The translations under genes were made by a program, and so were the position numbers. Below the pieces are notes generated by a model. That model searched no databases. It was not told the DNA's origin and worked only from the letters and a program-made list of their open reading frames with translations. A stretch of 64,000 bases of DNA from Leptothermofonsia sichuanensis E412 (lineage in GTDB: Bacteria; Cyanobacteriota; Cyanobacteriia; Leptolyngbyales; Leptolyngbyaceae). Position 1 is the stretch's first letter; each line of letters begins with the position of its first letter. Shown one piece after another: positions 1 through 64,000 of this stretch. Where the stretch lies: the NCBI RefSeq assembly GCF_019891175.1, contig NZ_CP072600.1, forward strand, positions 1,798,001-1,862,000, in the 5' to 3' direction.

Positions 1-2
1 CT

Positions 3-884
3 GGGCTGCGAAAACTCTATGATTTGCTGATCGCCCCCATTGCTGACCTCCTGCCCCAGGATCCCAATGCTCGCCTGATCTTCATCCCCCAGGAATCCCT
101 TTTTCTTGTCCCCTTTGCTGCCCTGCAAGCCCCGGATGGTCAGTATTTAATCGAACGCCACACGCTGCTGACAGCACCTTCGATTCAGGTGCTGGAATTA
201 ACCCGGCAACAGAGGAAAGTGGGTCAGTCTTCTGCGGTTCCTTCAGCTCTCATCGTTGGCAACCCAACCATGCCAACCGTGACGCTTGAACCGGGACAAT
301 CGCCAGAACCACTGGCTCCCTTACCTGGTGCAGAACAGGAAGCCCTGAAGATTGCCGAACTTCTGCAAACCACCGCCCTGATTGGACAACAGGCAACTAA
401 GGAAGCCGTTATAAAGGAATTACCCACTGCCCAGATCATCCATTTAGCCACCCACGGGTTACTGGAATATGGTAGCCAGGGTAGTTATGTTTCCCTCCAG
501 GGACTGGGCGTGCCGGGAGCGATCGCCCTTGCCCCTTCTGCTCAGGACAATGGGCTGTTGATGGCAGATGAAATCCTGGATTTCAATCTGCGGGCAAATC
601 TGGTAGTACTGAGTGCCTGTAACACAGGACAGGGAAGGATTACAGGAGATGGGGTGATAGGGCTTTCCCGTGCCTTCATCTCGGCAGGAGTTCCCAGCGT
701 GGTGGTGTCTCTGTGGGCAGTTCCCGATGCCCCCACGGCCCGATTAATGACAAGTTTTTATCTGAATCTTCAGCGCAATCCTGATAAGGCGATCGCCCTG
801 CGCCAGGCCATGTTAGATACCATGCAGGACTATCCCCAGCCGCTGGATTGGGCGGCGTTTACGTTGATCGGAGAAGCTGAGTAG
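3..884 (+). CDS. CHAT domain protein, C-terminal part (5' end outside window)
   Basis: The frame is open from the first base, so this is the C-terminal part of a larger protein. It reads as a CHAT domain, the caspase-like peptidase fold often attached to TPR repeats in cyanobacteria. Visible landmarks are the LIPQESLFLVPFAAL-like strand region (written FIPQESLFLVPFAAL here), the catalytic His in HLATHG and the catalytic Cys in SACNTGQG, followed by the typical GLSRAFISAGVPSVVVSLW stretch. Both catalytic residues are present, so the domain could be active. TPR repeats are expected upstream but cannot be seen. The substrate is unknown. It ends with TAG at 882-884, 48 bases before the convergent gene. 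Confidence 0.9.
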   Translation, partial: GLRKLYDLLIAPIADLLPQDPNARLIFIPQESLFLVPFAALQAPDGQYLIERHTLLTAPSIQVLELTRQQRKVGQSSAVPSALIVGNPTMPTVTLEPGQSPEPLAPLPGAEQEALKIAELLQTTALIGQQATKEAVIKELPTAQIIHLATHGLLEYGSQGSYVSLQGLGVPGAIALAPSAQDNGLLMADEILDFNLRANLVVLSACNTGQGRITGDGVIGLSRAFISAGVPSVVVSLWAVPDAPTARLMTSFYLNLQRNPDKAIALRQAMLDTMQDYPQPLDWAAFTLIGEAE

Positions 885-932
885 AGTCTGTTGATCCCAT
901 TGACGCCTGGCACCTGCCATCCCTGGCTCTAA

Positions 933-1880
933 TCAGCTCTCCACAGCAGGTTCCTGGGTAACAGGGTCCTCCGCCGTTGATTCCGCCGCCTCTTCTACTG
1001 CAACGGGTTCCGCAATGGGTTCCGCAACGGGTTCTGTAACGGGGAGTGCTTCAACAACCGGGGCAGCCTCGCCAGTTGGGACTTCTACAGCCAGTTCCTC
1101 AGTCACCGGAGTCTCTGCAACGGATTTTGCAACAGAGGATTCTACCACCACAGGTTCCTCTGCCACTGGTTCTGCAATGGGTTCAACAGGAGGTTCCTCG
1201 ACAACCGGAGCCTCTGCCACTGGAGTCTCTGCCACTGGAGTCTCTGCAACGGATTTTGCGACAGAGGATTCTACCACCACAGGTTCCTCTGCCACTGGTT
1301 CTGCAATGGGTTCAACAGGAGGTTCCTCGACAACCGGAGCCTCTGCCACTGGAGCCTCTGCCACTGGAGCCTCTGCAACGGATTTTGCAACAGAGGATTC
1401 TACCACCACAGGTTCCTCTGCCACTGGTTCTGCAATGGGTTCAACAGGAGGTTCCTCGACAACCGGAGCCTCTGCCACTGGAGCCTCTGCCACTGGAGTC
1501 TCTGCCACTGAAGCCTCTGCCACTGGTTCTGCAATGGGTTCAACAGGAGGTTCCTCGACAACCGCAGCGTCTGCCACTGGTTCCTCAGCCACCGGGATTT
1601 CCGCTTCAGGAGGGGCTTCCTCAGCAGGAGGTTTTGGTTTCACGGGCTTGGGGCCACGCATTAAGGCAGGATTAATCATTTGCTTTGGCTCATCTTTTCC
1701 ACCCCGGCGATCGCCCTTTTTGCCCTTGCCTTTGCCTTTACCTTTAGGCTTATCACGATCGCGATCGCGGTCTGCATAGCCACCAGACTCCCTGGTTGGT
1801 TCAGGTATGGGACGAGTCTCACTTTTACTCGCATCAGCCTTTGCCTGACGCTCGGACTTTTTAATAGGACGCTCTACCAT
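933..1880 (-). CDS. Repeat-rich acidic hypothetical protein with basic N-terminus
   Basis: 315 residues starting from ATG at 1880. The first ~75 residues are strongly basic, with Lys/Gly runs and RDRDRD, and end in a NPALMRGPKPVKPK-type motif that I associate with a short conserved cyanobacterial hypothetical protein. The remaining ~240 residues are Val/Ala/Pro/Glu repeats built on short VAEAP and VEEPP units. They include about three copies of a 43-residue block, visible as a 129-nt DNA period starting at 1121, 1250 and 1379. No signal peptide or membrane segment is seen. The function is unknown; charge segregation suggests a disordered nucleic-acid- or protein-binding protein, which is inference. 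The long plus-strand open frames opposite are by-products of the repeats. Confidence 0.75.
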   Translation of the reverse strand: MVERPIKKSERQAKADASKSETRPIPEPTRESGGYADRDRDRDKPKGKGKGKGKKGDRRGGKDEPKQMINPALMRGPKPVKPKPPAEEAPPEAEIPVAEEPVADAAVVEEPPVEPIAEPVAEASVAETPVAEAPVAEAPVVEEPPVEPIAEPVAEEPVVVESSVAKSVAEAPVAEAPVAEAPVVEEPPVEPIAEPVAEEPVVVESSVAKSVAETPVAETPVAEAPVVEEPPVEPIAEPVAEEPVVVESSVAKSVAETPVTEELAVEVPTGEAAPVVEALPVTEPVAEPIAEPVAVEEAAESTAEDPVTQEPAVES

Positions 1881-2207
1881 TGTTAAGACCTGTTAACTAA
1901 ACGTATCCTATCCTATAGCAGCCCTAAATTATTTGGGGATTGCTGAATCTGGGGATGAAAAAGGTGCTGGATGCTTGAAACTTTGTTTTAATTCATCCCA
2001 CTTTTCAGCAACGCCATTATGTGTGAGATTGATGGCCACTGAAAGAGCGGATTTTTCCGGAACCTATCTCAATGCCAATTCTTTTGAGGCGTGTTCAGTA
2101 GAGTTTGACGTAAATCTGTCCCCTTTCTGACTTCTGACTCCCTTAAACCGTTGCTGAACCTGTGCTCCAGAGTAATGAAATGTGTATACGCTCTGCCAAC
2201 TGTATGT
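1881..2207. other. Intergenic region with one palindromic repeat
   Basis: 327 bases between the tails or heads of two minus-strand genes. The only structure I see is the imperfect palindromic repeat at 1940-2015. No convincing small gene was found; the plus-strand frames here start without a ribosome-binding site. Confidence 0.6.
1940..2015 (-). repeat. Palindromic dispersed repeat, copy 1
   Basis: Begins TTGCTGAATCTGGGGATGAA and ends CTTTTCAGCAACGCC. It matches, in inverse complement and with scattered changes, the near-perfect palindrome at 20797-20872. The outer ends (GCTGAA/TTCAGC) pair with each other. No coding capacity. Confidence 0.75.
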
Positions 2208-3104
2208 TCAACGCTTCACTCGAATGAGTCCACGGAGTTCCCGTAATAGGGGAGACGGTCCAGTTGCAGGTGATGGATTGGTTAAAATGCCCTGGCTGGG
2301 GCTAAACAGCAACGCCAGGGCAAAAAAGCCTGATACCACCAGGACGATCGCCGGTCCCGATGGCAGGTTGTAGAAATAGCTCAGATACATCCCGCTAATG
2401 CTGGAAAAGATGCCAATCGCTGCGCTCAAAATCATCACCTGATGCAATCGTTTGACCAGGAGATAAGCAGTGGCTCCCGGTGTAATGAGCAGGGACAGAA
2501 CCAGTACGACGCCCACGGCTTTCATACTGGCAACAACGGTCAGCGCAATCAGAATCATCAGTCCAGAATTGAGCAGATGCACAGGCAACCCGGCGGACTG
2601 GGCACCCAGGGGATCAAAACTATAGAACAGGAGTTCTTTATACAACAGAAAAACACTCACCAGAACCAGGATCGCAATGATGGCAGTGTCTCGCACTTCA
2701 TCCCCGGTCACCCCCAAAATATTGCCAAACAGAAAGTGATTCAGATCAATTTTGTTTTGCTTCTGGATGAGGGTAATCAAAACAATCCCAAGGGCAAAGA
2801 AGGAAGAAAGGACAATCCCCATTGCAGCATCTTCTTTAATGGGCGATCGCGTATGAATCCAGGCAATGATGACTGTACTCAAAACACCGGCAATAAAGGC
2901 ACCCAGGTAAATATTGGCCCCCAGTGCAAAGGCAATCGCCAGTCCCGGCAGGAGTGAATGGCTGATGGCGTCTCCTAACATGGCCAGGCGCTGCACCATC
3001 AGGTAGCTGCCCACCACCGAGCAAATAATTCCTACGGTTACAGCGACGATCAGCGATCGCTGCATGAATCCATATTGCAACGGCTCAATCAACAAATCCA
3101 GCAT
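2208..3104 (-). CDS. mntB: Metal ABC transporter permease (MntB/ZnuB, ABC-3 family)
   Basis: 298 residues, almost entirely hydrophobic helices, with the ABC-3 family pattern: an N-terminal MQRSLIVAVTVG segment, then GDAISHSLLPGLAIAF, where the conserved HSLLPG loop couples to the ATPase. It would form the inner-membrane channel of a manganese or zinc importer. It lies downstream of the ATPase gene on the same strand, separated by 238 bases that hold a palindromic repeat. The divergent receptor gene at 4334 completes the set. Manganese is preferred over zinc because of the receptor's ligands. The subunit order resembles the MntCAB system of Synechocystis, though there the three genes run in one direction. 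Confidence 0.85.
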   Translation of the reverse strand: MLDLLIEPLQYGFMQRSLIVAVTVGIICSVVGSYLMVQRLAMLGDAISHSLLPGLAIAFALGANIYLGAFIAGVLSTVIIAWIHTRSPIKEDAAMGIVLSSFFALGIVLITLIQKQNKIDLNHFLFGNILGVTGDEVRDTAIIAILVLVSVFLLYKELLFYSFDPLGAQSAGLPVHLLNSGLMILIALTVVASMKAVGVVLVLSLLITPGATAYLLVKRLHQVMILSAAIGIFSSISGMYLSYFYNLPSGPAIVLVVSGFFALALLFSPSQGILTNPSPATGPSPLLRELRGLIRVKR

Positions 3105-3119
3105 GTTTTACCGTCCTGC

Positions 3120-3199
3120 TATAGCGTTTCTCAATTGAGGGAGGTATGGGAGTGTGAGGCAAAGTGGCACTCTGCCTCACCCCCTGGAAAAGGGCTATA
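3120..3199 (+). repeat. MITE-like palindromic repeat, copy A
   Basis: Runs from TATAGCG to GAAAAGGGCTATA with an inner pair GTGAGGCAAAGTGGCAC / GTGCCA-type arms that are partly degenerate. It is related to copies at 50485-50580 and 61098-61174. It sits between the transporter ATPase and permease genes and may be an insertion that spread the operon apart. Confidence 0.7.
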
Positions 3200-3342
3200 T
3201 TCACAGCGATTGTCCATTGACGGTGCCACACCTGTATACCCGGTACCCAATCCCCAATGCCCGATCCTCGATCTCCAGTACCCGATCCCCAGTACCCGAT
3301 CCCCAAAAGTACGGTTAATCCATTTGAAAATGGCTGTAATGC

Positions 3343-4086
3343 TCACGCAGCCATGCCAGAAAAGAACTTAACCTGCCCACCATAGGCGCGCACCATATTT
3401 TCGGTGGTCAACACCTGTTCCCGGTTCCCAATGGCAATCAGTTCCCGGTTCAGCAGCAGCAGATTGTCAAAGTGGGTAATGGACTCACCCAGGTCATGAT
3501 TCACAACCATGACCAGTTTTCCAGCATCGGCAAGTTCACTAAAAATCTGATAGAGAACGGTTTCCGTTTTCTGATCGACTCCAACGAACGGTTCATCAAA
3601 GAAAAACAGGTCGGCTTCCTGTGCCAGCGCCCGCGCTAAAAAGACCCGTTGCTGCTGCCCACCTGAAAGGGCACCAATTCGGCGATCGCGGTACTCATCC
3701 ATTCCCACCCGTTCCAGGGCTTCTGCCGCGATCCGCTGGCTCACCGCAGAAAACCGATTAAACCAGCCCGTCTTCTTCACCCGACCCATCAGCACCACAT
3801 CCCAAACCGTTGCCGGAAATGTCCAGTCAATCTGCGATCGCTGCGGCACATAGGCGGTTCGTTCTAGCTGGTCTGTAAGCGGGCGATCACCATACACCAC
3901 GGAACCCGTCACATTCGGGATCAGCCCCAGCATTGCTTTGACCAGGGTACTTTTCCCTGCTCCGTTGGGGCCAAACACGCCTACTAACTGCCCTGGCACC
4001 AGAGAAAAACTGATATCCCAGAGCGCCTTCACCGCCCGGTAATTGACACTTAAATGATTAACAGCGATCGCCCCATTGCACAGCAC
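3343..4086 (-). CDS. mntA: Metal ABC transporter ATP-binding protein
   Basis: 247 residues; GTG start at 4086 preceded by GGAGG about 9 bases upstream. It has Walker A GPNGAGKST (about residues 39-47), the signature LSGGQQQRV, Walker B LFFFDEP and the H-loop VNHD. It hydrolyses ATP to drive metal import with the permease at 2208-3104 and the receptor at 4334-5317. The family is the manganese/zinc-type (ABC-3) ATPases. The 247 bases between this start and the receptor start must hold both divergent promoters. Confidence 0.88.
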   Translation of the reverse strand: MLCNGAIAVNHLSVNYRAVKALWDISFSLVPGQLVGVFGPNGAGKSTLVKAMLGLIPNVTGSVVYGDRPLTDQLERTAYVPQRSQIDWTFPATVWDVVLMGRVKKTGWFNRFSAVSQRIAAEALERVGMDEYRDRRIGALSGGQQQRVFLARALAQEADLFFFDEPFVGVDQKTETVLYQIFSELADAGKLVMVVNHDLGESITHFDNLLLLNRELIAIGNREQVLTTENMVRAYGGQVKFFSGMAA

Positions 4087-4333
4087 TAGAAGATCCTCCA
4101 GGTAGTGGTAGGTGGGGTCAGGGTCGGGAGTCAGAAGTCAGAAGTCAGGCACGGGAACTGGATTCACGCCAATCTCTACACAGCCTTTACTTAGCCTTCA
4201 GTCCATTCTTCATCCTACTTTTCGGGAACGGCAGAGCCGTACACCCTTCGCCCATGACCCAATTCAAATATGAAACGAATATGAAAATAGTGTAGCCTGA
4301 AAGAAGATGAAAGGATTATGAAAAATTAGATTT

Positions 4334-5317
4334 ATGCCAAACGGAATGGACAAGCTCCTCCGCCTCTGGGGGCTGCCCGCATTAGCAGTGGCGATCGGCA
4401 TCTGGGTGGGTGGGTGCTCTACTCCTCAGGGAACACAGACTCCAGGGGGGAATAAACCAGAAGTCGTCTCCACCAGCACCCTGATTACTGATTGGACTCA
4501 GCAAGTTGCCAGGGATGCCGTGAATCTGACTAGCATTCTGAAGCCGGGGGATGATCCTCACATTTACGAGCCGGTTCCCGCCGATACCATTGCCCTGGAG
4601 AAGGCAGATTTAATTCTCTACAACGGTTATAATCTGGAACCCAATCTGATTCGGCTGATTGCGGCAGCCGGTATTCAAGCTCGGAAAGTGGCCGTAGGTG
4701 AGATCATCCCTCCGCTGGAACTGGATGAAGGCACCAGGGGCAAGGTTCCGGACCCTCATGTCTGGGGTGATGTCAAAAACGTGATTAAAATGGTTGACCT
4801 GATTCGGGATGAACTGATCCGGCTCTCACCCAAGGAACGAGAAACCTTCACCCAAAATGCCGCCCAGTTGACTCAGGAGTTGCAGCAGCTTGACCAGTGG
4901 ATTGGGCAACAAATCCAAACCATTCCGGTGCAACAACGGCAGCTTGTGACCACCCACGATGCCTTTCAGTACTATGCCAGAGCCTATGGTTTGACCATTG
5001 CTGGCACCCTGATTGGGATCAGCACGGAGGAGCAACCCAGTGCTCAAACTGTCCAAAAACTGGCAAATTCCATCCAGCGTCTGGGCGTACCTGCCATTTT
5101 TGCAGAAACGACCATTAACCCCAGACTCATTACCACCGTGGCAGAGGAAGCCAACGTGAAACTGGCATCCCAGCCGCTTTACTCGGATTCGGTTGGTGTT
5201 CCTGGTAGTGAGGCAGATACCTACATCAAAATGATGGTGGCTAACACCATTGCGATCGCCAGGGCACTGGGAGGACAACCTGCTCCCTATCCCCGGTCCC
5301 CCTCTGTGTCACAATGA
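4334..5317 (+). CDS. mntC: Manganese-type ABC transporter substrate-binding lipoprotein
   Basis: 327 residues of the metal-binding receptor family (ZnuA/MntC/PsaA). A hydrophobic leader ends at the lipobox GGC, so Cys28 should be lipidated and anchor the protein on the periplasmic face. The four expected metal ligands are visible: His76 in DDPHIYEP, His142 in DPHVW, Glu258 in FAET and Asp285 in YSDS. The His-His-Glu-Asp set, without the long His-rich loop of zinc receptors, favours manganese, as in Synechocystis MntC. It is transcribed away from its ATPase and permease. An alternative start is the ATG at 4346. AT-rich repeats ATATGAAA at about 4268-4287 lie in the promoter area and could hold regulator sites, which is inference. 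Confidence 0.88.
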   Translation: MPNGMDKLLRLWGLPALAVAIGIWVGGCSTPQGTQTPGGNKPEVVSTSTLITDWTQQVARDAVNLTSILKPGDDPHIYEPVPADTIALEKADLILYNGYNLEPNLIRLIAAAGIQARKVAVGEIIPPLELDEGTRGKVPDPHVWGDVKNVIKMVDLIRDELIRLSPKERETFTQNAAQLTQELQQLDQWIGQQIQTIPVQQRQLVTTHDAFQYYARAYGLTIAGTLIGISTEEQPSAQTVQKLANSIQRLGVPAIFAETTINPRLITTVAEEANVKLASQPLYSDSVGVPGSEADTYIKMMVANTIAIARALGGQPAPYPRSPSVSQ

Positions 5318-5355
5318 AAGGCAGTGATCAAAATCCCTAATCGTTCGGAAAAGCC

Positions 5356-6525
5356 GTGAAATTCTTTTCAAAGCCCTCTGCTGTTGAGGATAGCCAATCT
5401 GTGTCAACTAAAAAATCTCGTCAGGTAAAATCGACTCCTGGGACTGAGAATGGTCGAGTAACTCACCACACCGTTCGTCGCCGTTCCGTATTCCCGTTTA
5501 CAGCAATTGTCGGGCAGGAAGAGATGAAGCTGGCGTTGCTGCTGAATGTGATTGACCCCAAGATTGGGGGAGTCATGATCATGGGCGATCGCGGCACCGG
5601 CAAAACCACCACCATCCGTGCCCTGGCAGACTTGCTGCCCGAAATTGATGTGGTTGCCGATGACCCCTTTAACAGCAGCCCCAGTGACCCCGACCTGATG
5701 GGTGATAGCGTTCGGCAGCAGGTAGAGCAAGGGGTTGAACTGCCGGTTATTCAGAAAAAAGTGACCATGGTCGATCTGCCTCTGGGGGCCACTGAAGACC
5801 GGGTATGCGGCACAATTGATATTGAAAAAGCCCTTTCAGAAGGGGTCAAAGCCTTTGAACCCGGTCTGCTGGCAAAGGCAAACCGGGGCATCCTCTACGT
5901 GGATGAAGTCAACCTGCTGGATGACCACCTGGTTGACGTTCTCCTCGACTCAGCGGCCTCCGGCTGGAATACGGTTGAGCGGGAAGGCATCTCTGTCCGT
6001 CATCCTGCCCGGTTTGTGCTGGTTGGCTCCGGCAATCCGGAGGAGGGCGAATTGCGTCCCCAGTTGTTAGACCGCTTTGGGATGCACGCTGAAATTCGGA
6101 CAGTTAAAGAGCCAGCTCTGCGGGTGCAAATTGTTGAACAGCGAACGGAATTTGACCAGAACCCGCCTGCCTTTCTGGAAAAATATCAGGCCCAGCAAGA
6201 AGCCCTCCAGCAACAGATTGTTAAGGCCCAGGAACGACTGAAGGACGTGACGATCAACTACGACCTGCGGGTCAAAATCTCCCAGGTCTGCTCTGAACTA
6301 AACGTAGACGGGTTGCGGGGGGACATTGTGACGAACCGGGCAGCGAGAGCACTGGCTGCCCTGGAAGGGCGTACCGAAGTTACCGTTGAAGATATCCGCC
6401 GCGTCATTACCCTCTGTCTGCGTCACCGCCTGCGCAAAGACCCCCTGGAGTCCATTGATTCTGGTTACAAGGTGCAAAAGGTGTTTGCTGAGGTATTTGG
6501 TGTGCAGGAGCAGAAAGAAGAATGA
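5356..6525 (+). CDS. chlI: Magnesium chelatase subunit ChlI
   Basis: 389 residues from GTG at 5356. It is the AAA+ ATPase subunit of magnesium-protoporphyrin IX chelatase, the first committed step of chlorophyll synthesis, working with ChlD and ChlH. Visible motifs are [13 protein letters not shown], Walker A GDRGTGKT (residues 77-84), Walker [15 protein letters not shown], and the sensor regions GSGNPEEG and [10 protein letters not shown]. The N-terminal ~45 residues before the conserved core are Ser/Lys-rich and somewhat longer than usual for the family. It follows the manganese receptor by 38 bases; co-transcription is possible but not shown. Confidence 0.96.
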
Positions 6526-6681
6526 AGTAACTACTCCATGGCGGCATAAGCGCAGCAACAGTTTAAGGGAGTCAGGAGTCAGCATTCAGGAGTCAGGCGG
6601 GGGAGTCAGATTTGCGCTGAGGTCTACTACTCAGACTTCCCTTACCCCAACCCCTCTCCCAGAATCAGCACCACCCCTTTC

Positions 6682-7173
6682 ATGGAAAAGCGTATTCTTG
6701 GACTGGATCCTGGTTTGGCAATTTTAGGCTTTGGGGCGATTTCCTGTCAGCAGTCGTCAGACAGCCGTGTTTCTGATCAGGTCACAGTTCTGGACTATGG
6801 AGTTGTGCAGACCCCAGCCGGGCAGGAAATGGGACAGCGATTGATTACCCTCTACGAAGACCTGCACACACTCCTGAAGCACTGGCAACCGGATCTGGTG
6901 TCAATTGAAAAGTTGTTCTTTTATCGCATGGGTAACACTATTGCGGTTGCTCAGGCACGGGGTGTGGTTATGCTTGTCCTGGCACAGTATCAGGTGCCCT
7001 TTGTTGAATTTACCCCCGCCCAAATCAAGCAGGCATTAACCGGGCATGGCAACGCTGACAAACATGAAGTTCAACAAGCCGTCACTCGCGAACTCAATTT
7101 AGACCACATTCCCCAACCAGACGATGCCGCAGATGGTCTGGCCGTTGCTTTAACTGCCTGGTTTCAACGATAG
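6682..7173 (+). CDS. ruvC: Crossover junction endodeoxyribonuclease RuvC
   Basis: 163 residues, the usual RuvC length. It is the Holliday junction resolvase that acts with RuvA and RuvB. The acidic catalytic residues are in place: Asp9 in GLDPG, Glu76 in SIEKLFF, and the C-terminal pair in [12 protein letters not shown]. The ATG at 6682 gives the standard N-terminus [11 protein letters not shown]. The upstream spacer (6526-6681) has short GTCAGGAGT-type reiterations and no other gene. Confidence 0.96.
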
Positions 7174-7525
7174 GTATAGCAGGGGACAGGGAACAGGGGA
7201 CGGGAACCGGGAAGAAAGGATGACGAGATCACATTTTAAGCGTTTTAATCTGTCCTGACCTGGATGGCGACTGCTACAGGGTATATTTCCAAATCAGCTT
7301 TGGAATTGCTACATACTGCCAGGTGTGCGCCAGACATCGAGAATCGGCGGCTACCTGATGTGATGGTGTATTCTGAGGAATCCCACACCCCTTTAGTTAG
7401 GAGTAACCCGGTCAATAGTCTGGCTTGAGTGCTGCCCAGATTCCGGCATTTGGGCAGGGATGAGGAGGGAGTGGGGCTGGGGCAAATCAGCGCCCTTAAA
7501 GCATCCTCCAACATCCCGGCAGCGT
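7174..7525. other. Intergenic spacer between convergent ruvC and psaE
   Basis: 352 bases. Immediately after ruvC there is a purine-rich run of GGGGACAGGGAACA-like reiterations (7181-7215). I see no credible gene, RNA or strong terminator in the rest. Confidence 0.5.
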
Positions 7526-7936
7526 CTATTGGGCTTCCGTTCCCTGGTTTGGATCACCCTCAGTACTGGGGCTGCCACCGGGAGCCTCTGCGGCAGCAGG
7601 GGGAGTTTCTGCGGCAGCAGGGGGAGTTTCTGCGGCAGTGCTGGATGCCTGTCCATCAGCACCACTACCTGTTGTCCGAATCGATGGCTCAAGGGGAGTT
7701 TGCTTACCACCGGAAGCCGTTGGAGTGGTTCCCTTCTTCTTCGCAGGCGCTCCAATTTCTTCCAGCTCGTGTTCGGCAAAATTATTCGTATTGACTCCAG
7801 CATAGTTAACCCGTTCAAAGCGAACGATCACTGGATACTTAATCCCGCTCTGGTCAACGGATGCTACCGTTCCCACATCCTGATGCCAGTAAGACTCATT
7901 GCGTAAAACACGAACTTTGGAACCACGCTGAACCAT
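7526..7936 (-). CDS. psaE: Photosystem I subunit IV (PsaE) with C-terminal extension
   Basis: 136 residues from ATG at 7936, with AAGGAGATC upstream. Residues 1 to about 65 are a standard PsaE core ([43 protein letters not shown]), the small SH3-like stromal subunit that helps dock ferredoxin on photosystem I. Most cyanobacterial PsaE proteins end there at about 70-75 residues. Here some 70 more follow: a Lys/Gly/Thr linker and Ala/Pro/Thr repeats of the unit AAAETPP, encoded by a roughly 21-nt repeat at 7586-7640. The tail looks disordered. An extended PsaE is known in Gloeobacter, so the state is rare rather than unique. Confidence 0.94.
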
Positions 7937-8268
7937 GTTCTGATCTCCTTGAAATTTATCTTGTTTCGGTTTGTCTTGTTTTGGTTTATCTTGTCCCAGT
8001 TTGTCCTGGACAGTTAAAATTGCTATTCTGAAAAGCTGGAATTTTCAACCTTCAGAATATCCTTCAGAATATCTAAAAGCCTTCCATTAGTAGACATATC
8101 GTTCATCTACCCGAAGACTCAATACCTGCGAGAGCGGGAAGAAACTGAAGGAATGATGAAAAATACTAAGGGAAAACTCATATTTTGATAAGTTCTCACG
8201 ATTAAGATTGAATTAAGTTAAGAAAACTTAATTCAAATTCATCTTCAACTTGGCAAGGTTGGCTTTCA
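7937..8268. promoter_or_regulatory. Divergent promoter region psaE / sugar kinase
   Basis: 332 bases between divergent genes. Close to psaE (7955-8009) there are four tandem ~15-nt units of the type TTTATCTTGTTTCGG, which would lie in the psaE leader. A direct repeat CCTTCAGAATAT x2 is at about 8049-8072. A perfect 10-bp inverted repeat, GAATTAAGTT with a 5-nt gap, is at 8210-8234, 35 bases before the kinase start. Promoter elements themselves are not identifiable with confidence. Confidence 0.5.
8210..8234. promoter_or_regulatory. Perfect inverted repeat upstream of sugar kinase
   Basis: GAATTAAGTT - AAGAA - AACTTAATTC. The AT-only arms and lack of a following T-run argue against a terminator. 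The position just upstream of the kinase fits an operator, but the regulator is unknown. Confidence 0.4.
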
Positions 8269-9834
8269 TTGACCAGTCAGCGCTACATCATTGGGGTCGA
8301 TATTGGTACATCCAGTACCAGATCGGTGCTGTTTAACTTCAGGGGAGAAGCGATTGGCAAGCACCAAATTCGCTATTCCCTTTACGCGCCTGTGGCGGGA
8401 GTGGCCGAGCAAAATCCGGATGCTATTTTTGAGGCTGTGATTAAAACCGTGCGCCAGGTCATGCTGGACAGTTTGATCCAGCCCTGTGAATTGTTGTGCC
8501 TGTCATTCAGTGCTGCAATGCATAGCCTGATTGCTGTGGATGCCCAGGGAGGGTTACTGACTCAGTGCATTACCTGGGCGGATAATCGCGGTGCCCAATG
8601 GGCTAAAGCGATTCAGCGATCGCCCCAGCGACACACCCTTTACCAGCGCACGGGAACACCCATTCATCCCATGTCTCCCCTGGTAAAAATCTGCTGGCTC
8701 TACCATGAACATCCTGAGATATTTGCCCGGACAGCCAAGTTTATTTCAATTAAAGAGTATATTTTTTATCGTTTATTTCATCGATTTGTTGTTGATGATT
8801 CCACTGCTTCGACAACAGGTTTACTGAATATACAAACCCGATGCTGGGATCCTGAAGCTCTCAACATTGCCCACATTACTGAAGACCACCTGTCTCATCT
8901 GGTGCCTGTCACCTATGTATTACAGGATCTGGAACCAGCCCTGGCGGAAGCAATGGGGCTGTTACCAACGACCCCGGTTGTGGTGGGTGCCAGTGACGGT
9001 CCCCTATCAAACCTGGGACTGGGCGCGATCGCTCCTGGCGTTGCTGCGATGACTGTGGGTACCAGTGGGGCAATTCGTACCACGGTGCCCCAACCTTTGA
9101 CAGATCCCCATGAGCGCCTGTTCTGCTACATTCTGGATGATCACCATTGGGTGGTGGGTGGGGCGGTAAATAACGGTGGGGTTTTGTTGCAGTGGCTGCG
9201 CGACCAACTGGCGATCGCAGACCACTATGAGGCATTGCTGGAACTGGCTGTAACGGTTCCAGCAGGGGCCGATGGGCTGATTTTCCATCCCTATCTATTG
9301 GGGGAGCGATCGCCTCTCTGGCAGCCTGAGGCAAGGGGTTCTTTTTTTGGTTTGACCCTTAATCATCACAAAGCCCATCTGGTTCGTGCCGTGCTGGAAG
9401 GCATTGCCCTGAATTTATACAAGGTGTTTCAAGTACTTCAGAGTCTGGCCGATCCAATCCGCAGCATCAGAGCCGCTGGTGGGTTCATGGCCAACCCTGT
9501 CTGGCGACAGATTGTGAGTGATGTGTTCAACTACGAACTGATTATTCCTGAACAACATGAAAGTTCTGGGCTGGGGGCGGCAATTTTGGGACTTTATGCC
9601 CTCAACGTCATTGATGCTCTGGATGTAAGTTGTGAATGGACGGCAGATCACTCTATCTTTCGACCGATCGCGCAAAATGTAGCGGTTTACCGCCGCATTT
9701 TACCCATTTATGAACGCCTGCTTGACCAGTTCCAGGGAGAGTATGCGTCGATCGCCGAATTGCAGAATGACTTGAGTGGCCATGCAACGACTATTCTTCT
9801 TCAGCCGGAAGCAGACGAAATATTCCACCATTAG
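8269..9834 (+). CDS. FGGY-family carbohydrate kinase (gluconokinase-like)
   Basis: 521 residues. The N-terminal phosphate-binding motif GVDIGTSSTRSVLF starts near residue 9, and the second ATPase half has GTSGAIRTT, the FGGY signature region and GLGAAILGLYALNV. The overall pattern (HSLIAVD, TWADNRG, TGTPIHPMSPL) is closest to the gluconate kinase branch of FGGY enzymes, which phosphorylate a sugar or sugar acid with ATP. Xylulokinase activity cannot be excluded. The start is a TTG at 8269; no ATG exists near the conserved N-terminus. The downstream small membrane frame and aldehyde dehydrogenase may be in the same transcript. Confidence 0.85.
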   Translation: MTSQRYIIGVDIGTSSTRSVLFNFRGEAIGKHQIRYSLYAPVAGVAEQNPDAIFEAVIKTVRQVMLDSLIQPCELLCLSFSAAMHSLIAVDAQGGLLTQCITWADNRGAQWAKAIQRSPQRHTLYQRTGTPIHPMSPLVKICWLYHEHPEIFARTAKFISIKEYIFYRLFHRFVVDDSTASTTGLLNIQTRCWDPEALNIAHITEDHLSHLVPVTYVLQDLEPALAEAMGLLPTTPVVVGASDGPLSNLGLGAIAPGVAAMTVGTSGAIRTTVPQPLTDPHERLFCYILDDHHWVVGGAVNNGGVLLQWLRDQLAIADHYEALLELAVTVPAGADGLIFHPYLLGERSPLWQPEARGSFFGLTLNHHKAHLVRAVLEGIALNLYKVFQVLQSLADPIRSIRAAGGFMANPVWRQIVSDVFNYELIIPEQHESSGLGAAILGLYALNVIDALDVSCEWTADHSIFRPIAQNVAVYRRILPIYERLLDQFQGEYASIAELQNDLSGHATTILLQPEADEIFHH

Positions 9835-10011
9835 AGGGAGTTTTTCAGCGGAAGTCAGATGCATTATGCAACAATCACATATAGCCTTTTTGAATCCAGT
9901 GAGGGAAATGGATAGCTGTAGAACCCCTGGTCAAACAGATGAGATGTCCCTCCCCCGGAAAGGAAACGCTATGGGTTCCTATATTCAGACAGATGAGTCG
10001 ATAAATTAATC

Positions 10012-10182
10012 ATGGCGATCTCAGATTACCTACCAATTCTGGCTATTTTGAGCTTGCTCCTGGCAGGGCTTCTCTGGTCCTTATCCAAAATGGCCCTGGC
10101 CCTGGATCAGGCAGACCTGGGAGGCTTTGTTATTTGGACCTGCGTGGCTTCTGTCTGTGCTGGTTTGCCATCCTGGCTTTGA
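10012..10182 (+). CDS. Possible 56-residue membrane protein
   Basis: Short frame starting ATG at 10012 and ending TGA at 10182. It encodes one strong transmembrane segment (PILAILSLLLAGLLWSL) followed by a second hydrophobic stretch with two Cys. There is no clear ribosome-binding site and I do not recognise a family. It fits the gap between the sugar kinase and the aldehyde dehydrogenase on the same strand. Confidence 0.35.
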   Translation: MAISDYLPILAILSLLLAGLLWSLSKMALALDQADLGGFVIWTCVASVCAGLPSWL

Positions 10183-10259
10183 ACTGGGCGTGGTATGGTT
10201 GACAGCCACTTAGATGAGGCTGCCATCAATTTAGCCATCAATTTGATTGAGTCAAGCTC

Positions 10260-11960
10260 ATGCTGAACCCTCTCGATGGCTCCGGCTCTCCACAGCTTAC
10301 CTCGTTTGAAGCGGCAGATGCGATCGCCGCTCACCTCGCCCAACGTAAGGATGCCTGGATAAAGGTCGATATTTCCCAGCGAATTCATTACCTGGAACAG
10401 TGCATCCATCAGGTGATGGCAGTTGCAGACGAATGGGTCACAGCGGCCTGTCAGGCCAAGGGGATTGACCCCAACTCAACCCTGGCTGGGGAAGAGTGGT
10501 ACGTGGGGCCAGCCGTGGTGGTCTATAACCTGCGGCTATTGATCCATGCGCTCCGAGCAAATGGGAAACCCCGCCCGCCCCGACTCATGACCCGCAATGG
10601 ACAAATTGTAGCCCAGGTGTTTCCTGCCAATCTCACTGATCGGTTACTGCTTCTGGGGTTTGTGGGCGAGGTGTGGATGGTACCAGGGAAGCCCGCAACC
10701 CAGGGCATGGTCTATCGGGAAAAACCCGCTACAGGCAAAGTCGCCCTGGTGTTAGGGGCAGGAAATCTGGGGGCGATCGCGCCAATGGATACCCTGTATC
10801 AGCTATTTGCCCACGATACAGTCGTGCTGCTGAAAATGAACCCCGTGAACGAATACATGGGGCCGATTCTGGCCGCCGCCTTTGAACCTTTACGACGGGA
10901 TGGGTTTCTGGAAATCGTGTATGGCGGAGCTGATCTGGGTCGCTATCTCTGTCAGCATCCGCAGATAGACACAATTCACATTACGGGTTCTCAGCAGACC
11001 CATGATGCAATCGTCTGGGGGGCAACCCCAGCGGAACAGGTCGAACGCAAAGCCGCCCACCAGCCTGTAAATTTGAAACCCATCACCTCTGAGTTGGGTT
11101 GTGTAACGCCCGTCATTGTCGCACCGGGGTGCTGGTCACCGGCTGACCTTGCCTTCCAGGCCCGTCATGTGGCTGAAATGGTGGTTCACAATGCCAGCTT
11201 CAACTGTTGCTCTGCCAAACTGCTGGTAACGGCAAAGAGGTGGGCACAGCGACACGAGTTTCTATATTTACTACAGCGGGAGTTGAGTGAAATTCCTCCC
11301 CGAGAAGCTTACTATCCGGGGGCAAAACAGCGTTATTTGAAGTTCCTGGAACGTTATCCCCAGGCACAACCTGTGAATTCTGGCAGTGATACGATTGTCC
11401 CCTGGACGTTGATTCCCGATGTACCTGCGGAAACGGGAGAATATGCCCTCACCCAGGAAGCATTTTGTGGGGTACTGGCAGAGGTGAACCTGGACGCTAT
11501 GGACCCTGGAGACTTTCTTGAGAAAGCTGTAGCGTTTGTCAATCAGAACGTCTGGGGCAATCTCTCCTGTACACTGCTGGTTGACCCAAAGACTCAGCGC
11601 CAGTGGACATCAGCTCTGGAAGCCGCGATCGCAAATTTGCAGTACGGGGCGATCGGGGTCAATGTCTGGTCCTCTATTCTGTTTGCGATACCCATATTTC
11701 CCTGGGGCGCATACCCGGGCAATTCCCTGGATGACATTCGCTCTGGTCAGGGAATGGTTCATAACACCTATCTCTTTGAGTATCCCCAAAAATCCGTACT
11801 GCGAGCACCGTTCCGGATCATTCCAACTCCCATCTGGTTTTCTCGCCACCGCAACCTGCGACAACTGACCCAACGATTTGCCCAGTTTGAGGCAGACCCA
11901 AATCCAGTGAATTTCCTCCAGGTTGTCCTTGCGGCATTGCAGGATCCAGGGCTCTGGTGA
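10260..11960 (+). CDS. Aldehyde dehydrogenase family protein
   Basis: 566 residues with the ALDH fold: a cofactor-binding region GKVALVLGAGNLGAIAP (about residues 159-175), ITGS at 241-244, a Glu in the ELG position (about 278) and candidate catalytic Cys316/317 in NASFNCCSAK. The usual GQxC context is replaced by FNCC, so this is a divergent branch; the substrate cannot be predicted. C-terminal residues contain YPGNSLDDIRSGQG and a long tail after the fold. It follows a sugar kinase and may act on a related metabolite, which is inference. Confidence 0.85.
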   Translation: MLNPLDGSGSPQLTSFEAADAIAAHLAQRKDAWIKVDISQRIHYLEQCIHQVMAVADEWVTAACQAKGIDPNSTLAGEEWYVGPAVVVYNLRLLIHALRANGKPRPPRLMTRNGQIVAQVFPANLTDRLLLLGFVGEVWMVPGKPATQGMVYREKPATGKVALVLGAGNLGAIAPMDTLYQLFAHDTVVLLKMNPVNEYMGPILAAAFEPLRRDGFLEIVYGGADLGRYLCQHPQIDTIHITGSQQTHDAIVWGATPAEQVERKAAHQPVNLKPITSELGCVTPVIVAPGCWSPADLAFQARHVAEMVVHNASFNCCSAKLLVTAKRWAQRHEFLYLLQRELSEIPPREAYYPGAKQRYLKFLERYPQAQPVNSGSDTIVPWTLIPDVPAETGEYALTQEAFCGVLAEVNLDAMDPGDFLEKAVAFVNQNVWGNLSCTLLVDPKTQRQWTSALEAAIANLQYGAIGVNVWSSILFAIPIFPWGAYPGNSLDDIRSGQGMVHNTYLFEYPQKSVLRAPFRIIPTPIWFSRHRNLRQLTQRFAQFEADPNPVNFLQVVLAALQDPGLW

Positions 11961-12043
11961 AGAACCCTGGAGATGCCCTGGCTGGTAGAGGAAGGCAGGA
12001 GGTAGAAGGTAGAAGGCAGAAGGAAGGCAGAAGAGAAATTCTA

Positions 12044-12132
12044 GAGCATCGGTTCAGAATTCCAGGAAATTGGATTTCTTCTGAGAAATTCAACGAAACC
12101 CGGGTATCCGGTAGAAGACATCCGATTTCTGT
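12044..12132 (+). repeat. Dispersed ~90-nt element, copy 1
   Basis: Begins GAGCATCGGTTCAGAATTCC and ends CATCCGATTTCTGT. The inverse complement of 56486-56576 aligns along its whole length with few differences. Internal GAAATTGGATTTC and CCGATTTC blocks make it partly self-complementary. It is non-coding and probably a MITE-like element. Confidence 0.75.
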
Positions 12133-12182
12133 ACCGGCCTTCCAGAAATGTGAGTTAATCAGGATCCTTTACTGAAACAAAA

Positions 12183-12240
12183 TCACAAAGACACCAGAAG
12201 CACCAAAAACTTACTTTGTGTCCTTTGTGCCTTTGTGGTT
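12183..12240 (+). repeat. CACAAAG/CTTTGTG dispersed repeat
   Basis: TCACAAAGACACC...GTGCCTTTGTGGTT, an inverted-repeat element of a type scattered through cyanobacterial intergenic DNA. Other copies or fragments in this window: 23908-23966, 24664-24693, 30401-30430 and 53765-53799. Confidence 0.6.
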
Positions 12241-12370
12241 AGTTCCGCAGGTTAATCAATTCTCAATCCCCAGACCTATCAGGACTTCTACCCTCAACCA
12301 GCAGGAATGCTATTTCGCCGTCGAGAGGGAGGGGCGATCGCTGGGAGAGAATTGCGCTAGAGTTAAAGGC

Positions 12371-12655
12371 ATGGACGCGATTGAACTCCAGATGCTCTAC
12401 GCAGCAGGAGAAAGAGACTTTCGTAATATTGACCTCAGTTCAGCCAGCCTGAGTTATATCAATTTGAGTCAGGCAACCTTAATCCGAGCCAATTTTCGCC
12501 ATGCCAACCTGCGCTGGGCCAATTTGCGAGAAGCGAACCTCAGTTGGGCGGATTTGAGGGGGGCAGATCTGAGTTGGGCAGATTTAAGGGGCGCGGATCT
12601 GAGTCATGCCAGATTGAAGGGGGCAAAAATGCCCGATGGAACCATTCATGATTAA
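12371..12655 (+). CDS. Small pentapeptide-repeat protein
   Basis: 94 residues from ATG at 12371 (MDAIELQMLYAAGERDF), with AAAGG just upstream. Starting further upstream would translate a dispersed repeat, so I reject that. After ~20 residues there are about twelve A(N/D)LxxA-type pentapeptides (ANFRH ANLRW ANLRE ANLSW and so on), which fold as a right-handed quadrilateral beta-helix. Such short proteins are abundant in cyanobacteria; the role is unknown. It is probably cytoplasmic because no signal peptide is seen. Confidence 0.85.
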   Translation: MDAIELQMLYAAGERDFRNIDLSSASLSYINLSQATLIRANFRHANLRWANLREANLSWADLRGADLSWADLRGADLSHARLKGAKMPDGTIHD

Positions 12656-12750
12656 TGGTTAAATGTCGATCACCTCTATGTCTTTTCTCTTCAGCCTGAC
12701 CGGCAGTACAGGTGGTACAGGCTGGGACGGCAACCGTGGCAGGAAACCTG

Positions 12751-15700
12751 ATGAGACGAAACCCTATGACCTGGAACCGTGGTTTTCAGTTATTGATGAT
12801 CCTGTTGGGATTGGCAATCTTACTGGATATTGCCAGTCGCTTCGGCGCTGAGATTTTGTGGTTTCAGGAAGTTGGTTACCTGTCAATCTTTCTACTCAAG
12901 TTTCAAGTCCGGCTGGTTCTGTGGGGGGTGATTACAGGAGTCACAGGGACTTACCTGTTGGCAAATCTCCTCCTGGCTGAACGTTTCAAGTACCCCCACC
13001 GTCCCGACGATCCTGGTAGAGGCGAAGACCCCAGAGTCTTCAAGCGCCGTTCCAGGCTCTCGAAACAAATAGCCGCGGCAACAGTAGTAGAATACCCTAC
13101 CATTGCCGAGCCTGGTTCAACTCGATCGCTGCGTCTGCGCTGGCTACTGCCCCTCACCCTGGGATTGAGCTTACTGGCTGGTTTGCTGCTAATGGGCTAT
13201 GGTCAACTGGCATTTCGTTACTGGCAATCTGGTCCCAGTCTGACAGGACCTTTCATTTCCAGGCTCCAACCCGCTGTTCTCTCACAGATAGGCGGACACC
13301 TTACGGCACAGGTTGGCTGGCTGGTTGGGGCCGTGGTGCTGGCGATCGCACTGTTACTCTACTCCCGGTTCTGGCTACGGGCAATCGCCATTGTCTTCAG
13401 TATTCTGTTGGGCTGGTTGTTTTCTACCCACTGGGCAACCGTATTGCAGTTTCTCAATCCCACCTCGTTCAACAATGCAGAACCGCTATTTGGCAGGGAT
13501 ATCAGCTTTTACATCTTTGCCTTGCCAGTGGCTGAATTGCTGGAACTGTGGTTGGTCGGATTGACTGTGTATGGATTTATCGCTGTGATCCTGACCTATC
13601 TTCTCTCCGGAGATAGCCTCAGCCAGGGGAAATTTCCTGGGTTTTCCTCCGTCCAGCAGCGACATCTGTATGGGGTTGGCAGTGGTGTGATGTTCACTAT
13701 TGCCCTGAGTTACTGGTTAAGTCGCTATGAACTGCTGTATTCACCCCGTGGGGTTGCCTTTGGTGCCAGTTACACAGATGTCAATGCCCAGTTGCCTGCC
13801 TATGACATCTTGAGTCTGCTGTCCCTGGCGATCGCTGGCTATTTCCTGTGGCGGACGGTTTTCTGGCAACCCAGATCTCCCCATCGACAGTGGGTATCCA
13901 TTGGGCTGGGGATGTTTGGCGTCCTAGCAGTGGCTGGATTTGTTGCGCCAGAAATGATTCAGTATCTGGTGGTGCAGCCGAATGAACTGATCCGGGAGCG
14001 ACCTTATATTCAGCGGACGATTGCACTCACCCGGCAGGCTTTTGACCTGGAGGCGATTGATGCCCGCACCTTTAATCCCACCGGGCAATTGACTGAAGCG
14101 GATCTGGCTGCCAATGAGTTGACAGTCCGAAATATTCGCCTCTGGGATCAGCGCCCCCTGCTGGAAACCAACCGCCAACTGCAACAGATTCGGCTTTACT
14201 ACCGCTTTCCAGATGCAGATATTGACCGCTACACCCTGCAAACCGATATTGCTACTGCCAGACCCAGTGCCCCTCAGAAGCCCGTTCCCAACAAAAATCG
14301 CGAAACGGAGCGCCGGCAGGTTTTAATCGCGGCCCGGGAACTGGATTATACCGCTGTCCCACAACAGGCCCAGACCTGGATTAATCGCCATCTGATTTAT
14401 ACCCATGGCTATGGTTTCACCCTCAGCCCGGTCAACACGGTTGGTCCTGGAGGACTGCCAGAGTACTTTGTGAAGGACATTAGCGGTGAAGAAGAGGGAT
14501 CCCTCAGTACCTCCAGCGAGGCAGTCCGTGCCAGCATCCCAATTGGGCGACCCCGGATTTACTATGGCGAGATTACCAATACCTACGTAATGACAGGGAC
14601 ACGGGTGGGGGAGTTAGACTTTCCCAGTGGCAGTGACAATGTATACAACGTCTACAGCGGTCGAGGTGGGATCAATATTGGTCCCCTGTGGCGACGCTGG
14701 CTGTTTGCCATTTACCTGAAAGACTGGCGGTTACTGTTTACCCGCGATTTTTTGCCCGACACCAAAGTCTTGTTCCGGCGCAATATCAAACATCGGATTC
14801 AGGCGATCGCCCCCTTTCTGCGGTTTGATAGTGACCCTTACCTGGTGACAGCAGATGCCGGGGTAACGGATCCTCAAAATGAAAACTATCTGTACTGGAT
14901 TGTGGATGCTTACACAACAAGCGATCGCTATCCCTATTCCGATATAGGGAGCGAAGGGATTAACTACATTCGTAACTCAGTCAAGGTAGTCATCGATGCT
15001 TATCACGGCTCTGTAGATTTTTATATTGCTGATGCCCGTGATCCAATTATCAAAACCTGGTCCAGAATCTTCCCAACGATGCTCAAACCCCTGAGCGCCA
15101 TGCCAGTCAACCTACGGAGCCACATCCGCTACCCGGTCGATTTCTTCCGGCTCCAGTCAGAGCGGTTGTTGACCTATCACATGACCGACCCCCAGGTGTT
15201 TTACAACCGGGAAGACCAGTGGCAAATTCCGAATGAGGTGTATGGTGATGAGTCCCGTCCAGTACAGCCCTATTACCTGATTACCAGTCTGCCGACGGTA
15301 CCGTTTGAAGAGTTTATTTTGCTATTGCCCTACACCCCCCGCCAGCGGACCAACCTGATTGCCTGGTTAGCCGCGCGATCGGATGGTGACAATTACGGCA
15401 AACTGTTGCTTTATGTCTTTCCCAAAGAACGACTGGTTTTCGGACCCGAACAAATTGAAGCCCGTATCAACCAGGATCCGGTGATCTCCCAGCAAATTTC
15501 CCTATGGAATCGCATCGGTTCAAGAGCGATCCAGGGCAATCTGCTGATCATTCCGATTGAACAATCCCTCCTCTATGTAGAGCCACTTTACCTGGAGGCA
15601 ACCCAAAACAGCTTGCCGACTCTGGTACGGGTGATTGTTGCCTACGAAAATCGGATTGTCATGGCTCCGACATTGGAGGAATCCCTGCGAGCCATTTTCA

Positions 15701-15774
15701 GCCCAGAGGTGACGCCCACTCCAGATGACACTATTATTCGTCCAGTTGAGGAACCTGTCATTCCTGGTCAATAG
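12751..15774 (+). CDS. UPF0182 family membrane protein
   Basis: 1007 residues from ATG at 12751, chosen because AGGAA lies 7 bases upstream. The N-terminal ~400 residues carry about seven transmembrane helices ([22 protein letters not shown], then [16 protein letters not shown] and later segments). The remainder is a large soluble, probably periplasmic, domain with [33 protein letters not shown] and [13 protein letters not shown] motifs typical of UPF0182/COG1615. The family is widespread in cyanobacteria and actinobacteria without an established function. The C-terminal ~30 residues are Pro/Thr-rich. Confidence 0.92.
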
Positions 15775-15893
15775 AAAAGAAGGTGTACGGAGAGGCCAAT
15801 CGATAATGTTGCTTCATATCGGTGAAGTTGTGCGGCGGCAGACAACCTCAAAGTCTTACCAATAACCTCTGTACTGTCCACACCAAAGCAGTT

Positions 15894-16628
15894 TTAGCCG
15901 TCGCCACGACGTTCGATCTCACGCTCAATAATCTCTTTGACAAGCTCGGGCAGTTCCTTTTCCAGGCTAACAGCCCTTTGCTTCAGCCTTTCATAAATCT
16001 CAATGTCATCTCCTTCCCAAAGCAGATCTATTCTTCTGACCTGCCGCATTGCAATATGCTCATAGCTCTCCGGATACGCCCAGTAGCAGGATAGACAAAT
16101 AGACTTATCCTTAATGCTGTTCCAGTTTTCGCAATGTTCGCATGACCACGATTTAGCCCGATTAGCAGAGCCGCAAAGTAACATGAAGTTTTCTGGGGCT
16201 AGATCCGGCTCACCATCAACTTCAAAAGGAACACGATGATCAATTTGCAACTCACGTTCATCTACTTCTTCAAGATAAATAAAACACTTACATCCGTATC
16301 TACTAATCAATGCCTCTTTAATCTGCTTGGATAAACTTGTTCTTCCAGAAAAGCGAGTGAATCTTGCCTTTCTAATATCTCCAAAATGATATGCAGCTAT
16401 TTTTCTGCCATCACTTCCAGTAACACGAAAAGTCTCTAACGGGATACCATTCTCCCTAACATCTCTAGCTGCTCTTGGAGGATGATTGTAACCGTAGATT
16501 TCTTTCAACTACTCAGTTGTAATAAATCCGTGTTGCAAGATGTGATCAATGACTGCCTTCGGTCTCTTTGCCGTTATAGAACGACAAAGTTCCAAGAAAT
16601 CATCGGTTAGCTGCCGCGAATTCTCCAT
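15894..16628 (-). pseudogene. HNH restriction endonuclease interrupted by in-frame TAG
   Basis: Read as one frame from ATG at 16628 to the stop at 15894, this encodes an HNH-type nuclease of about 244 codons with a single in-frame TAG at 16511-16509 (codon 40). Before it is a short helical N-terminus (MENSRQLTDDFLELCRS, then ITTE). After it, LKEIYGYNHPPRAARDVRENG continues directly. The HNH core is intact: IDHRVPF, then PENFMLLCGSANRAKSW, plus CxxC pairs (CEHC, CLSC) for a zinc knuckle. A TTG right after the stop could restart translation of 204 residues (15894-16508). The ATG overlaps the methyltransferase 3' end by 29 bases, as in a coupled restriction-modification pair. Read-through, re-initiation and true loss are all possible. 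Confidence 0.75.
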
Positions 16629-17586
16629 GCTTTTCCAAGAGAGTTAGCTGCTTTGGTTTCTTGCCAATATAGCTAAAATCATAAACTTTGGTATTCATTA
16701 AGATTTTGGACAAACTTGGCGACAAGTACAACGACTCAATTGTAGTTTCTTCTTTGCCCAGTAATGTAGACTGTGAAGATCTGCCAACTTCGATTTCGAT
16801 TCTTTCAAGATTTAAACTTTTAGGAAGAATCTTGCCAAAAGCCTTATTACCCAACCTGCCGTCATAACTAATAGCAAACGCACATTCTTTCCGATTTAAT
16901 TGTTCAAGAGCTAACACAAAATCATCAAAATTTATTCCAGACAGATATCTTGAATCTCTATTTCCGCATACACCTTGATACGGAGGGTCCATATAAATAA
17001 AATCACCTTCCTGGACTTGTTCTAACACTTCTCGATAATCCAGACTAGTAAACTTGCATCTACCTTTGAGCAGATTAGATACACCTGCTATATTTTTTCT
17101 CATTGTTTCGGGTCGTGTACCTTTGCGTCTTTTGTCGAGACTTTGGTTGAACAATCCTTCAGAATTGTAGCGAATTGAACCTTTAACGCATCTTGCCAGT
17201 AGATAAAGAAACAATCTTGGATCATTAGTCTCATTAAATTTTGACCTAATTTCAAAATAATGAGCTACAGGATCAGTATGTTGCTCATTCCATAATTCTA
17301 GGTAAAAGTTTGCTATTTCGTCTGGTTTTTCTATCGACAGTTCTAGTAGCTCGATTAACGGCTTATTCAGATCATTTAACCAAAAACTTTGGGTAATCTG
17401 ACTTGCAGATGTAGCAACACTAATCGCAGCTGTTCCTGCAAAAGGCTCTACCAGCCTATTGATATGTTTCGGAAAAAACTGGAGGATGTACTTTGCCAGA
17501 TTCCTTTTGCTGCCTTGATATTGAATGAAGTGGGGTAGATTTACCATCGTCATACAAGAACAAATGATCTTGCAGCAGTTTATCAC
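16600..17586 (-). CDS. DNA adenine methyltransferase (Dam-type) of a restriction-modification pair
   Basis: Up to 328 residues; the likely true start is the ATG at 17553 or 17547 (MTMVNLPHFIQYQGSK), because residues before it are not family-like. The order of motifs is that of Dam/DpnM-type N6-adenine methyltransferases: FIQYQGSKRNLAKYIL, SAM-binding EPFAGTAAIS, then DPPY at the catalytic motif IV. It transfers methyl groups from SAM to adenine in an unknown recognition site and would protect DNA from the partner HNH nuclease encoded just downstream. Base composition is more AT-rich than neighbouring genes, which fits horizontal acquisition. Confidence 0.88.
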   Translation of the reverse strand: MINCCKIICSCMTMVNLPHFIQYQGSKRNLAKYILQFFPKHINRLVEPFAGTAAISVATSASQITQSFWLNDLNKPLIELLELSIEKPDEIANFYLELWNEQHTDPVAHYFEIRSKFNETNDPRLFLYLLARCVKGSIRYNSEGLFNQSLDKRRKGTRPETMRKNIAGVSNLLKGRCKFTSLDYREVLEQVQEGDFIYMDPPYQGVCGNRDSRYLSGINFDDFVLALEQLNRKECAFAISYDGRLGNKAFGKILPKSLNLERIEIEVGRSSQSTLLGKEETTIESLYLSPSLSKILMNTKVYDFSYIGKKPKQLTLLEKHGEFAAANR

Positions 17587-17931
17587 GATAGTTTAGGCTT
17601 GTTGCTTAACTCCAACATTTTTTCAAGCAGGACAGAAGGGGAAGAGACTGAAGCTTAAGATGACTAACAACAGCATCAATGATCTCGAAGACGAGCAGGC
17701 GATCGCTCCAGACCCATTATTATCACTCCAGACCGATTGTTGTGGGTGAATTTGTGACTCAGTCATCTTCAGGTACGGCTGATGAGCTGACTTAAGATGA
17801 ATGTCACTGAATTAAGTCGAATGCGCTCGCTCAGATCTCCAACTTCTCCGAGGAGTTGGAGATCTTTAACCTCTTATGTCAGTGTCATTGGACTTAAGAT
17901 TGAAGAAGAACTGAGCTGAGTCAAACCAATC
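17587..17931. other. Intergenic region with long fold-back element
   Basis: 345 bases between divergent genes. The middle is occupied by the fold-back repeat at 17791-17898. The rest includes a CAGACC(C/G)ATT-type short duplication near 17709-17740 and no recognisable gene. Confidence 0.5.
17791..17898 (+). repeat. Fold-back (MITE-like) repeat with AGATCTCCAACTTCT hairpin, copy 1
   Basis: The centre, 17833-17865, is a 15-bp near-perfect hairpin (AGATCTCCAACTTCT paired with AGGAGTTGGAGATCT). Outer arms CTTAAGATGAATGTCACTGA (17791-17810) and its imperfect complement at 17879-17898 extend the fold. A related element lies at 38311-38395. Both copies are immediately upstream of DNA methyltransferase genes. 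Confidence 0.7.
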
Positions 17932-18204
17932 GTGATTGCAACTGCTCCTCAAATAGTATCTTTAGAGGCATTTCTGGAAAACCCACTTGAGCGGGCTGAG
18001 TGGGTGGATGGGCAATTAATCGAAAAATCTGAAATGACCGCGAAAACAGGAAGAATTCAGGCAAAACTGGCTCGCTACTGGGGAAATTACAAGGACTCCA
18101 GTGGGCAAGGGGGAGAAGTCTACACTGAAACAGCCTGCCGCACTGTGGGGCGTGTTCGCTGTCCTGATGTTGCCTACCTGCCACCGGACAGGTGCAACAG
18201 TTGA
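17932..18204 (+). pseudogene. Uma2-family nuclease-like gene, truncated
   Basis: 90 codons from GTG at 17932. The N-terminal half matches Uma2 proteins (SLEAFLENPLERAEWVDGQLIEK, GEVYTETACR, CPDVAYLPPDR) and then stops, where family members of about 190 residues continue. A +1 shift after the DR codons gives QQLKVLP, resembling the next expected segment, so a frameshift followed by loss of the rest is likely. The last half of the PD-(D/E)XK active site is missing. Uma2 genes are abundant, often decayed, paralogues in cyanobacteria. Confidence 0.7.
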
Positions 18205-18234
18205 AGGTACTTCCTACCAAACAATTGGTTCTTC

Positions 18235-19950
18235 TCACGATTCTTCTCGCAACTTGCCATCCCTCTGACTATTTTGGGGTACTTGCCAGAGCCGTTCTGC
18301 CGGATGTAATCGGGGCATATACCCATAGGTTTGATCCAGGGTTTTCCTCAACGGTTGGGAGGGGCGAAAGGCGATCGCCGTTGCCCCCCGAATTCTGGCA
18401 TCAAAGTCCGCTGTTTTGACCCAGTTGACATCCCTGTCTGACAGTAAAAGGGGAACCGATTTGTCAAGCAAATAGCTGAGGGAAATTAAGTCACCAGTGT
18501 TGGTAAAGTCATCCCCAATATCACTAATCACGATTGGTGCAGAAGCGTTGCGGATGACCTGAGCGGTTTCCCGGTTGAAGTAGCTCAAATCCTTATTCCA
18601 CCAGGTATAGGAAGCAGCACTGACGGTCAGCGATGCCAGGCTACCCAGGACGAGGAGGACAAAAGAACTGTTCCAGAGCCACAGCTTGACTAAACCGAGA
18701 GACCGGAACTGGGAATCCAGCGTATTGTGCCGCCAGCGGGAGAACCCAGTCGCCAAAAAGTAGGCAACAGCCAGTTGAATCCCGGGATAGCAGGAGACGA
18801 GATAACGGCTAACTGCTGACCGTTTACCGCCTATAATCAGGTCTGGCAGTGCCAGTACCAGAAACGGCACCAGAATAGACGTGACAATCAGAAGCCAGGT
18901 GGAGCGATCGCACCGATGACAGAGTGTGTAAAGGGAAATGCCAATCAACAGCAGGGCTGGAACGCGCAGTAGAAACGTCAACGGATTATTAAAACCTACA
19001 TCCAGGTCAAAGAAGAGGGAAGTAAAGCTGAGGACCCACAGTTTTACCAGGTAATCAATACCAGGAGAAATTTGTGACCAATCGGTTGTTGCCAGTGCCC
19101 GTTGGCGGTTCGTCAGCAGGACCGCCAGCCAGGGCGCAAACAGCATGACTCCGGCGGCGATCGCCAGGCAGAATCGTCGGCATACTCGACCTGGATGGGC
19201 ATATCGGGGCTGTTGCCCAATGGAGCGGCGAGTTTCTGCCAGCACGTCCACACCCACGTAGACCGCCTGCCCCATGACGGTTAGCCCAAAAAATGGTTGC
19301 GTATACAATCCCAACGCAACTGATAATGCATACCATCCCCAGGCAAGCGCCCCCCTCTGGCAGTCTGCTTCTCTGCTTCGCCGCTCCTTCACCGCTCCCC
19401 GGAGTGCCCGTAAAAGTAACCATTGACTGGCAATTACCATGACCGTCAGCAAACTGTACTGTCGGGCTGTCTGGGCAAACAGCACATCAAAGGGCGAGAG
19501 TGCAAGCAGGGCTGTTGCCAGCAGTGCTACCCCATGGGAGGTAAACAACTCCCAGGCAAGGGCGTACATCAACGGCAATGCCAGCAGGCTGATTAAGGCT
19601 GGCAGGAGGCGAGATGGGGTCAGGGAACTGCCGAACCCCTGCATCCAGAAGCGGGCGATCGCAAAGTAGAGCGGCGGATGCTGGGGGTCTTCCACTGCCA
19701 GGGAATGCACCGTATCTGCAAGTGTGCTGGCTGGCTTAATTTGCTGAAACTTTTGCAGTTCGCCAATGGGAATGACGTGGTTCTGGAATAGCGCCTGATC
19801 AATTTCCCCACGGGTGTAACCTGCCGCACGCATTGAAGTATAAACTTCATCGTGCCAGTACACCTTATGGTTGAGGTTAACGAAGCGAAAGACAACACCA
19901 ATCAGCAGCAGAACAACCAGAGTGACCTTCAGCCAGGTGGGGAAACGCAC
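18235..19950 (-). CDS. GT39-type membrane glycosyltransferase
   Basis: 571 residues from GTG at 19950. It is a GT-C fold enzyme related to PMT/ArnT: an N-terminal helix, then a periplasmic loop with the conserved acidic pair in WHDEVYTS (metal/donor binding), QHPPLYFAIARFWM, about eleven further transmembrane helices and a small C-terminal soluble tail. It would transfer a sugar from a polyprenyl-phosphate donor to an extracytoplasmic acceptor. Donor and acceptor are unknown. It is convergent with the truncated Uma2 gene, 30 bases away. Confidence 0.85.
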   Translation of the reverse strand: MRFPTWLKVTLVVLLLIGVVFRFVNLNHKVYWHDEVYTSMRAAGYTRGEIDQALFQNHVIPIGELQKFQQIKPASTLADTVHSLAVEDPQHPPLYFAIARFWMQGFGSSLTPSRLLPALISLLALPLMYALAWELFTSHGVALLATALLALSPFDVLFAQTARQYSLLTVMVIASQWLLLRALRGAVKERRSREADCQRGALAWGWYALSVALGLYTQPFFGLTVMGQAVYVGVDVLAETRRSIGQQPRYAHPGRVCRRFCLAIAAGVMLFAPWLAVLLTNRQRALATTDWSQISPGIDYLVKLWVLSFTSLFFDLDVGFNNPLTFLLRVPALLLIGISLYTLCHRCDRSTWLLIVTSILVPFLVLALPDLIIGGKRSAVSRYLVSCYPGIQLAVAYFLATGFSRWRHNTLDSQFRSLGLVKLWLWNSSFVLLVLGSLASLTVSAASYTWWNKDLSYFNRETAQVIRNASAPIVISDIGDDFTNTGDLISLSYLLDKSVPLLLSDRDVNWVKTADFDARIRGATAIAFRPSQPLRKTLDQTYGYMPRLHPAERLWQVPQNSQRDGKLREES

Positions 19951-20127
19951 GCAGATTAACCCTTCAGTTCACAAGGCATCAATATTAACAGGGGATAGGA
20001 GACGGAATTATTTTTGTTTCTGGCAACCTTTATTTTTCTTAATAAATTAGCTTATACTTTGCAATGTAAGTTTACATCTCTCTTGGTCTGTTTCAAGTCC
20101 CCCTCAAGCAGTGCTTGGAGTTTTTCC

Positions 20128-20796
20128 ATGAAATTTAATCAGGTTCCTGCCATCCTTGGTCTGGCAACTGCCGCTATTGCCCCGGCGATCATCGTTCACT
20201 CTGCGCCAGCCAGTGCTGCCACCTTCCGCCTCTTTTCGGGGGTGACGAGTGTCTTTCTCGATTTGCCGACACTGGAGACGGTTGGTTTATCGCTCACCGG
20301 AGCAAGTGATACGGTTGACCCTGTTTCCAGTGATTTTCTGGTTGGGTTTCCGATTACACCTGCAACGACCTTCACCTTTAGCTTTGACAGTGGGAGTGGT
20401 TTCGCGCCAGTTAGCGGCACAATTGAGCATAGTGGCTCAGTCACATTCAACAATGCACTGACTCTGGGTAATTTCTCCATTGGGTTTGATCCAGCCCGTG
20501 CGGTTGGAGATGCCAGTGGATTCTTCGTGAGAGATACGATTACGCTTGGAGCAATCCTGTTTGATCTGGCAACTCCCAGCAGTCTCACCTTTGCCGATGA
20601 CAATCTGGCAGTTCAAGGAAACCTGCTGGTTTCTCCTGAACTGGCAGGTGTTCTGGGTAACAGTGGTCTTGCTGGGGCCACCATCGGAGTTGCCAGTGTC
20701 AACGGAGAGGCTGTGCCTGAGCCAGCTACGATTATGGGCGTATTGGCTGCCGGTGGATTTTTAGCTGCCAGCCGTCGCCGTGCCCTGAAAAAGTAA
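20128..20796 (+). CDS. PEP-CTERM sorting-signal protein
   Basis: 222 residues from ATG at 20128, chosen because GGAG is 8 bases upstream and the ATG begins a clean signal peptide (VPAILGLATAAIAPAIIV, cleavage near ASAAT). The body is a low-complexity beta-rich exported domain (FRLFSGVTSVFLDL...). The C-terminus has the full PEP-CTERM signal: VPEPAT, a hydrophobic helix and a terminal Arg cluster SRRRALKK. Such proteins are processed by an exosortase and linked to exopolysaccharide export. No exosortase gene is in the window. A perfect 23-bp hairpin starts 8 bases after the stop. Confidence 0.88.
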   Translation: MKFNQVPAILGLATAAIAPAIIVHSAPASAATFRLFSGVTSVFLDLPTLETVGLSLTGASDTVDPVSSDFLVGFPITPATTFTFSFDSGSGFAPVSGTIEHSGSVTFNNALTLGNFSIGFDPARAVGDASGFFVRDTITLGAILFDLATPSSLTFADDNLAVQGNLLVSPELAGVLGNSGLAGATIGVASVNGEAVPEPATIMGVLAAGGFLAASRRRALKK

Positions 20797-20872
20797 GCGT
20801 TGCTGAAAAGCGGGATGAGTTGAAACTTCGTTTCAACTCATCCCGCTTTTCATCCCCAGATTCAGCAATGCC
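20797..20872 (+). repeat. Palindromic dispersed repeat, copy 2
   Basis: Contains a perfect 23-bp stem (20804-20826 with 20830-20852, loop TTC), followed by CATCCCCAGATTCAGCAATGCC. Its inverse complement matches 1940-2015. Being only a few bases after a stop codon, it may also act as a transcription terminator or 3'-end stabiliser for the PEP-CTERM gene. Confidence 0.8.
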
Positions 20873-21048
20873 AAAAAGTAAGAGTAGTCTACTGACGCGA
20901 AGTACGACAATCTTCAGCCCCCCGCTGTCTGGGGGAAGTTAACCATCCAATTCGATTGAAATCCACGAGACACCGGGGATCAATTGTCCGGACTGTTGTG
21001 CGTTGATAACCCAGTGCGCAGAGTGCAAGCGGTTTAGATAGTAACCAT

Positions 21049-23787
21049 TCAGGTCTCCGATTGGGAGTGCTTGCCCAGTTGTTGAATCAGCTTGGCAACC
21101 AGTCCCGTCCACCCGGTCTGGTGGCTGGCTCCAATACCGGCTCCGTTGTCGCCGTGGAAGTATTCGTAGAACAGGATCAGGTCTTGCCAGTGGGGATCAG
21201 TCTGGAATTTCTCAGTACCTCCATAAACGGGACGCTGCCCAACCGGATTTTTCAGAAAGATGCGCGTCAGGCGCTGAGACATTTCAGAAGCGATGTCCCA
21301 CAGTGATCGCATCTGTCCTGAACCTGTTGGGCACTCAACCTTGAAATCATCGCCCAAATAGTGGTGAAACTTTTGCAGGGATTCGATCAGAAGGAAGTTA
21401 ACTGGAAACCAGAGAGGGCCGCGCCAATTGGAATTGCCACCAAACAGTCCACTACTTGATTCTGCGGGTTCGTAATCGACACGGCACTCTACCCCATTGG
21501 CATAGAACGTATAAGGGTGGTCAGCATGAAAACGGGAAACGGCTCGAATACCGTATTCTCCAAAAAATTCGGATTCATCCAGCATTTTTTGGAGAATTCG
21601 TCTGAGCTTGTCCTGGGATACGATCGCCAGTAATCTCCTGGCCTCCAGCCCTTTTGTCTCCATACATGCTACATTGCGTCGCAAATCAGGGCGATTCTGG
21701 ATAAACCATTCGAGTCGTTTTTTAAAGTCAGGGAGTTGCTCCAGGGTTTCGGGTTCCAGGGTTTCGACCGCAAACAGGGGAATCAACCCAACCATCGATC
21801 GCACTTTCATTGCAATCTGTCGATCATCGGGTAAATGCAAGACATCGTAATAAAACCCATCCGCTTCATTCCATAAAGCAACTTCCTGGTCACCAATGTG
21901 GTTCATCGCATCCGCGATATAGAGGTAGTGTTCAAAAAACTTGGTGGCAATGTCTTCGTAAACTGGATTCATCTTTGCCAGTTCCAGGGCGATCGCCAGC
22001 ATATTGAGGCAATACATTGCCATCCAACTGGTTCCATCGGATTGGTCGATATGTCCGCCAGTGGGCAGGTTCGCACTACGATCAAACACACCAATGTTAT
22101 CCAGCCCCAGGAAACCTCCCTGGAAGACGTTGTTGCCCTCTATATCTTTACGATTCACCCACCAGGTAAAGTTGAGCATCAGTTTTTGAAACACGCGCTC
22201 TAAAAACTGGCGGTCTGCTTTGCCATACATTTTTCGCTCGATTTTATATACACGCCAGGCTGCCCAGGCATGAACAGGCGGATTGACATCTCCAAATGCC
22301 CATTCGTAAGCTGGAATCTGCCCATTCGGATGCATGTACCATTCCCGTGTCAATACATCCAGTTGATATTTAGCAAAATCAGGATCAATCATTGCCAGGG
22401 TAATGCAGTGGAACGCCAGATCCCAGGCCGCAAACCAGGGATATTCCCACTTGTCGCACATAGAAAGAATGTCATCGGCATAAAAATGAAACCACTCGCG
22501 ATTCCTGCCCCGTTTTCGTTCGGCGGGGGGTGGCGGAGCCGCGGCATCACCCTTCAGCCAATCTTCAACCACGTAATGGTAGTACTGTTTGCACCACAGC
22601 ATTCCAGCAAAAGCCTGCCGTTGCACAGTTCGCCTGTCTTCGTCCAGTGGAAATGGCGTGATGCGCTGGTAAAATGCATCTGCTTCCTGTTGCCTGGTGG
22701 TGAGAATAGCCTCAAATTTGTGAAAAGGTGATCCTGAATCCTGGATGTCAGAGGTCAGAGCACCAGCCTGGACATTCAATTGGGAATCTGCAACCGGCAA
22801 TCCAAAGCGATCTGGGGGTGCATCCGTGAGTCGCAACTGAATCGTTCGTGATTCTTGCGGTGCAAGAAACAAAATATAATGGACAGCGGCTTTTGTACCC
22901 CGCTGATCCAGGTTCACAGCATCTTTATAACCATTTACCACATAATCATTAATGCCATCCTTTACATAAGCAGATGTATTGGGAGTTCCAAATAGTCGCT
23001 CACGATTGGTTTCATTTTCTGTAAACAGTAATTCGGATTCTCCCCGGGCATATAACCATCGTTTCCCTAACTGGGGATGAACTGCACCCACAATATTGAT
23101 ACCTGCTTTAGCATCTATTCTGTGCAGGATTGGCTTACTCTGGTCACCATTCCATGACCAGGTATTGCGAAACCAGAGCGTTGGCAATAGATGCAGGATT
23201 TTTGCTTCTGATCCTCGATTGATAGCAGTAATTTGGATCAAGATATCTTCAGCGGATTGCTTGGCATATTCCACAAATATGTCAAAGTAGCGATTATCAT
23301 CAAATATACCTGTATCCAGTAGTTCAAATTCTGGTTCTCGTCGATTTCGCCGCCGATTCTCTTCCACCAATTGAGCATAGGGGAATGCCCTGTGGGGATA
23401 CTTATACAGGGCTTTCATGTAAGCGTGGGTGGGGGTGTTGTCCAGATAGAAATAGTACTCTTTGACATCTTCTCCATGATTACCTTCATTTCCAGTTAAT
23501 CCAAATAAGCGTTCCTTCAAAATGGGGTCTTCACCATTCCAGAGCGCGATCGCAAAGCACAACCGCTGATGGTTGTCGGAGATCCCCAATAATCCATCTT
23601 CCCCCCAGCGATAGGCCCGGGAACGCGCCTGATCATGGCTGAAGTAATCCCAGGCAGACCCATAGGGGCTATAGTCTTCACGCACCGTGCCCCACTGGCG
23701 ATCGCTCAGATAGGGTCCCCATCGACGCCAGTGAGCCTGGTGAGTCAGAGCCTCTTCTAACCGGATTTCCTCTTGAGTTTGTGGCAT
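21049..23787 (-). CDS. GH63-type glucosidase family protein
   Basis: 912 residues from ATG at 23787. The sequence follows the (alpha/alpha)6 MGH1-like/GH63 hydrolase family: an N-terminal beta-rich domain ([35 protein letters not shown]), then the catalytic barrel with [38 protein letters not shown] and [15 protein letters not shown]. Acidic residues in WDLAFH and EWAFGD are candidates for the catalytic pair. It probably hydrolyses an alpha-glucosidic bond in a small glycoside or oligosaccharide, perhaps a compatible solute. No signal peptide is present, so it is cytoplasmic. Confidence 0.85.
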
Positions 23788-23907
23788 AGTGCGTCTTTCC
23801 CTATACTCAACGTGGAGATTTTTCTGGCATCCTACCGCATCAGTTCCATCTTCTGGCTGAGAGAGGTAAGAATTGTGGATTCAATCAACCGAAAAATTAA
23901 GAACTTT

Positions 23908-23966
23908 ACCACAGAGACACAGAGGGCACAGAGGAATGGCTTTGTATTCCCTGTGTCTCTATGGTG
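23908..23966 (+). repeat. CACAAAG/CTTTGTG dispersed repeat
   Basis: TACCACAGAGACACAGAGGGC...CCCTGTGTCTCTATGGTGAG forms an inverted repeat upstream of the glucosidase gene. It belongs to the element described at 12183-12240. Confidence 0.55.
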
Positions 23967-24034
23967 AGAAGGTTCAGATTATAAAATCCTCATTCCTCCC
24001 TGGGATGGCGATCCTGCCCTGATTGGTAGCCAGT

Positions 24035-24424
24035 TCAGGAGCCATACTTACATCTGGCCAGGGCTTCGCGGAATGCAAAGTCACCGGGCTTTACTCCCCC
24101 TGGCAGGGGTGAACAATAGGCAGGATAAATATCTTCCAGATTGGAACTGGAGCCTGGAATGAGGTTCATTTCAGCGGGTGACATCTGTTTAGATTGCGTG
24201 AATGAGGATCTGCCAGCAGAAGAGGATTGACCCGATGAATGGCAACGGGCGATCGCCTCCAGGTGTTCTCGAATCGATCCTCCGGTCGTGGCAGGGCTTA
24301 AAACCGATGAACAAGCCCTTTCAGCCGCAAAGGCAGTGGAACGAATCGATAAGCCCGCAAAAACGACGGAGACTGATGAGAGACATGTAAGCGTAATCGT
24401 CGTTGCATAGAATAGATTTTTCAT
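24035..24424 (-). CDS. Secreted hypothetical protein
   Basis: 129 residues from ATG at 24424, preceded by AAGGAG 7 bases upstream. An N-terminal signal peptide (MKNLFYATTITLTCLSSVSVVFA) is followed by a Ser-rich region and a small Cys-containing C-terminus (PAYCSPLPGG, REALARCKYGS). There are four Cys in the mature part, which could form disulfides in the periplasm. I do not recognise a family. Confidence 0.65.
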   Translation of the reverse strand: MKNLFYATTITLTCLSSVSVVFAGLSIRSTAFAAERACSSVLSPATTGGSIREHLEAIARCHSSGQSSSAGRSSFTQSKQMSPAEMNLIPGSSSNLEDIYPAYCSPLPGGVKPGDFAFREALARCKYGS

Positions 24425-24920
24425 GACTGCTCTCCTTGTAAATTTGTAGTCCGTGTAATTCTGCACTCAGTCAGAACTCAGCCCTGGAGTAACAAGCCGA
24501 AATTGCTTAAGTGAAATGCTTAAAATATGAGGAAGCTAAAATCGAGCCTGCTATAGATAGGTACTGGTTTCACTTGCTAACCAGTGTGGATGACAATCTT
24601 GAACCACCACTGATAGGTTAATTAGAATTTGCTAAGGACTGAGGCTGTCATAGCCTGTAAACTCACCACAAAGACACAAAGGACACAAAGTAGGTTTCTG
24701 GCGCTCTATGCCATCTCTGGTGCTCTATGCCCTCTGGGCAGGCTACGCCAGTGTGTCTTTTGAGGATCTCTACCACTTCACTTAGCCTGAGCTTTGGGGT
24801 TGAGCCAGCAGGTATCGTATATACAGGTCGAGGGTACCGTGAGCGGTTGAGGGTTTAGTTGGAGTTCACAAGGAAGGTCAAGGATAAGTACCTCCCTTTT
24901 CAACCCATAAAATTAGCTAC
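24425..24920. other. Intergenic region upstream of sensor kinase
   Basis: 496 bases between divergent genes. It holds one CACAAAG repeat fragment (24664-24693) next to a duplicated GGCGCTCTATGCC/GGTGCTCTATGCC. The promoters of both flanking genes must lie here, but I cannot place them. Confidence 0.5.
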
Positions 24921-24926
24921 TTGTCA

Positions 24927-26840
24927 ATGCGTACCCCCAAAGATTTTCCATATTGCATTGTAAAGTTTTATAAATTTGCCTGGTCAGGCTTGTTCTTTTG
25001 CTTTATTCCATCAAACTATGGTAAAAGAACCCTTTTGCAGCAGGCTATGTTGCCCGGACGACCCTCCTCTCAGCAGTCGCTACTCAACCATCCTGATCAG
25101 GAATCAACTTTAACGGTCCCTGGTCAACCATCTGGGGAAAATCAGTTGCTTTCTTCTGTTTTGGACCAGGCGGTTGATGCGATCGCCCTGGTGGATGAGG
25201 GGGGATACTTTATCGAAGTCAACACGGCTGCCTGCAAGCTTTTGGGGTTGACGCCAAAGACTGCATCAACCCATACCCTGTCCAACTTCACAGGAGTTCC
25301 ATTTGACCCCAAACCACAGAAGCCGGGCGATCAGGATGACAACCAACTACCTCAGGAATGTTTGCTGTCCTCTGCAAATGGGGTTCGGCGATATGTGGAA
25401 TATACCCTGACGCCCAATGTGCATCCCAATCGGCACCTGCTGATTTTGCGCGATGTCACTGCCCGCAAAGAACAGACAAATCATGCCCTGCGGCAAGAAC
25501 GACAACGGGTTGAATTGTTTTCGGACGTGACACTGAAAATCCGGCAGTCGCTCCATATCAGGGAAATTCTGCAAACTACAGTGACGGAAGTCCAGCGAAT
25601 TTTGCAGGCTGATCGTGTCCTGATTTACCAGGTCTTGCCCGATGGCACGGGTAAGCCAATCAGTGAGGCAGTCCTGCCTGACTATCCACAGATTGTGGGG
25701 ATGGAGTTTCCAGAGGAGGTTTTCCCGGAGGACTATCAGGCACTGTATGCCCGGGGAAGAGTACGGGCGATCGCCGACGTGCATGACCCTGCTGCCGGAT
25801 TAGCCGCGTGCCTGGTGGACTTTGTAAACCAGTTTGGCGTCAAAGCCAAGCTGATTGTGCCCATCCTACAAACCCTGGATTCTTCTCTTCAACAACCATC
25901 CAAAGCCCAGAATCAGATCTGGGGACTGTTGATTGCCCACCAGTGCAACAGCCCCCGACAATGGACTGACTTTGAACTGGAACTGATGCAACAACTGGCC
26001 GATCAAATCAGTATTGCGCTTGCCCAGGCTCAACTGCTGAGCCAACTGGAAGATAGGGTAGAAGCCCGCACTGCCGAACTCCAACAAGCGAATCGCAGTC
26101 TGCACCAGGAGATTGATGATCGGATACAGGCAGAAGCGGCTTTACGCCGAAGTCACGAGCAAATGCATGAATTGATTTCCCTAGTCAGCCACGAGCTTCG
26201 CACTCCTCTCACCTCCCTGCATAGTGCTTTAAGGATTCTGACTACCGGACAACTGGGCAGCCTCACCAGTGACGGACAGCAAATGCTGGCAATGGCTGAT
26301 GACATTACCGGGCGGCTGATACGACTGGTTAATCGTGTTCTCGATCTGCAACGGATTGAGTCTGGAAATATCACGATGGAGAAGGAAACCTGCGATGCGG
26401 CTCACTTGGTGACTCAGGCAGTAGAGGCGATGCAGTTAATGGCAAAGCAGCATAACATCAGGCTTGTAACCAGACTCTCTCCTATCCAGATCTGGGCAGA
26501 TCCTGACTATATCTTGCAGGCATTAACCAATCTGCTCAGTAATGCCATCAAATTTTCACCACCTGGAGAAACCGTTTATCTGACAGTGGAGCAGCTTGAC
26601 GCCGAAGTGCGGTTCCAGGTCTGTGACCAGGGACAGGGCATCCCAGCCCACAAATTGGAAAGTATTTTTGAGCGCTTCCAACAGGTTGATTCCTCTGATT
26701 CACGCAGAAAAGGAGGCACGGGTTTGGGACTCACGATTTGTCGCAGAATTATAGAGCAACATGGCGGCAGAATTTGGGCAGAAAGTACGCCGGGTAAAGG
26801 CAGCACATTCTGGTTTACCCTGCCAGCATTGCGCCCGTGA
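24927..26840 (+). CDS. PAS-GAF histidine kinase, green/red cyanobacteriochrome-like (RcaE-like)
   Basis: 637 residues counted from ATG 24927; the start is uncertain (TTG 24921 or ATG 25047 are alternatives). Domains: PAS at about 68-185, GAF at about 195-375, coiled coil, HisKA with His422 in SHELRTP, and HATPase with NLLSNAIKFS, DQGQGIP and GTGLGL. The GAF is of the bilin-binding type (GRVRAIADVHD, VKAKLIVPIL, WGLLIAHQC, RQWTDFE). Cys295 sits at the chromophore position and is followed by Leu296 rather than His. With Glu264 and Lys308 this reproduces the protochromic triad spacing I recall for RcaE (Glu217/Leu249/Lys261). In described RcaE and CcaS the PAS follows the GAF; here it precedes it. 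Two regulators and pcyA follow downstream. Confidence 0.85.
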   Translation: MRTPKDFPYCIVKFYKFAWSGLFFCFIPSNYGKRTLLQQAMLPGRPSSQQSLLNHPDQESTLTVPGQPSGENQLLSSVLDQAVDAIALVDEGGYFIEVNTAACKLLGLTPKTASTHTLSNFTGVPFDPKPQKPGDQDDNQLPQECLLSSANGVRRYVEYTLTPNVHPNRHLLILRDVTARKEQTNHALRQERQRVELFSDVTLKIRQSLHIREILQTTVTEVQRILQADRVLIYQVLPDGTGKPISEAVLPDYPQIVGMEFPEEVFPEDYQALYARGRVRAIADVHDPAAGLAACLVDFVNQFGVKAKLIVPILQTLDSSLQQPSKAQNQIWGLLIAHQCNSPRQWTDFELELMQQLADQISIALAQAQLLSQLEDRVEARTAELQQANRSLHQEIDDRIQAEAALRRSHEQMHELISLVSHELRTPLTSLHSALRILTTGQLGSLTSDGQQMLAMADDITGRLIRLVNRVLDLQRIESGNITMEKETCDAAHLVTQAVEAMQLMAKQHNIRLVTRLSPIQIWADPDYILQALTNLLSNAIKFSPPGETVYLTVEQLDAEVRFQVCDQGQGIPAHKLESIFERFQQVDSSDSRRKGGTGLGLTICRRIIEQHGGRIWAESTPGKGSTFWFTLPALRP

Positions 26841-26939
26841 ACCATCAAAACCTGTAGTGATCCAGTTTGGATTTTGAGAGAGGATTCCCAGCAATCCTCT
26901 CTTAAACCTATACTCTCATACCTGATTCAGAACAGCTAT

Positions 26940-27314
26940 ATGTCAACCCGATGCATCCTAATTATTGATGATGAAGAAACCATTCAAACTGTGGTAAGGT
27001 TTGGCATTCGCATGGCAGCCGGTTGGAAAGTATTGACCGCCAGTTCAGGGGCCATTGGCATTCAGACCGCCCAGATCGAAAAGCCCGATGCGATTTTACT
27101 GGATGTAATAATGCCTGACATGGACGGCATCACTGCTTTTAAGGCACTTCAATCCCACCCTGAAACCAGACACATTCCGGTCATTTTTCTCACCGCAAAA
27201 GCACAGGCAACTGAAAAGCGTCAGTTTAGTGATTTGGGAGTCAGTGGCGTTATTACCAAACCGTTCAACGCGCTGGATCTGCCAGAGCACATTGCCCGCA
27301 TTTTGCATTGGTAA
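26940..27314 (+). CDS. Single-domain response regulator (RcaF-like)
   Basis: 124 residues from ATG at 26940; a stand-alone CheY-type receiver. The acidic pocket is IDDE near residue 10, the phospho-acceptor is Asp55 in LLDVIMPDMDG, the switch Thr is in FLTAKA and the Lys is in TKPF. It has no output domain, so it should act as a phosphate shuttle between the sensor kinase 100 bases upstream and the HPt-containing regulator 10 bases downstream. RcaF in Fremyella is a receiver-only protein of this size in the same place in the pathway. Confidence 0.9.
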   Translation: MSTRCILIIDDEETIQTVVRFGIRMAAGWKVLTASSGAIGIQTAQIEKPDAILLDVIMPDMDGITAFKALQSHPETRHIPVIFLTAKAQATEKRQFSDLGVSGVITKPFNALDLPEHIARILHW

Positions 27315-27324
27315 TCATCAAACT

Positions 27325-29181
27325 ATGAAGATCTTACTGGTTGAGGACGATGATGCAATGGTTGGGGTCTTGACCAGGACTCTGACAGATCATCATTTTG
27401 TAGTGGATGTCGTCAAAGATGGGGAAAATGGTTGGACCTATGGGTCAACGTTTGAGTATGACCTGATTGTGCTGGATATCATGTTACCCAAGCTGGATGG
27501 CATCACCCTGTGCCAGCGCCTGCGGACAGAGGGATATACCACACCTATCCTGCTGCTGACTGCCCAGGATACCAGCACAGCCAAGGTTAAAGGTCTGGAT
27601 GCCGGAGCGGATGACTACGTCGTCAAACCGTTTGATATGGCAGAGTTGATTGCCCGGATTCGGGCACTCCTGCGGCGGGGGAGTACCAATCCTTTTCCAT
27701 TACTGGTTTGGGGCGATTTGCTGCTCAACCCAAGTACCTGTGAGGTGACCTATGATGGTCAACTTCTCAATCTGACCACCAAGGAATATGAACTGTTAGA
27801 ACTTTTATTGAGAGACAGTCACCATGTTTTTAGTGCTGAGGAGATCTTAGATCGGCTCTGGTCTTCTGAGGAGTTTCCGGCAGAAGCGACTGTGCGATCG
27901 CACGTCCGTCGCTTGCGTCAAAAACTGCAAGCGGCGGGTGCGCCTCATGATTTCATCACGACCCTGCACGGGCGGGGCTATTATCTGAGAGCACCCGTGC
28001 AGGAGACGCTTCCCCCGCCTGCAATCCCCTCTTTACCTGCTCCACCGGAACTGGCAAACCGGTCTGCCCTGGGCTATGGGGATGACTTGCAAACCGACTA
28101 TCTGAGGTTTCTCAACGAAATCTGGACAACGACGAAAACCACTAGCCTGGAGCAACTTACAACCATAGCAAAAGCCATTAAGGACTTGAAGGGATTATCC
28201 CTCAGTCAGCAGCGGCAGGAACAGGCCCAGCAGATTGCCCACAAGCTGGCAGGAACATTGGGTATTTTTGGACTGACGAAGGAAGTCCAAATGGCACGCC
28301 ATCTGGAACATTTGCTGACCAGCGCCACTCCCCTGCAACCCAAATATGCGGCGCTGCTTGAAACCCTGGTACAGGACTTACAGCAGGAAATTCGTAAAAC
28401 AACGTCCATCCAATCGTTCTACCGAGCACCAGAGCATTCACCGCTGCTGCTGCTGGTGGATCAGGCGGCAGACCTGGTTCAGGCATTAACAGCCCTGGCG
28501 GCAACCCGGGGAATTCGCACAGCGATCGCCTCAACCCCCGCTGAGGTTAGAGGTTGGATGGATAGAGAACTTCCCGATTCAATCTTACTGCGGCGCTCTT
28601 CCCCTGATTGTCTGGAGTTGTTACAGACTATCTCCTGCCAGCACCCTACCCTGCCAGTTCTGGTGTTGGGTCAGGGCAGTGGGTTTGCTGAACGCCTGGA
28701 AGTCGCCCAGCGGGGAGGTAAGTTTTTGCTGGAAGAGTCTGTGACACCAGAGCAGATCGTATCCTGGGTGGCGCGATCGCTTGATAGCCCCCAGTTTGAG
28801 CCTAAAATTATGGTTGTGGATGATGACCAGGACTGGCTCCAGACGTTGCCCACCCTGCTGAGTCCCTGGGGATTTAAGATCACCACACTGGCTGACCCGC
28901 AGCAATTCTGGATGGTTTTGCAAACCGTGGTTCCAGATGCGCTGGTGCTGGATGTAAATATGCCACAGATTAATGGGTTTGAACTTTGCCAGGTCTTGCG
29001 CAGTGACCCCCACTGGCAGCGACTGCCTGTGTTATTCCTCAGCATCCTGTCCGATTCTAAAACCCAAAACCAGGCATTTACAGTCGGTGCTGATGATTAT
29101 TTGTGCAAACCTGTGATGGGTATTGACCTTGCCAGGCGAATTCTAAATCGGTTACAGCGTATGAAGGTGTGGGCAAGCTAA
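27325..29181 (+). CDS. Receiver / OmpR DNA-binding / HPt / receiver regulator (RcaC-like)
   Basis: 618 residues. Receiver 1 has Asp51 in VLDIMLPKLDG. A winged-helix OmpR/PhoB domain spans about 125-222 (LTTKEYELLELLL, VRSHVRRLRQKL, GRGYYL). The HPt domain has His306 in AHKLAGTLGIFG. A degenerate receiver without the acceptor Asp (SILLRRSS) spans about 372-485. The C-terminal receiver (about 493-610) has Asp543 in LVLDVNMPQING. RcaC of Fremyella diplosiphon has the order receiver-DNA binding-HPt-receiver with its first acceptor at Asp51. RcaC binds the L box; an exact L box lies 3' at 30710-30727 upstream of cpcB. Phosphate probably flows kinase to receiver-only protein to HPt to receivers. 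The start at 27325 follows the previous stop by 10 bases. Confidence 0.9.
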   Translation: MKILLVEDDDAMVGVLTRTLTDHHFVVDVVKDGENGWTYGSTFEYDLIVLDIMLPKLDGITLCQRLRTEGYTTPILLLTAQDTSTAKVKGLDAGADDYVVKPFDMAELIARIRALLRRGSTNPFPLLVWGDLLLNPSTCEVTYDGQLLNLTTKEYELLELLLRDSHHVFSAEEILDRLWSSEEFPAEATVRSHVRRLRQKLQAAGAPHDFITTLHGRGYYLRAPVQETLPPPAIPSLPAPPELANRSALGYGDDLQTDYLRFLNEIWTTTKTTSLEQLTTIAKAIKDLKGLSLSQQRQEQAQQIAHKLAGTLGIFGLTKEVQMARHLEHLLTSATPLQPKYAALLETLVQDLQQEIRKTTSIQSFYRAPEHSPLLLLVDQAADLVQALTALAATRGIRTAIASTPAEVRGWMDRELPDSILLRRSSPDCLELLQTISCQHPTLPVLVLGQGSGFAERLEVAQRGGKFLLEESVTPEQIVSWVARSLDSPQFEPKIMVVDDDQDWLQTLPTLLSPWGFKITTLADPQQFWMVLQTVVPDALVLDVNMPQINGFELCQVLRSDPHWQRLPVLFLSILSDSKTQNQAFTVGADDYLCKPVMGIDLARRILNRLQRMKVWAS

Positions 29182-29366
29182 CCCATCTTCAGATTCTCAC
29201 AGGACATCCACCACGGTAAGATAGCGATCCTGCCCATCGATTGATCCTTAGCGGTTCTGGCTCCAGCTCAGTCTCATGCTCCTGTAGCAGGTGCCCGGTG
29301 TCAGGGTGGAAAGGAAGACAGGCCAGGGTTTTGCGCTTTTCCTGTTTCCTGACTCTGATGGTTACC

Positions 29367-29394
29367 GCTATATCCACTGAGCTATATCCACTGA
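29367..29394 (+). promoter_or_regulatory. Perfect 14-nt tandem repeat before pcyA
   Basis: GCTATATCCACTGA occurs twice in immediate tandem, ending 32 bases before the pcyA start codon. It could be a duplicated regulator site or part of the pcyA leader. Function is not established. Confidence 0.45.
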
Positions 29395-29426
29395 TGCAAA
29401 CCTACCCTATACGGAGAGTGCAGCCA

Positions 29427-30179
29427 ATGAATAACCCGGCCAAAGCTTCCCTGCGCGAACAGCAGCAACCCTTGATTCGCAAACTGGCAGACTGCATTGA
29501 GGACATCTGGCAGCGACATCTTGACCTGTCCCCTTATGTTGTCCCAGAAGGGTTGGGTTATGTGGAAGGAAACCTTGAAGGCGATCGCCTGGTGATTGAA
29601 AACCATTGCTATCAGACCCCCCAGTTTCGGAAACTCCACCTGGAACTGGCGCAGGTCGGTAATTCCTTAGATATTCTTCACTGCGTTATGTTTCCCAATC
29701 CAGCCTATGCCCTGCCCATCTTTGGCGCAGACCTGGTGGGGGCACGGGGTGCAATCAGCGCGGCGATCGCCGATCTTTCTCCCATCAATAGCGATCGTTC
29801 CCTGCCAGAAAAGTATCACACTGCCCTTGCGGCCTTACCTCCTGTGCAGTTTTCCCAACCCCGTGAGTTGCCCCAGTGGGGCGACATTTTTTCGGAATTC
29901 TGCCTGTTTGTGCGCCCATCGGGCAGTCAAGAGGAACAGGCTTTTCTTCAACGAGTCCAGGAATTTTTGACACTGCACTGCCAGATTGCCCGTACAGAGG
30001 CGCCCCTGAATTCCCAGCCAGCGATCGAGGATGTACTGGCAGGACAGAAATATTACTGCCTCAAACAGCAACAGAATGACAAAACCCGGCGGGTTCTGGA
30101 AAAATCCTTCGGCTCTGAATGGACGGAGCAGTACATGACCACCATGCTGTTTGACTACAGCAGTAGCCATCAAAGTTAA
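29427..30179 (+). CDS. pcyA: Phycocyanobilin:ferredoxin oxidoreductase PcyA
   Basis: 250 residues from ATG at 29427 with GGAG upstream; the longer upstream frame is not family-like. PcyA reduces biliverdin IXalpha by four electrons from ferredoxin to phycocyanobilin, the pigment of phycocyanin and of cyanobacteriochromes. The catalytic residues known from Synechocystis (Glu76, His88, Asp105) correspond to Glu73, His85 in LHCVMFP and Asp102 in FGADLVG, all present. Position between an Rca-like phosphorelay and the cpc operon joins sensing, chromophore supply and antenna protein. In Fremyella pcyA is reported to be under Rca control; no exact L box is visible in the 245 bases upstream here. Confidence 0.96.
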   Translation: MNNPAKASLREQQQPLIRKLADCIEDIWQRHLDLSPYVVPEGLGYVEGNLEGDRLVIENHCYQTPQFRKLHLELAQVGNSLDILHCVMFPNPAYALPIFGADLVGARGAISAAIADLSPINSDRSLPEKYHTALAALPPVQFSQPRELPQWGDIFSEFCLFVRPSGSQEEQAFLQRVQEFLTLHCQIARTEAPLNSQPAIEDVLAGQKYYCLKQQQNDKTRRVLEKSFGSEWTEQYMTTMLFDYSSSHQS

Positions 30180-31060
30180 GCCACATTAGAAAGCTCAAAC
30201 CCCTATTCTGTTGGCTTGCCTCCTCTACCTCTGTCCCCAGTTCCCTACTATTGGGATCGCCCTGTGGGGAAATAGAACTACTAAAAGCCTGCCCCAAAAG
30301 CCCCAACGGCCAACGCCCAAACCCAGACCGAGAACATTTTCGGATAGACTTTCAGCCCCATTGGTGCAGCCTGCCCAGAGGACATAGAGCACCAGGACCT
30401 CGCTTTGCATCCTTTGTGCCTTCGTGGTCAGTTCCACAGATGGTTAAATCCTGAATCCCTTGACTTTGGATTTTGCCTTCTGCCCTCTGTCTTCTGCCTT
30501 CTGTAAACATCTCTGAAAACAAACCATCATTTTTTAGCCCCAGGACATAAACAAAATTAAAATTCCGTCATTAAAGTTAAGAAATGTTACTTTAAGTAAA
30601 GATAGATTAAGGGGCCGGAAAATCAAGAAAAGCTGAAAATGCCTGCCATACGAGACTTTTCCAGTCTTCTTAACACTTCTTAATCGACTTTTTTCCAGGA
30701 AGCTTTCTCTTGCACAAGATTTGCACAAATAGGTTGCTTTAATCGTGGTGGTTCAAAAGGCGCTGGACCCTTGCCTGAAAAACAGGGGTTCAGGTTTCTC
30801 AAAGCTCATTAGATGGCTTTCTATCATCTGAGTAGATGAGTTTTTGGTTGTTGTTGTGGATATTCCTCATGTCTTGGACTGTGATTTCCCTCTGAACCGG
30901 CAAACAGTATTAGGACTTAACTCCCCTATACCAAATCAGGCGAGATCGTTCGCCAGATTTTGTATGCCTGTTCTCCATCAAAATTTGCAGTTCGGTATCC
31001 GGAACAACCTTCGCTTTTGAGCCAGATCATACTCAACCAAAATGATTAGGAGATTTTGGA
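30180..31060. promoter_or_regulatory. Long cpc operon leader/promoter region
   Basis: 881 bases without a gene. After a CACAAAG fragment (30401-30430) the DNA becomes AT-rich (30540-30730), ending in the L box at 30710-30727. Beyond it are nested short inverted repeats, for example GGACCC...GGGTTC near 30766-30792 and CTCAT...ATGAG near 30806-30841, which could fold in the 5' leader. AGGAG precedes cpcB. The transcription start itself is not identifiable by eye. Confidence 0.6.
30710..30727 (+). promoter_or_regulatory. Exact RcaC L-box direct repeat upstream of cpcB
   Basis: TTGCACA-AGAT-TTGCACA, a perfect 7-4-7 direct repeat. It equals the published L box (TTGCACA-N4-TTGCACA) bound by RcaC in red-light-responsive promoters of Fremyella diplosiphon. 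It lies 333 bases before the cpcB ATG, and the RcaC-like gene is 1.5 kb upstream. Confidence 0.8.
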
Positions 31061-31579
31061 ATGCTAGACGCGTTTACTAGAGTGGTTTCTCAGGCAGATA
31101 CCCGAGGCGAGTATGTAACCGATTCTCAAATCGATGCCCTGAAGAATATGGTGTCTGAAGGCAGCAAGCGCCTGGATGTTGTAAACCGGATTACCGGCAG
31201 CGCTTCTGCGATTGTTGCTGATGCTGCACGGGCACTGTTTGCAGAACAGCCCCAGTTGATTGCTCCTGGTGGTAATGCTTACACCAACCGTCGGATGGCT
31301 GCTTGCCTGCGTGACATGGAAATCATTCTGCGCTACGTCACCTACGCTATCTTCACTGGCGATGCCAGCGTTCTGGACGATCGCTGCCTCAACGGTCTGC
31401 GTGAAACCTACGCCGCTCTGGGTGTTCCCGGTGCTTCTGTGGCAACAGGCGTCAACAAGATGAAGGAATCTGCTATCAGAATCGCTAACGACCCCAATGG
31501 TGTAACCCGGGGTGATTGCAGCGCTCTGATGGCTGAACTGGGCAGCTACTTTGATCGCGCTGCCGCAGCGGTGGGCTAA
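31061..31579 (+). CDS. cpcB: C-phycocyanin beta subunit
   Basis: 172 residues, standard CpcB length and sequence ([18 protein letters not shown]). The two phycocyanobilin attachment sites are Cys82 in AACLRDME and Cys153 in RGDCSALM. Asn72 in GGNAY, which is gamma-N-methylated in the family, is present. It forms heterodimers with CpcA that stack into phycobilisome rods. It is the first gene of cpcB-cpcA-linker-linker-cpcD, with AGGAG before the ATG. An L box lies far upstream. Confidence 0.97.
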
Positions 31580-31706
31580 ATTCCAAATTCGTCATCGTCA
31601 TCCGTCATCAGGCATTTGCTTTTGACCAATGGCAACTGGCGAGTGCTCAATGTCAGATAATTCATCTATTTTGTCAACTTTGCACAATCATTGAGGTTCA
31701 TTCAGT

Positions 31707-32195
31707 ATGAAAACCCCTTTAACAGAGGCAGTCGCAACCGCGGATTCCCAAGGACGTTTCCTCAGCTCTACCGAAATGCAGGTTGCTTTCGGTCGTTTCC
31801 GTCAGGCGGCTGCTAGCCTGGATGCAGCAAAAACCCTGAGTGCCAAAGCTCAATCTCTGGCCGATGGTGCTGCTAACGCTGTATACCAGAAGTTCCCCTA
31901 CACCACCCAAATGCAGGGCAACAACTATGCTTCTACCCCGACCGGCAGAGCAAAGTGTGTGCGTGACATCGGTTACTACATTCGGATGATCACCTACTGT
32001 CTGATTGCTGGCGGTACTGGGCCTATGGATGATTACCTGATTGCAGGTTTGGCTGAAATCAACAGCACCTTTGAACTGTCTCCCAGCTGGTATGTTGAAG
32101 CGCTGAGATACATCAAGGCTAACCACGGTCTGAGTGGGGATCCTGCTGTAGAAGCTAACTCCTACATTGACTACGCGATCAACGCCCTGAGCTAA
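31707..32195 (+). CDS. cpcA: C-phycocyanin alpha subunit
   Basis: 162 residues, full length ([20 protein letters not shown]). Phycocyanobilin attaches at Cys84 in [10 protein letters not shown]. The C-terminus IDYAINALS is the usual one. It pairs with CpcB, 127 bases upstream. A terminator-like stem-loop with a T-run follows at 32208-32284, before the linker genes. Confidence 0.97.
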
Positions 32196-32207
32196 GGGTT
32201 TCCTTTT

Positions 32208-32284
32208 GCCCAGAACAGCAGAATCCTGCTAGTGCTTGACCTCCTGTATGAGCAGTGTTCTGAAGTTCTGGGCACCGTTTTTTT
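32208..32284 (+). terminator. Stem-loop with T-run between cpcA and linker genes (attenuator)
   Basis: TGCCCAGAAC (32208-32217) pairs with GTTCTGGGCA (32266-32275), followed by CCG and six T. The loop has an inner AGCAG/CTGCT hairpin. In many cyanobacteria a partial terminator after cpcBA keeps linker mRNA below subunit mRNA; this element is placed to do the same. Confidence 0.65.
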
Positions 32285-32310
32285 AAGTTGGACATTAAGG
32301 GAGCTCAGAC

Positions 32311-33129
32311 ATGACAAGTTCTATGGCGGCTAGACAGCTAGGATTTGAGCCATTCACCCAGGTATCCCCTGTCGAACTGCGGGCAAATTGGACGGAAGAA
32401 GACGTGCAGGCAGTGATTAATGCGGCTTACCGTCAGGTATTTGGCAACGATCACATCATGGAGCGTGAACGGCTCACCAGTGCTGAGTCACTGCTGCGAC
32501 AGGGTTCAATTACAGTACGGGATTTTGTGCGGGCACTGGCCCAGTCCGAACTGTACCGAAAAAAATTCTTTCACTCAACACCCCAGGTGCGCTTCATTGA
32601 GCTGAACTACAAGCACCTGCTGGGACGTGCCCCCTATGATGAGGCAGAGATCGCCTACCATGTGGATCTCTATACTCAGAAAGGGTATGAAGCAGAGATT
32701 GATTCCTATATTGATTCGCTGGAATATCAAGAAAACTTTGGAGAAGCGATCGTTCCCTACTATCGAGGCTTTGAAACGCAGCGGGGACAAAAAACAGCCG
32801 GCTTCAACCGGATGTTTCAGCTATATCGAGGCTATGCCAACAGCGATCGCGCTCAGGGTAAAAACAAAGCAGCCTGGTTAACCGAAGATCTGGCTCGGAA
32901 TTTACCCACCCCAGTACGGACCCCCTGTTTTGGGCGGGGATTGGCGGGTAACACGGGCGGCGATCGGGAACAACTCTATCGGGTGCGGGTCATGCAGGCA
33001 GATAGCGGACGGACACCCCAGATCCGGCGCAGCGTGAAGGAGTACCTCGTTTCCTATGATCAGCTCTCACCGACGCTTCAACGGCTCAACCAGCGGGGTA
33101 GCCGGGTCGTTAGCATTTCGGCTGCTTAA
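32311..33129 (+). CDS. Phycobilisome rod linker polypeptide (CpcC-type), first copy
   Basis: 272 residues. The N-terminal PBS-linker domain (about residues 20-150) has [44 protein letters not shown] and [14 protein letters not shown]. The C-terminal CpcD-like domain has LYRVRVMQ and [22 protein letters not shown]. Linkers sit inside phycocyanin hexamers and set rod order and energy transfer. It is about 60% alike by eye to the second linker at 33345 and arose by duplication. One of the two probably serves core-distal discs; which one cannot be told. Confidence 0.93.
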
Positions 33130-33344
33130 AAACCTATCCGCAAACTTCCTCAGTCTGAGTTTGGGCTTTGCTGGGACTTTTCGGATGGACATTAAGCACG
33201 ATGCATGGGGATCCTTCTGTGAAGTTGTTTAGCCATTGAGCAAAATCTTAAAGCGCTAAAAGCTTCGCAACTGGTGCGTTACGGTAACACGAACGCACCT
33301 GACCTTTATTAGGTAATCAAATTTGTTTTGAAGGAGAGTTATTT

Positions 33345-34214
33345 GTGGCAATAACAACGGAAGCTTCTCGCTTGGGGACAGATGCCTTTAGCAATGCCAG
33401 CCCGGTTGAACTGCGCCCCAACTGGACCGCTGAAGACGCTAAACAAGTGATTCAGGCCGTTTATCGTCAGGTACTGGGCAATGACTATTTAATGGCATCA
33501 GAGCGCCTCACCAGCCTTGAATCCCTGTTATGTAATGGTCAACTTACTGTACGTGAATTCGTCCGGGCAGTTGCCAAGTCTGAACTGTACAAAACCAAAT
33601 TCTTTTACCCCAATTTTCAAACCCGGGTGATCGAATTGAACTTCAAACACCTGTTAGGTCGCGCTCCCTACGATGAATCTGAGGTGATTGAGCATCTGGA
33701 TCGTTACCAGAATCAGGGATACGAAGCAGATATTGACTCCTACATTGATTCTGCGGAGTATGAGGCCAACTTTGGCGATTCTATTGTGCCTTACTACCGG
33801 GGCTTTTCAACTCAGATGGGGCAGAAAACCGTTGGGTTCACCCGCATGTTCGCCCTCTATCGGGGCTATGCCAATAGCGATAGCTCTCAGTTGGCGGGTT
33901 CCAAATCCCGACTGGCTGCTTCCCTTGCCAAAAATACCGCAGCTCCTGTAATCGCACCTTCCGGTGGTAGTGGGGGCTTCGGCTACCTGCCATCTGCTAA
34001 AGGAACAACTCCAACCCGTGTGTTTGGTCGAGCAACGCCCGGAACTTCCAGCCGTCTTTACCGGATTGAGGTATCTGGAATCAGTCTGCCAAGGTACCCG
34101 AAGGTTCGCCGCAGCAACCGGGAATTTGTCGTTCCCTATGAGCAGCTAAACAGCACTCTCCAGCAAATTAACAAGCTGGGCGGAAAAGTAGCCAGTGTGT
34201 CCCTTGCCCAGTAG
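33345..34214 (+). CDS. cpcC: Phycobilisome rod linker polypeptide CpcC, second copy
   Basis: 289 residues from GTG at 33345, preceded by AAGGAGAG. It has the same two-domain layout as the previous gene: PBS-linker domain ([38 protein letters not shown]), a Gly/Ser/Thr-rich hinge near 205-225, and a CpcD-like domain ([29 protein letters not shown]). The 215-base gap before it holds no gene. Its start [11 protein letters not shown] is typical of the 30-33 kDa rod linkers. Confidence 0.94.
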
Positions 34215-34386
34215 TCTGGCCAGGACAGAAGCACGATGATTTCGGGAACTGGAAGTCAGAATTCAGGAGTTAGAGAGTCCTGCTGTTCTGACTTCTGACT
34301 TCTGAAGCCTGTTTTCCTACTCTACGCCTGTATTTTGCCCATCTCAGAAAATTGCGCTAAGACCACATCTAGGAGATATTGCAGCA

Positions 34387-34632
34387 ATGATAGGACAATC
34401 TGCCTTAACAAGAGCGTCAGGTTCGGCAGCCAGCAGCCGTGTGTTTGTTTACGAAGTGGCAGGGCTGCGGCAAAATGATCAGACTGATAAAAACACTTAC
34501 CCTGTGCGCAATAGCAGTAATATTTTTCTGCAAGTGCCCTATAGTCGGATGAATTATGAGATGCGCCGCATCACCCAGTTGGGGGGCAAAATTGTCAGTA
34601 TTCGCCCCCTCGAAAGTTCTACCGCCAGCTAG
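34387..34632 (+). CDS. cpcD: Phycobilisome rod-capping linker CpcD
   Basis: 81 residues, a stand-alone CpcD domain (RVFVYEVAGLRQND, NIFLQVPYSRMNYEMRRITQLGGKIVSIRP). It caps the core-distal end of phycocyanin rods and limits their length. It is the last gene of the cpc operon: no cpcE/cpcF lyase genes follow, unlike in many cyanobacteria. The region just upstream (34243-34312) has GTCAGAATT/TTCTGACTTCTGAC inverted reiterations. A perfect hairpin at 34671-34701 follows. Confidence 0.95.
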   Translation: MIGQSALTRASGSAASSRVFVYEVAGLRQNDQTDKNTYPVRNSSNIFLQVPYSRMNYEMRRITQLGGKIVSIRPLESSTAS

Positions 34633-34670
34633 TGGTTTGTCAACTTTTTGGGGAAAAGGGGAGACGGATA

Positions 34671-34701
34671 AAATCCCTCTCCCCACTTGGGAGAGGGATT
34701 T
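34671..34701 (+). terminator. Perfect 13-bp hairpin after cpcD
   Basis: AAATCCCTCTCCC - CACTT - GGGAGAGGGATTT. It ends the cpc operon region, though there is no strong T-run. The CCCTCTCCC..GGGAGAGGG core is also a common dispersed cyanobacterial element; a partial version is near 6653-6662. Confidence 0.5.
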
Positions 34702-34784
34702 AGAGTGAGGGCAGATTGGTATACGAAAATCCTTCCCATCATGGCAGTTGTCAGGGGTGATCCTTAAGTTTTTTGCGCTGCGAT

Positions 34785-34803
34785 ATATGAATAACTGTTC
34801 ATG
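34785..34803. promoter_or_regulatory. SmtB-type zinc-responsive operator
   Basis: ATATGAATAACTGTTCATG; on the other strand it reads CATGAACAGTTATTCATAT, nearly identical to the imperfect inverted repeat (TGAACA..TTATTCA) bound by SmtB upstream of smtA in Synechococcus. It is 36 bases before the metallothionein ATG. Confidence 0.75.
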
Positions 34804-34838
34804 TGTTAAAGTAATTAGTGAAGCGAAAGGTGAATCCT

Positions 34839-35006
34839 ATGACTACTGTGAATCAAATGAAATGTGCCTGTGAATCCTGTCTGTGTGTGGTGTCCCTGAC
34901 AGACGCCGTGATGAAAGATGGCAAAGCTTATTGCGGAGAAGCCTGTGCAAACGGTCATCCTGATGGGCAGGGCTGCGGCCACACTGGATGCGAATGTAAT
35001 CATTAA
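34839..35006 (+). CDS. smtA: Bacterial metallothionein (SmtA/BmtA)
   Basis: 55 residues from ATG at 34839. Nine Cys (positions 9, 11, 14, 16, 32, 36, 46, 51, 53) and three His match the SmtA pattern: KCACESCLCVV, YCGEACANGH, GCGHTGCECNH. It binds about four zinc ions in one cluster and buffers or sequesters zinc and cadmium. The upstream in-frame ATG at 34818 would add MKRKVNP, which is not usual, so I chose the second. An SmtB-type operator precedes it, but no smtB gene is in the window. A terminator follows at 35165-35207. Confidence 0.93.
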   Translation: MTTVNQMKCACESCLCVVSLTDAVMKDGKAYCGEACANGHPDGQGCGHTGCECNH

Positions 35007-35363
35007 GTATAGCGGTAGCCATTCAGGTGAGGGCACATTAGAAGGCTCAAAGCCCGATGCGTCCATTCTTACCTTCCCTATACCCCGTCCTGTTCCCTCC
35101 TATAAATCAGCAACTTCCAGCCCTGGCTCTACAGTCCTGGCTCTACAGTTCTGACTCTACATTTACAGCCCCGGTTTCTCAAAAGAGACTGGGGCTGTGC
35201 CCTTTTTCACCCAACAGGATGACTGCACCTTCTCGATTGATTCCTACGCTTAGAAACATAGCAGGTGACGGGGATAAGGAGCAGGAAGGGGATAGGGCTG
35301 CGTGGACTCACCCGTTGTGCTGCTCCGTTCACCACGATCGCTCTAATCAAGGAGAACAGAATT
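35007..35363. other. Intergenic region with terminator
   Basis: 357 bases. It holds a TCCTGGCTCTACAG-type short duplication (about 35119-35150) and the terminator at 35165-35207. No other structure is seen. Confidence 0.5.
35165..35207 (+). terminator. Rho-independent terminator
   Basis: ACAGCCCC (35165-35172) pairs with GGGGCTGT (35191-35198) around an inner TCTC/GAGA pair, followed by GCCC and five T. It is the first terminator downstream of the metallothionein. Confidence 0.65.
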
Positions 35364-35672
35364 ATGAAATACACACCGATGACTGGATTGTCTATTTTGC
35401 TTATATCAGTACTGATTGCTCCCGGCGCAACAGCCAAAACCCGGGTAGAAGCCCAACTACACCGAACTCACCATCCACTGGCGACTGATGCTCCAACCCA
35501 ACCTGCGCCCAAAGACACCCATCAGCCAAAATCCACCTGGACTAACCCACAAGCTCGCAGGACGGATTCAGACACGCTAAATAACGCGATCGCATCATTC
35601 GAGAATACCAGACGCAAACGGTTATTCCGGCTCAATAACAAATCATTTCAGGTGTTGCTAATTCAAGGATAG
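35364..35672 (+). CDS. Small secreted hypothetical protein
   Basis: 102 residues from ATG at 35364 with AAGGAG upstream. A signal peptide (MTGLSILLISVLIAPGATA, cleavage near TAK) is followed by a His/Pro/Thr-rich, basic, probably disordered mature chain (HRTHHPLATDAPTQPAPKD). The His content next to a metallothionein might suggest metal binding, but only four or five His are clustered. No family recognised. Confidence 0.55.
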   Translation: MKYTPMTGLSILLISVLIAPGATAKTRVEAQLHRTHHPLATDAPTQPAPKDTHQPKSTWTNPQARRTDSDTLNNAIASFENTRRKRLFRLNNKSFQVLLIQG

Positions 35673-35779
35673 AAAAAGAGATTGCATTGAAGGCTGAATT
35701 ATTCCCTCCAGTGTGGCCCACCGTTCAGCAACACCCACGTTTGTCTCATAATCTTTGAATCAGGTTAAAATCAACGGCT

Positions 35780-36844
35780 ATGCACACAACCTCTCCGGAA
35801 CTTGAAACCATGTCTGTAAATCTCCAGCCTGCGGATACACCGCCACCTCAAATGGTGATGATGCAGATGATCACAGGTTACTGGGTCGCTCAATCAATTT
35901 ATGCGGCTGCCAGATTGGGAATTGCTGACTTGTTAAAAGATGGTGCCAAAAGCTGTGCTCAACTGGCAAATGAGTCTGGAGCAAATCCCCAGGCTCTCTA
36001 TCGCCTGTTGCGAGCACTTGCCAGCGTCGGCATTTTTGCAGAAACCGAAACTGAACAATTCGTATTAACCCCACTGGCTGCCTGCCTGCGGAGTGATGTT
36101 TCCAATTCTGTTCGGGATGCATCCATTATGTTGGGCGATCGCGAACACTACCATAGCTGGGGCAATGTTTTGCACAGCATCCAGACTGGAGAGAGCAGCT
36201 TTGAAAACCTGTTTGGGATGAATATATTCGAGTATTATGCTCAAAATCCTGAGCCAGCCATGATTTTTGACCGGGCAATGACCAGTTTTTCCAGCACAGA
36301 AATTGATGCTGTAGTTGCCAGTTACGATTTCTCTCCAATCACTCAACTGGTTGATGTAGCGGGTGGACAGGGCAGTTTGCTAACCGCTATTCTGACAGCC
36401 AACCCCCACATAACAGGGATTTTGTTTGACCTGCCGGACGTAATTGCAAGAGCCAGATCTGTGATTGCTGCACAGAATGTGGCAGGCCGTTGTCAGTTAG
36501 AAACGGGCAATTTTTTTGAATCGGTCCCAGTCGGCGCAGATGCCTACCTGCTGAAGCATATCATTCATGACTGGGATGATGAGCGTTCAATCACCATTCT
36601 GAAAAATTGTCATCGGGCCATGACCGAAAACGGCAGAGTACTGGTGGTTGAACAGGTAATTCCGCCCGGTAACACTCCCTTCATGGGCAAGTTACTGGAC
36701 ATGAATATGCTGATCATGTGTCCGGGGGGCAAAGAACGAACCGCCGCCGAGTACCAGGCATTGTTTCAGGCGGCTGGATTCCGACTGACCCGCATCGTAC
36801 CAACGGCAACCTTTGTCAGTGTGGTTGAGGGAATGAAAATTTAA
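35780..36844 (+). CDS. SAM-dependent O-methyltransferase (Methyltransf_2 family)
   Basis: 354 residues. An N-terminal winged-helix dimerisation domain (MITGYWVAQSIYAAARLGIADLL, LYRLLRALASVGIF) precedes a Rossmann domain with the SAM motif LVDVAGGQGS and the catalytic region KHIIHDWDDE, whose His is the expected base. This is the family of plant/bacterial small-molecule O-methyltransferases. The acceptor is unknown; no biosynthetic cluster surrounds it. It ends 14 bases from the convergent DNA methyltransferase. Confidence 0.9.
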   Translation: MHTTSPELETMSVNLQPADTPPPQMVMMQMITGYWVAQSIYAAARLGIADLLKDGAKSCAQLANESGANPQALYRLLRALASVGIFAETETEQFVLTPLAACLRSDVSNSVRDASIMLGDREHYHSWGNVLHSIQTGESSFENLFGMNIFEYYAQNPEPAMIFDRAMTSFSSTEIDAVVASYDFSPITQLVDVAGGQGSLLTAILTANPHITGILFDLPDVIARARSVIAAQNVAGRCQLETGNFFESVPVGADAYLLKHIIHDWDDERSITILKNCHRAMTENGRVLVVEQVIPPGNTPFMGKLLDMNMLIMCPGGKERTAAEYQALFQAAGFRLTRIVPTATFVSVVEGMKI

Positions 36845-36858
36845 CCAGTTTCATGCCA

Positions 36859-38265
36859 TTACAGCAGTTCATCGCTAAATGGATAAGGTTCTGAGGGCAT
36901 TCTGCCAGACCAGCGAAGTAGCACAACCTCTTCTCTCATTTGCTCTTTAGTCATCGTTGATAGGCGTGTACGGAACAGGTCAATCCGAATTAATTCATAA
37001 CCTAGCCCCTGAGCAATATCACCTAAAAGCTCACCTGTGCGAATCATGATCTGCAAGTAGGATTTTTGATCGCCTACAACATAGGCAAGCTGGGCACCTG
37101 GACGCAGAACCGTTCTCAAATCTGCTAAGTGTTTTGCCATCCCTCCAAAATATAGCTTTACCGCTCGATGATAGAGTCGTTCAAATCCGCTGGTTTTACC
37201 GAGCGCAATTCTCCGTTCTTCGATAGCCCGTGCAATCTGTTGAATTTCTGGATGTTTGGATACCCAAACATCATCATTATCCGCCTTAAAGACATTCCGG
37301 GTGTTAGAACGAATTAATCCCTCTTTAAGCAACCGTAAGTCTTTCTTGCTCTGGATAAAGCCAAGCAACACAGACTCTAACCGGGTTGTGCGAGTATAGT
37401 CCTTCTCATTTGGATAGGGTGGTGATGTTATCACGGCATCAATGGAGTTGGGTTCTAAAACACCCGGAATTTGGCGAGCATCTGCATGATGGATGTGAGC
37501 AGGTATATTTCTTAAGCCTTGTAATTGTGACAAATCTTCTGCCATCACAATAACCTGTTTCAGCCAGGCATCTACCACCGGAGCATCAGGCCTGGCTTTA
37601 CCTACACCAACTTCGGGACCGAAGCGAAGGTTGCTTATGGAAGTAACAACCGCTTTCGCTAAAGCTAACTGGAAATGACGAGAATAGGCTGGTTTGGCAT
37701 ACAGTTTAATTTGATCTAATAGCACCAGCGTTTTGTGAAGGGGGAGCGGGCTGATGGAGTTAGTCAAAATAATTTTTTGACTCTCTTCAGACAAGGTGCG
37801 TAACGTCTTGACTTTCTTGTCAATGATAGTTTCAGCCGCTTCACCAATTTGATTTGCTGATTGAAGTAATTCTGTCGGATCAGGCGTCCAATCCAGCTTC
37901 ACTGAAGCAGCGAACCAGGCCATTGGATTTGCCTCAATTCCAACACTCGGAATTCCAAGCTTCTTACCCTCAACTACGGTCGTACCTGTCCCACAAAATG
38001 GATCCAGTAATTGATGGCTACCATTCAGTTTGAACTGACGCACATATTCCTGGACTAAATGAGGCGGGAAGGAGAGAACGAAGCGATACCAGCCATGAAC
38101 GGCACGATCCTCTTCACGAATCTGATTTAATTCAGGATCGCTATGATTAATCCCATGCCCGGTAGTACTTGATCCAGTCTTCAAAAGATCCAGGGACGCC
38201 ATATACAGTGTTGACCCGTTGGCGCTGTATTTTAGTAGAGTCGCTATACTTCCGCAAGCTCCCAT
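36859..38265 (-). CDS. Site-specific DNA methyltransferase (N4/N6 class), orphan
   Basis: Up to 468 residues from ATG at 38265; a start at 38202 (MASLDLLKTG) is equally plausible. Visible motifs are LLDPFCGTGTT (SAM binding) near the N-terminus and TSPPYPNEKDYTR (catalytic motif IV) later. FxGxG before (T/S)PPY is the gamma-like order of cytosine-N4/adenine-N6 enzymes. No nuclease gene lies nearby, so it looks like an orphan with unknown specificity. It is slightly AT-richer than neighbours. A TTGACA hexamer at 38295-38290 and a fold-back repeat lie just upstream. Confidence 0.88.
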   Translation of the reverse strand: MGACGSIATLLKYSANGSTLYMASLDLLKTGSSTTGHGINHSDPELNQIREEDRAVHGWYRFVLSFPPHLVQEYVRQFKLNGSHQLLDPFCGTGTTVVEGKKLGIPSVGIEANPMAWFAASVKLDWTPDPTELLQSANQIGEAAETIIDKKVKTLRTLSEESQKIILTNSISPLPLHKTLVLLDQIKLYAKPAYSRHFQLALAKAVVTSISNLRFGPEVGVGKARPDAPVVDAWLKQVIVMAEDLSQLQGLRNIPAHIHHADARQIPGVLEPNSIDAVITSPPYPNEKDYTRTTRLESVLLGFIQSKKDLRLLKEGLIRSNTRNVFKADNDDVWVSKHPEIQQIARAIEERRIALGKTSGFERLYHRAVKLYFGGMAKHLADLRTVLRPGAQLAYVVGDQKSYLQIMIRTGELLGDIAQGLGYELIRIDLFRTRLSTMTKEQMREEVVLLRWSGRMPSEPYPFSDELL

Positions 38266-38310
38266 GGTTATCTTAAAAAATGTCAATAATGTCAACAGAG
38301 AAGTTGCCGA

Positions 38311-38395
38311 ACTGAATTAAGCCAAACACGCTAATTCAGATCTCCAACTTCTTCGAGAAGTTGGAGATCTCTCACCCCTCAGGTCAATGCCATTC
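38311..38395 (+). repeat. Fold-back (MITE-like) repeat, copy 2
   Basis: Core 38338-38370 is a perfect 15-bp stem (AGATCTCCAACTTCT, loop TCG). The flanks ACTGAATTAAGCC... and ...GGTCAATGCCATT match copy 1 at 17806-17890. It lies directly upstream of the orphan methyltransferase. Confidence 0.7.
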
Positions 38396-38581
38396 CGCTA
38401 CAGGTGCAACGATCAGCCAACTGCCAGGAAAGTCAGGGCAAGTTTTTTACCAGGTCTTACGTAAGATTACTCAAATACACAATTACTCTATTGAATAATT
38501 ATTAGTAGATATACGGTTTGTCTGCCAATAAATCATCGTATAGAAATTGAAATGTGACGCTCTTTGTCAGAATGCATGTGT

Positions 38582-38722
38582 GGGCTTTTCTGGATACCTG
38601 CTTGAAAAAAGTTGATGTTTCTTGCAAGCGACTGAACCAGAAAAGCCCCAGGTTTGTGTAACTATGCAGAAAGGGCTTTCTCATTGCAATTAGCAAGTAC
38701 CTGGTGTTGCAAACACCAGGTA
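38582..38722. other. Structured non-coding segment with nested hairpins
   Basis: GGGCTTTTCTGG (38582-38593) pairs perfectly with CCAGAAAAGCCC (38637-38648), enclosing a GCTTG/CAAGC stem. Then TACCTGGTGTT (38698-38708) pairs with AACACCAGGTA (38712-38722), and GCAAACACCAG is repeated just after. It could be a structured RNA, a leader of the DUF11 operon, or a relic repeat. The overlapping minus-strand frame (38502-38726) seems to be a by-product. Confidence 0.4.
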
Positions 38723-38977
38723 GCAAACACCAGTTAGAGGATGTTTAAGGAGGATAGGTTTGAGGAGCATAAAGTTATCTGTACGGATACTTTCGATCCT
38801 TGAAATGCTCATTCCTTTGTAGCAGTTTCTCTGTGTTCTCTTCTGTGGTCACGGTAGTTCAAGCTACCCCATAGGATTTTCAAACACCCTCTCAGGTAAA
38901 AGTTGTCTGAGATCAATTTCTTGGCGCATTTACTCTGTACCTGCGCTGGTTTTTCCTGATTAATTGTTGATACTCAT
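38723..38977. other. Presumed promoter region of the DUF11 operon
   Basis: 255 bases of ordinary sequence between the hairpin cluster and the first surface-protein gene. Short runs such as GGAGGATAGG (about 38750) occur; no defined regulator site was recognised. Confidence 0.35.
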
Positions 38978-41377
38978 ATGCCCATGAAAAGACGAACCCG
39001 TTGGGCGCGCCCGAAGTTGTTGGCAACAACACTGCTGGTAGGTGGTGCGATCGCCCTTCCCATAGCCGCCCTCGCCGATGGTACAACGGCAGGAACCACA
39101 ATTAGTAACACCGCAACAGCGACTTACGAAGATCCAAATGCTCCAGGTGTAACGATTAACGCAACTTCAAATACTGTCGTCGTCACGGTGGCGGAAGTAG
39201 CAGGTGTGACAGCAACTCCCCTGGCAATCACTGATATCAACGGTGGTACTGTCCTACCCAACGATGTGCTGAACTACGACTACCAAATCACCAACGTCGG
39301 TAATGATCCGACTGCCTTCTTCATTCCAGGCAGCGCAACAGTGACGGGTCCGGCTACCGCAGGAACATTGCAAATCAGTACCGATGGTGGTGTCAGTTTC
39401 ACCAATATTCCGGCTGCTGGTTTGACAACGGCTGCGATTCCCGCCGGAGGGTCTGTGATCGTGCGGGTTCCAGTTACGGTTTCGGCACTCGCTCCCTCAG
39501 GGGCGGCCATTGCAGTGCGCCTGGGTAACACTGGCCCCAATGACAATAGTGCAGCGACCCAGAACCAGCCGGATGCCACCGATGGAGCAGGAGCCGACGA
39601 AATCCGCACGGTGGACAACCCTGATGGCACACCGGGTGAAGCCAGTGGTGCCCCCACAAATGGGGAGCGGGAAGCCAGCGCAACGCAACAAATTTTAGTC
39701 GGTTCCCAACCGCAGGCATTTGCCGCAATTTTGAAGATTCGGACCGGCTATAGTGACGCTGGTACGCCAGCCTTGAATGATGATGTATTGACCTATGGGT
39801 TGTCGCTCAGGGTGGATGGGACGGCTCCAGCAGGTTCCAGTGGACTCAGCCCTGCAAACCTGGTGGGCACTTCGTTGAATGTGGATGGGGCTTCTGTCAC
39901 GCAAGTGCTGGTCTCTGATGCAATTCCAGCAAATACGACTCTCACCGGAACCCCAGTTGCCCCAACAGGTTGGACGGTGGTCTATACCAACAGCCCAACG
40001 ACAATTAATGCCAATGCTGCGAACTGGGTAACCAATCCAGCGGCGATCGGTGGCATCAGCAATGCGACCCGAGTTGGATTTATCAGCACCGGCCCGATTC
40101 CTGCTGGTACGACAGTGACAGGATTCAGTTTCCAGGTTGTTACTACGGGAGTTACCGGCACAACTACAATTGCCAACATTGCTCAGCTATTTGGTCAAAG
40201 CCAGGGAGGAGGCACTACCCTGGTCTACGATGAATCGGGTGACCAGGCTCCGAGCAACTTCAATGACGATGGCACACCCGGTTCCAATACACCCACCAAT
40301 GGAGTTGCTAACCCAATTACCGACGGTGTAGACAACAACAATAACAACACTGGCGTGGGACCAGGAGGCGAAGCGAATGTGTACACGATCGCAGCCGCAG
40401 GCACTATTCTGAACGGTCCCAATGGTCAACCCGGAGCGGTTGGTCCTACCGACAACAACGATGACTTTACCAATCGGTCATCGGCAATTCCGGCGAATAC
40501 GGCACCTGGTGCAACCCTCGACCCGGACCCCGTTTCGTTCCTCAACACAATTAACAATCCAACAACCGGCAGCCTGACCAATGTTTTGCTGGTTCCTGAT
40601 GCAACCAACTTTACAGCCGGTACTGGTGAAGTGCTGCCTCCAACTGGAACGACGGTCACCCTTTCCTATGGTGGGCAAACAGCCGTCTATACCTTCAACG
40701 GCACCAACTTTATCTTTACGGCTGGCAGTACTATCACCATCCCCACACTGACGGCAGGGTCCTCGGTCAACTATAGCGTTGCCGTGGATTTGCCTGCTGG
40801 CACACCACTTTCCACTGATACGGGTAATGGATTCTCCATTCCGATTTACGCCTTCCAGGATGTCAACGGCAACGGTAGACCCGATCTGGTGACAATTGAG
40901 CCGACCCAAAACCGAACCATCAATCGAGTCTATACAGGCTTTTTGAGAATGGTTAAGGAGGCTCGCATTCTTGAGAGCGATGGCACAACCGTTGTTGAAA
41001 ACTACACGCAAACTCCCAACAGTGCTAATTTGCGCCCCGGAAGATTGATTGAATACCGAATTACCTACACCAACATTTCCATTGCCCCAGTAGGTGCTGG
41101 CAACGTGACTTTGAATGCCAGCAATGTGGTGATTACGGAAGATGGCACGGTTGGTACCAATACCTGGGCGAGGGACAACGACAGCAATGGTGTAATTGAC
41201 ACCAGTAACGTGGTCGGTTCAGCCGTAGCCCAGTTCGGCACGATCGCCTACGCTCCCAGCGGCGACCAGTCTGGCACGACTCAGGCTACAGACGTGACTC
41301 GCTATACCAACACCCTAGGTATCTCGATCCAGCCGGGAGCCAGTGGTACGTTCGTCTTCCGCCGCCGGATTAATTAA
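38978..41377 (+). CDS. DUF11-type exported surface protein, operon gene 1
   Basis: 799 residues. Basic N-terminus and signal peptide (KLLATTLLVGGAIALPIAALA, cleavage near ALADG). The mature protein is Thr/Ala/Gly/Asn-rich with several conserved-repeat (DUF11-like) beta-sandwich segments: a first with ISNTATATYEDPNAPG, another with YDYQITNVGNDPTAF, and a C-terminal one with RPGRLIEYRITYTNIS...VVITEDGTVG. Cys is absent. It ends in VFRRRIN. Low-complexity Asp/Asn-Gly stretches (NDDGTPGSNTPTNG) could bind calcium. First of five same-strand genes; an inverted repeat at 41394-41435 separates it from the next. Confidence 0.85.
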   Translation: MPMKRRTRWARPKLLATTLLVGGAIALPIAALADGTTAGTTISNTATATYEDPNAPGVTINATSNTVVVTVAEVAGVTATPLAITDINGGTVLPNDVLNYDYQITNVGNDPTAFFIPGSATVTGPATAGTLQISTDGGVSFTNIPAAGLTTAAIPAGGSVIVRVPVTVSALAPSGAAIAVRLGNTGPNDNSAATQNQPDATDGAGADEIRTVDNPDGTPGEASGAPTNGEREASATQQILVGSQPQAFAAILKIRTGYSDAGTPALNDDVLTYGLSLRVDGTAPAGSSGLSPANLVGTSLNVDGASVTQVLVSDAIPANTTLTGTPVAPTGWTVVYTNSPTTINANAANWVTNPAAIGGISNATRVGFISTGPIPAGTTVTGFSFQVVTTGVTGTTTIANIAQLFGQSQGGGTTLVYDESGDQAPSNFNDDGTPGSNTPTNGVANPITDGVDNNNNNTGVGPGGEANVYTIAAAGTILNGPNGQPGAVGPTDNNDDFTNRSSAIPANTAPGATLDPDPVSFLNTINNPTTGSLTNVLLVPDATNFTAGTGEVLPPTGTTVTLSYGGQTAVYTFNGTNFIFTAGSTITIPTLTAGSSVNYSVAVDLPAGTPLSTDTGNGFSIPIYAFQDVNGNGRPDLVTIEPTQNRTINRVYTGFLRMVKEARILESDGTTVVENYTQTPNSANLRPGRLIEYRITYTNISIAPVGAGNVTLNASNVVITEDGTVGTNTWARDNDSNGVIDTSNVVGSAVAQFGTIAYAPSGDQSGTTQATDVTRYTNTLGISIQPGASGTFVFRRRIN

Positions 41378-41393
41378 CCGACAGCGTCCAAAA

Positions 41394-41435
41394 TACGTCA
41401 GCCAGCTTTGTGAACGTGTTCTGGCTGGCTGCGTA
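41394..41435 (+). terminator. Stem-loop after operon gene 1
   Basis: TACGTCAGCCAG (41394-41405) pairs imperfectly with CTGGCTGGCTGCGTA (41421-41435), 17 bases after the stop; TCTTTCTT follows. It could attenuate transcription into the downstream genes or stabilise the gene 1 message. Confidence 0.45.
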
Positions 41436-41485
41436 TCAAGGTCTTTCTTGATTGCAAACTTGATGGCCAAGAGGTTGAAATCATA

Positions 41486-42049
41486 ATGAAACGTCAATTG
41501 ACAATTGGTTTGGGAATTGCAGTTGTGGCACTGACCATTCCTTTGACCAGCAAGCTACCAGTTGTCGCAAACTTGTTCGGTGCCGGTGGGGCGATCGCCC
41601 GATCCATGCAGCACCCTAAGTTGCAACTGAACCTGGTGGGTGAGAAACAAGTCATTCGCAAAGATGCTCAGGGCAAGGAAGTGGTTTCCTGGCAAAGCGA
41701 AAACAGGTTGACTGTACAACCCGGCGATGTTTTGCGATATCGCTTGCTGGGCAAAAACGAGGGCGATCGCCCGATCCAGAACCTGACACTGAATCAGCCA
41801 GTCCCTCAGGGAACAGTATTCATTCTCAAATCTGCTAAAGCCTCTGCTGGGACGGCTCAGGTTACCTACAGTATTGATGGTGGACGCACCTACAGTGCCA
41901 ATCCAACTGTCCAGGTCAGATTACCCAATGGCAAGGTTGAAAATCGCCCTGCCCCCGCTGAAGCTTACACCCATATCCGCTGGAATCTGCCCGGCTCACT
42001 GCCAGCAAAGACTTCAGTCAATGCAGAGTATCAGGTGAAAGTGCGCTAA
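41486..42049 (+). CDS. Small exported DUF11-like companion protein, operon gene 2
   Basis: 187 residues. Signal peptide (LTIGLGIAVVALTIPLTS) followed by one beta-sandwich of DUF11 type: NRLTVQPGDVLRYRLLGKNEGDRPIQNLTLNQPVPQGT, then YSIDGGRTYS and IRWNLPGSLPAKTSVNAEYQVKV. Its single-domain form suggests an accessory or initiating subunit to the larger DUF11 proteins on either side. The function is inference. Confidence 0.8.
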   Translation: MKRQLTIGLGIAVVALTIPLTSKLPVVANLFGAGGAIARSMQHPKLQLNLVGEKQVIRKDAQGKEVVSWQSENRLTVQPGDVLRYRLLGKNEGDRPIQNLTLNQPVPQGTVFILKSAKASAGTAQVTYSIDGGRTYSANPTVQVRLPNGKVENRPAPAEAYTHIRWNLPGSLPAKTSVNAEYQVKVR

Positions 42050-42193
42050 AAAGTGCGCTCACTAAAGTAGCCGCACTACCGCCTCCAGATTTCCTTTCTT
42101 GAACGGTTGACACCTTACACGGAATGCTTTTGCAAGCTTTTCCGATAAGAATCTTGCGGTCAATTTTGCTATTTCCTCAGCCAGACTCCTCCA

Positions 42194-43783
42194 ATGTCGT
42201 TCGCCCTTTTGCCTCACTGCAAATTCTGGCAACCGTTAACCGTTGCCTTGTTGGTGGGTGGCGCACTCGCTGGGTCCATTGCTCAGGCCCAGACTCCATC
42301 GCCAACTGCGACCTCGGATGCAACATCGGGCATCCGACTCCAGAATACAGCTTCCTATCAGTACGATGCTGTGAATTTGCCACTGTGCGATCCACTGGTG
42401 GGTAGTACCCAAACCTGTGGTTTGCCTCAGACTGGTCAGATTTCGAGTGTCACGAATCCAATTGGAGGGGCAGTCGCACCGCGATTAGTAGATCCCCTGG
42501 GGCGAATTGTGGGTTGTGCTGGCGAGGTGCTGGATGACTATACCGGCTTCAACGTTGCGCTGTATGAAACGGACCCAACGGATCCAATGGGAATCAACCT
42601 GGGGCGGTTAGTTTCCCTGACACCAACGGAAGTGCCGAATATTCCAGGTAATGGGATTCCAGAGGGAAGGGCACCTAACACAGAAAATAGCAATCCATTT
42701 TTCTTAACAAGGGGTGATCAGGGAACTTACAACTTTCTGCTGGATGTCCGGCGAGGGCAGTTGGATCAGGGCCGATCCTACATTCTGGTGGTCAATCCGC
42801 CGCGTAATTCTGTCTATGCTCAGCGGCGGCTTCGTCTCACCATTGGGGCGCGTAATGGTAACCAGGTGGCTTATACCGCAACGGCGATTGATGGGAAACC
42901 CATTAGCACCAGCGGCAATGATACTTCCATTACAAACACCCTCACGATTCAGGATGCAGAGCAAACCAGCCTGGTGATCGCCGCACTCAGTTTTGGAGTG
43001 GGCATCTGCCAGGCACAGGAGATTCAGATGATTAAAACGGGCGATCGCGCTACGGCTGAACCGGGCGACACCGTCATCTATCACCTGTTGATTAGAAACC
43101 TGGCCAGTACAGCGATCAACAATCTGACAGTCACCGACACGTTACCCCTGGGGTTCAGTTTGCTGCCCAAATCGGTTCGGGCAGAGTTTCGGGGGGGAGT
43201 TGTTCCCATTACAACCGATCAAACCGGGTCTACAGTGACCTTCCGTATCCATGCCTCTTTGCCCCAGGGAGCAACAGACCCCAGTGCAGCCCTAAAAATC
43301 GCCTATGCTGCGGTGGTCACACCCGATGCAGTGCGAGGCAAGGGTAGAAATAGTGCGATCGCCATTGGACAACGGGCAGACAACGGCTTTGAAGTAAAAG
43401 ACGGACCCGCAACTCACCAGCTCCGGATTCGCTCCGGCATCATTACCGACTGCGGCACCATCATTGGTCGGGTGTTTGTTGACAAAAACTTTGATGGTGA
43501 ACAACAGCCAGGAGAGCCGGGAGTTCCCAATGCGGTGATATTCATGGATGACGGTAACCGCATTACAACCGATGCCAATGGCTTGTTTTCGGTGGCCAAT
43601 GTGTTGCCCGGTTATCGCACTGGCGTTCTTGACCTGAGTAGCATTCCTGGCTACACCCTGGCTCCCAATCGATATTTCATCGAACGCAATAGTCAGTCCC
43701 GGCTGGTGCATCTGGAGCCGGGTGGCATGGTGCGGATGAATTTTGCGGTGACTCCTGCGGCAAGTGAGGGAGGTAAACCATGA
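42194..43783 (+). CDS. DUF11 and SdrD-B-like exported protein, operon gene 3
   Basis: 529 residues. N-terminal signal peptide with a hydrophobic stretch (LTVALLVGGALAGSIAQAQ). The middle has a DUF11 domain (about 275-400: IKTGDRATAEPGDTVIYHLL, LTVTDTLPLGFSLLP). The C-terminus is an SdrD-B-like domain (GRVFVDKNFDGEQQPGEPG, with Asp residues placed for calcium, then TDANGLFSVANVLPG). Paired Cys (CDPLVGSTQTCG; CAG; CQAQ; CGTI) may form disulfides. Its stop overlaps the next start (ATGA at 43780), so it is translationally coupled to the barrel protein. Confidence 0.85.
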   Translation: MSFALLPHCKFWQPLTVALLVGGALAGSIAQAQTPSPTATSDATSGIRLQNTASYQYDAVNLPLCDPLVGSTQTCGLPQTGQISSVTNPIGGAVAPRLVDPLGRIVGCAGEVLDDYTGFNVALYETDPTDPMGINLGRLVSLTPTEVPNIPGNGIPEGRAPNTENSNPFFLTRGDQGTYNFLLDVRRGQLDQGRSYILVVNPPRNSVYAQRRLRLTIGARNGNQVAYTATAIDGKPISTSGNDTSITNTLTIQDAEQTSLVIAALSFGVGICQAQEIQMIKTGDRATAEPGDTVIYHLLIRNLASTAINNLTVTDTLPLGFSLLPKSVRAEFRGGVVPITTDQTGSTVTFRIHASLPQGATDPSAALKIAYAAVVTPDAVRGKGRNSAIAIGQRADNGFEVKDGPATHQLRIRSGIITDCGTIIGRVFVDKNFDGEQQPGEPGVPNAVIFMDDGNRITTDANGLFSVANVLPGYRTGVLDLSSIPGYTLAPNRYFIERNSQSRLVHLEPGGMVRMNFAVTPAASEGGKP

Positions 43784-46700
43784 AATCTCAACAGCGACAT
43801 TTGAACTCTCTACTCTGGCTCTCCCTCGCAACGGACTTATTGTTGCTCGGCTGGCTGAAAATGCCCGCCAAAGCTTCTCAACCGGTTTCGGAAATCCCCG
43901 CTTCGGTGACTGCTCAGGCAGCAGACCAGACCAGTCAGTCAACGGCGGTTGTGGAGAGTTCCGCTCACTCAGCCGATCGCCCAACGGTTCAGCCCTCTCC
44001 ACCACCTGTCCAGTTGGTTCCTCCCCAATTAACTTCAACACCCGGCGCTTCTCTGGTTTCTGAGCCAGCGATCGCCCAACCGTCCTTCACCACACCACCA
44101 CAAACAGACAGAGCAACTCAATCCCCTCTGAAAGCAGGTGAAGTACGAATCCTTAGCCCAACTATTGGGGAAGTGCTGGATGTACCAGCCGCAACTGTGG
44201 TTGTGCAATACATCCAGGGTAGCCAGGTTGAACTGACCATCAATGGCACAGCCGTTTCCAACAGTCTGGTAGGCCGTACCGAAACAGACCAGGTGACTGG
44301 AATCGTGACCCAGACCTGGTACGGGGTTGCACTCAAAGAAGGCGAAAATATCCTGACAGCACGGGCCACCACAAATGGTGCTACAGGGATTCCTACCTCT
44401 GTTCAGGTGCAGGTGCGGGGGGATGTCAATCAAATCCAGATTCGTACCCTTGAAACAAGGATTCCGGCGGATGGACGTTCGACTGCCACTGTGCAGGGGC
44501 AACTGTTGGATGACCGGGGTAACCGCGCCAATCGAGAAGCGATGGTCACTTTGATGGCATCGGAAGGTGAGTTTGTCGGTGCGGATGCCAGTCCCGACCA
44601 GCCAGGCTTTCAGGTCAGAGCCATTCAGGGTCAGTTTACAGCGGTATTGCGCTCCAGCCTGAATGCGGGAACTGTGAATATCCGGGCGGTCTCTGGCAAT
44701 CTGGAGGCATTCACTCAACTCCTGTTTGAAACAAATCTGCGTCCATCAATCGCTACAGGTGTTATTGACATTCGGTTTGGGCGGCGTGGCACCAACTTCT
44801 ACGATAGTTTTCGAGAGTTTCTTCCGGCTGATCGCAACAATCGCTATCAGTTCGATGTCCGGGGGGCGGTGTTTGCTACGGGCAAAATTGGTGACTGGCT
44901 GTTAACGGGAGCATTTAACAGCCATCGCGCCTTAAATCAAACCTGCGACGGACCCACTCGCCTGTTTCGCGATCTGCAATCCTGCGACCAGACCTACCCC
45001 ACCTACGGTGACAATTCTCAATCCACGGTTTTAACTCCCTCAACTGACAGTGTGTTTCTGCGACTGGAGCGGACTTCACCCGTACCTGGTGCCGGAATTG
45101 ACTACGCCATGTGGGGCGATTACAACACGGAAGAGTTTGCCCGGCGATCGCAGGAGTTCACAGCCATCAATCGTCAACTGCACGGCCTGAAAGTCAACTA
45201 CAACTTTGGTAACCTGCAATTGACCGGCTTCTATGGCAATAATGTCCAGGGTTTCCAGCGAGACGCGATCGCGCCCGATGGCACCAGTGGCTACTACTTC
45301 CTTTCCCGTCGTCCCCTGGTAGAGGGGAGTGAAAATGTTTTCCTCGAGCTGGAAGAGTTAACTCGTCCTGGCACGGTTCTTGAACGTAAATCTCTGAATC
45401 GTGGTCCCGATTACGAGATTGACTACGACCGCGGTACGTTACTGTTCCGTCAACCGATTCTGCGCACGGATATTGGCCCAAATGGTGAAACCCTGGTGCG
45501 CCGAATTATTGTGACCTACCAGTACGACACCCCGGGCACCAATAGCAGTATCTATGCGGGACGAGCTGTATACCACTTCTCGCGCGAGCAAAACCGGGAA
45601 AGTTGGATTGGTGCCACCTACGTCAAGGAAGACCAGGGAAATCGCGATTTTCAGCTATATGGAGCAGATGCCTTCATCTCTTTGGGGTCTAGTGCCCGGC
45701 TGATTGTAGAGTACGCTCACTCCAGCCATCTTTCTGACATCCTTGGGCAAGTGAGTGGCTCCGCCTATCGGGCTGAGCTAGAAGGAGAAATTGCCAGAGG
45801 CATCTGGGGAAGGGCTTACTACCGTTCTGCTGAAACTGGGTTTGCCAATAATGCCACGGTTAGCTTTGTGCCTGGCCAGACTCGCTATGGGGCCCAGGTT
45901 AATGCCAGAGTTTCCCCGACGACCACCTTGCGATTTCAGTACGACCACGAAGATAACCAGGGCATAGCCCCCCGCCCGTTAAACACCTTAGAGGATTTGC
46001 TCACTCCCCGTCTGGAGCCGGTTCCTGGTTCTAAGGTCGATAATTCGTTGACGACAATTTCAGCAGGGGTTGTGCAAAAGTTTGGCTCGGCGGAACTGTC
46101 GGTTGATTGGCTCCACCGCGATCGCACCGACCGCCTGAACCCTGCCTTCAATACCAACTCGGATCAATTGCGATCGCGGCTCACCATTCCGCTCAACTCC
46201 CGCCTGACCTTTCTGGCGCAAAATGAAACAACCCTCTCTGCCCAGACCGATGCTATTTATTCCGACCGCACCCTGCTGGCACTCAACTGGCAGGCAATGC
46301 CCGGTATCAACGTCCAGTTAGCCCAGCAGTTCTACACACGCGGGCAATTCGCTGGTCAGTCCATCACCAGTCTGGGTATTGCTGGAGACTATAAACTCGG
46401 ACCCAATACAACCCTCAGCGGACGACTCTCCCTCCTGGGTACGGCTGGTGAGATGAATCTATACGGTACGGCTGGCATTCGTCACCAGATTGTCCTGGCA
46501 CCAGGTCTAAAGATGGACCTGGCCTACGAACGGGTATTTGGGAATTTTTTGGGCAAAACTGCGGCTGGCACCCAATTTCTTCAACCCTTTGCTCCCGGTC
46601 AGTCAGCCGCATCCCTGGGGCTGCAATCCGGTGACACTTATAGCGTTGGCCTTTCCTACACAGATAACCCCAATTTTCAGGCGAATGCCCGGTTTGAACA

Positions 46701-47625
46701 TCGCACCTCCTCTGAAGGCAGCAACACCGTGATTTCAGCCAATGCAGTGGGCAAAATCTCTCCCTCTCTAACCGCTCTGTTTCGCTACCAGCAAGCCAGC
46801 GCTTCTAACCCCAAGTTAAATGGACTGGGAGATACAACCACCCTCCGATTGGGCCTGGCCTATCGCAACCCGAATGATGACAAATTCAATGCCTTATTAC
46901 GCTACGAGTACCGTAAAAATCCTTCTACTATTCCTGACACGATTCTGTTGGGGAGCGGGACCGGCTCTGTCGATCATGTCTTTGCTGTAGAAGCTATTTA
47001 TGCTCCTAACTGGCGCTGGGAATTCTATGGCAAGTTTGCTCTGCGGAGTAGCCGCTCTTACCTGGCCCAGGATTTTGTCAATTCCGGACTGGTGACGCTG
47101 GCTCAGGCACGTGCGACCTACCGCCTGAGCGATCGCTGGGATCTGGTTGGCGAAGCCCGCTGGATTAATCAAGCCAATGCTGGCTTCAGCGAAACTGGGT
47201 TCGTGGCTGAGGTGGGTTACTACCTGACCCCTAATTTGCGTCTTTCTGCCGGCTATATGTTTGGGCGAGTGGGCGATCGCGACTTTGATGGCACGTCTCG
47301 CTCTGCCAGTGGTCCCTACCTGGGCGTCACCGTCAAGCTGAATGACCTGTTCCGCGGCTTTGGTCTCCAGCCAATCCCGAAACCCCAGGAAACTCCCACC
47401 CCTGTTGCCGCAGCTACCACTCCAACCCCATTCAACCCTACCCCATCCACCCAACCCTCTCCAACAGTTCCACCATCCAACCCTGAAGACATTCTCCCCC
47501 CTGGCCCAATTTCTGAGAACACACCCCCTTCAACCCAGGAAATTTCTGGCTCCGAAGAAAAGGAACTCCCCAGCATTCCCATCCCTGGCACGCTACCAAC
47601 ATCCGCCGTTTTCCTAAACCCATAA
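43780..47625 (+). CDS. Large Ig-like/outer-membrane beta-barrel protein, operon gene 4
   Basis: 1281 residues. A signal-like N-terminus is followed by a Pro/Ser/Gln-rich linker (about 30-115), then two Ig-like domains (VRILSPTIGEVLDVPAATVVVQYI; IRTLETRIPADGRSTATVQGQLLDDRG, an invasin/Big_1-like pattern). From about residue 330 to 1190 there are many alternating amphipathic strands ending in aromatic residues, with motifs such as GPDYEIDYDRGTLLFRQPIL. This resembles a TonB-receptor-like or porin-like barrel. After the barrel end (GPYLGVTVKLNDLFRGFGL) comes a ~95-residue Pro/Thr-rich tail, unusual for a protein inserted by the BAM machinery. It is probably the outer-membrane anchor or export pore for the neighbouring surface proteins, which is inference. 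Confidence 0.82.
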   Translation: MKSQQRHLNSLLWLSLATDLLLLGWLKMPAKASQPVSEIPASVTAQAADQTSQSTAVVESSAHSADRPTVQPSPPPVQLVPPQLTSTPGASLVSEPAIAQPSFTTPPQTDRATQSPLKAGEVRILSPTIGEVLDVPAATVVVQYIQGSQVELTINGTAVSNSLVGRTETDQVTGIVTQTWYGVALKEGENILTARATTNGATGIPTSVQVQVRGDVNQIQIRTLETRIPADGRSTATVQGQLLDDRGNRANREAMVTLMASEGEFVGADASPDQPGFQVRAIQGQFTAVLRSSLNAGTVNIRAVSGNLEAFTQLLFETNLRPSIATGVIDIRFGRRGTNFYDSFREFLPADRNNRYQFDVRGAVFATGKIGDWLLTGAFNSHRALNQTCDGPTRLFRDLQSCDQTYPTYGDNSQSTVLTPSTDSVFLRLERTSPVPGAGIDYAMWGDYNTEEFARRSQEFTAINRQLHGLKVNYNFGNLQLTGFYGNNVQGFQRDAIAPDGTSGYYFLSRRPLVEGSENVFLELEELTRPGTVLERKSLNRGPDYEIDYDRGTLLFRQPILRTDIGPNGETLVRRIIVTYQYDTPGTNSSIYAGRAVYHFSREQNRESWIGATYVKEDQGNRDFQLYGADAFISLGSSARLIVEYAHSSHLSDILGQVSGSAYRAELEGEIARGIWGRAYYRSAETGFANNATVSFVPGQTRYGAQVNARVSPTTTLRFQYDHEDNQGIAPRPLNTLEDLLTPRLEPVPGSKVDNSLTTISAGVVQKFGSAELSVDWLHRDRTDRLNPAFNTNSDQLRSRLTIPLNSRLTFLAQNETTLSAQTDAIYSDRTLLALNWQAMPGINVQLAQQFYTRGQFAGQSITSLGIAGDYKLGPNTTLSGRLSLLGTAGEMNLYGTAGIRHQIVLAPGLKMDLAYERVFGNFLGKTAAGTQFLQPFAPGQSAASLGLQSGDTYSVGLSYTDNPNFQANARFEHRTSSEGSNTVISANAVGKISPSLTALFRYQQASASNPKLNGLGDTTTLRLGLAYRNPNDDKFNALLRYEYRKNPSTIPDTILLGSGTGSVDHVFAVEAIYAPNWRWEFYGKFALRSSRSYLAQDFVNSGLVTLAQARATYRLSDRWDLVGEARWINQANAGFSETGFVAEVGYYLTPNLRLSAGYMFGRVGDRDFDGTSRSASGPYLGVTVKLNDLFRGFGLQPIPKPQETPTPVAAATTPTPFNPTPSTQPSPTVPPSNPEDILPPGPISENTPPSTQEISGSEEKELPSIPIPGTLPTSAVFLNP

Positions 47626-47653
47626 CCTGCAATAACCCCATAACCTGCAATAA
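47619..47653 (+). repeat. 18-nt tandem duplication at operon gene 4/5 junction
   Basis: CCCATAACCTGCAATAA occurs at 47619-47635 and 47637-47653. The first copy includes the stop codon of gene 4; the second lies just before the gene 5 ATG. It occupies the ribosome-binding region and no clear Shine-Dalgarno sequence is present. Confidence 0.6.
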
Positions 47654-47655
47654 AA

Positions 47656-50316
47656 ATGAGTTGCCCATTCAAATACTTGCCTTTCATCGGACGAATAGCT
47701 GGTAGTTCTGCCCTGCTCCTCTGGGCAATCAGTAGCTGGACCAACCCAGCCCAGGCAGAAGGCAGCCGCAACCTTTACCCCAGTGGTGCAACAGGTTTTA
47801 GAGCCAACCTGGAATGGCAGGCCAATAAGGTATATGGACCAACAGCACCGGTCAACAATTCCCTCCTGCGCCGTACTCTGCTGTACGTCTACGCCAATGC
47901 CGGAGAATACATTCTGACCGGCTCCAGTGCTGTTGGGGTGAGCAGTGGTGCAACCTTTGGCGATGTGCTGATCTACAACCCCGGTCAAATTACGGGCCGC
48001 GTTGGGAATGAAAGCGTCCCGGCCACCCCTAATTTCCGATGCTCAACCCAGCGAACCAGTACTGGAAACCCCAACCAGGGGAGAATCATCAGCCGCACTC
48101 AGGAATTAGCAGGTCCCGATACCATTACCAATCCAACCAACGCCACACCCGGCAACCAGATTGCAGGTGGCTACGTTCCCTGCTTTTACCAAGCTCCTAC
48201 CAGTGGTATCTATGCCGTGATTTTCCATGGACCCAGTGGTGGCAACAGCAGTACCGATGGCAGCCCAACTGGCGATATCAATTTAACCAGCGTAAATAAT
48301 TTCAACGCCCAGCAGGGAACCAGTGTTGCCGCCTGGGATGTGACGATTCGCAGCAGTCTCACCTCAACGACTGATATTAATGGACGGCTGTTTGCCGATT
48401 ACCTGGCAATGTTTACGAATGGGAATGGCCGCCCCGTCGAATCTGACATATACATCATTACAAAAGATGGCTATCGCTATGCCACCGACTTGAACGGATT
48501 AGACCCCAATGGCTGGGTCATGTACGGCAATGATGTGGGTTTCTACGACAGTGATGGGCAAACTCCCCTCTATCGGGATGTAGTGGGTAGTAATGCCCAA
48601 CTGAGCACACTCCAGGGCGGTACAAACCTTGCCCTGCCAACTCATATCATCTTATTCAATAACCCAATGACCAATGCTGGAGCACTGGATGTGCTGACGG
48701 CTCGTGGTATTCCTCTCATCCCCACCCCACCAACCGTAGGTGGTGCCAGCTTTACAGGGACGGTCACCGGCAACACCTCCCTTCAAAATACGGGGGGCAC
48801 CTTTCAATTTACGACGAACGTCCCCGGTAGCTATGAAATTATCCTGAGTCGGGATGGCATCAATTTTGACCCAACGGATCCTCAAAACCGTCGCCTGGTT
48901 GGACTGATGACCACACCCGGCACCCAGACCGTTACCTGGGATGGACGAGATAATAGCGGTAACTTTTTCCCCGTGGGCGCCAACTATCCAGCTCGCATCA
49001 CAGTCCGCAATGGAGAATATCACTTTCCCTTGTTAGATGCAGAAAACAGTATTCGGGGTGGTCCCAGCTTTACATTGCTGAATGCGACCAATCCACTAGG
49101 CAACACAACTGGCTTTTACGATGACCGTGGCTATCGGACTCTCGGAGGCACCACTGTGGGCACCGTGGGTAGTGTTCTTTGCGGCAACAACCCACCGAGT
49201 CCACCTAACAGCAACCTGCTGACCGGGTTTGATATGACTTCAACCCAACGGGCCTTTGGTACAGCTAGCGGTGGAAATACCAATGTGTCTTGTACTGGTT
49301 CTTTTGGTGACACCAAGGGTCTCGATCTCTGGACCTATATTCCCAGTTCTCCTACCTCCACCACTGTCAACATCATTCCCAATGCTCCCGACCTCACCAT
49401 CTCCAAAACTCATGCCGGTAACTTTACCCAGGGTGGAACGGGAACCTACACCATCACAGTGACGAATAGCGGTGGGCTGGTGACTACCGGCACTGTCACA
49501 GTTACAGATACTCTGCCCACTGGCTTAACCCCAACCGCCGCTAGCGGAACAGGCTGGGCATGTTCAATCGGTGGTCAAACTGTAACCTGTACCCGGAGTG
49601 ATGTGCTCAACGCTTTAGCCAGCTATCCACCCATCACTCTGACCGTCAGCGTTGCAACGAATGCACCTGCGAGTGTTACGAATACAGCAACCGTTGCGGG
49701 TGGCAATGACAGCAACACAGGCAACAATAGCAGCAATGATCCAACCCTCATTGATCCAGCAGGCGCAGCTCCGGAAATTTTGCTCGTCAAGCGAATTACT
49801 GCCATTAATGGACTGGATATCACAACAACAGTGGATGACCCTGGTTCTACAAGTGACAATGCCGCTAACTGGCCTGGTCCGGTAGACCCTGACACTGGCA
49901 TCAGCACCTATCTCAGGGGGGTGATTAATGCGGGAGTTGTTCGGCCTGGAGACAGTCTGGAATATACGATCTACTTCCTTTCAAATGGAGGAGCAGGGGC
50001 AACCAACGTTCACCTGTGTGACCTGGTGCCCGGCAATAGCACGTTTATTCCTGCCTCTTTCAGCAGCACTCCAGAGTCAGGTATTCGTCTGGCGATCGGA
50101 CCCACAATTACCGATCTCACTAATGTCCCCGATGCGGATTCAGGACAGTTTTTCAACCCTGGCAGTACACCTTCTGTTTCCTGTTCTGCCGCTAATACAA
50201 ATGGAGCCGTTGTTGTCAGCGTAGTCCGCAGCCCTGCAACTCTGCCCAATGCTACTGCGCCTGGTACACCGGATAACTCCTATGGGTTTATTCGGTTTCG
50301 TGTGAGAGTCAACTAG
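47656..50316 (+). CDS. DUF11 exported surface protein, operon gene 5
   Basis: 886 residues. Signal peptide (IAGSSALLLWAISSWTNPAQA). The N-terminal ~230 residues form a region beginning SRNLYPSGATGFRANLEW with GEYILTGSSAVG. A central FlgD-like Ig segment is near 385-460 (GSYEIILSRDG, TQTVTWDGRDNSGN). A canonical DUF11 domain is near 575-690 (DLTISKTHAGNFTQGGTGTYTITVTNSG, TVTDTLPTGL). The C-terminus repeats the pattern (GDSLEYTIYFLSNGGAGATNVHLCDLVPG). Four or more Cys pairs are spread through it. Distance to gene 4 is 30 bases. It is likely the major surface-exposed component. Confidence 0.85.
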   Translation: MSCPFKYLPFIGRIAGSSALLLWAISSWTNPAQAEGSRNLYPSGATGFRANLEWQANKVYGPTAPVNNSLLRRTLLYVYANAGEYILTGSSAVGVSSGATFGDVLIYNPGQITGRVGNESVPATPNFRCSTQRTSTGNPNQGRIISRTQELAGPDTITNPTNATPGNQIAGGYVPCFYQAPTSGIYAVIFHGPSGGNSSTDGSPTGDINLTSVNNFNAQQGTSVAAWDVTIRSSLTSTTDINGRLFADYLAMFTNGNGRPVESDIYIITKDGYRYATDLNGLDPNGWVMYGNDVGFYDSDGQTPLYRDVVGSNAQLSTLQGGTNLALPTHIILFNNPMTNAGALDVLTARGIPLIPTPPTVGGASFTGTVTGNTSLQNTGGTFQFTTNVPGSYEIILSRDGINFDPTDPQNRRLVGLMTTPGTQTVTWDGRDNSGNFFPVGANYPARITVRNGEYHFPLLDAENSIRGGPSFTLLNATNPLGNTTGFYDDRGYRTLGGTTVGTVGSVLCGNNPPSPPNSNLLTGFDMTSTQRAFGTASGGNTNVSCTGSFGDTKGLDLWTYIPSSPTSTTVNIIPNAPDLTISKTHAGNFTQGGTGTYTITVTNSGGLVTTGTVTVTDTLPTGLTPTAASGTGWACSIGGQTVTCTRSDVLNALASYPPITLTVSVATNAPASVTNTATVAGGNDSNTGNNSSNDPTLIDPAGAAPEILLVKRITAINGLDITTTVDDPGSTSDNAANWPGPVDPDTGISTYLRGVINAGVVRPGDSLEYTIYFLSNGGAGATNVHLCDLVPGNSTFIPASFSSTPESGIRLAIGPTITDLTNVPDADSGQFFNPGSTPSVSCSAANTNGAVVVSVVRSPATLPNATAPGTPDNSYGFIRFRVRVN

Positions 50317-50484
50317 AATCAGATACTCTGATAAGTCAATATCTTTAAAGTAAAGCAATCTAGAAGTGCAGCAATCTGGAGGAAACGCTCATCCGGCTGC
50401 AATGGGTTGGCGAAGCCTCCCATAGAAAATTGCTTCTGCGTCAGGTTTCCTCCAAAGGTTCAAGAAAATTACCAACCTGAATTT

Positions 50485-50580
50485 TATAGCGGTTTTTAAT
50501 TGAGTAAAGTACGGGAGCATGAGGTACAGTGAGGGTGCTCCGCACCCTCACTGTACCTCACCCCCTTGAAAAGGGCTATA
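50485..50580 (+). repeat. MITE-like palindromic repeat, copy B
   Basis: Bounded by TATAGCGG and AAGGGCTATA. The core is a perfect 19-bp stem (50520-50538 with 50542-50560, loop TCC). It is the most complete copy of the family also seen at 3120-3199 and 61098-61174. It sits between convergent genes and could terminate both. Confidence 0.8.
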
Positions 50581-50594
50581 TCAACCACACGAAG

Positions 50595-51170
50595 TCATCG
50601 GGTAACCCGGTTGAGTAACCACAGGGCAGCACTGATGCCAAAGAACTGAGCCAGAATCACATTCACACTGGCCTGAACAACCAGAATATCCAGCGGTTGA
50701 ATCAATCTGGAGGGGTCAATGTTGACAAAGCCCCCCACTCCCTGACTGAATGCTTTCGCCGCCAGCAAACCTACGGTTGCCTGTGCCCCCAGTAAAGAAA
50801 GAAACATTCCAATCAGACTGGCAATTAACCCTGTCCGTAGAACCTGGATGGTCTCAGCGCGTTTGGGGCGACCCGATGGCGGACCCTCCAGATTTCGCCC
50901 AATCGGAATGTAGCGAAACATTGCCCAGTACAGGTTGAACAACAGGACCAGAATGCCAAACAGCGTTACCACCACACCAACACCCGTGCCAGGACTGGGT
51001 TGGTTGCTACCGGCGGGGGAACGACTGAGTCCGGCAAATAGCAGGATAATACCCGACACTACGGTCAATACAAGCTGTGCCCAAAACCCTACCCATCCGG
51101 CAAGACGAAAGGCTCTGGCAATATCCTGGAGGGATGGCGGTGGGGAAGAAGTACCGGGTTTATCGAGCAT
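50595..51170 (-). CDS. DUF3611 family membrane protein
   Basis: 191 residues from ATG at 51170. Four transmembrane helices: FWAQLVLTVVSGIILLFAG, VVVTLFGILVLLFNLYWAMF, LIASLIGMFLSLLGAQATVGLLAA and the C-terminal VNVILAQFFGISAALWLL. The N-terminal LQDIARAFRLAGWVGFWAQLVLT is typical of DUF3611, a family shared by cyanobacteria and plastids. The function is not established. It stands alone between the DUF11 operon (convergent) and the divergent response regulator. Confidence 0.88.
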   Translation of the reverse strand: MLDKPGTSSPPPSLQDIARAFRLAGWVGFWAQLVLTVVSGIILLFAGLSRSPAGSNQPSPGTGVGVVVTLFGILVLLFNLYWAMFRYIPIGRNLEGPPSGRPKRAETIQVLRTGLIASLIGMFLSLLGAQATVGLLAAKAFSQGVGGFVNIDPSRLIQPLDILVVQASVNVILAQFFGISAALWLLNRVTR

Positions 51171-51377
51171 GATCTCGGCCCATGAAGTTCTGTGTTCTGC
51201 TAATTTTTACATAGTAACGCTCCTCGCCTCGTCGGGATATCAGGGAGTTCGTGCTTGTTTGGGGTTCACACCCTCCAGATTTCGTGTAGAGTTGTGCTGA
51301 GGGATTGTACTGAAAAATTAGAAGAAAATTGACTTTTCTAAAAAACCTTTTGTCGTGATTTTTTGACGATTCATTTC

Positions 51378-52055
51378 ATGTCAGACCAAACCCCATATCC
51401 TAACAGCGCCCCGGAACTTCCTCCTTTACGGATTTTGATTGTAGAAGATGACCCAATGATGCAGTTGGGGCTGGAGCAATCATTGGAAGACTATCCCCAA
51501 TTCACCATTGTGGGGCAGGCGACAGATGGTTATCTGGGAGTAGAAGCAGCGTTAAAGCTAAAGCCCGATGTGGTGGTTATGGATATTGGCTTGCCGCGAA
51601 TGGACGGCATTGAGGCGACCAAGAAAATTAAAGAAGCGCTACCCGACGTTCGGATTGTGATGCTGACCTCCCATACAACCGAGAATGAGGTAATTGCAGC
51701 CCTCTCCAGCGGTGCAGATGCCTACTGCATCAAAGGAACCAATGTGGATCGGTTGATTGCGGCGATCGCAGCGGCTCAGGAAGGTGCCACCTACTTAGAT
51801 CCTCAAATTGCTCGCCGGGTGATTGACCACCTGAAGCCCCCTTCCCCTGCTGCCAGTATCACTGGACAGCTCTCCCAACGAGAACTTGAGGTTCTGAAAT
51901 TAATGGTGGAAGGCAAGAGCAACCCTGAAATTGCAGCGGTCCTCTATCTCAGCCCCAACACAGTGAAAACCCATATCCGCGGCATTATGAACAAACTGGC
52001 AGTGGATGATCGAGTGCAGGCAGCCGTTGTTGCCCTGCGGTCGGGGTTAGTTTAG
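51378..52055 (+). CDS. NarL/FixJ-family response regulator
   Basis: 225 residues from ATG at 51378 (a TTG at 51363 is less likely). N-terminal receiver: VEDDP pocket, phospho-Asp in VVVMDIGLPRMDG, Thr in MLTSHT, Lys in IKGTN. A linker leads to a C-terminal LuxR-type helix-turn-helix (LSQRELEVLKLMVEGKSNPEIAAVLYLSPNTVKTHIRGIMNKL). It regulates transcription after phosphorylation by an unlinked kinase; the nearest kinase is at 54972. Confidence 0.93.
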   Translation: MSDQTPYPNSAPELPPLRILIVEDDPMMQLGLEQSLEDYPQFTIVGQATDGYLGVEAALKLKPDVVVMDIGLPRMDGIEATKKIKEALPDVRIVMLTSHTTENEVIAALSSGADAYCIKGTNVDRLIAAIAAAQEGATYLDPQIARRVIDHLKPPSPAASITGQLSQRELEVLKLMVEGKSNPEIAAVLYLSPNTVKTHIRGIMNKLAVDDRVQAAVVALRSGLV

Positions 52056-52585
52056 GCGATGTCTCTCCTTCATGGATTCCAGATTTTCAACTCCGGCGGT
52101 AATTCTACCCACGACACTTCCTTAACTTGTCAAGCCCTTGTGACAGAATAAAATCTTATTTACTCTAGGTAAACGATTCTGCCAGGAAGCATCTAGAATT
52201 AAGTTATGGCAAATAGTGGATTAAGTTGTCATGCATCGATGCAAGATACGCTAACCTGGAATCTTTGTTGATGACGGCTAGTTGGTTAGCCCCTTCGGTT
52301 TTGCCCCAACCTTCAGAGTTCACAACTTGATAGCCCTGTTTGCCCTTGATTGCCCCAACCTTGCAGAGACGCAGCGTTTGACCCTGCTGATGATTCACCT
52401 GTATGGCTTCAGATGACCTAATTGCAAAGACTCTGAACCCCTGCTAACTGAGATTATCGCCAGAAAGATAATTTAATGCTTTCGGTTGATGTCGGTATTG
52501 GGATAGCCCTGCTAGGGTGAGGATGTATTGCTATTAGCTTGTCTTCAGGTGCACCTATAGTGGACCAATTCTTGTTATTGTCTGG
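52056..52585. other. Intergenic region with one doubtful minus-strand frame
   Basis: 530 bases. Apart from the small frame at 52204-52398, no repeat or RNA gene was recognised. The last ~80 bases before 52586 should contain the promoter of the PadR-type gene. Confidence 0.4.
52204..52398 (-). CDS. Possible small soluble protein
   Basis: 64 residues from GTG at 52398. The composition is protein-like (LRLCKVGAIKGKQGYQVVNSEGW) and the frame stays open 27 codons upstream, but no ATG or ribosome-binding site is seen. No family recognised. It could be the remnant of a longer gene. Confidence 0.3.
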   Translation of the reverse strand: MNHQQGQTLRLCKVGAIKGKQGYQVVNSEGWGKTEGANQLAVINKDSRLAYLASMHDNLIHYLP

Positions 52586-52984
52586 ATGGGAAAGATGATG
52601 AAGTTTGAAGATATTTACCAATTCTTTCAAGCACCGCCGCCTTTTTACCTCAATAAAGAGCTGGCAGTGTGTTACGTGCTCTCAGTTTTATCGCGGGGAG
52701 ACTCCTATGGAACTGAGCTGATTCAGCTTTTAGAGCATGATTATCCAACCTACCGCCTGTCGGATACGGTGCTCTACAGCGCCCTGAAGTTTCTAGAGGA
52801 TGAGCAGATTATTGAAGGATACTGGAAGAAGGTCGAGGGTCGAGGACGCCCCCGCCGGATGTATCAAATTTGCTCTGGCGCAACACAACAAGCTCAAGAC
52901 CTGACGCGCCTTTGGTATGACTATGTCAGGAAGCACAATAGTTTGCCTCACTCAAATGGGTTAGCTCCCAGCGGAAGTACTTGA
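52586..52984 (+). CDS. PadR-family transcriptional regulator
   Basis: 132 residues. The N-terminal ~30 residues (FEDIYQFFQAPPPFYLNKELAVCYVL) precede a winged helix with GDSYGTELIQLLEHDYPTYRLSDTVLYSALKFLEDEQIIEGYWKKVEGRGRPRRMYQI shape: the YG.EL helix, the recognition helix with LYSALKFLE and the wing with GRPRRMY. PadR-type regulators are usually repressors that bind near their own promoter. The next gene, 78-126 bases downstream, could be a target or co-transcribed. Confidence 0.88.
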   Translation: MGKMMKFEDIYQFFQAPPPFYLNKELAVCYVLSVLSRGDSYGTELIQLLEHDYPTYRLSDTVLYSALKFLEDEQIIEGYWKKVEGRGRPRRMYQICSGATQQAQDLTRLWYDYVRKHNSLPHSNGLAPSGST

Positions 52985-53110
52985 TCCAGACGTTCCAGAC
53001 AGGCTACAACCAAGCATTCCAGGCTAGAGATACCACTTTGACAACCTTCCTGATGTCAGAAGTTGTTTACACTTGAGAGTGTATCTTTTTGCCTGGATGC
53101 CTTGCCTGTA

Positions 53111-53644
53111 ATGGATAACTCTGTGCTTTCTTCTACCCTTCTGCTAACCCTGCTGATGATGGTAGGGCTTTTCTTTTTCATCCGAGCTTCGGTGAAAGAC
53201 CGAACTCAAACTATTAAGTTGAAGTCCAATCAGTCACGGGAGTCCACCTTAGAGCAGGTGCAGCAGTATTTCGCCAGACGCACTTATCAAATCGCATCTG
53301 TAGATGAAGCCGCGCACCAGGTCGTGTTTGAGGGCTTTGTTCGCCCCAGTCTGTTTCTGGCGATTTTTTTGACTTTGCTGACAGCCGTTGGGCTGCTCTG
53401 TCTGGCTCTGGTTTTAGCTATTTTGTTTCCCAGTCTGGGAGTGTTGCTGGTGGGGTTGGTGCTTCTATCTCCGACAGCCGGAGTGTTCTACTGGCGAGGT
53501 GCGGCACGGACTGAAAAAGTTTTACTCCAGGTGGAACCTGTGCAAGCTTCGAACGGCACTTCCATTAGTTTGTTAACTGTAGTGGCTCATCGGGATGAAT
53601 TGGCTGAGTTACAGCGATCGCTACCTTTAATCCCATCAGAATAG
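53111..53644 (+). CDS. Cytochrome b6f haem-assembly protein, CCB1-like (cofactor assembly of complex C)
   Basis: 177 residues from ATG at 53111. An N-terminal helix (LSSTLLLTLLMMVGLFFFIRASVKDRTQ) is followed by a soluble stretch (LEQVQQYFARRTYQIASVDEAAHQVVFEGFVRPS) and two more helices (SLFLAIFLTLLTAVGLLCLALVLAIL; LLVGLVLLSPTAGVFYWRGA). I match this to CCB-type proteins, which attach haem c(i) to cytochrome b6 in thylakoids. CCB1/DUF3529 is the closest by memory; CCB2/4 is the alternative. Confidence 0.7.
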   Translation: MDNSVLSSTLLLTLLMMVGLFFFIRASVKDRTQTIKLKSNQSRESTLEQVQQYFARRTYQIASVDEAAHQVVFEGFVRPSLFLAIFLTLLTAVGLLCLALVLAILFPSLGVLLVGLVLLSPTAGVFYWRGAARTEKVLLQVEPVQASNGTSISLLTVVAHRDELAELQRSLPLIPSE

Positions 53645-54402
53645 AGTCTGATTCAACCCATTCTGGGGACTTTGCAGTTCAGCCTCCCCCAAGCTATCCG
53701 AATCAAGGCACTTCATGCAGGAACGGGGATTTTATAATCTGAAGCTGTATCACACAAACCTCCGGGCACAAAGGAATAGCTCTGTGCCTCTGTGGTAGAG
53801 TTCTGAATTCTCCTATGTCGATCCAGAAATTAGTTAGTTTTTAAAGACTCTTTAAAAAGAGATAAGATTCTAAGAAAAATTTATTAATTTTTGAGCAAAT
53901 ACTTAATTCTTTTAATACTTGGATACCTTATTTTTGTTTAATTGGAATAAAATCGCCACTATTCTGCAGGGCTGGTGTAGATCTAATAAGTTGAACCCAT
54001 AATAAGTTGAACCCATAATAAGTTGAACCCATAATAAGTTGAACCCATAAGTTGAACCCATAAGTTGAACCCATAAGTTGAACCCATAAGTTGAACCCAT
54101 AAGTTGAACCCATAAGTTGAACCCATAAGTTGAACCCATAAGTTGAACCCATAAGTTGAACCCATAAGTTGAACCCATAAGTTGAACCCATAAGTTGAAC
54201 CCATAAGTTGAACCCATAAGTTGAACCCATAAGTTGAACCCATAAGTTGAACCCATAAGTTGAACCCACTCCGGTATCTGTCCGAAGCGGGTTCAACTTA
54301 AAACTCTGCATCTTTACAGAGATATAGACTCAAACTCAGATAGACTCAAATTCAGACGGTATAAGAGCGTGGAAGCTTCCGTTGAAATTTGTAAAAACAA
54401 TG
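53645..54402. other. Gene-free region around the tandem array
   Basis: 758 bases. A CACAAAG fragment (53765-53799) is followed by AT-rich DNA (53820-53945), the 13/16-nt tandem array (53985-54269) and its inverted end copy (54289-54299). Minus-strand open frames across the array exist only because no repeat phase contains a stop. Confidence 0.6.
53985..54299. repeat. Tandem array of a 13-nt unit with terminal inverted copy
   Basis: Four copies of AATAAGTTGAACCCAT (16 nt, 53985-54048) are followed by sixteen exact copies of AAGTTGAACCCAT (13 nt, 54049-54256) and a last variant AAGTTGAACCCAC (54257-54269). After 19 unrelated bases, GGGTTCAACTT (54289-54299) is the reverse complement of the unit, so the end can fold into an 11-bp hairpin. 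There are no spacers, so it is not CRISPR. Confidence 0.92.
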
Positions 54403-54726
54403 CTAATGGCTACGGACAGCCGCAGCAACCGGAAGTTCACCAACCTGATCGTCAGACAGTCTCAAACTCGGAAACAGAAAATGATTTTCCTCGACGTACT
54501 GCGCTCCAAACAACCCTTTCTCAGCCCAGAAGTACCTGTCTGTGGTATGCTCGTTACGTTTGACTAGCAGCAAAGCTGGTGGAGCAATCCCTTCCGCATG
54601 GATAAACTTGCGCGCAGCGGTGACGGGCTTATCCTCTCCACACTCGATGCTGAATTGAGGTACATTCTCCAGAATCCTGCGTCCCTCCTGCCGACGGCGA
54701 CTTTTACGCTTGCGTCTCCTTGCCAA
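54403..54726 (-). CDS. Conserved cyanobacterial hypothetical protein, basic
   Basis: 107 residues from TTG at 54726, with AGGGGG about 12 bases upstream. It starts with a strongly basic helix (ARRRKRKSRRRQEGRRIL) followed by a compact domain (VPQFSIECGEDKPVTAARKFIHAEGIAPPALLLVKRNEHTTDRYFWAEKGLFGAQYVEENHFLFPSLR). The pattern is one I recall as a conserved protein of unknown role in cyanobacteria. The basic end suggests nucleic-acid or ribosome binding, which is inference. The C-terminal ~20 residues run into non-conserved sequence. Confidence 0.7.
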   Translation of the reverse strand: MARRRKRKSRRRQEGRRILENVPQFSIECGEDKPVTAARKFIHAEGIAPPALLLVKRNEHTTDRYFWAEKGLFGAQYVEENHFLFPSLRLSDDQVGELPVAAAVRSH

Positions 54727-54971
54727 AGCCGTTTACCCCCTTTTTCCAGAACCCAAGTGTAGTTATAGTTACAAAATACGTCGTAAGTATATCGGCTTGA
54801 CACCGAAAATTCAACTTCTTTTAACCCAATGATACAAAGATTAAATCTTTCTAAGGAGGGATAATTAACATTGTGAGATGGATCACAGAAACAGCGAAAA
54901 AGAGTCTGAAGTGATGGTGAAGGGAGCGGAAAATAAGGTCTGGGTCGGGTTTATTCCCATAGTCATCTGGC

Positions 54972-56390
54972 ATGTTTATCCCCACTAGCTCAGAATTTGT
55001 TGCGCTTTGCCGCGCTCAAGTTGCTCTCTTAACGCAGGGATTGGGCGCATCATTGAGCGTGGTCTATCTAACCCAGGAATTGGTGGAAGGGGCTGAGACA
55101 CGCCTGGTTCCTGTGGTGGCTTATCCTGAAACAGGGATGGACTGGCAGGGAACCAGTTCTTTTCAGTTGCCGCCTGCGATCGCCAATCAGGAGATGTCGC
55201 CTCTTTTATTAACAGACTCGGTTCCCTCTCTAACTGAACAAGAAACGAGGACTCCCAATTCAATCGCTGATCTGGCGGCAGACCTGGAACTGGAGATGAC
55301 ATCCATCCCTTCTGACCCGTTAGAAACCAGACATTCAGGTTCGTTGGTGACTCAGCGCCAGATGGTGCTCCCCCTGATGCACGAAGACGTGGTCATGGGG
55401 GTGCTGGTGACCGAGCGCAGCGATCGCGCCTGGAATGAATGGGAGCAGTCGCAGATCCATCAAATCGCAGACACTCTGGCCCTCGCCTGCGTCCTGGACC
55501 ATCGCTATCGCTGGCTAAATCAGGATCGCCGCCAGCAACGGCTACTTGAGCAACGACAACACGATATTTTAGATAATCTACTCCACCAGTTCCGTAATTC
55601 GCTCACCGCCCTGCAAACCTTCAGCAAACTGATTCTCAAGCGTCTGGTTCCGGGGGATTCAAACCGTGAAATTGCTGCCAGTATCGTGCGTGAAGCGGCT
55701 CGATTAAAGGAACTATCCCAACAGTTAGAAGCGGCCACTACGGGTCTGGAGGAAGCGGAGTCACTACCCCTCTCTCTCCTCCCCTCTGTGGAAGATTCCC
55801 AGAGAAAGGTGCCACTTTTACCGGGGACTGGGGTTCTGGCAGAGGCACCACCAGGATTAGAACCGTGCCTGATCGTGGAAGTGTTGCAGCCACTACTGGC
55901 ATCCGCAGGGGCGATCGCCCAGGAGCGACATCTGACCATTGACACGGATTTACCGACTAATCTACCCCCCGCTCAAGCCAACCCCCAGGCATTGCGGGAG
56001 GTCCTCAATAATCTGATTGAAAATGCGCTTAAGTACACGCCACCGGGTGGACAGATTTTGGTGCAAGTCTGTCTCCTGTCCTCCCAGGGAGAGGGGGATT
56101 CCTGGATAGAAATTTCAATTTCCGATACGGGACCAGGAATCTCAGCGCAGGATTTACCCCACATTTTTGAACGCCGATTCCGCGGTGCCCAGGCCCACAG
56201 TGGAATTCCAGGAAGCGGACTGGGGTTGGCGATCGCCCATGCTCTCATTGAGCAAATGCACGGAGAGATTGAGGTCATCAGTCCTGCCCGGGCATCGCAC
56301 AGAGAACGGCTGGCACACCGGAGTGAAAACCAACCAGAAGCAGGAACCACCTTTGTGGTTCGGCTACCTGTTGTGCAAACAGGAATCTAG
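54972..56390 (+). CDS. GAF-domain sensor histidine kinase
   Basis: 472 residues. An N-terminal GAF-like domain (about 1-180: FVALCRAQVALLTQGLGASLSVVYL, VMGVLVTER, WEQSQIHQIADTLALACVLD) precedes an HisKA-like segment with LLHQFRNSLTALQTFSKLILKRL, where the His is the likely acceptor. The HATPase has NNLIENALKYTPPGG, SDTGPGIS and GSGLGLAIAHALIEQ. There are no transmembrane helices, so it is cytoplasmic. The long insert between HisKA and HATPase (about 260-310) is Pro/Leu-rich. No partner regulator is adjacent; the NarL-type regulator at 51378 is the nearest. Confidence 0.9.
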   Translation: MFIPTSSEFVALCRAQVALLTQGLGASLSVVYLTQELVEGAETRLVPVVAYPETGMDWQGTSSFQLPPAIANQEMSPLLLTDSVPSLTEQETRTPNSIADLAADLELEMTSIPSDPLETRHSGSLVTQRQMVLPLMHEDVVMGVLVTERSDRAWNEWEQSQIHQIADTLALACVLDHRYRWLNQDRRQQRLLEQRQHDILDNLLHQFRNSLTALQTFSKLILKRLVPGDSNREIAASIVREAARLKELSQQLEAATTGLEEAESLPLSLLPSVEDSQRKVPLLPGTGVLAEAPPGLEPCLIVEVLQPLLASAGAIAQERHLTIDTDLPTNLPPAQANPQALREVLNNLIENALKYTPPGGQILVQVCLLSSQGEGDSWIEISISDTGPGISAQDLPHIFERRFRGAQAHSGIPGSGLGLAIAHALIEQMHGEIEVISPARASHRERLAHRSENQPEAGTTFVVRLPVVQTGI

Positions 56391-56485
56391 GGCAAGAAGG
56401 CAGAAGGCGCAATCCTCATAAATTCTAAAGTTGAGCATCAAGGCACTGTACGATTATTTCTGCCAACCTGCACTAGAACGCTGGG

Positions 56486-56576
56486 ACAGAAATCGGATTT
56501 CTTCTACTGGGGATACCCAGGTTCCGTCGAATTTCTCACCAGAAATCCGATTTCCTGGAATTCTGAACCGATGCTC
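56486..56576 (-). repeat. Dispersed ~90-nt element, copy 2
   Basis: ACAGAAATCGGATTTCTTCT...CTGGAATTCTGAACCGATGCTC. Its inverse complement matches 12044-12132 over the full length. It lies between convergent genes. Confidence 0.75.
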
Positions 56577-56670
56577 CACTGGCCTGTCAACTTTGTAGTT
56601 GTGGGTCTGGGGAAGAACAGGGGTTATTATTTTGTGGGTTCAACCCCCCCAAATAATTCTGGACAGACCA

Positions 56671-58017
56671 CTAGTACTTTTGAGGCGTGACCTCTGTTGG
56701 AGCCGGGGCAGGCGGTGGCACTTCTCGTGGAGGTGGTGGAGCCAGCGGTGCAATAGGCTGAACGGGTCGGGGTTGGGGTCTGTCCCCACTGATGACTAAG
56801 TCCTGGTCTAACGTCAATAACAGATTGGTATTGGGTTCAATTGCGATCGCCTCAACCGTTCTGCCGCCCAAAAGGGTAGCTGCCAGGGTTCCTGCCGCCG
56901 CACCTGTCAATACTTCCCAGGCCTGGATTTTGCGATCGCCGGTCACAGCCGCAACCCCGGCACCAGCCCCAGCCCCAACCAGTGTCCCGGCAATAATTTT
57001 GCCCGTGGTAGGATTCTTGCGCACAACCAGGTAGCTTCTAATCGGTTCCGAAGAGCCGCTCACTGGAAGCCGTTGACCATTTGGCAGCACGATTTGATTG
57101 GCGATGAACTGGGCAGCTCCGTCACTAACCACCAACTGTCCATTGACATCACTGCCGGCTGGAATCAACACCTGTCCCTGAGCCGTCACCACATTTTGAG
57201 CCACTTTCAGAGTGATGGGAATCGGCTGGGTTTCCTCCTGGGACAGGATCAGCCGGTCTGCTCCAGCATAAACAATAGGAATGGCTGTTCCCGCCGGAAT
57301 CCTGACAGCCACCGGAGCCTGTCCTACAATGTAGGGCGATGGAATCGCAGCAGCCAGCCCCTGACTGACCATTGCCTGGTAAATGAAGGCAGCAACTTCT
57401 GCCCGAGTTGCAACCCGGTTTGGGTTTAAGGTTCTGACATCGGGGTAATTAACCACGATCTGCCGCTCTGTGGCAGCAGCCACACCGGGACGGGCATACC
57501 CAGGAATTTGAGCCGCATCATTGAAAGTAGAAGCCAGCAGTTGGTCAATCGGTCGATTATTGGCGTAATCTAAACCCGCAGATAGGGATACCAGCACTTG
57601 AGCGCGGGGGATATTCTCATTGGGTCGGAACAGGTTACCTGGATAGCCCGCCATAAAACCCGTGGTATAGGCTCGCTCGATCGCCGATCTGCCCCAGTAG
57701 TTTGCAGGGACATCCGCAAAGTCAACAGGACGGCGGATCACTGGCCGGTTAAACGCCCGGTTGATCATGGCAGCAAACTGGGCACGGGTCACCGGGTCTT
57801 CCGGGCGGAAGGTGCCATCTTCCGCAAAACCGACAATAACCCCTTTAGCAGCCAGTTCATAAATGAAAGGCTCTGCCCAGTAGCCAGCCGGAACATCAGG
57901 AAAACGGGTTTGGGCGATCGCCGGAGCTGACATCACAAAGGGGGCAGCAGTTGTTGATACTAACCCGAATGCAAGCAATGCCGCAGTCCCGGACTTCCAG
58001 GTGACGGGGTAAGACAT
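56671..58017 (-). CDS. SLH-domain surface protein
   Basis: 448 residues from ATG at 58017. Signal peptide (GTAALLAFGLVSTTAAPFVMSAPAIA). Three S-layer homology modules follow: FPDVPAGYWAEPFIYELAAKGVIVGFAEDGTFRPEDPVTRAQFAAMI, then FADVPANYWGRSAIERAYTTGFMAGYP and a more divergent third ending RVATRAEVAAFIYQAMV, which bind peptidoglycan-linked polymers. The C-terminal half has a beta-rich segment (ETQPIPITLKVAQNVVTAQGQVLIPAGS), a Gly-rich glycine-zipper-like helix (GTLVGAGAGAGVAAVTGD) and a Pro-rich end. No porin barrel is present. Confidence 0.9.
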   Translation of the reverse strand: MSYPVTWKSGTAALLAFGLVSTTAAPFVMSAPAIAQTRFPDVPAGYWAEPFIYELAAKGVIVGFAEDGTFRPEDPVTRAQFAAMINRAFNRPVIRRPVDFADVPANYWGRSAIERAYTTGFMAGYPGNLFRPNENIPRAQVLVSLSAGLDYANNRPIDQLLASTFNDAAQIPGYARPGVAAATERQIVVNYPDVRTLNPNRVATRAEVAAFIYQAMVSQGLAAAIPSPYIVGQAPVAVRIPAGTAIPIVYAGADRLILSQEETQPIPITLKVAQNVVTAQGQVLIPAGSDVNGQLVVSDGAAQFIANQIVLPNGQRLPVSGSSEPIRSYLVVRKNPTTGKIIAGTLVGAGAGAGVAAVTGDRKIQAWEVLTGAAAGTLAATLLGGRTVEAIAIEPNTNLLLTLDQDLVISGDRPQPRPVQPIAPLAPPPPREVPPPAPAPTEVTPQKY

Positions 58018-58702
58018 GGGAAACTACTCCAAGTACATCGACGAATCATTAAAATTGATAGACTTTTAGCGAGAAACGAGATTCTTAAGGAAGATTCATC
58101 AACGGAATCCATTATCTTTAACAGGGATCCCTTGATTTAGATAAATATCGGTAGAAAGATAGTTTACTTTTATTAGCGGTAAAGATACAGAGCGGGTCAT
58201 TGGAAGGTGCTCCTGAAGGGTATAGATGCAGACGCCCAAAGTGATGATACTCGCTCTATCTACTTCTGAACGAATAATTCGGTGTGCGACAATCCCCAAC
58301 TCCGGCATCTGTGAAGTTTACTTCAGCCCGTTACGCTCAAATCAACGAGATGCCAGGGATCTGGGCTACCAGGTTCCATATCGTGTGAATAATCTTTTAG
58401 AGAAGCTGGTCAGTAAAAAAGCTGGTAAGGTGATCGCCCTTACGCCTGGGTGCTTGCAAGAGCGATCACCCACTCCTGGCAAGGGTCAAATCTTAGAGCA
58501 GTAGCAGGTTGACCCACAAGGCACTGGACTGGCTTACTTTATGTCCTTTCTGCCTTCATGGTCATCTGGACAGGTGATTCAATCCTCAATCCTAAAGTCT
58601 TCAACTTATTCCTGCTATCCAGCCACACCCTCTGGGTATGCTTGACAAAGGGTTTACCTGATTTCATGCTCAAGCCCCTTATTGATCAAGCCCCTGATTC
58701 CC
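58018..58702. other. Intergenic region, nothing firm
   Basis: 685 bases between divergent genes. Small frames on both strands (for example 58226-58504 plus) lack ribosome-binding sites and family resemblance. A very degenerate CACAAAG-type repeat may lie near 58515-58568. The promoters of both neighbours must be here. Confidence 0.4.
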
Positions 58703-61093
58703 ATGCCTGCAACTGAGCAGAAGACCGTCTTTACCCAGCCGTTTCTGGAATTAAACAACCAGGGGCACAGTATTCAACTGTTTCTGACTGAGGAGCGACA
58801 CCTTCTGGGACGCGATCCGCAACGGGCTGATTTGCTGGTGCCTGCGGACTGGCAAATCGTCTCTGGATGCCATGCCTGTCTGCGGAGAGAAGGCGAAGAC
58901 TACTGCATCTATGATGGTGATGGAGACAAGCCCAGTACGAATGGGCTATTTCTTAACCGCACGCGCATCACTCCTGCCAAGGGCTATTTACTTAAACCAG
59001 GCACAGAACTACGAATTGGGCAGAATCCCCGTAATCAAGTTTTGCTGACCTACCGCAATCCCTTTGGCTCCCATACGGTTGATCTGCCGGAAAAGCGGGC
59101 CATTTCGCTTAAAAATCGCTCGGTGCTGCTGGGACGAGATCCGCAGGCAACCTTGCAACTGGATGCGCCGATTATTTCCCGTCGTCATGCCACGATTGAA
59201 CCAGATGGGGGCGATCGCTACATTCTGCGCGACCACAGCATGAATGGGGTGTTCGTCAATGGGGTCAGGGTGAATGGCAGTACCTGGTTGACTGAAGGTG
59301 CCACGGTTCAGATTGGACCGTTCACGCTGATATTGCAGAGAGATCGGCTTGAGGTTGTGGACCGGGGTAACCAGATCCGCCTGGACGCCTGGGATCTGGT
59401 CCGGGAAGTGAAGTACCAGCGGCGCCAAACACGTCGTCTGCTGGATGAAATTTCACTGGCGATCGAACCGGGACAGTTTGTTGCTCTGGTTGGTGGCAGT
59501 GGAGCCGGTAAGTCTACGTTGATGCGAACCCTGTTGGGCATTGATCCAACAGATCGAGGCATGGTGTACCTGAATGGCGATGCTCTGCGCAGCCACTTTG
59601 GCATCTACCGATCTCAAATTGGTTACGTGCCCCAGGATGATATTGTGCATCGGGAACTGACGGTTGCTGAAGTGCTGACCTATGCTGCCCGGTTGCGCCT
59701 ACCCGCTGATACCGATGTAGCAGCGGTGGTAAGCCAGACTCTGGCTGAAATTGAGATGGAGGAACGCCGCCATGTATTGGTCAGCCAGCTCAGTGGTGGC
59801 CAGCGGAAACGGGTCAGCATTGGAGTAGAACTGCTGGCGGATCCCAAACTGTTCTTTCTGGATGAACCAACGTCGGGGCTGGATCCAGGACTGGACAAAA
59901 AGATGATGCAGTTGCTGCGTAAGCTGGCAAACCAGGGACGCACGGTAATTCTGGTGACCCATGCGACTGCAAACATTACCCTGTGCGATCGCATTGTATT
60001 TATGGGTCGTGGTGGACGGCTCTGCTATTTTGGTCCGCCCGACCGGGCACTCCAGTTTTTTGAGATTACATCCCGTGACTTTGCTGATATTTATAATGAG
60101 CTGGAGCGGGGTGAAACGGTGGTCCGCTACTGGGCAGAAAAATTTCGCCAGTCTGATGACCACTGGCGTTATGTCACCGGGCATTTGAGTCCTGGCAGTG
60201 GAACGAGGCAACCGGCACGGTCCTCTCCCAGCCAAGGGTCGTCTTTTTTCAAACAGTTGTTTCTGCTGACCCAGCGCTACTTTCAACTGGTTGTGCGCGA
60301 TCCGGTCAATCTGGGGTTGTCTCTATTGACTGCCCCGATCGGGATTGGCTTAATTACCCTGGCAATTCGCAATAAAAATCCGTTCCTGTTGGGTGAAACT
60401 CCCGATCCGACACTGGCTCCCCTTGCCCTGCGAGTGCTGTTTGTGTTCACCTGTGCCGCTCTCTGGGTGGGGCTTTCCAGTTCACTTCAGGAAATTGTCA
60501 AAGAGTCTGCTATTTACATGCGGGAACGATTGATTAACCTGGGCCTGTTTGCCTACCTGGGTTCTAAAGTATTAATTCTTTCCGGTCTGGCATTCCTGCA
60601 AACCCTGTTGATGGTCGCGGTGATTCTAATTGGGTTTGCTGATCCCAATTCAGCTTTGCTGTCCTGGCCTGCCGGATTAGGAATTACGACCTTTCTGACG
60701 CTGATGGCCTGTATGGGCATGGGGCTAATGATTTCGGCGATCGTTCGCAACAGTACCCAGGCAAATAGTGCTTTACCCCTGCTGTTGTTGCCCCAAATTA
60801 TCTTTTCTGGTGTTCTGTTTCACATGGAAGGGGTGACCACTAAAATCTCCTGGTTGACGCTGAGTCGCTGGTCAATTGGTGCTTATGGCAGTCTGGTCGA
60901 TGTCAACGGTATGGTACCAGAACCAACCCAGCTTCCCGATGGCAGTACGATTCCTCTACCGTTCGAAGCCACTGATGTTTATAGCCCTACTTGGGATAAC
61001 CTCTGGCTTAACTGGAGTATGCTCTGCCTTCATGCCATTTTTTATCTGGTGATTACGTTCTGGGTACAGAAGCGAAAGGACATTTTCAGATAG
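58703..61093 (+). CDS. FHA-FHA-ABC transporter fusion (ABCG type)
   Basis: 796 residues from ATG at 58703. Two forkhead-associated domains come first (about 20-105: HLLGRDPQRADLLVP, STNGLFLNRT; about 120-205: VLLGRDPQATLQLDAPIISRRHATIE, SMNGVFVNG). The ABC ATPase follows with Walker A GGSGAGKST, signature LSGGQRKRVSIG and Walker B LFFLDEPTSGLD, then an ABC2-type membrane domain with about six helices (VNLGLSLLTAPIGIGLITLAI onward). FHA domains bind phosphothreonine, so transport may be gated by a Ser/Thr kinase. The architecture is known in cyanobacteria; the substrate is unknown. Confidence 0.92.
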   Translation: MPATEQKTVFTQPFLELNNQGHSIQLFLTEERHLLGRDPQRADLLVPADWQIVSGCHACLRREGEDYCIYDGDGDKPSTNGLFLNRTRITPAKGYLLKPGTELRIGQNPRNQVLLTYRNPFGSHTVDLPEKRAISLKNRSVLLGRDPQATLQLDAPIISRRHATIEPDGGDRYILRDHSMNGVFVNGVRVNGSTWLTEGATVQIGPFTLILQRDRLEVVDRGNQIRLDAWDLVREVKYQRRQTRRLLDEISLAIEPGQFVALVGGSGAGKSTLMRTLLGIDPTDRGMVYLNGDALRSHFGIYRSQIGYVPQDDIVHRELTVAEVLTYAARLRLPADTDVAAVVSQTLAEIEMEERRHVLVSQLSGGQRKRVSIGVELLADPKLFFLDEPTSGLDPGLDKKMMQLLRKLANQGRTVILVTHATANITLCDRIVFMGRGGRLCYFGPPDRALQFFEITSRDFADIYNELERGETVVRYWAEKFRQSDDHWRYVTGHLSPGSGTRQPARSSPSQGSSFFKQLFLLTQRYFQLVVRDPVNLGLSLLTAPIGIGLITLAIRNKNPFLLGETPDPTLAPLALRVLFVFTCAALWVGLSSSLQEIVKESAIYMRERLINLGLFAYLGSKVLILSGLAFLQTLLMVAVILIGFADPNSALLSWPAGLGITTFLTLMACMGMGLMISAIVRNSTQANSALPLLLLPQIIFSGVLFHMEGVTTKISWLTLSRWSIGAYGSLVDVNGMVPEPTQLPDGSTIPLPFEATDVYSPTWDNLWLNWSMLCLHAIFYLVITFWVQKRKDIFR

Positions 61094-61097
61094 CTGT

Positions 61098-61174
61098 TAT
61101 AGCCCTTTTCAAGGGTGTGAGGTACAGTGAGGGTGCAGAGCACCCCACTGTGGTTGGTTTGGGAGCACAATCTT
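61098..61174 (-). repeat. MITE-like palindromic repeat, copy C (partial)
   Basis: TATAGCCCTTTTCAAGGGTG... continues GAGGTACAGTGAGGGTGC-AGA-GCACCCCACTGT, matching the inverse complement of copy B (50485-50580), then diverges. Its position just after the ABC gene stop (61093) may let it act as a terminator. Confidence 0.65.
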
Positions 61175-61241
61175 TTATTTGACTCCATGATCGGGTTACT
61201 ATGCCTGCATCCTTCCAATTTTTCAGTCTCTGTCAATCTCT

Positions 61242-61898
61242 GTGAAACGTCTTTCTGCGATCGCCCTTGTGGCAGGAGTGCCCTGGCTTTTTACCAGTCA
61301 TCTGGCTGCCGCCAATCCAGTCCCCCTGTCCCTGGCGCAACAAACCAATGAGGTGGTGGCTTATCTGGAAGGCACGATGGATACCTACCTCCAGGCAGCC
61401 ACCAATCCCAACGCTCCTAAGGTCAGAATGACCACCTGCCGCATCACCCTGGCAGGCACTTCTGAATCTCCCGATGGGAGTGTTTTTCTGTATCAGGAGC
61501 AAGCTCTTCTTACAGACCTGGACAGACCTTACCGGCAAAGATTTTTACAGATTTCCCCCAGCCCGGCGACTCAGCGTGTGCGATCGCTGTCCTTCAGACC
61601 CAGAAATCTCGCTGACCTGGCAGGTTTCTGCGCCAGACCAGCCTCCTCCCGAACAGTTCAAATTCACGAACTGGGCACTCCTGTTTGTAGTGTGTTTCTC
61701 AAACCCACCCCAACTGGTTATATCGGCAACACTCCCATTGATGGATGCCCTGCTAACTTCCGGGGGGCAGTGCGGATTACAAATCAAATTCTTTTGGGAC
61801 CAGATGGAATGGATACCTGGGATCGGGGGTTCGATGCCAGCGGCAAGCAGGTTTGGGGAGCAGAAACAGAGTCCTACCAATTTCGCCGCAGACGGTGA
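61242..61898 (+). CDS. CpcT/CpeT-family protein with signal peptide
   Basis: 218 residues from GTG at 61242. The core from residue ~35 follows the CpcT/CpeT bilin-lyase family: VRMTTCRITL, VFLYQEQAL, PYRQRFLQI, FCARP, IHELGTPVCSVFLKPTPTGYIGNTPIDGCPANFRGAVRITNQI, GMDTWDRGFDASGKQVWGAETESYQFR. True CpcT attaches phycocyanobilin to Cys153 of CpcB in the cytoplasm. Here the first ~30 residues look like a Sec signal peptide (LSAIALVAGVPWLFTSHLAAA). So it is probably a periplasmic or lumenal paralogue with another role, unless the start is further in. Confidence 0.85.
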   Translation: MKRLSAIALVAGVPWLFTSHLAAANPVPLSLAQQTNEVVAYLEGTMDTYLQAATNPNAPKVRMTTCRITLAGTSESPDGSVFLYQEQALLTDLDRPYRQRFLQISPSPATQRVRSLSFRPRNLADLAGFCARPASSRTVQIHELGTPVCSVFLKPTPTGYIGNTPIDGCPANFRGAVRITNQILLGPDGMDTWDRGFDASGKQVWGAETESYQFRRRR

Positions 61899-61977
61899 AG
61901 GAGGACAACAACCCCTGACAACACTTTCTCATTCCTTCCGTACAATCCCATCCAGCCTGTTAGGCATAGCACATTCC

Positions 61978-62007
61978 TGGGTATCTTACTCTTGGGTATC
62001 TTACTCT
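61978..62007 (+). repeat. 15-nt tandem duplication upstream of phosphatase gene
   Basis: TGGGTATCTTACTCT occurs twice in immediate tandem, about 100 bases before the start at 62105. It may be a duplicated promoter element. Confidence 0.5.
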
Positions 62008-62104
62008 ACAGAGAGTTGTAATCAGCACACAGTTGGTGGGGGTGCTCTGGCGATAGCCTGGACTTCAATAGTAGAACCCCAGCCTTCACATGCGGGAGCA
62101 TCAA

Positions 62105-63805
62105 ATGTCTCAGGGAACGGGTCATAAACTCAAATTGATGGTCGTTGACGACGAACCTGATAACCTGGATTTGTTGTATCGCACTTTCCGGCGAGATTTC
62201 GAGGTGATTAAGGCAGACAGTGCGATCGCTGCCCTCGATATCCTCAACCGACAGGGCGAGATGGCAATCATCATCTCAGACCAGCGGATGCCAGAAATGC
62301 TGGGAACCGAGTTTCTCAGTAAAACCGTAGACCGCTTTCCCGACACGATTCGCATTGTCCTCACGGGCTATACGGACGTTGAAGACCTGGTAGAAGCAAT
62401 TAACGCCGGTAAAGTTTTCAAATACATCACCAAACCCTGGAATCCTGATCAACTCAAGGGCGTGGTTCAACAGGCAGCCGACACCTACCGCATCGTTAAG
62501 CAACGCACCCACGAACTGCAACGTGCTCTGCGGCGGGAGTCTCTGTTCAATGTTGTCACGACGGCTATCCGGGAATCTCTCGACTACCACAGCATGTTGC
62601 AGACAATTGCGGAGCGGCTAGGACAAACTTTTGAGGCTGATCGCTGCGTGCTGTATCCAATTGAGGAGGATCGCCTGATTCCAGAGGCTTTTATTTACGC
62701 TGCCGACCTTGAAATATCCCAGGAAACACTGACCACCCTTGTCAAAGATGCCAATCACAATCCCCTGATTCAGCTAGTCTTGCAAAAACGGCAGGTGCAG
62801 GCGGATCAGGCAGCCGATGCCAGTGCTCGATTGGTCGTTCCGCTGATCTGTCAACAAGACTTTTTAGGAATTCTCTCGCTCCAGCGATCGCCCCAACACT
62901 CACCCTGGTCTACTGAAGACATCGAACTGATCCAGGAAGTGGCTGAACAGGCATCTCTGGCAATTTCTCAGGCAAAACTTTATCGCCGGACTCAGGAACA
63001 GGCAGAGCAGATGCGGGCAGAACTGGAAGTTGCTCGCCAGATTCAGGGCAATCTCCTGCGGCAAAGCCTCCCTGAACTGGACGGCATGAAAGTACAGGCG
63101 TGTTGTTACCCTGCTCGCGAAGTGGGCGGTGACTTTTTCGAAGTGTATGCCCATCCCCAGGGGGATATCTGGCTGGCAGTCGGGGATGTATCTGGTAAAG
63201 GAGTACCTGCCGCTCTGTTTATGGCAAGCGCCATTTCAGTCTTGCGGCGAGAACTGTCCCAGGAAGTGCCCCCGGAACCTCATATTGTGATGCAAAACCT
63301 GAATCGGAGTCTTTCTGAAGACCTGATCAGCACGAACTGCTTCATCACAATGGTGCTGGCACGCTATACCCCGGCTACCCGCACCCTGGTCTATGCCAAT
63401 GCGGGGCATATTTACCCCCTGGTCTGGTCCAACCAGGCTGTCATCAATCCTGGTCCAGACAACGGCAGAGGAACTCCAGTCGAACCAAACTACCTGAAGG
63501 TGCGGGGAGTGCCGCTGGGGATCTTGCCCAACTGGAAAGCCGCATCCGGTAGTATCGATCTCCATTCAGGCGAGGTGTTGCTCCTCACTAGCGACGGGAT
63601 CACTGAAGCTACCGTTACTGACCTGAATGGGAACGGCAGCAGTCATCAGTCAGCCTCCACTGCGATGCTGAAACAAGCCGGATTATGGCAACTTCTGTTG
63701 CAAGAGCAAAAACCTTTGGATCTGTCCAATTTGCTCTCCCGGATTCGATCGCAAAATACAATTCAGGAAGACGACCAAACTATACTTTCTCTGGAGGTTC
63801 TGTAG
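62105..63805 (+). CDS. Receiver-GAF-PP2C (SpoIIE/RsbU-type) phosphatase
   Basis: 566 residues from ATG at 62105, chosen for GGGAG 6 bases upstream (ATG 62090 is an alternative). Receiver at about 10-130: DDEPDN pocket, acceptor Asp in IIISDQRMPEMLG, LTGYTD, ITKPW. GAF at about 165-300 (SMLQTIAERLGQTFEADRC, LAISQAKLYRR). The PP2C catalytic domain, about 320-566, has VGGDFFEVY, VGDVSGKGVPAALFMA, YANAGH and SDGITEA with metal-binding Asp. It should dephosphorylate an anti-sigma-factor antagonist in a partner-switching module. The next gene, starting 4 bases later, is an anti-sigma-type kinase, supporting this. Confidence 0.93.
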   Translation: MSQGTGHKLKLMVVDDEPDNLDLLYRTFRRDFEVIKADSAIAALDILNRQGEMAIIISDQRMPEMLGTEFLSKTVDRFPDTIRIVLTGYTDVEDLVEAINAGKVFKYITKPWNPDQLKGVVQQAADTYRIVKQRTHELQRALRRESLFNVVTTAIRESLDYHSMLQTIAERLGQTFEADRCVLYPIEEDRLIPEAFIYAADLEISQETLTTLVKDANHNPLIQLVLQKRQVQADQAADASARLVVPLICQQDFLGILSLQRSPQHSPWSTEDIELIQEVAEQASLAISQAKLYRRTQEQAEQMRAELEVARQIQGNLLRQSLPELDGMKVQACCYPAREVGGDFFEVYAHPQGDIWLAVGDVSGKGVPAALFMASAISVLRRELSQEVPPEPHIVMQNLNRSLSEDLISTNCFITMVLARYTPATRTLVYANAGHIYPLVWSNQAVINPGPDNGRGTPVEPNYLKVRGVPLGILPNWKAASGSIDLHSGEVLLLTSDGITEATVTDLNGNGSSHQSASTAMLKQAGLWQLLLQEQKPLDLSNLLSRIRSQNTIQEDDQTILSLEVL

Positions 63806-63808
63806 GGA

Positions 63809-64000
63809 ATGAGAACTGAGCTTCATGTACCCAGCGAACTGAAGTTTTTGTCGATTGTCGAGAACTGGCTGTTGGGCAGTTTGGAAGTCGAAGTTGGTAA
63901 CCACGTTGACTGGCCCCGCCAGTCGAATCGTCTGCGCCTGGTTCTGGTGGAAGCCTATTCCAACGTTGTTCGCCATGCTCACAAAGACCAGCCCAACCTG
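63809..64000 (+). CDS. Anti-sigma regulatory factor (RsbW-like HATPase), 5' part
   Basis: Starts ATG at 63809, 4 bases after the phosphatase stop, with TAGGGA upstream; it runs past the window end. The 64 visible residues (LHVPSELKFLSIVENWLLGSLE, then LRLVLVEAYSNVVRHAHK) match the N-terminus and N-box (EAYSNVVRHA) of the RsbW/SpoIIAB serine kinase family. Together with the PP2C protein it forms a partner-switching pair; an anti-sigma antagonist (STAS domain) may follow outside. Confidence 0.85.
   Translation, partial: MRTELHVPSELKFLSIVENWLLGSLEVEVGNHVDWPRQSNRLRLVLVEAYSNVVRHAHKDQPNL

What the first reader, a model, noticed from the sequence alone, without database searches (positions are those of the whole stretch)
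24927..34632. Rca-type chromatic acclimation circuit linked to pcyA and the phycocyanin operon
Seen: a bilin-type GAF kinase, a receiver-only protein, and a receiver/DNA-binding/HPt/receiver protein in one run, then pcyA, an exact L box, and cpcBA with rod linkers, all on one strand within 10 kb. Known: RcaE, RcaF and RcaC form this phosphorelay in Fremyella diplosiphon and act through the L box on red-light genes. Inference: this strain senses green/red light and adjusts phycocyanin (and maybe PcyA) output through a local, self-contained cassette. Physical linkage of sensor, chromophore enzyme and target operon is unusual to my knowledge and could move as a unit.
Basis: partly seen in the sequence, partly recalled or inferred. 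Interest (0 to 1): 0.85.

Follow-up and report, generated by a model that had tools for sequence, protein, structure and literature searches.

The report
Red-light phycocyanin switch with trimmed sensor
A hot-spring cyanobacterium carries the known green/red colour-sensing relay beside the phycocyanin genes it probably controls; the arrangement is common, but its light sensor lacks an internal domain and the genome holds two other colour-sensing systems.

Summary
In detail: rcaE-rcaF-rcaC, pcyA, an exact L box and cpcBA-C-C-D lie on one strand. The sensor GAF is 76% identical to Fremyella RcaE and keeps the bilin cysteine; RcaC has the receiver/OmpR/HPt/receiver order. By sequence it is a type-III chromatic acclimation (CA3) relay. 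The claim that the linkage is unusual fails: 12 of 52 other loci examined have the same order on one strand, in five families, 9 of the 12 with the L box in the same place.

Three things are less ordinary. (1) This RcaE lacks the PAS domain between GAF and kinase that 42 of 46 aligned rows keep; engineered PAS-less CcaS can invert its colour response. (2) The genome (size equal to Leptothermofonsia sichuanensis E412) also has CcaS/CcaR, with the genome's best G-box match beside the phycoerythrin-linker operon, and a far-red RfpABC cluster. (3) The rca relay of a congener is not sister to this one and sits beside phycoerythrin genes.

Best reading: red light raises the second phycocyanin operon through RcaC and the L box, while phycoerythrin answers mainly to CcaSR. 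Light response and polarity are untested, and pcyA has no L box of its own here.

The parts
25047..26840 (+). rcaE: PAS-GAF-HisKA-HATPase green/red cyanobacteriochrome kinase; the PAS between GAF and HisKA is missing (alternative ATG near 24927)
   Evidence: Pfam; best PDB matches are RcaE GAF (8k9o, 7ckv); residues C255, E224, L256, K268, H382; GAF tree
26140..26190 (+). place of the missing PAS domain: pre-PAS helix runs straight into the HisKA helix (approximate)
   Evidence: alignment; AlphaFold2 model shows one helix over residues 308-399
26940..27314 (+). rcaF: receiver-only protein, Asp55
   Evidence: Pfam; 53-81% identical to RcaF of the other loci
27325..29181 (+). rcaC: receiver (Asp51) / OmpR DNA-binding / HPt (His306) / receiver (Asp543)
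   Evidence: Pfam; residue positions
29427..30179 (+). pcyA: phycocyanobilin:ferredoxin oxidoreductase, the only copy found in the genome
   Evidence: NCBIfam; PF05996 search gives three genes, of which two are pebB and pebA by NCBIfam
30710..30727 (+). L box, exact
30732..30744 (+). promoter block GGTTGCTTTAATC just downstream of the L box, shared with cpc L boxes of relatives
   Evidence: L-box sites listed
31061..31579 (+). cpcB (linker-bearing phycocyanin operon)
   Evidence: TIGR01339
31707..32195 (+). cpcA
   Evidence: TIGR01338
32311..33129 (+). cpcC-type rod linker 1
   Evidence: Pfam
33345..34214 (+). cpcC-type rod linker 2
   Evidence: Pfam
34387..34632 (+). cpcD rod-capping linker
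   Evidence: NF058509

Best explanation
This is a CA3-type RcaE-RcaF-RcaC relay that raises expression of the linker-bearing phycocyanin operon in red light through the L box at 30710. Shown by sequence: gene identities, key residues, an exact L box in a promoter block shared with relatives, grouping of the GAF with RcaE, and absence of the middle PAS. Inferred: RcaE with phycocyanobilin autophosphorylates in red light, RcaF passes the phosphate to RcaC, and RcaC-P binds the L box and activates cpcBACCD; without the PAS the GAF drives the kinase through one continuous signalling helix. Also inferred: green-light phycoerythrin output is set mainly by the separate CcaS/CcaR-G-box system, and the relay gets its chromophore through the adjacent single-copy pcyA, transcribed either from the rcaEFC promoter or from one of its own that is not L-box driven.
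For: Domains. GAF 76% identical to Fremyella RcaE against 46% for the strain's own CcaS-like GAF. Cys255, Leu256 and Lys268 in 45 of 46 aligned rows, Glu224 and His382 in 46 of 46. RcaC phospho-residues. Exact L box, unique in the genome, in a block shared with cpc L boxes of relatives. A second cpcBA exists, described as cpcB-A-E without rod linkers in PMC10053587 (passages); its best upstream L-box match has 4 mismatches. G box: the only 1-mismatch hit in the genome lies between the ccaR-like gene and the PE-linker operon, and 5 of 5 other CcaS-bearing genomes examined have one with 1-2 mismatches beside ccaR. AlphaFold2 gives one helix 308-399. PMC8256508 (passages) states that RcaC-P on the L box activates pcyA and cpc2 in red light.
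Against: No expression, spectral or phosphotransfer data exist here. Loss of the PAS may alter or invert output: of 11 PAS-less CcaS constructs two behaved like wild type, two were inverted, one was constitutive and six showed no or negligible output (PMC5121610, parts 1-2 of 4). pcyA lacks an L box here though four relatives have one before it. The window's place within the RcaE clade is not resolved. At up to 3 mismatches the G-box pattern has 12 genome hits against 9 for the reversed pattern, so only the best hit and its two neighbours carry weight. The physiology seen for E412 compares white and far-red light and photoperiod, not red and green (PMC8997340, passages).
Confidence: 0.75

Rival explanations
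1. The PAS-less RcaE has changed output: inverted colour polarity, constitutive activity or a sharper switch, so cpc is not simply red-induced.
For: The PAS is absent; engineered PAS-less CcaS variants include inverted and constitutive ones (PMC5121610); GAF-to-His lengths of five natural PAS-less RcaE rows fall in two helical registers (58, 51, 51 and 54, 33 residues; modulo 7 = 2, 2, 2, 5, 5).
Against: Kinase and GAF residues are intact and the L box is at cpc, the usual red-on target. The register comparison is after the fact, on five sequences; L109 has lost the bilin Cys and L188 has a changed H box.
Confidence: 0.2
2. The relay controls the whole antenna (PE and PC) as in Fremyella, and the CcaSR genes are accessory.
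For: In PCC 7335 and Fremyella the L box also represses pebAB (PMC8256508, passages).
Against: No L box with up to 2 mismatches in the PE/peb cluster at 1.10-1.12 Mb, while a G box and a ccaSR-like pair sit there.
Confidence: 0.15
3. The GAF kinase is a CcaS-type or other sensor only resembling RcaE.
For: The CcaS-like GAF of this genome also has Leu after the Cys (sequence).
Against: Tree and identity; linked rcaF and rcaC; the strain's CcaS-like protein is a separate gene.
Confidence: 0.03

Closest known systems
RcaE-RcaF-RcaC / L box (CA3) of Fremyella diplosiphon and Synechococcus PCC 7335
   Same: Sensor GAF 76% identical, relay order, RcaC architecture, L box at a cpc operon, pcyA, pebAB and PE genes present
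   Different: RcaE lacks the PAS between GAF and kinase; the exact L box is found only at cpc, none at pcyA or pebAB; a CcaSR-like pair is present as well
rca clusters of other cyanobacteria (Pseudanabaena SR411, PMC11377992; here L098, L100, L101, L105, L110-L112, L115, L117, L126, L127, L188)
   Same: rcaEFC, pcyA and a phycobiliprotein operon close together, usually with an L box
   Different: The adjacent operon varies: cpc here, cpeBA in congener L041; the PAS is kept in most
CcaS/CcaR-G box (CA1/CA2)
   Same: A matching pair with a G box is in this genome's PE cluster
   Different: A separate system; its GAF is 46% identical to the RcaE GAF
Miniaturized CcaS constructs (PMC5121610)
   Same: GAF joined to the kinase without the PAS
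   Different: Engineered, from CcaS not RcaE; the natural protein keeps an N-terminal PAS

Membership tests
RcaE | GAF groups with RcaE, apart from CcaS | tested here: met
   76% to PDB 8k9o; the CcaS-like rows of six genomes form one branch (93/100); a seventh, L136, sits alone on a very long branch
RcaE | Bilin-binding Cys followed by Leu, plus acidic and Lys partner residues | tested here: met
   C255, L256, E224, K268. The residue numbers of the Fremyella triad are recalled; they differ from these by 7 each
RcaE | PAS domain between GAF and histidine kinase | tested here: not met
   42 of 46 rows have the insert; Pfam calls it PAS in the two scanned, L094 and L101. That Fremyella RcaE has it is recalled. 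It varies in the family, so I treat this as a variant
RcaE | Green/red photoreversible, kinase active in red | not testable with these tools
   Needs spectra and a kinase assay
RcaC | Receiver-OmpR-HPt-receiver with phospho-Asp/His/Asp | tested here: met
   D51, H306, D543
RcaC | Separate from the same-architecture RfpB | tested here: inconclusive
   38% identical to own RfpB; 41-63% over the long matches to RcaC beside RcaE in other loci, the lowest being L100, L105 and L107; no tree with RfpB was built
CA3 system | L box upstream of a red-light cpc operon | tested here: met
   for the site; red induction itself not tested
CA3 system | PE and PEB synthesis genes in the genome | tested here: met
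   CpeA, CpeB, PebA, PebB over cut-offs
CA3 system | L box at pcyA and pebAB | tested here: not met
   None at pcyA (best 5 mismatches) nor in the PE/peb cluster at up to 2 mismatches. Not universal: an L box stands before pcyA in 4 other loci (L041, L094, L099, L126)

The most novel reading that the evidence does not exclude
RcaE sensors repeatedly shed their middle PAS in nature, giving naturally miniaturised kinases in which helix register sets colour polarity; in this strain the trimmed RcaE has altered or inverted output, retuning phycocyanin while CcaSR and RfpABC run green and far-red responses.
Probability: 0.15. Interest if true: 0.7.

Novelty: new variant of a known kind. Interest (0 to 1): 0.4.

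Why it matters
The circuit itself is known. What is useful is a complete genome of a cultured thermophile in which three colour-acclimation systems appear wired to separate genes, with an intact RcaE that lacks the PAS. It offers a natural counterpart to engineered PAS-less CcaS, and so a direct test of what the PAS does and whether helix register fixes colour polarity. It also suggests that the rca relay is exchanged or replaced between close relatives together with changing neighbours.

Tried and rejected
Rejected: the sensor as CcaS. Rejected: linkage as unusual. An L box next to pcyA was looked for and not found. The 1-mismatch L box at 3,693,503 lies near what I read by eye as rpsL and fusA and is probably chance. 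A strict G-box pattern found nothing; the relaxed one found the site, but its total of 12 hits is little above the 9 of the reversed control. The helical-register comparison is suggestive only. It could not be matched to the CcaS constructs because no PCC 6803 CcaS sequence was at hand. No tree of RcaC with RfpB was built, and no transmembrane prediction was run.

Rows dropped: L097 (same contig as L041) before the synteny count and the relay tree; 14 of 49 loci without long enough relay pieces before the relay tree (35 kept plus window), L108 among them. The 52 synteny loci were chosen by similarity to this RcaE; some hold only a piece of the kinase (L049, L189, L190) or end early: 33 of 52 have 8 kb or more downstream. 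Metagenome assemblies may have collapsed cpcBA copies. The relay tree is a quick one with SH-aLRT support only, and both groups tested on it were picked after seeing earlier trees.

Literature: searches in the held library only. RcaE with PAS loss: 0 papers with 5 of 6 terms. rcaE, rcaF, pcyA, cpcB, gene cluster: 1 paper with 4 of 5 terms, PMC12461855, seen in the listing only. RcaE, CcaS and RfpA together: 3 papers, of which I saw part 1 of 5 and passages of PMC9415938, passages of PMC11931122, and only the listing of PMC13342260. In what I saw of PMC9415938 no strain had all three sensors, but its Table 1 was cut.
Full report
What is there. The window lies in a single-contig genome of 6,426,061 bases. 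That equals the published size of Leptothermofonsia sichuanensis E412, accession CP072600 (PMC8997340, passages). The two phycocyanin sets (cpcBACCD and cpcBAE), one pcyA and one cpeBA described for E412 (PMC10053587, passages) fit what I found. On the + strand lie rcaE, rcaF 26940-27314, rcaC 27325-29181, pcyA 29427-30179, an exact L box 30710-30727, and cpcB, cpcA, two rod linkers and cpcD to 34632.

Sensor. The best solved-structure matches are the RcaE GAF entries 8k9o and 7ckv. In a tree of 55 GAF rows the CcaS-like proteins of six genomes, this strain's included, form one long branch (93/100); a seventh weak match, L136, stands alone on a very long branch. The window GAF is 76% identical to Fremyella RcaE, the own CcaS-like GAF 46%; the window's exact place among RcaE rows is unresolved. 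Cys255, Leu256 and Lys268 are present in 45 of 46 aligned rows, Glu224 and His382 in 46 of 46; the exception, L109, has lost the Cys segment. Calling these the protochromic triad with the Fremyella numbers is from recall.

Missing PAS. The window protein reads PAS-GAF-HisKA-HATPase, with only a helix between GAF and HisKA. In 42 of 46 rows (45 loci plus the window, one pair being the same contig) about 118 more residues stand there, and Pfam calls them PAS in the two that I scanned, L094 and L101. L093, L108 and L109 lack them too, and a later locus, L188, makes five PAS-less sequences. On a 36-row tree of the joined relay (L108 not in it), PAS presence needs at least 3 changes, one of them in the defective L109; holding window, L093 and L188 together is rejected (p 3e-69). 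That these changes are losses is my inference. AlphaFold2 on 29 sequences (mean pLDDT 75.9, pTM 0.40) gives one helix over residues 308-399, from the GAF through His382, with block pLDDT 63-85. GAF-to-His lengths of the five are 58, 51, 51, 54 and 33 residues; modulo 7 that is 2, 2, 2, 5, 5. This was seen after the fact, on few sequences, with L109 (no Cys) and L188 (changed H box) among them, so it is only a lead. Of 11 engineered CcaS constructs without the PAS domains two were wild-type-like, two inverted, one constitutive and six had no or negligible output (PMC5121610, parts 1-2 of 4).

Relay and target. RcaC has Asp51, His306 and Asp543, RcaF Asp55. No exact L box arises in 100 shuffles of the window, and this is the only exact one in the genome; up to 2 mismatches give 42 hits against 10 for the reversed pattern. 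At most cpc L boxes of relatives the pair of half-sites is followed by a GATTGCTTTAATC-like block, also seen in the window; L104 and L100 differ there. The other cpcBA (L055) has a best upstream L-box match with 4 mismatches. pcyA is single copy. L094, L099, L041 (same contig as L097) and L126 have an L box directly before pcyA; the window does not (best 5 mismatches).

Linkage is ordinary. Of 52 other loci, 39 have rcaF and rcaC in the stretch held, 27 pcyA, 16 cpcBA, and 12 the full order rcaE-F-C-pcyA-cpcB-A on one strand; all 12 are among the 33 with at least 8 kb downstream. The 12 come from five family codes (handles). Ten of them carry an exact L box: nine between pcyA and cpcB (L098, L100, L101, L110, L111, L112, L115, L117, L188), one before pcyA (L126); L105 and L127 have none. 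Closeness of rca genes to PE genes and both bilin-synthase genes is reported for Pseudanabaena SR411 (PMC11377992, passages).

Other colour systems. The PE cluster at 1.10-1.12 Mb has pebA, pebB, cpeB, cpeA, linkers, a CpeS, a probable CpeT (named by eye), a GAF-PAS-PAS-kinase with a hydrophobic start seen in its sequence, and an OmpR regulator. Its G-box repeat is the only 1-mismatch hit in the genome, with two 3-mismatch hits next to it; in all, 12 hits at up to 3 mismatches against 9 for the reversed pattern. The five other CcaS-bearing genomes I examined have one with 1-2 mismatches beside ccaR. No L box with up to 2 mismatches lies in that cluster. A far-red cluster at 4.25-4.275 Mb has RfpA (GAF-PHY-PAS-kinase), RfpB (same architecture as RcaC, 38% identical) and RfpC (50% identical to RcaF); the Rfp names rest on architecture and neighbours. 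Of 26 rcaE genomes searched, strong CcaS-like matches occur in G000, G015, G028, G031, G133 and G189, weaker or partial ones in G010, G025 and G109, and RfpA-like matches in 8; G000, G015 and G028 have all three. PMC9415938 (part 1 of 5 and passages) names strains with two of the three; I saw none with three there.

Mobility. The congener G025 (L041/L097) has rcaEFC, an L box, pcyA and then cpeBA. A relay tree with window and L041 together is rejected (p-AU 7e-5; the pair was picked after the GAF tree). L188 (family f23) stands next to L093 (family f1) with SH-aLRT 94. Both fit exchange or replacement of the relay, though L041 is a metagenome assembly.

Verdict. By sequence a genuine CA3 relay beside its cpc target; ordinary in layout; unusual mainly in the trimmed RcaE and in sharing a genome with CcaSR-like and RfpABC-like systems. 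Red induction, polarity and PE control are inferred, not shown.

Noticed in passing
genome 4,247,000-4,275,000 (L154, L155): Far-red photoacclimation cluster with RfpA/B/C-like genes, psaA/psaB, psbA-type and apc paralogues; an extra receiver-OmpR-HPt protein (L155 6318-7445) is 45% identical to the first part of RcaC.
   Followed up: partly
L053 6343-13635 (genome 1,106,342-1,113,634): CcaS/CcaR-like pair with a G box, and next to ccaS a 354-residue linker with no CpcD domain; possibly CpcL-like or an unusual PE linker.
   Followed up: partly
L109 6625-7968: RcaE homologue without the middle PAS and without the GAF stretch holding the bilin cysteine, still beside rcaF and part of rcaC.
   Followed up: no
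L094 10105-12550: Two L boxes, one before pcyA and one before a linker pair without cpcBA; maybe an assembly collapse.
   Followed up: no
window 20014-20796: Protein with a PEP-CTERM-like tail, by eye.
   Followed up: no
window 38978-41377: Long threonine/asparagine-rich, surface-type protein, by eye.
   Followed up: no
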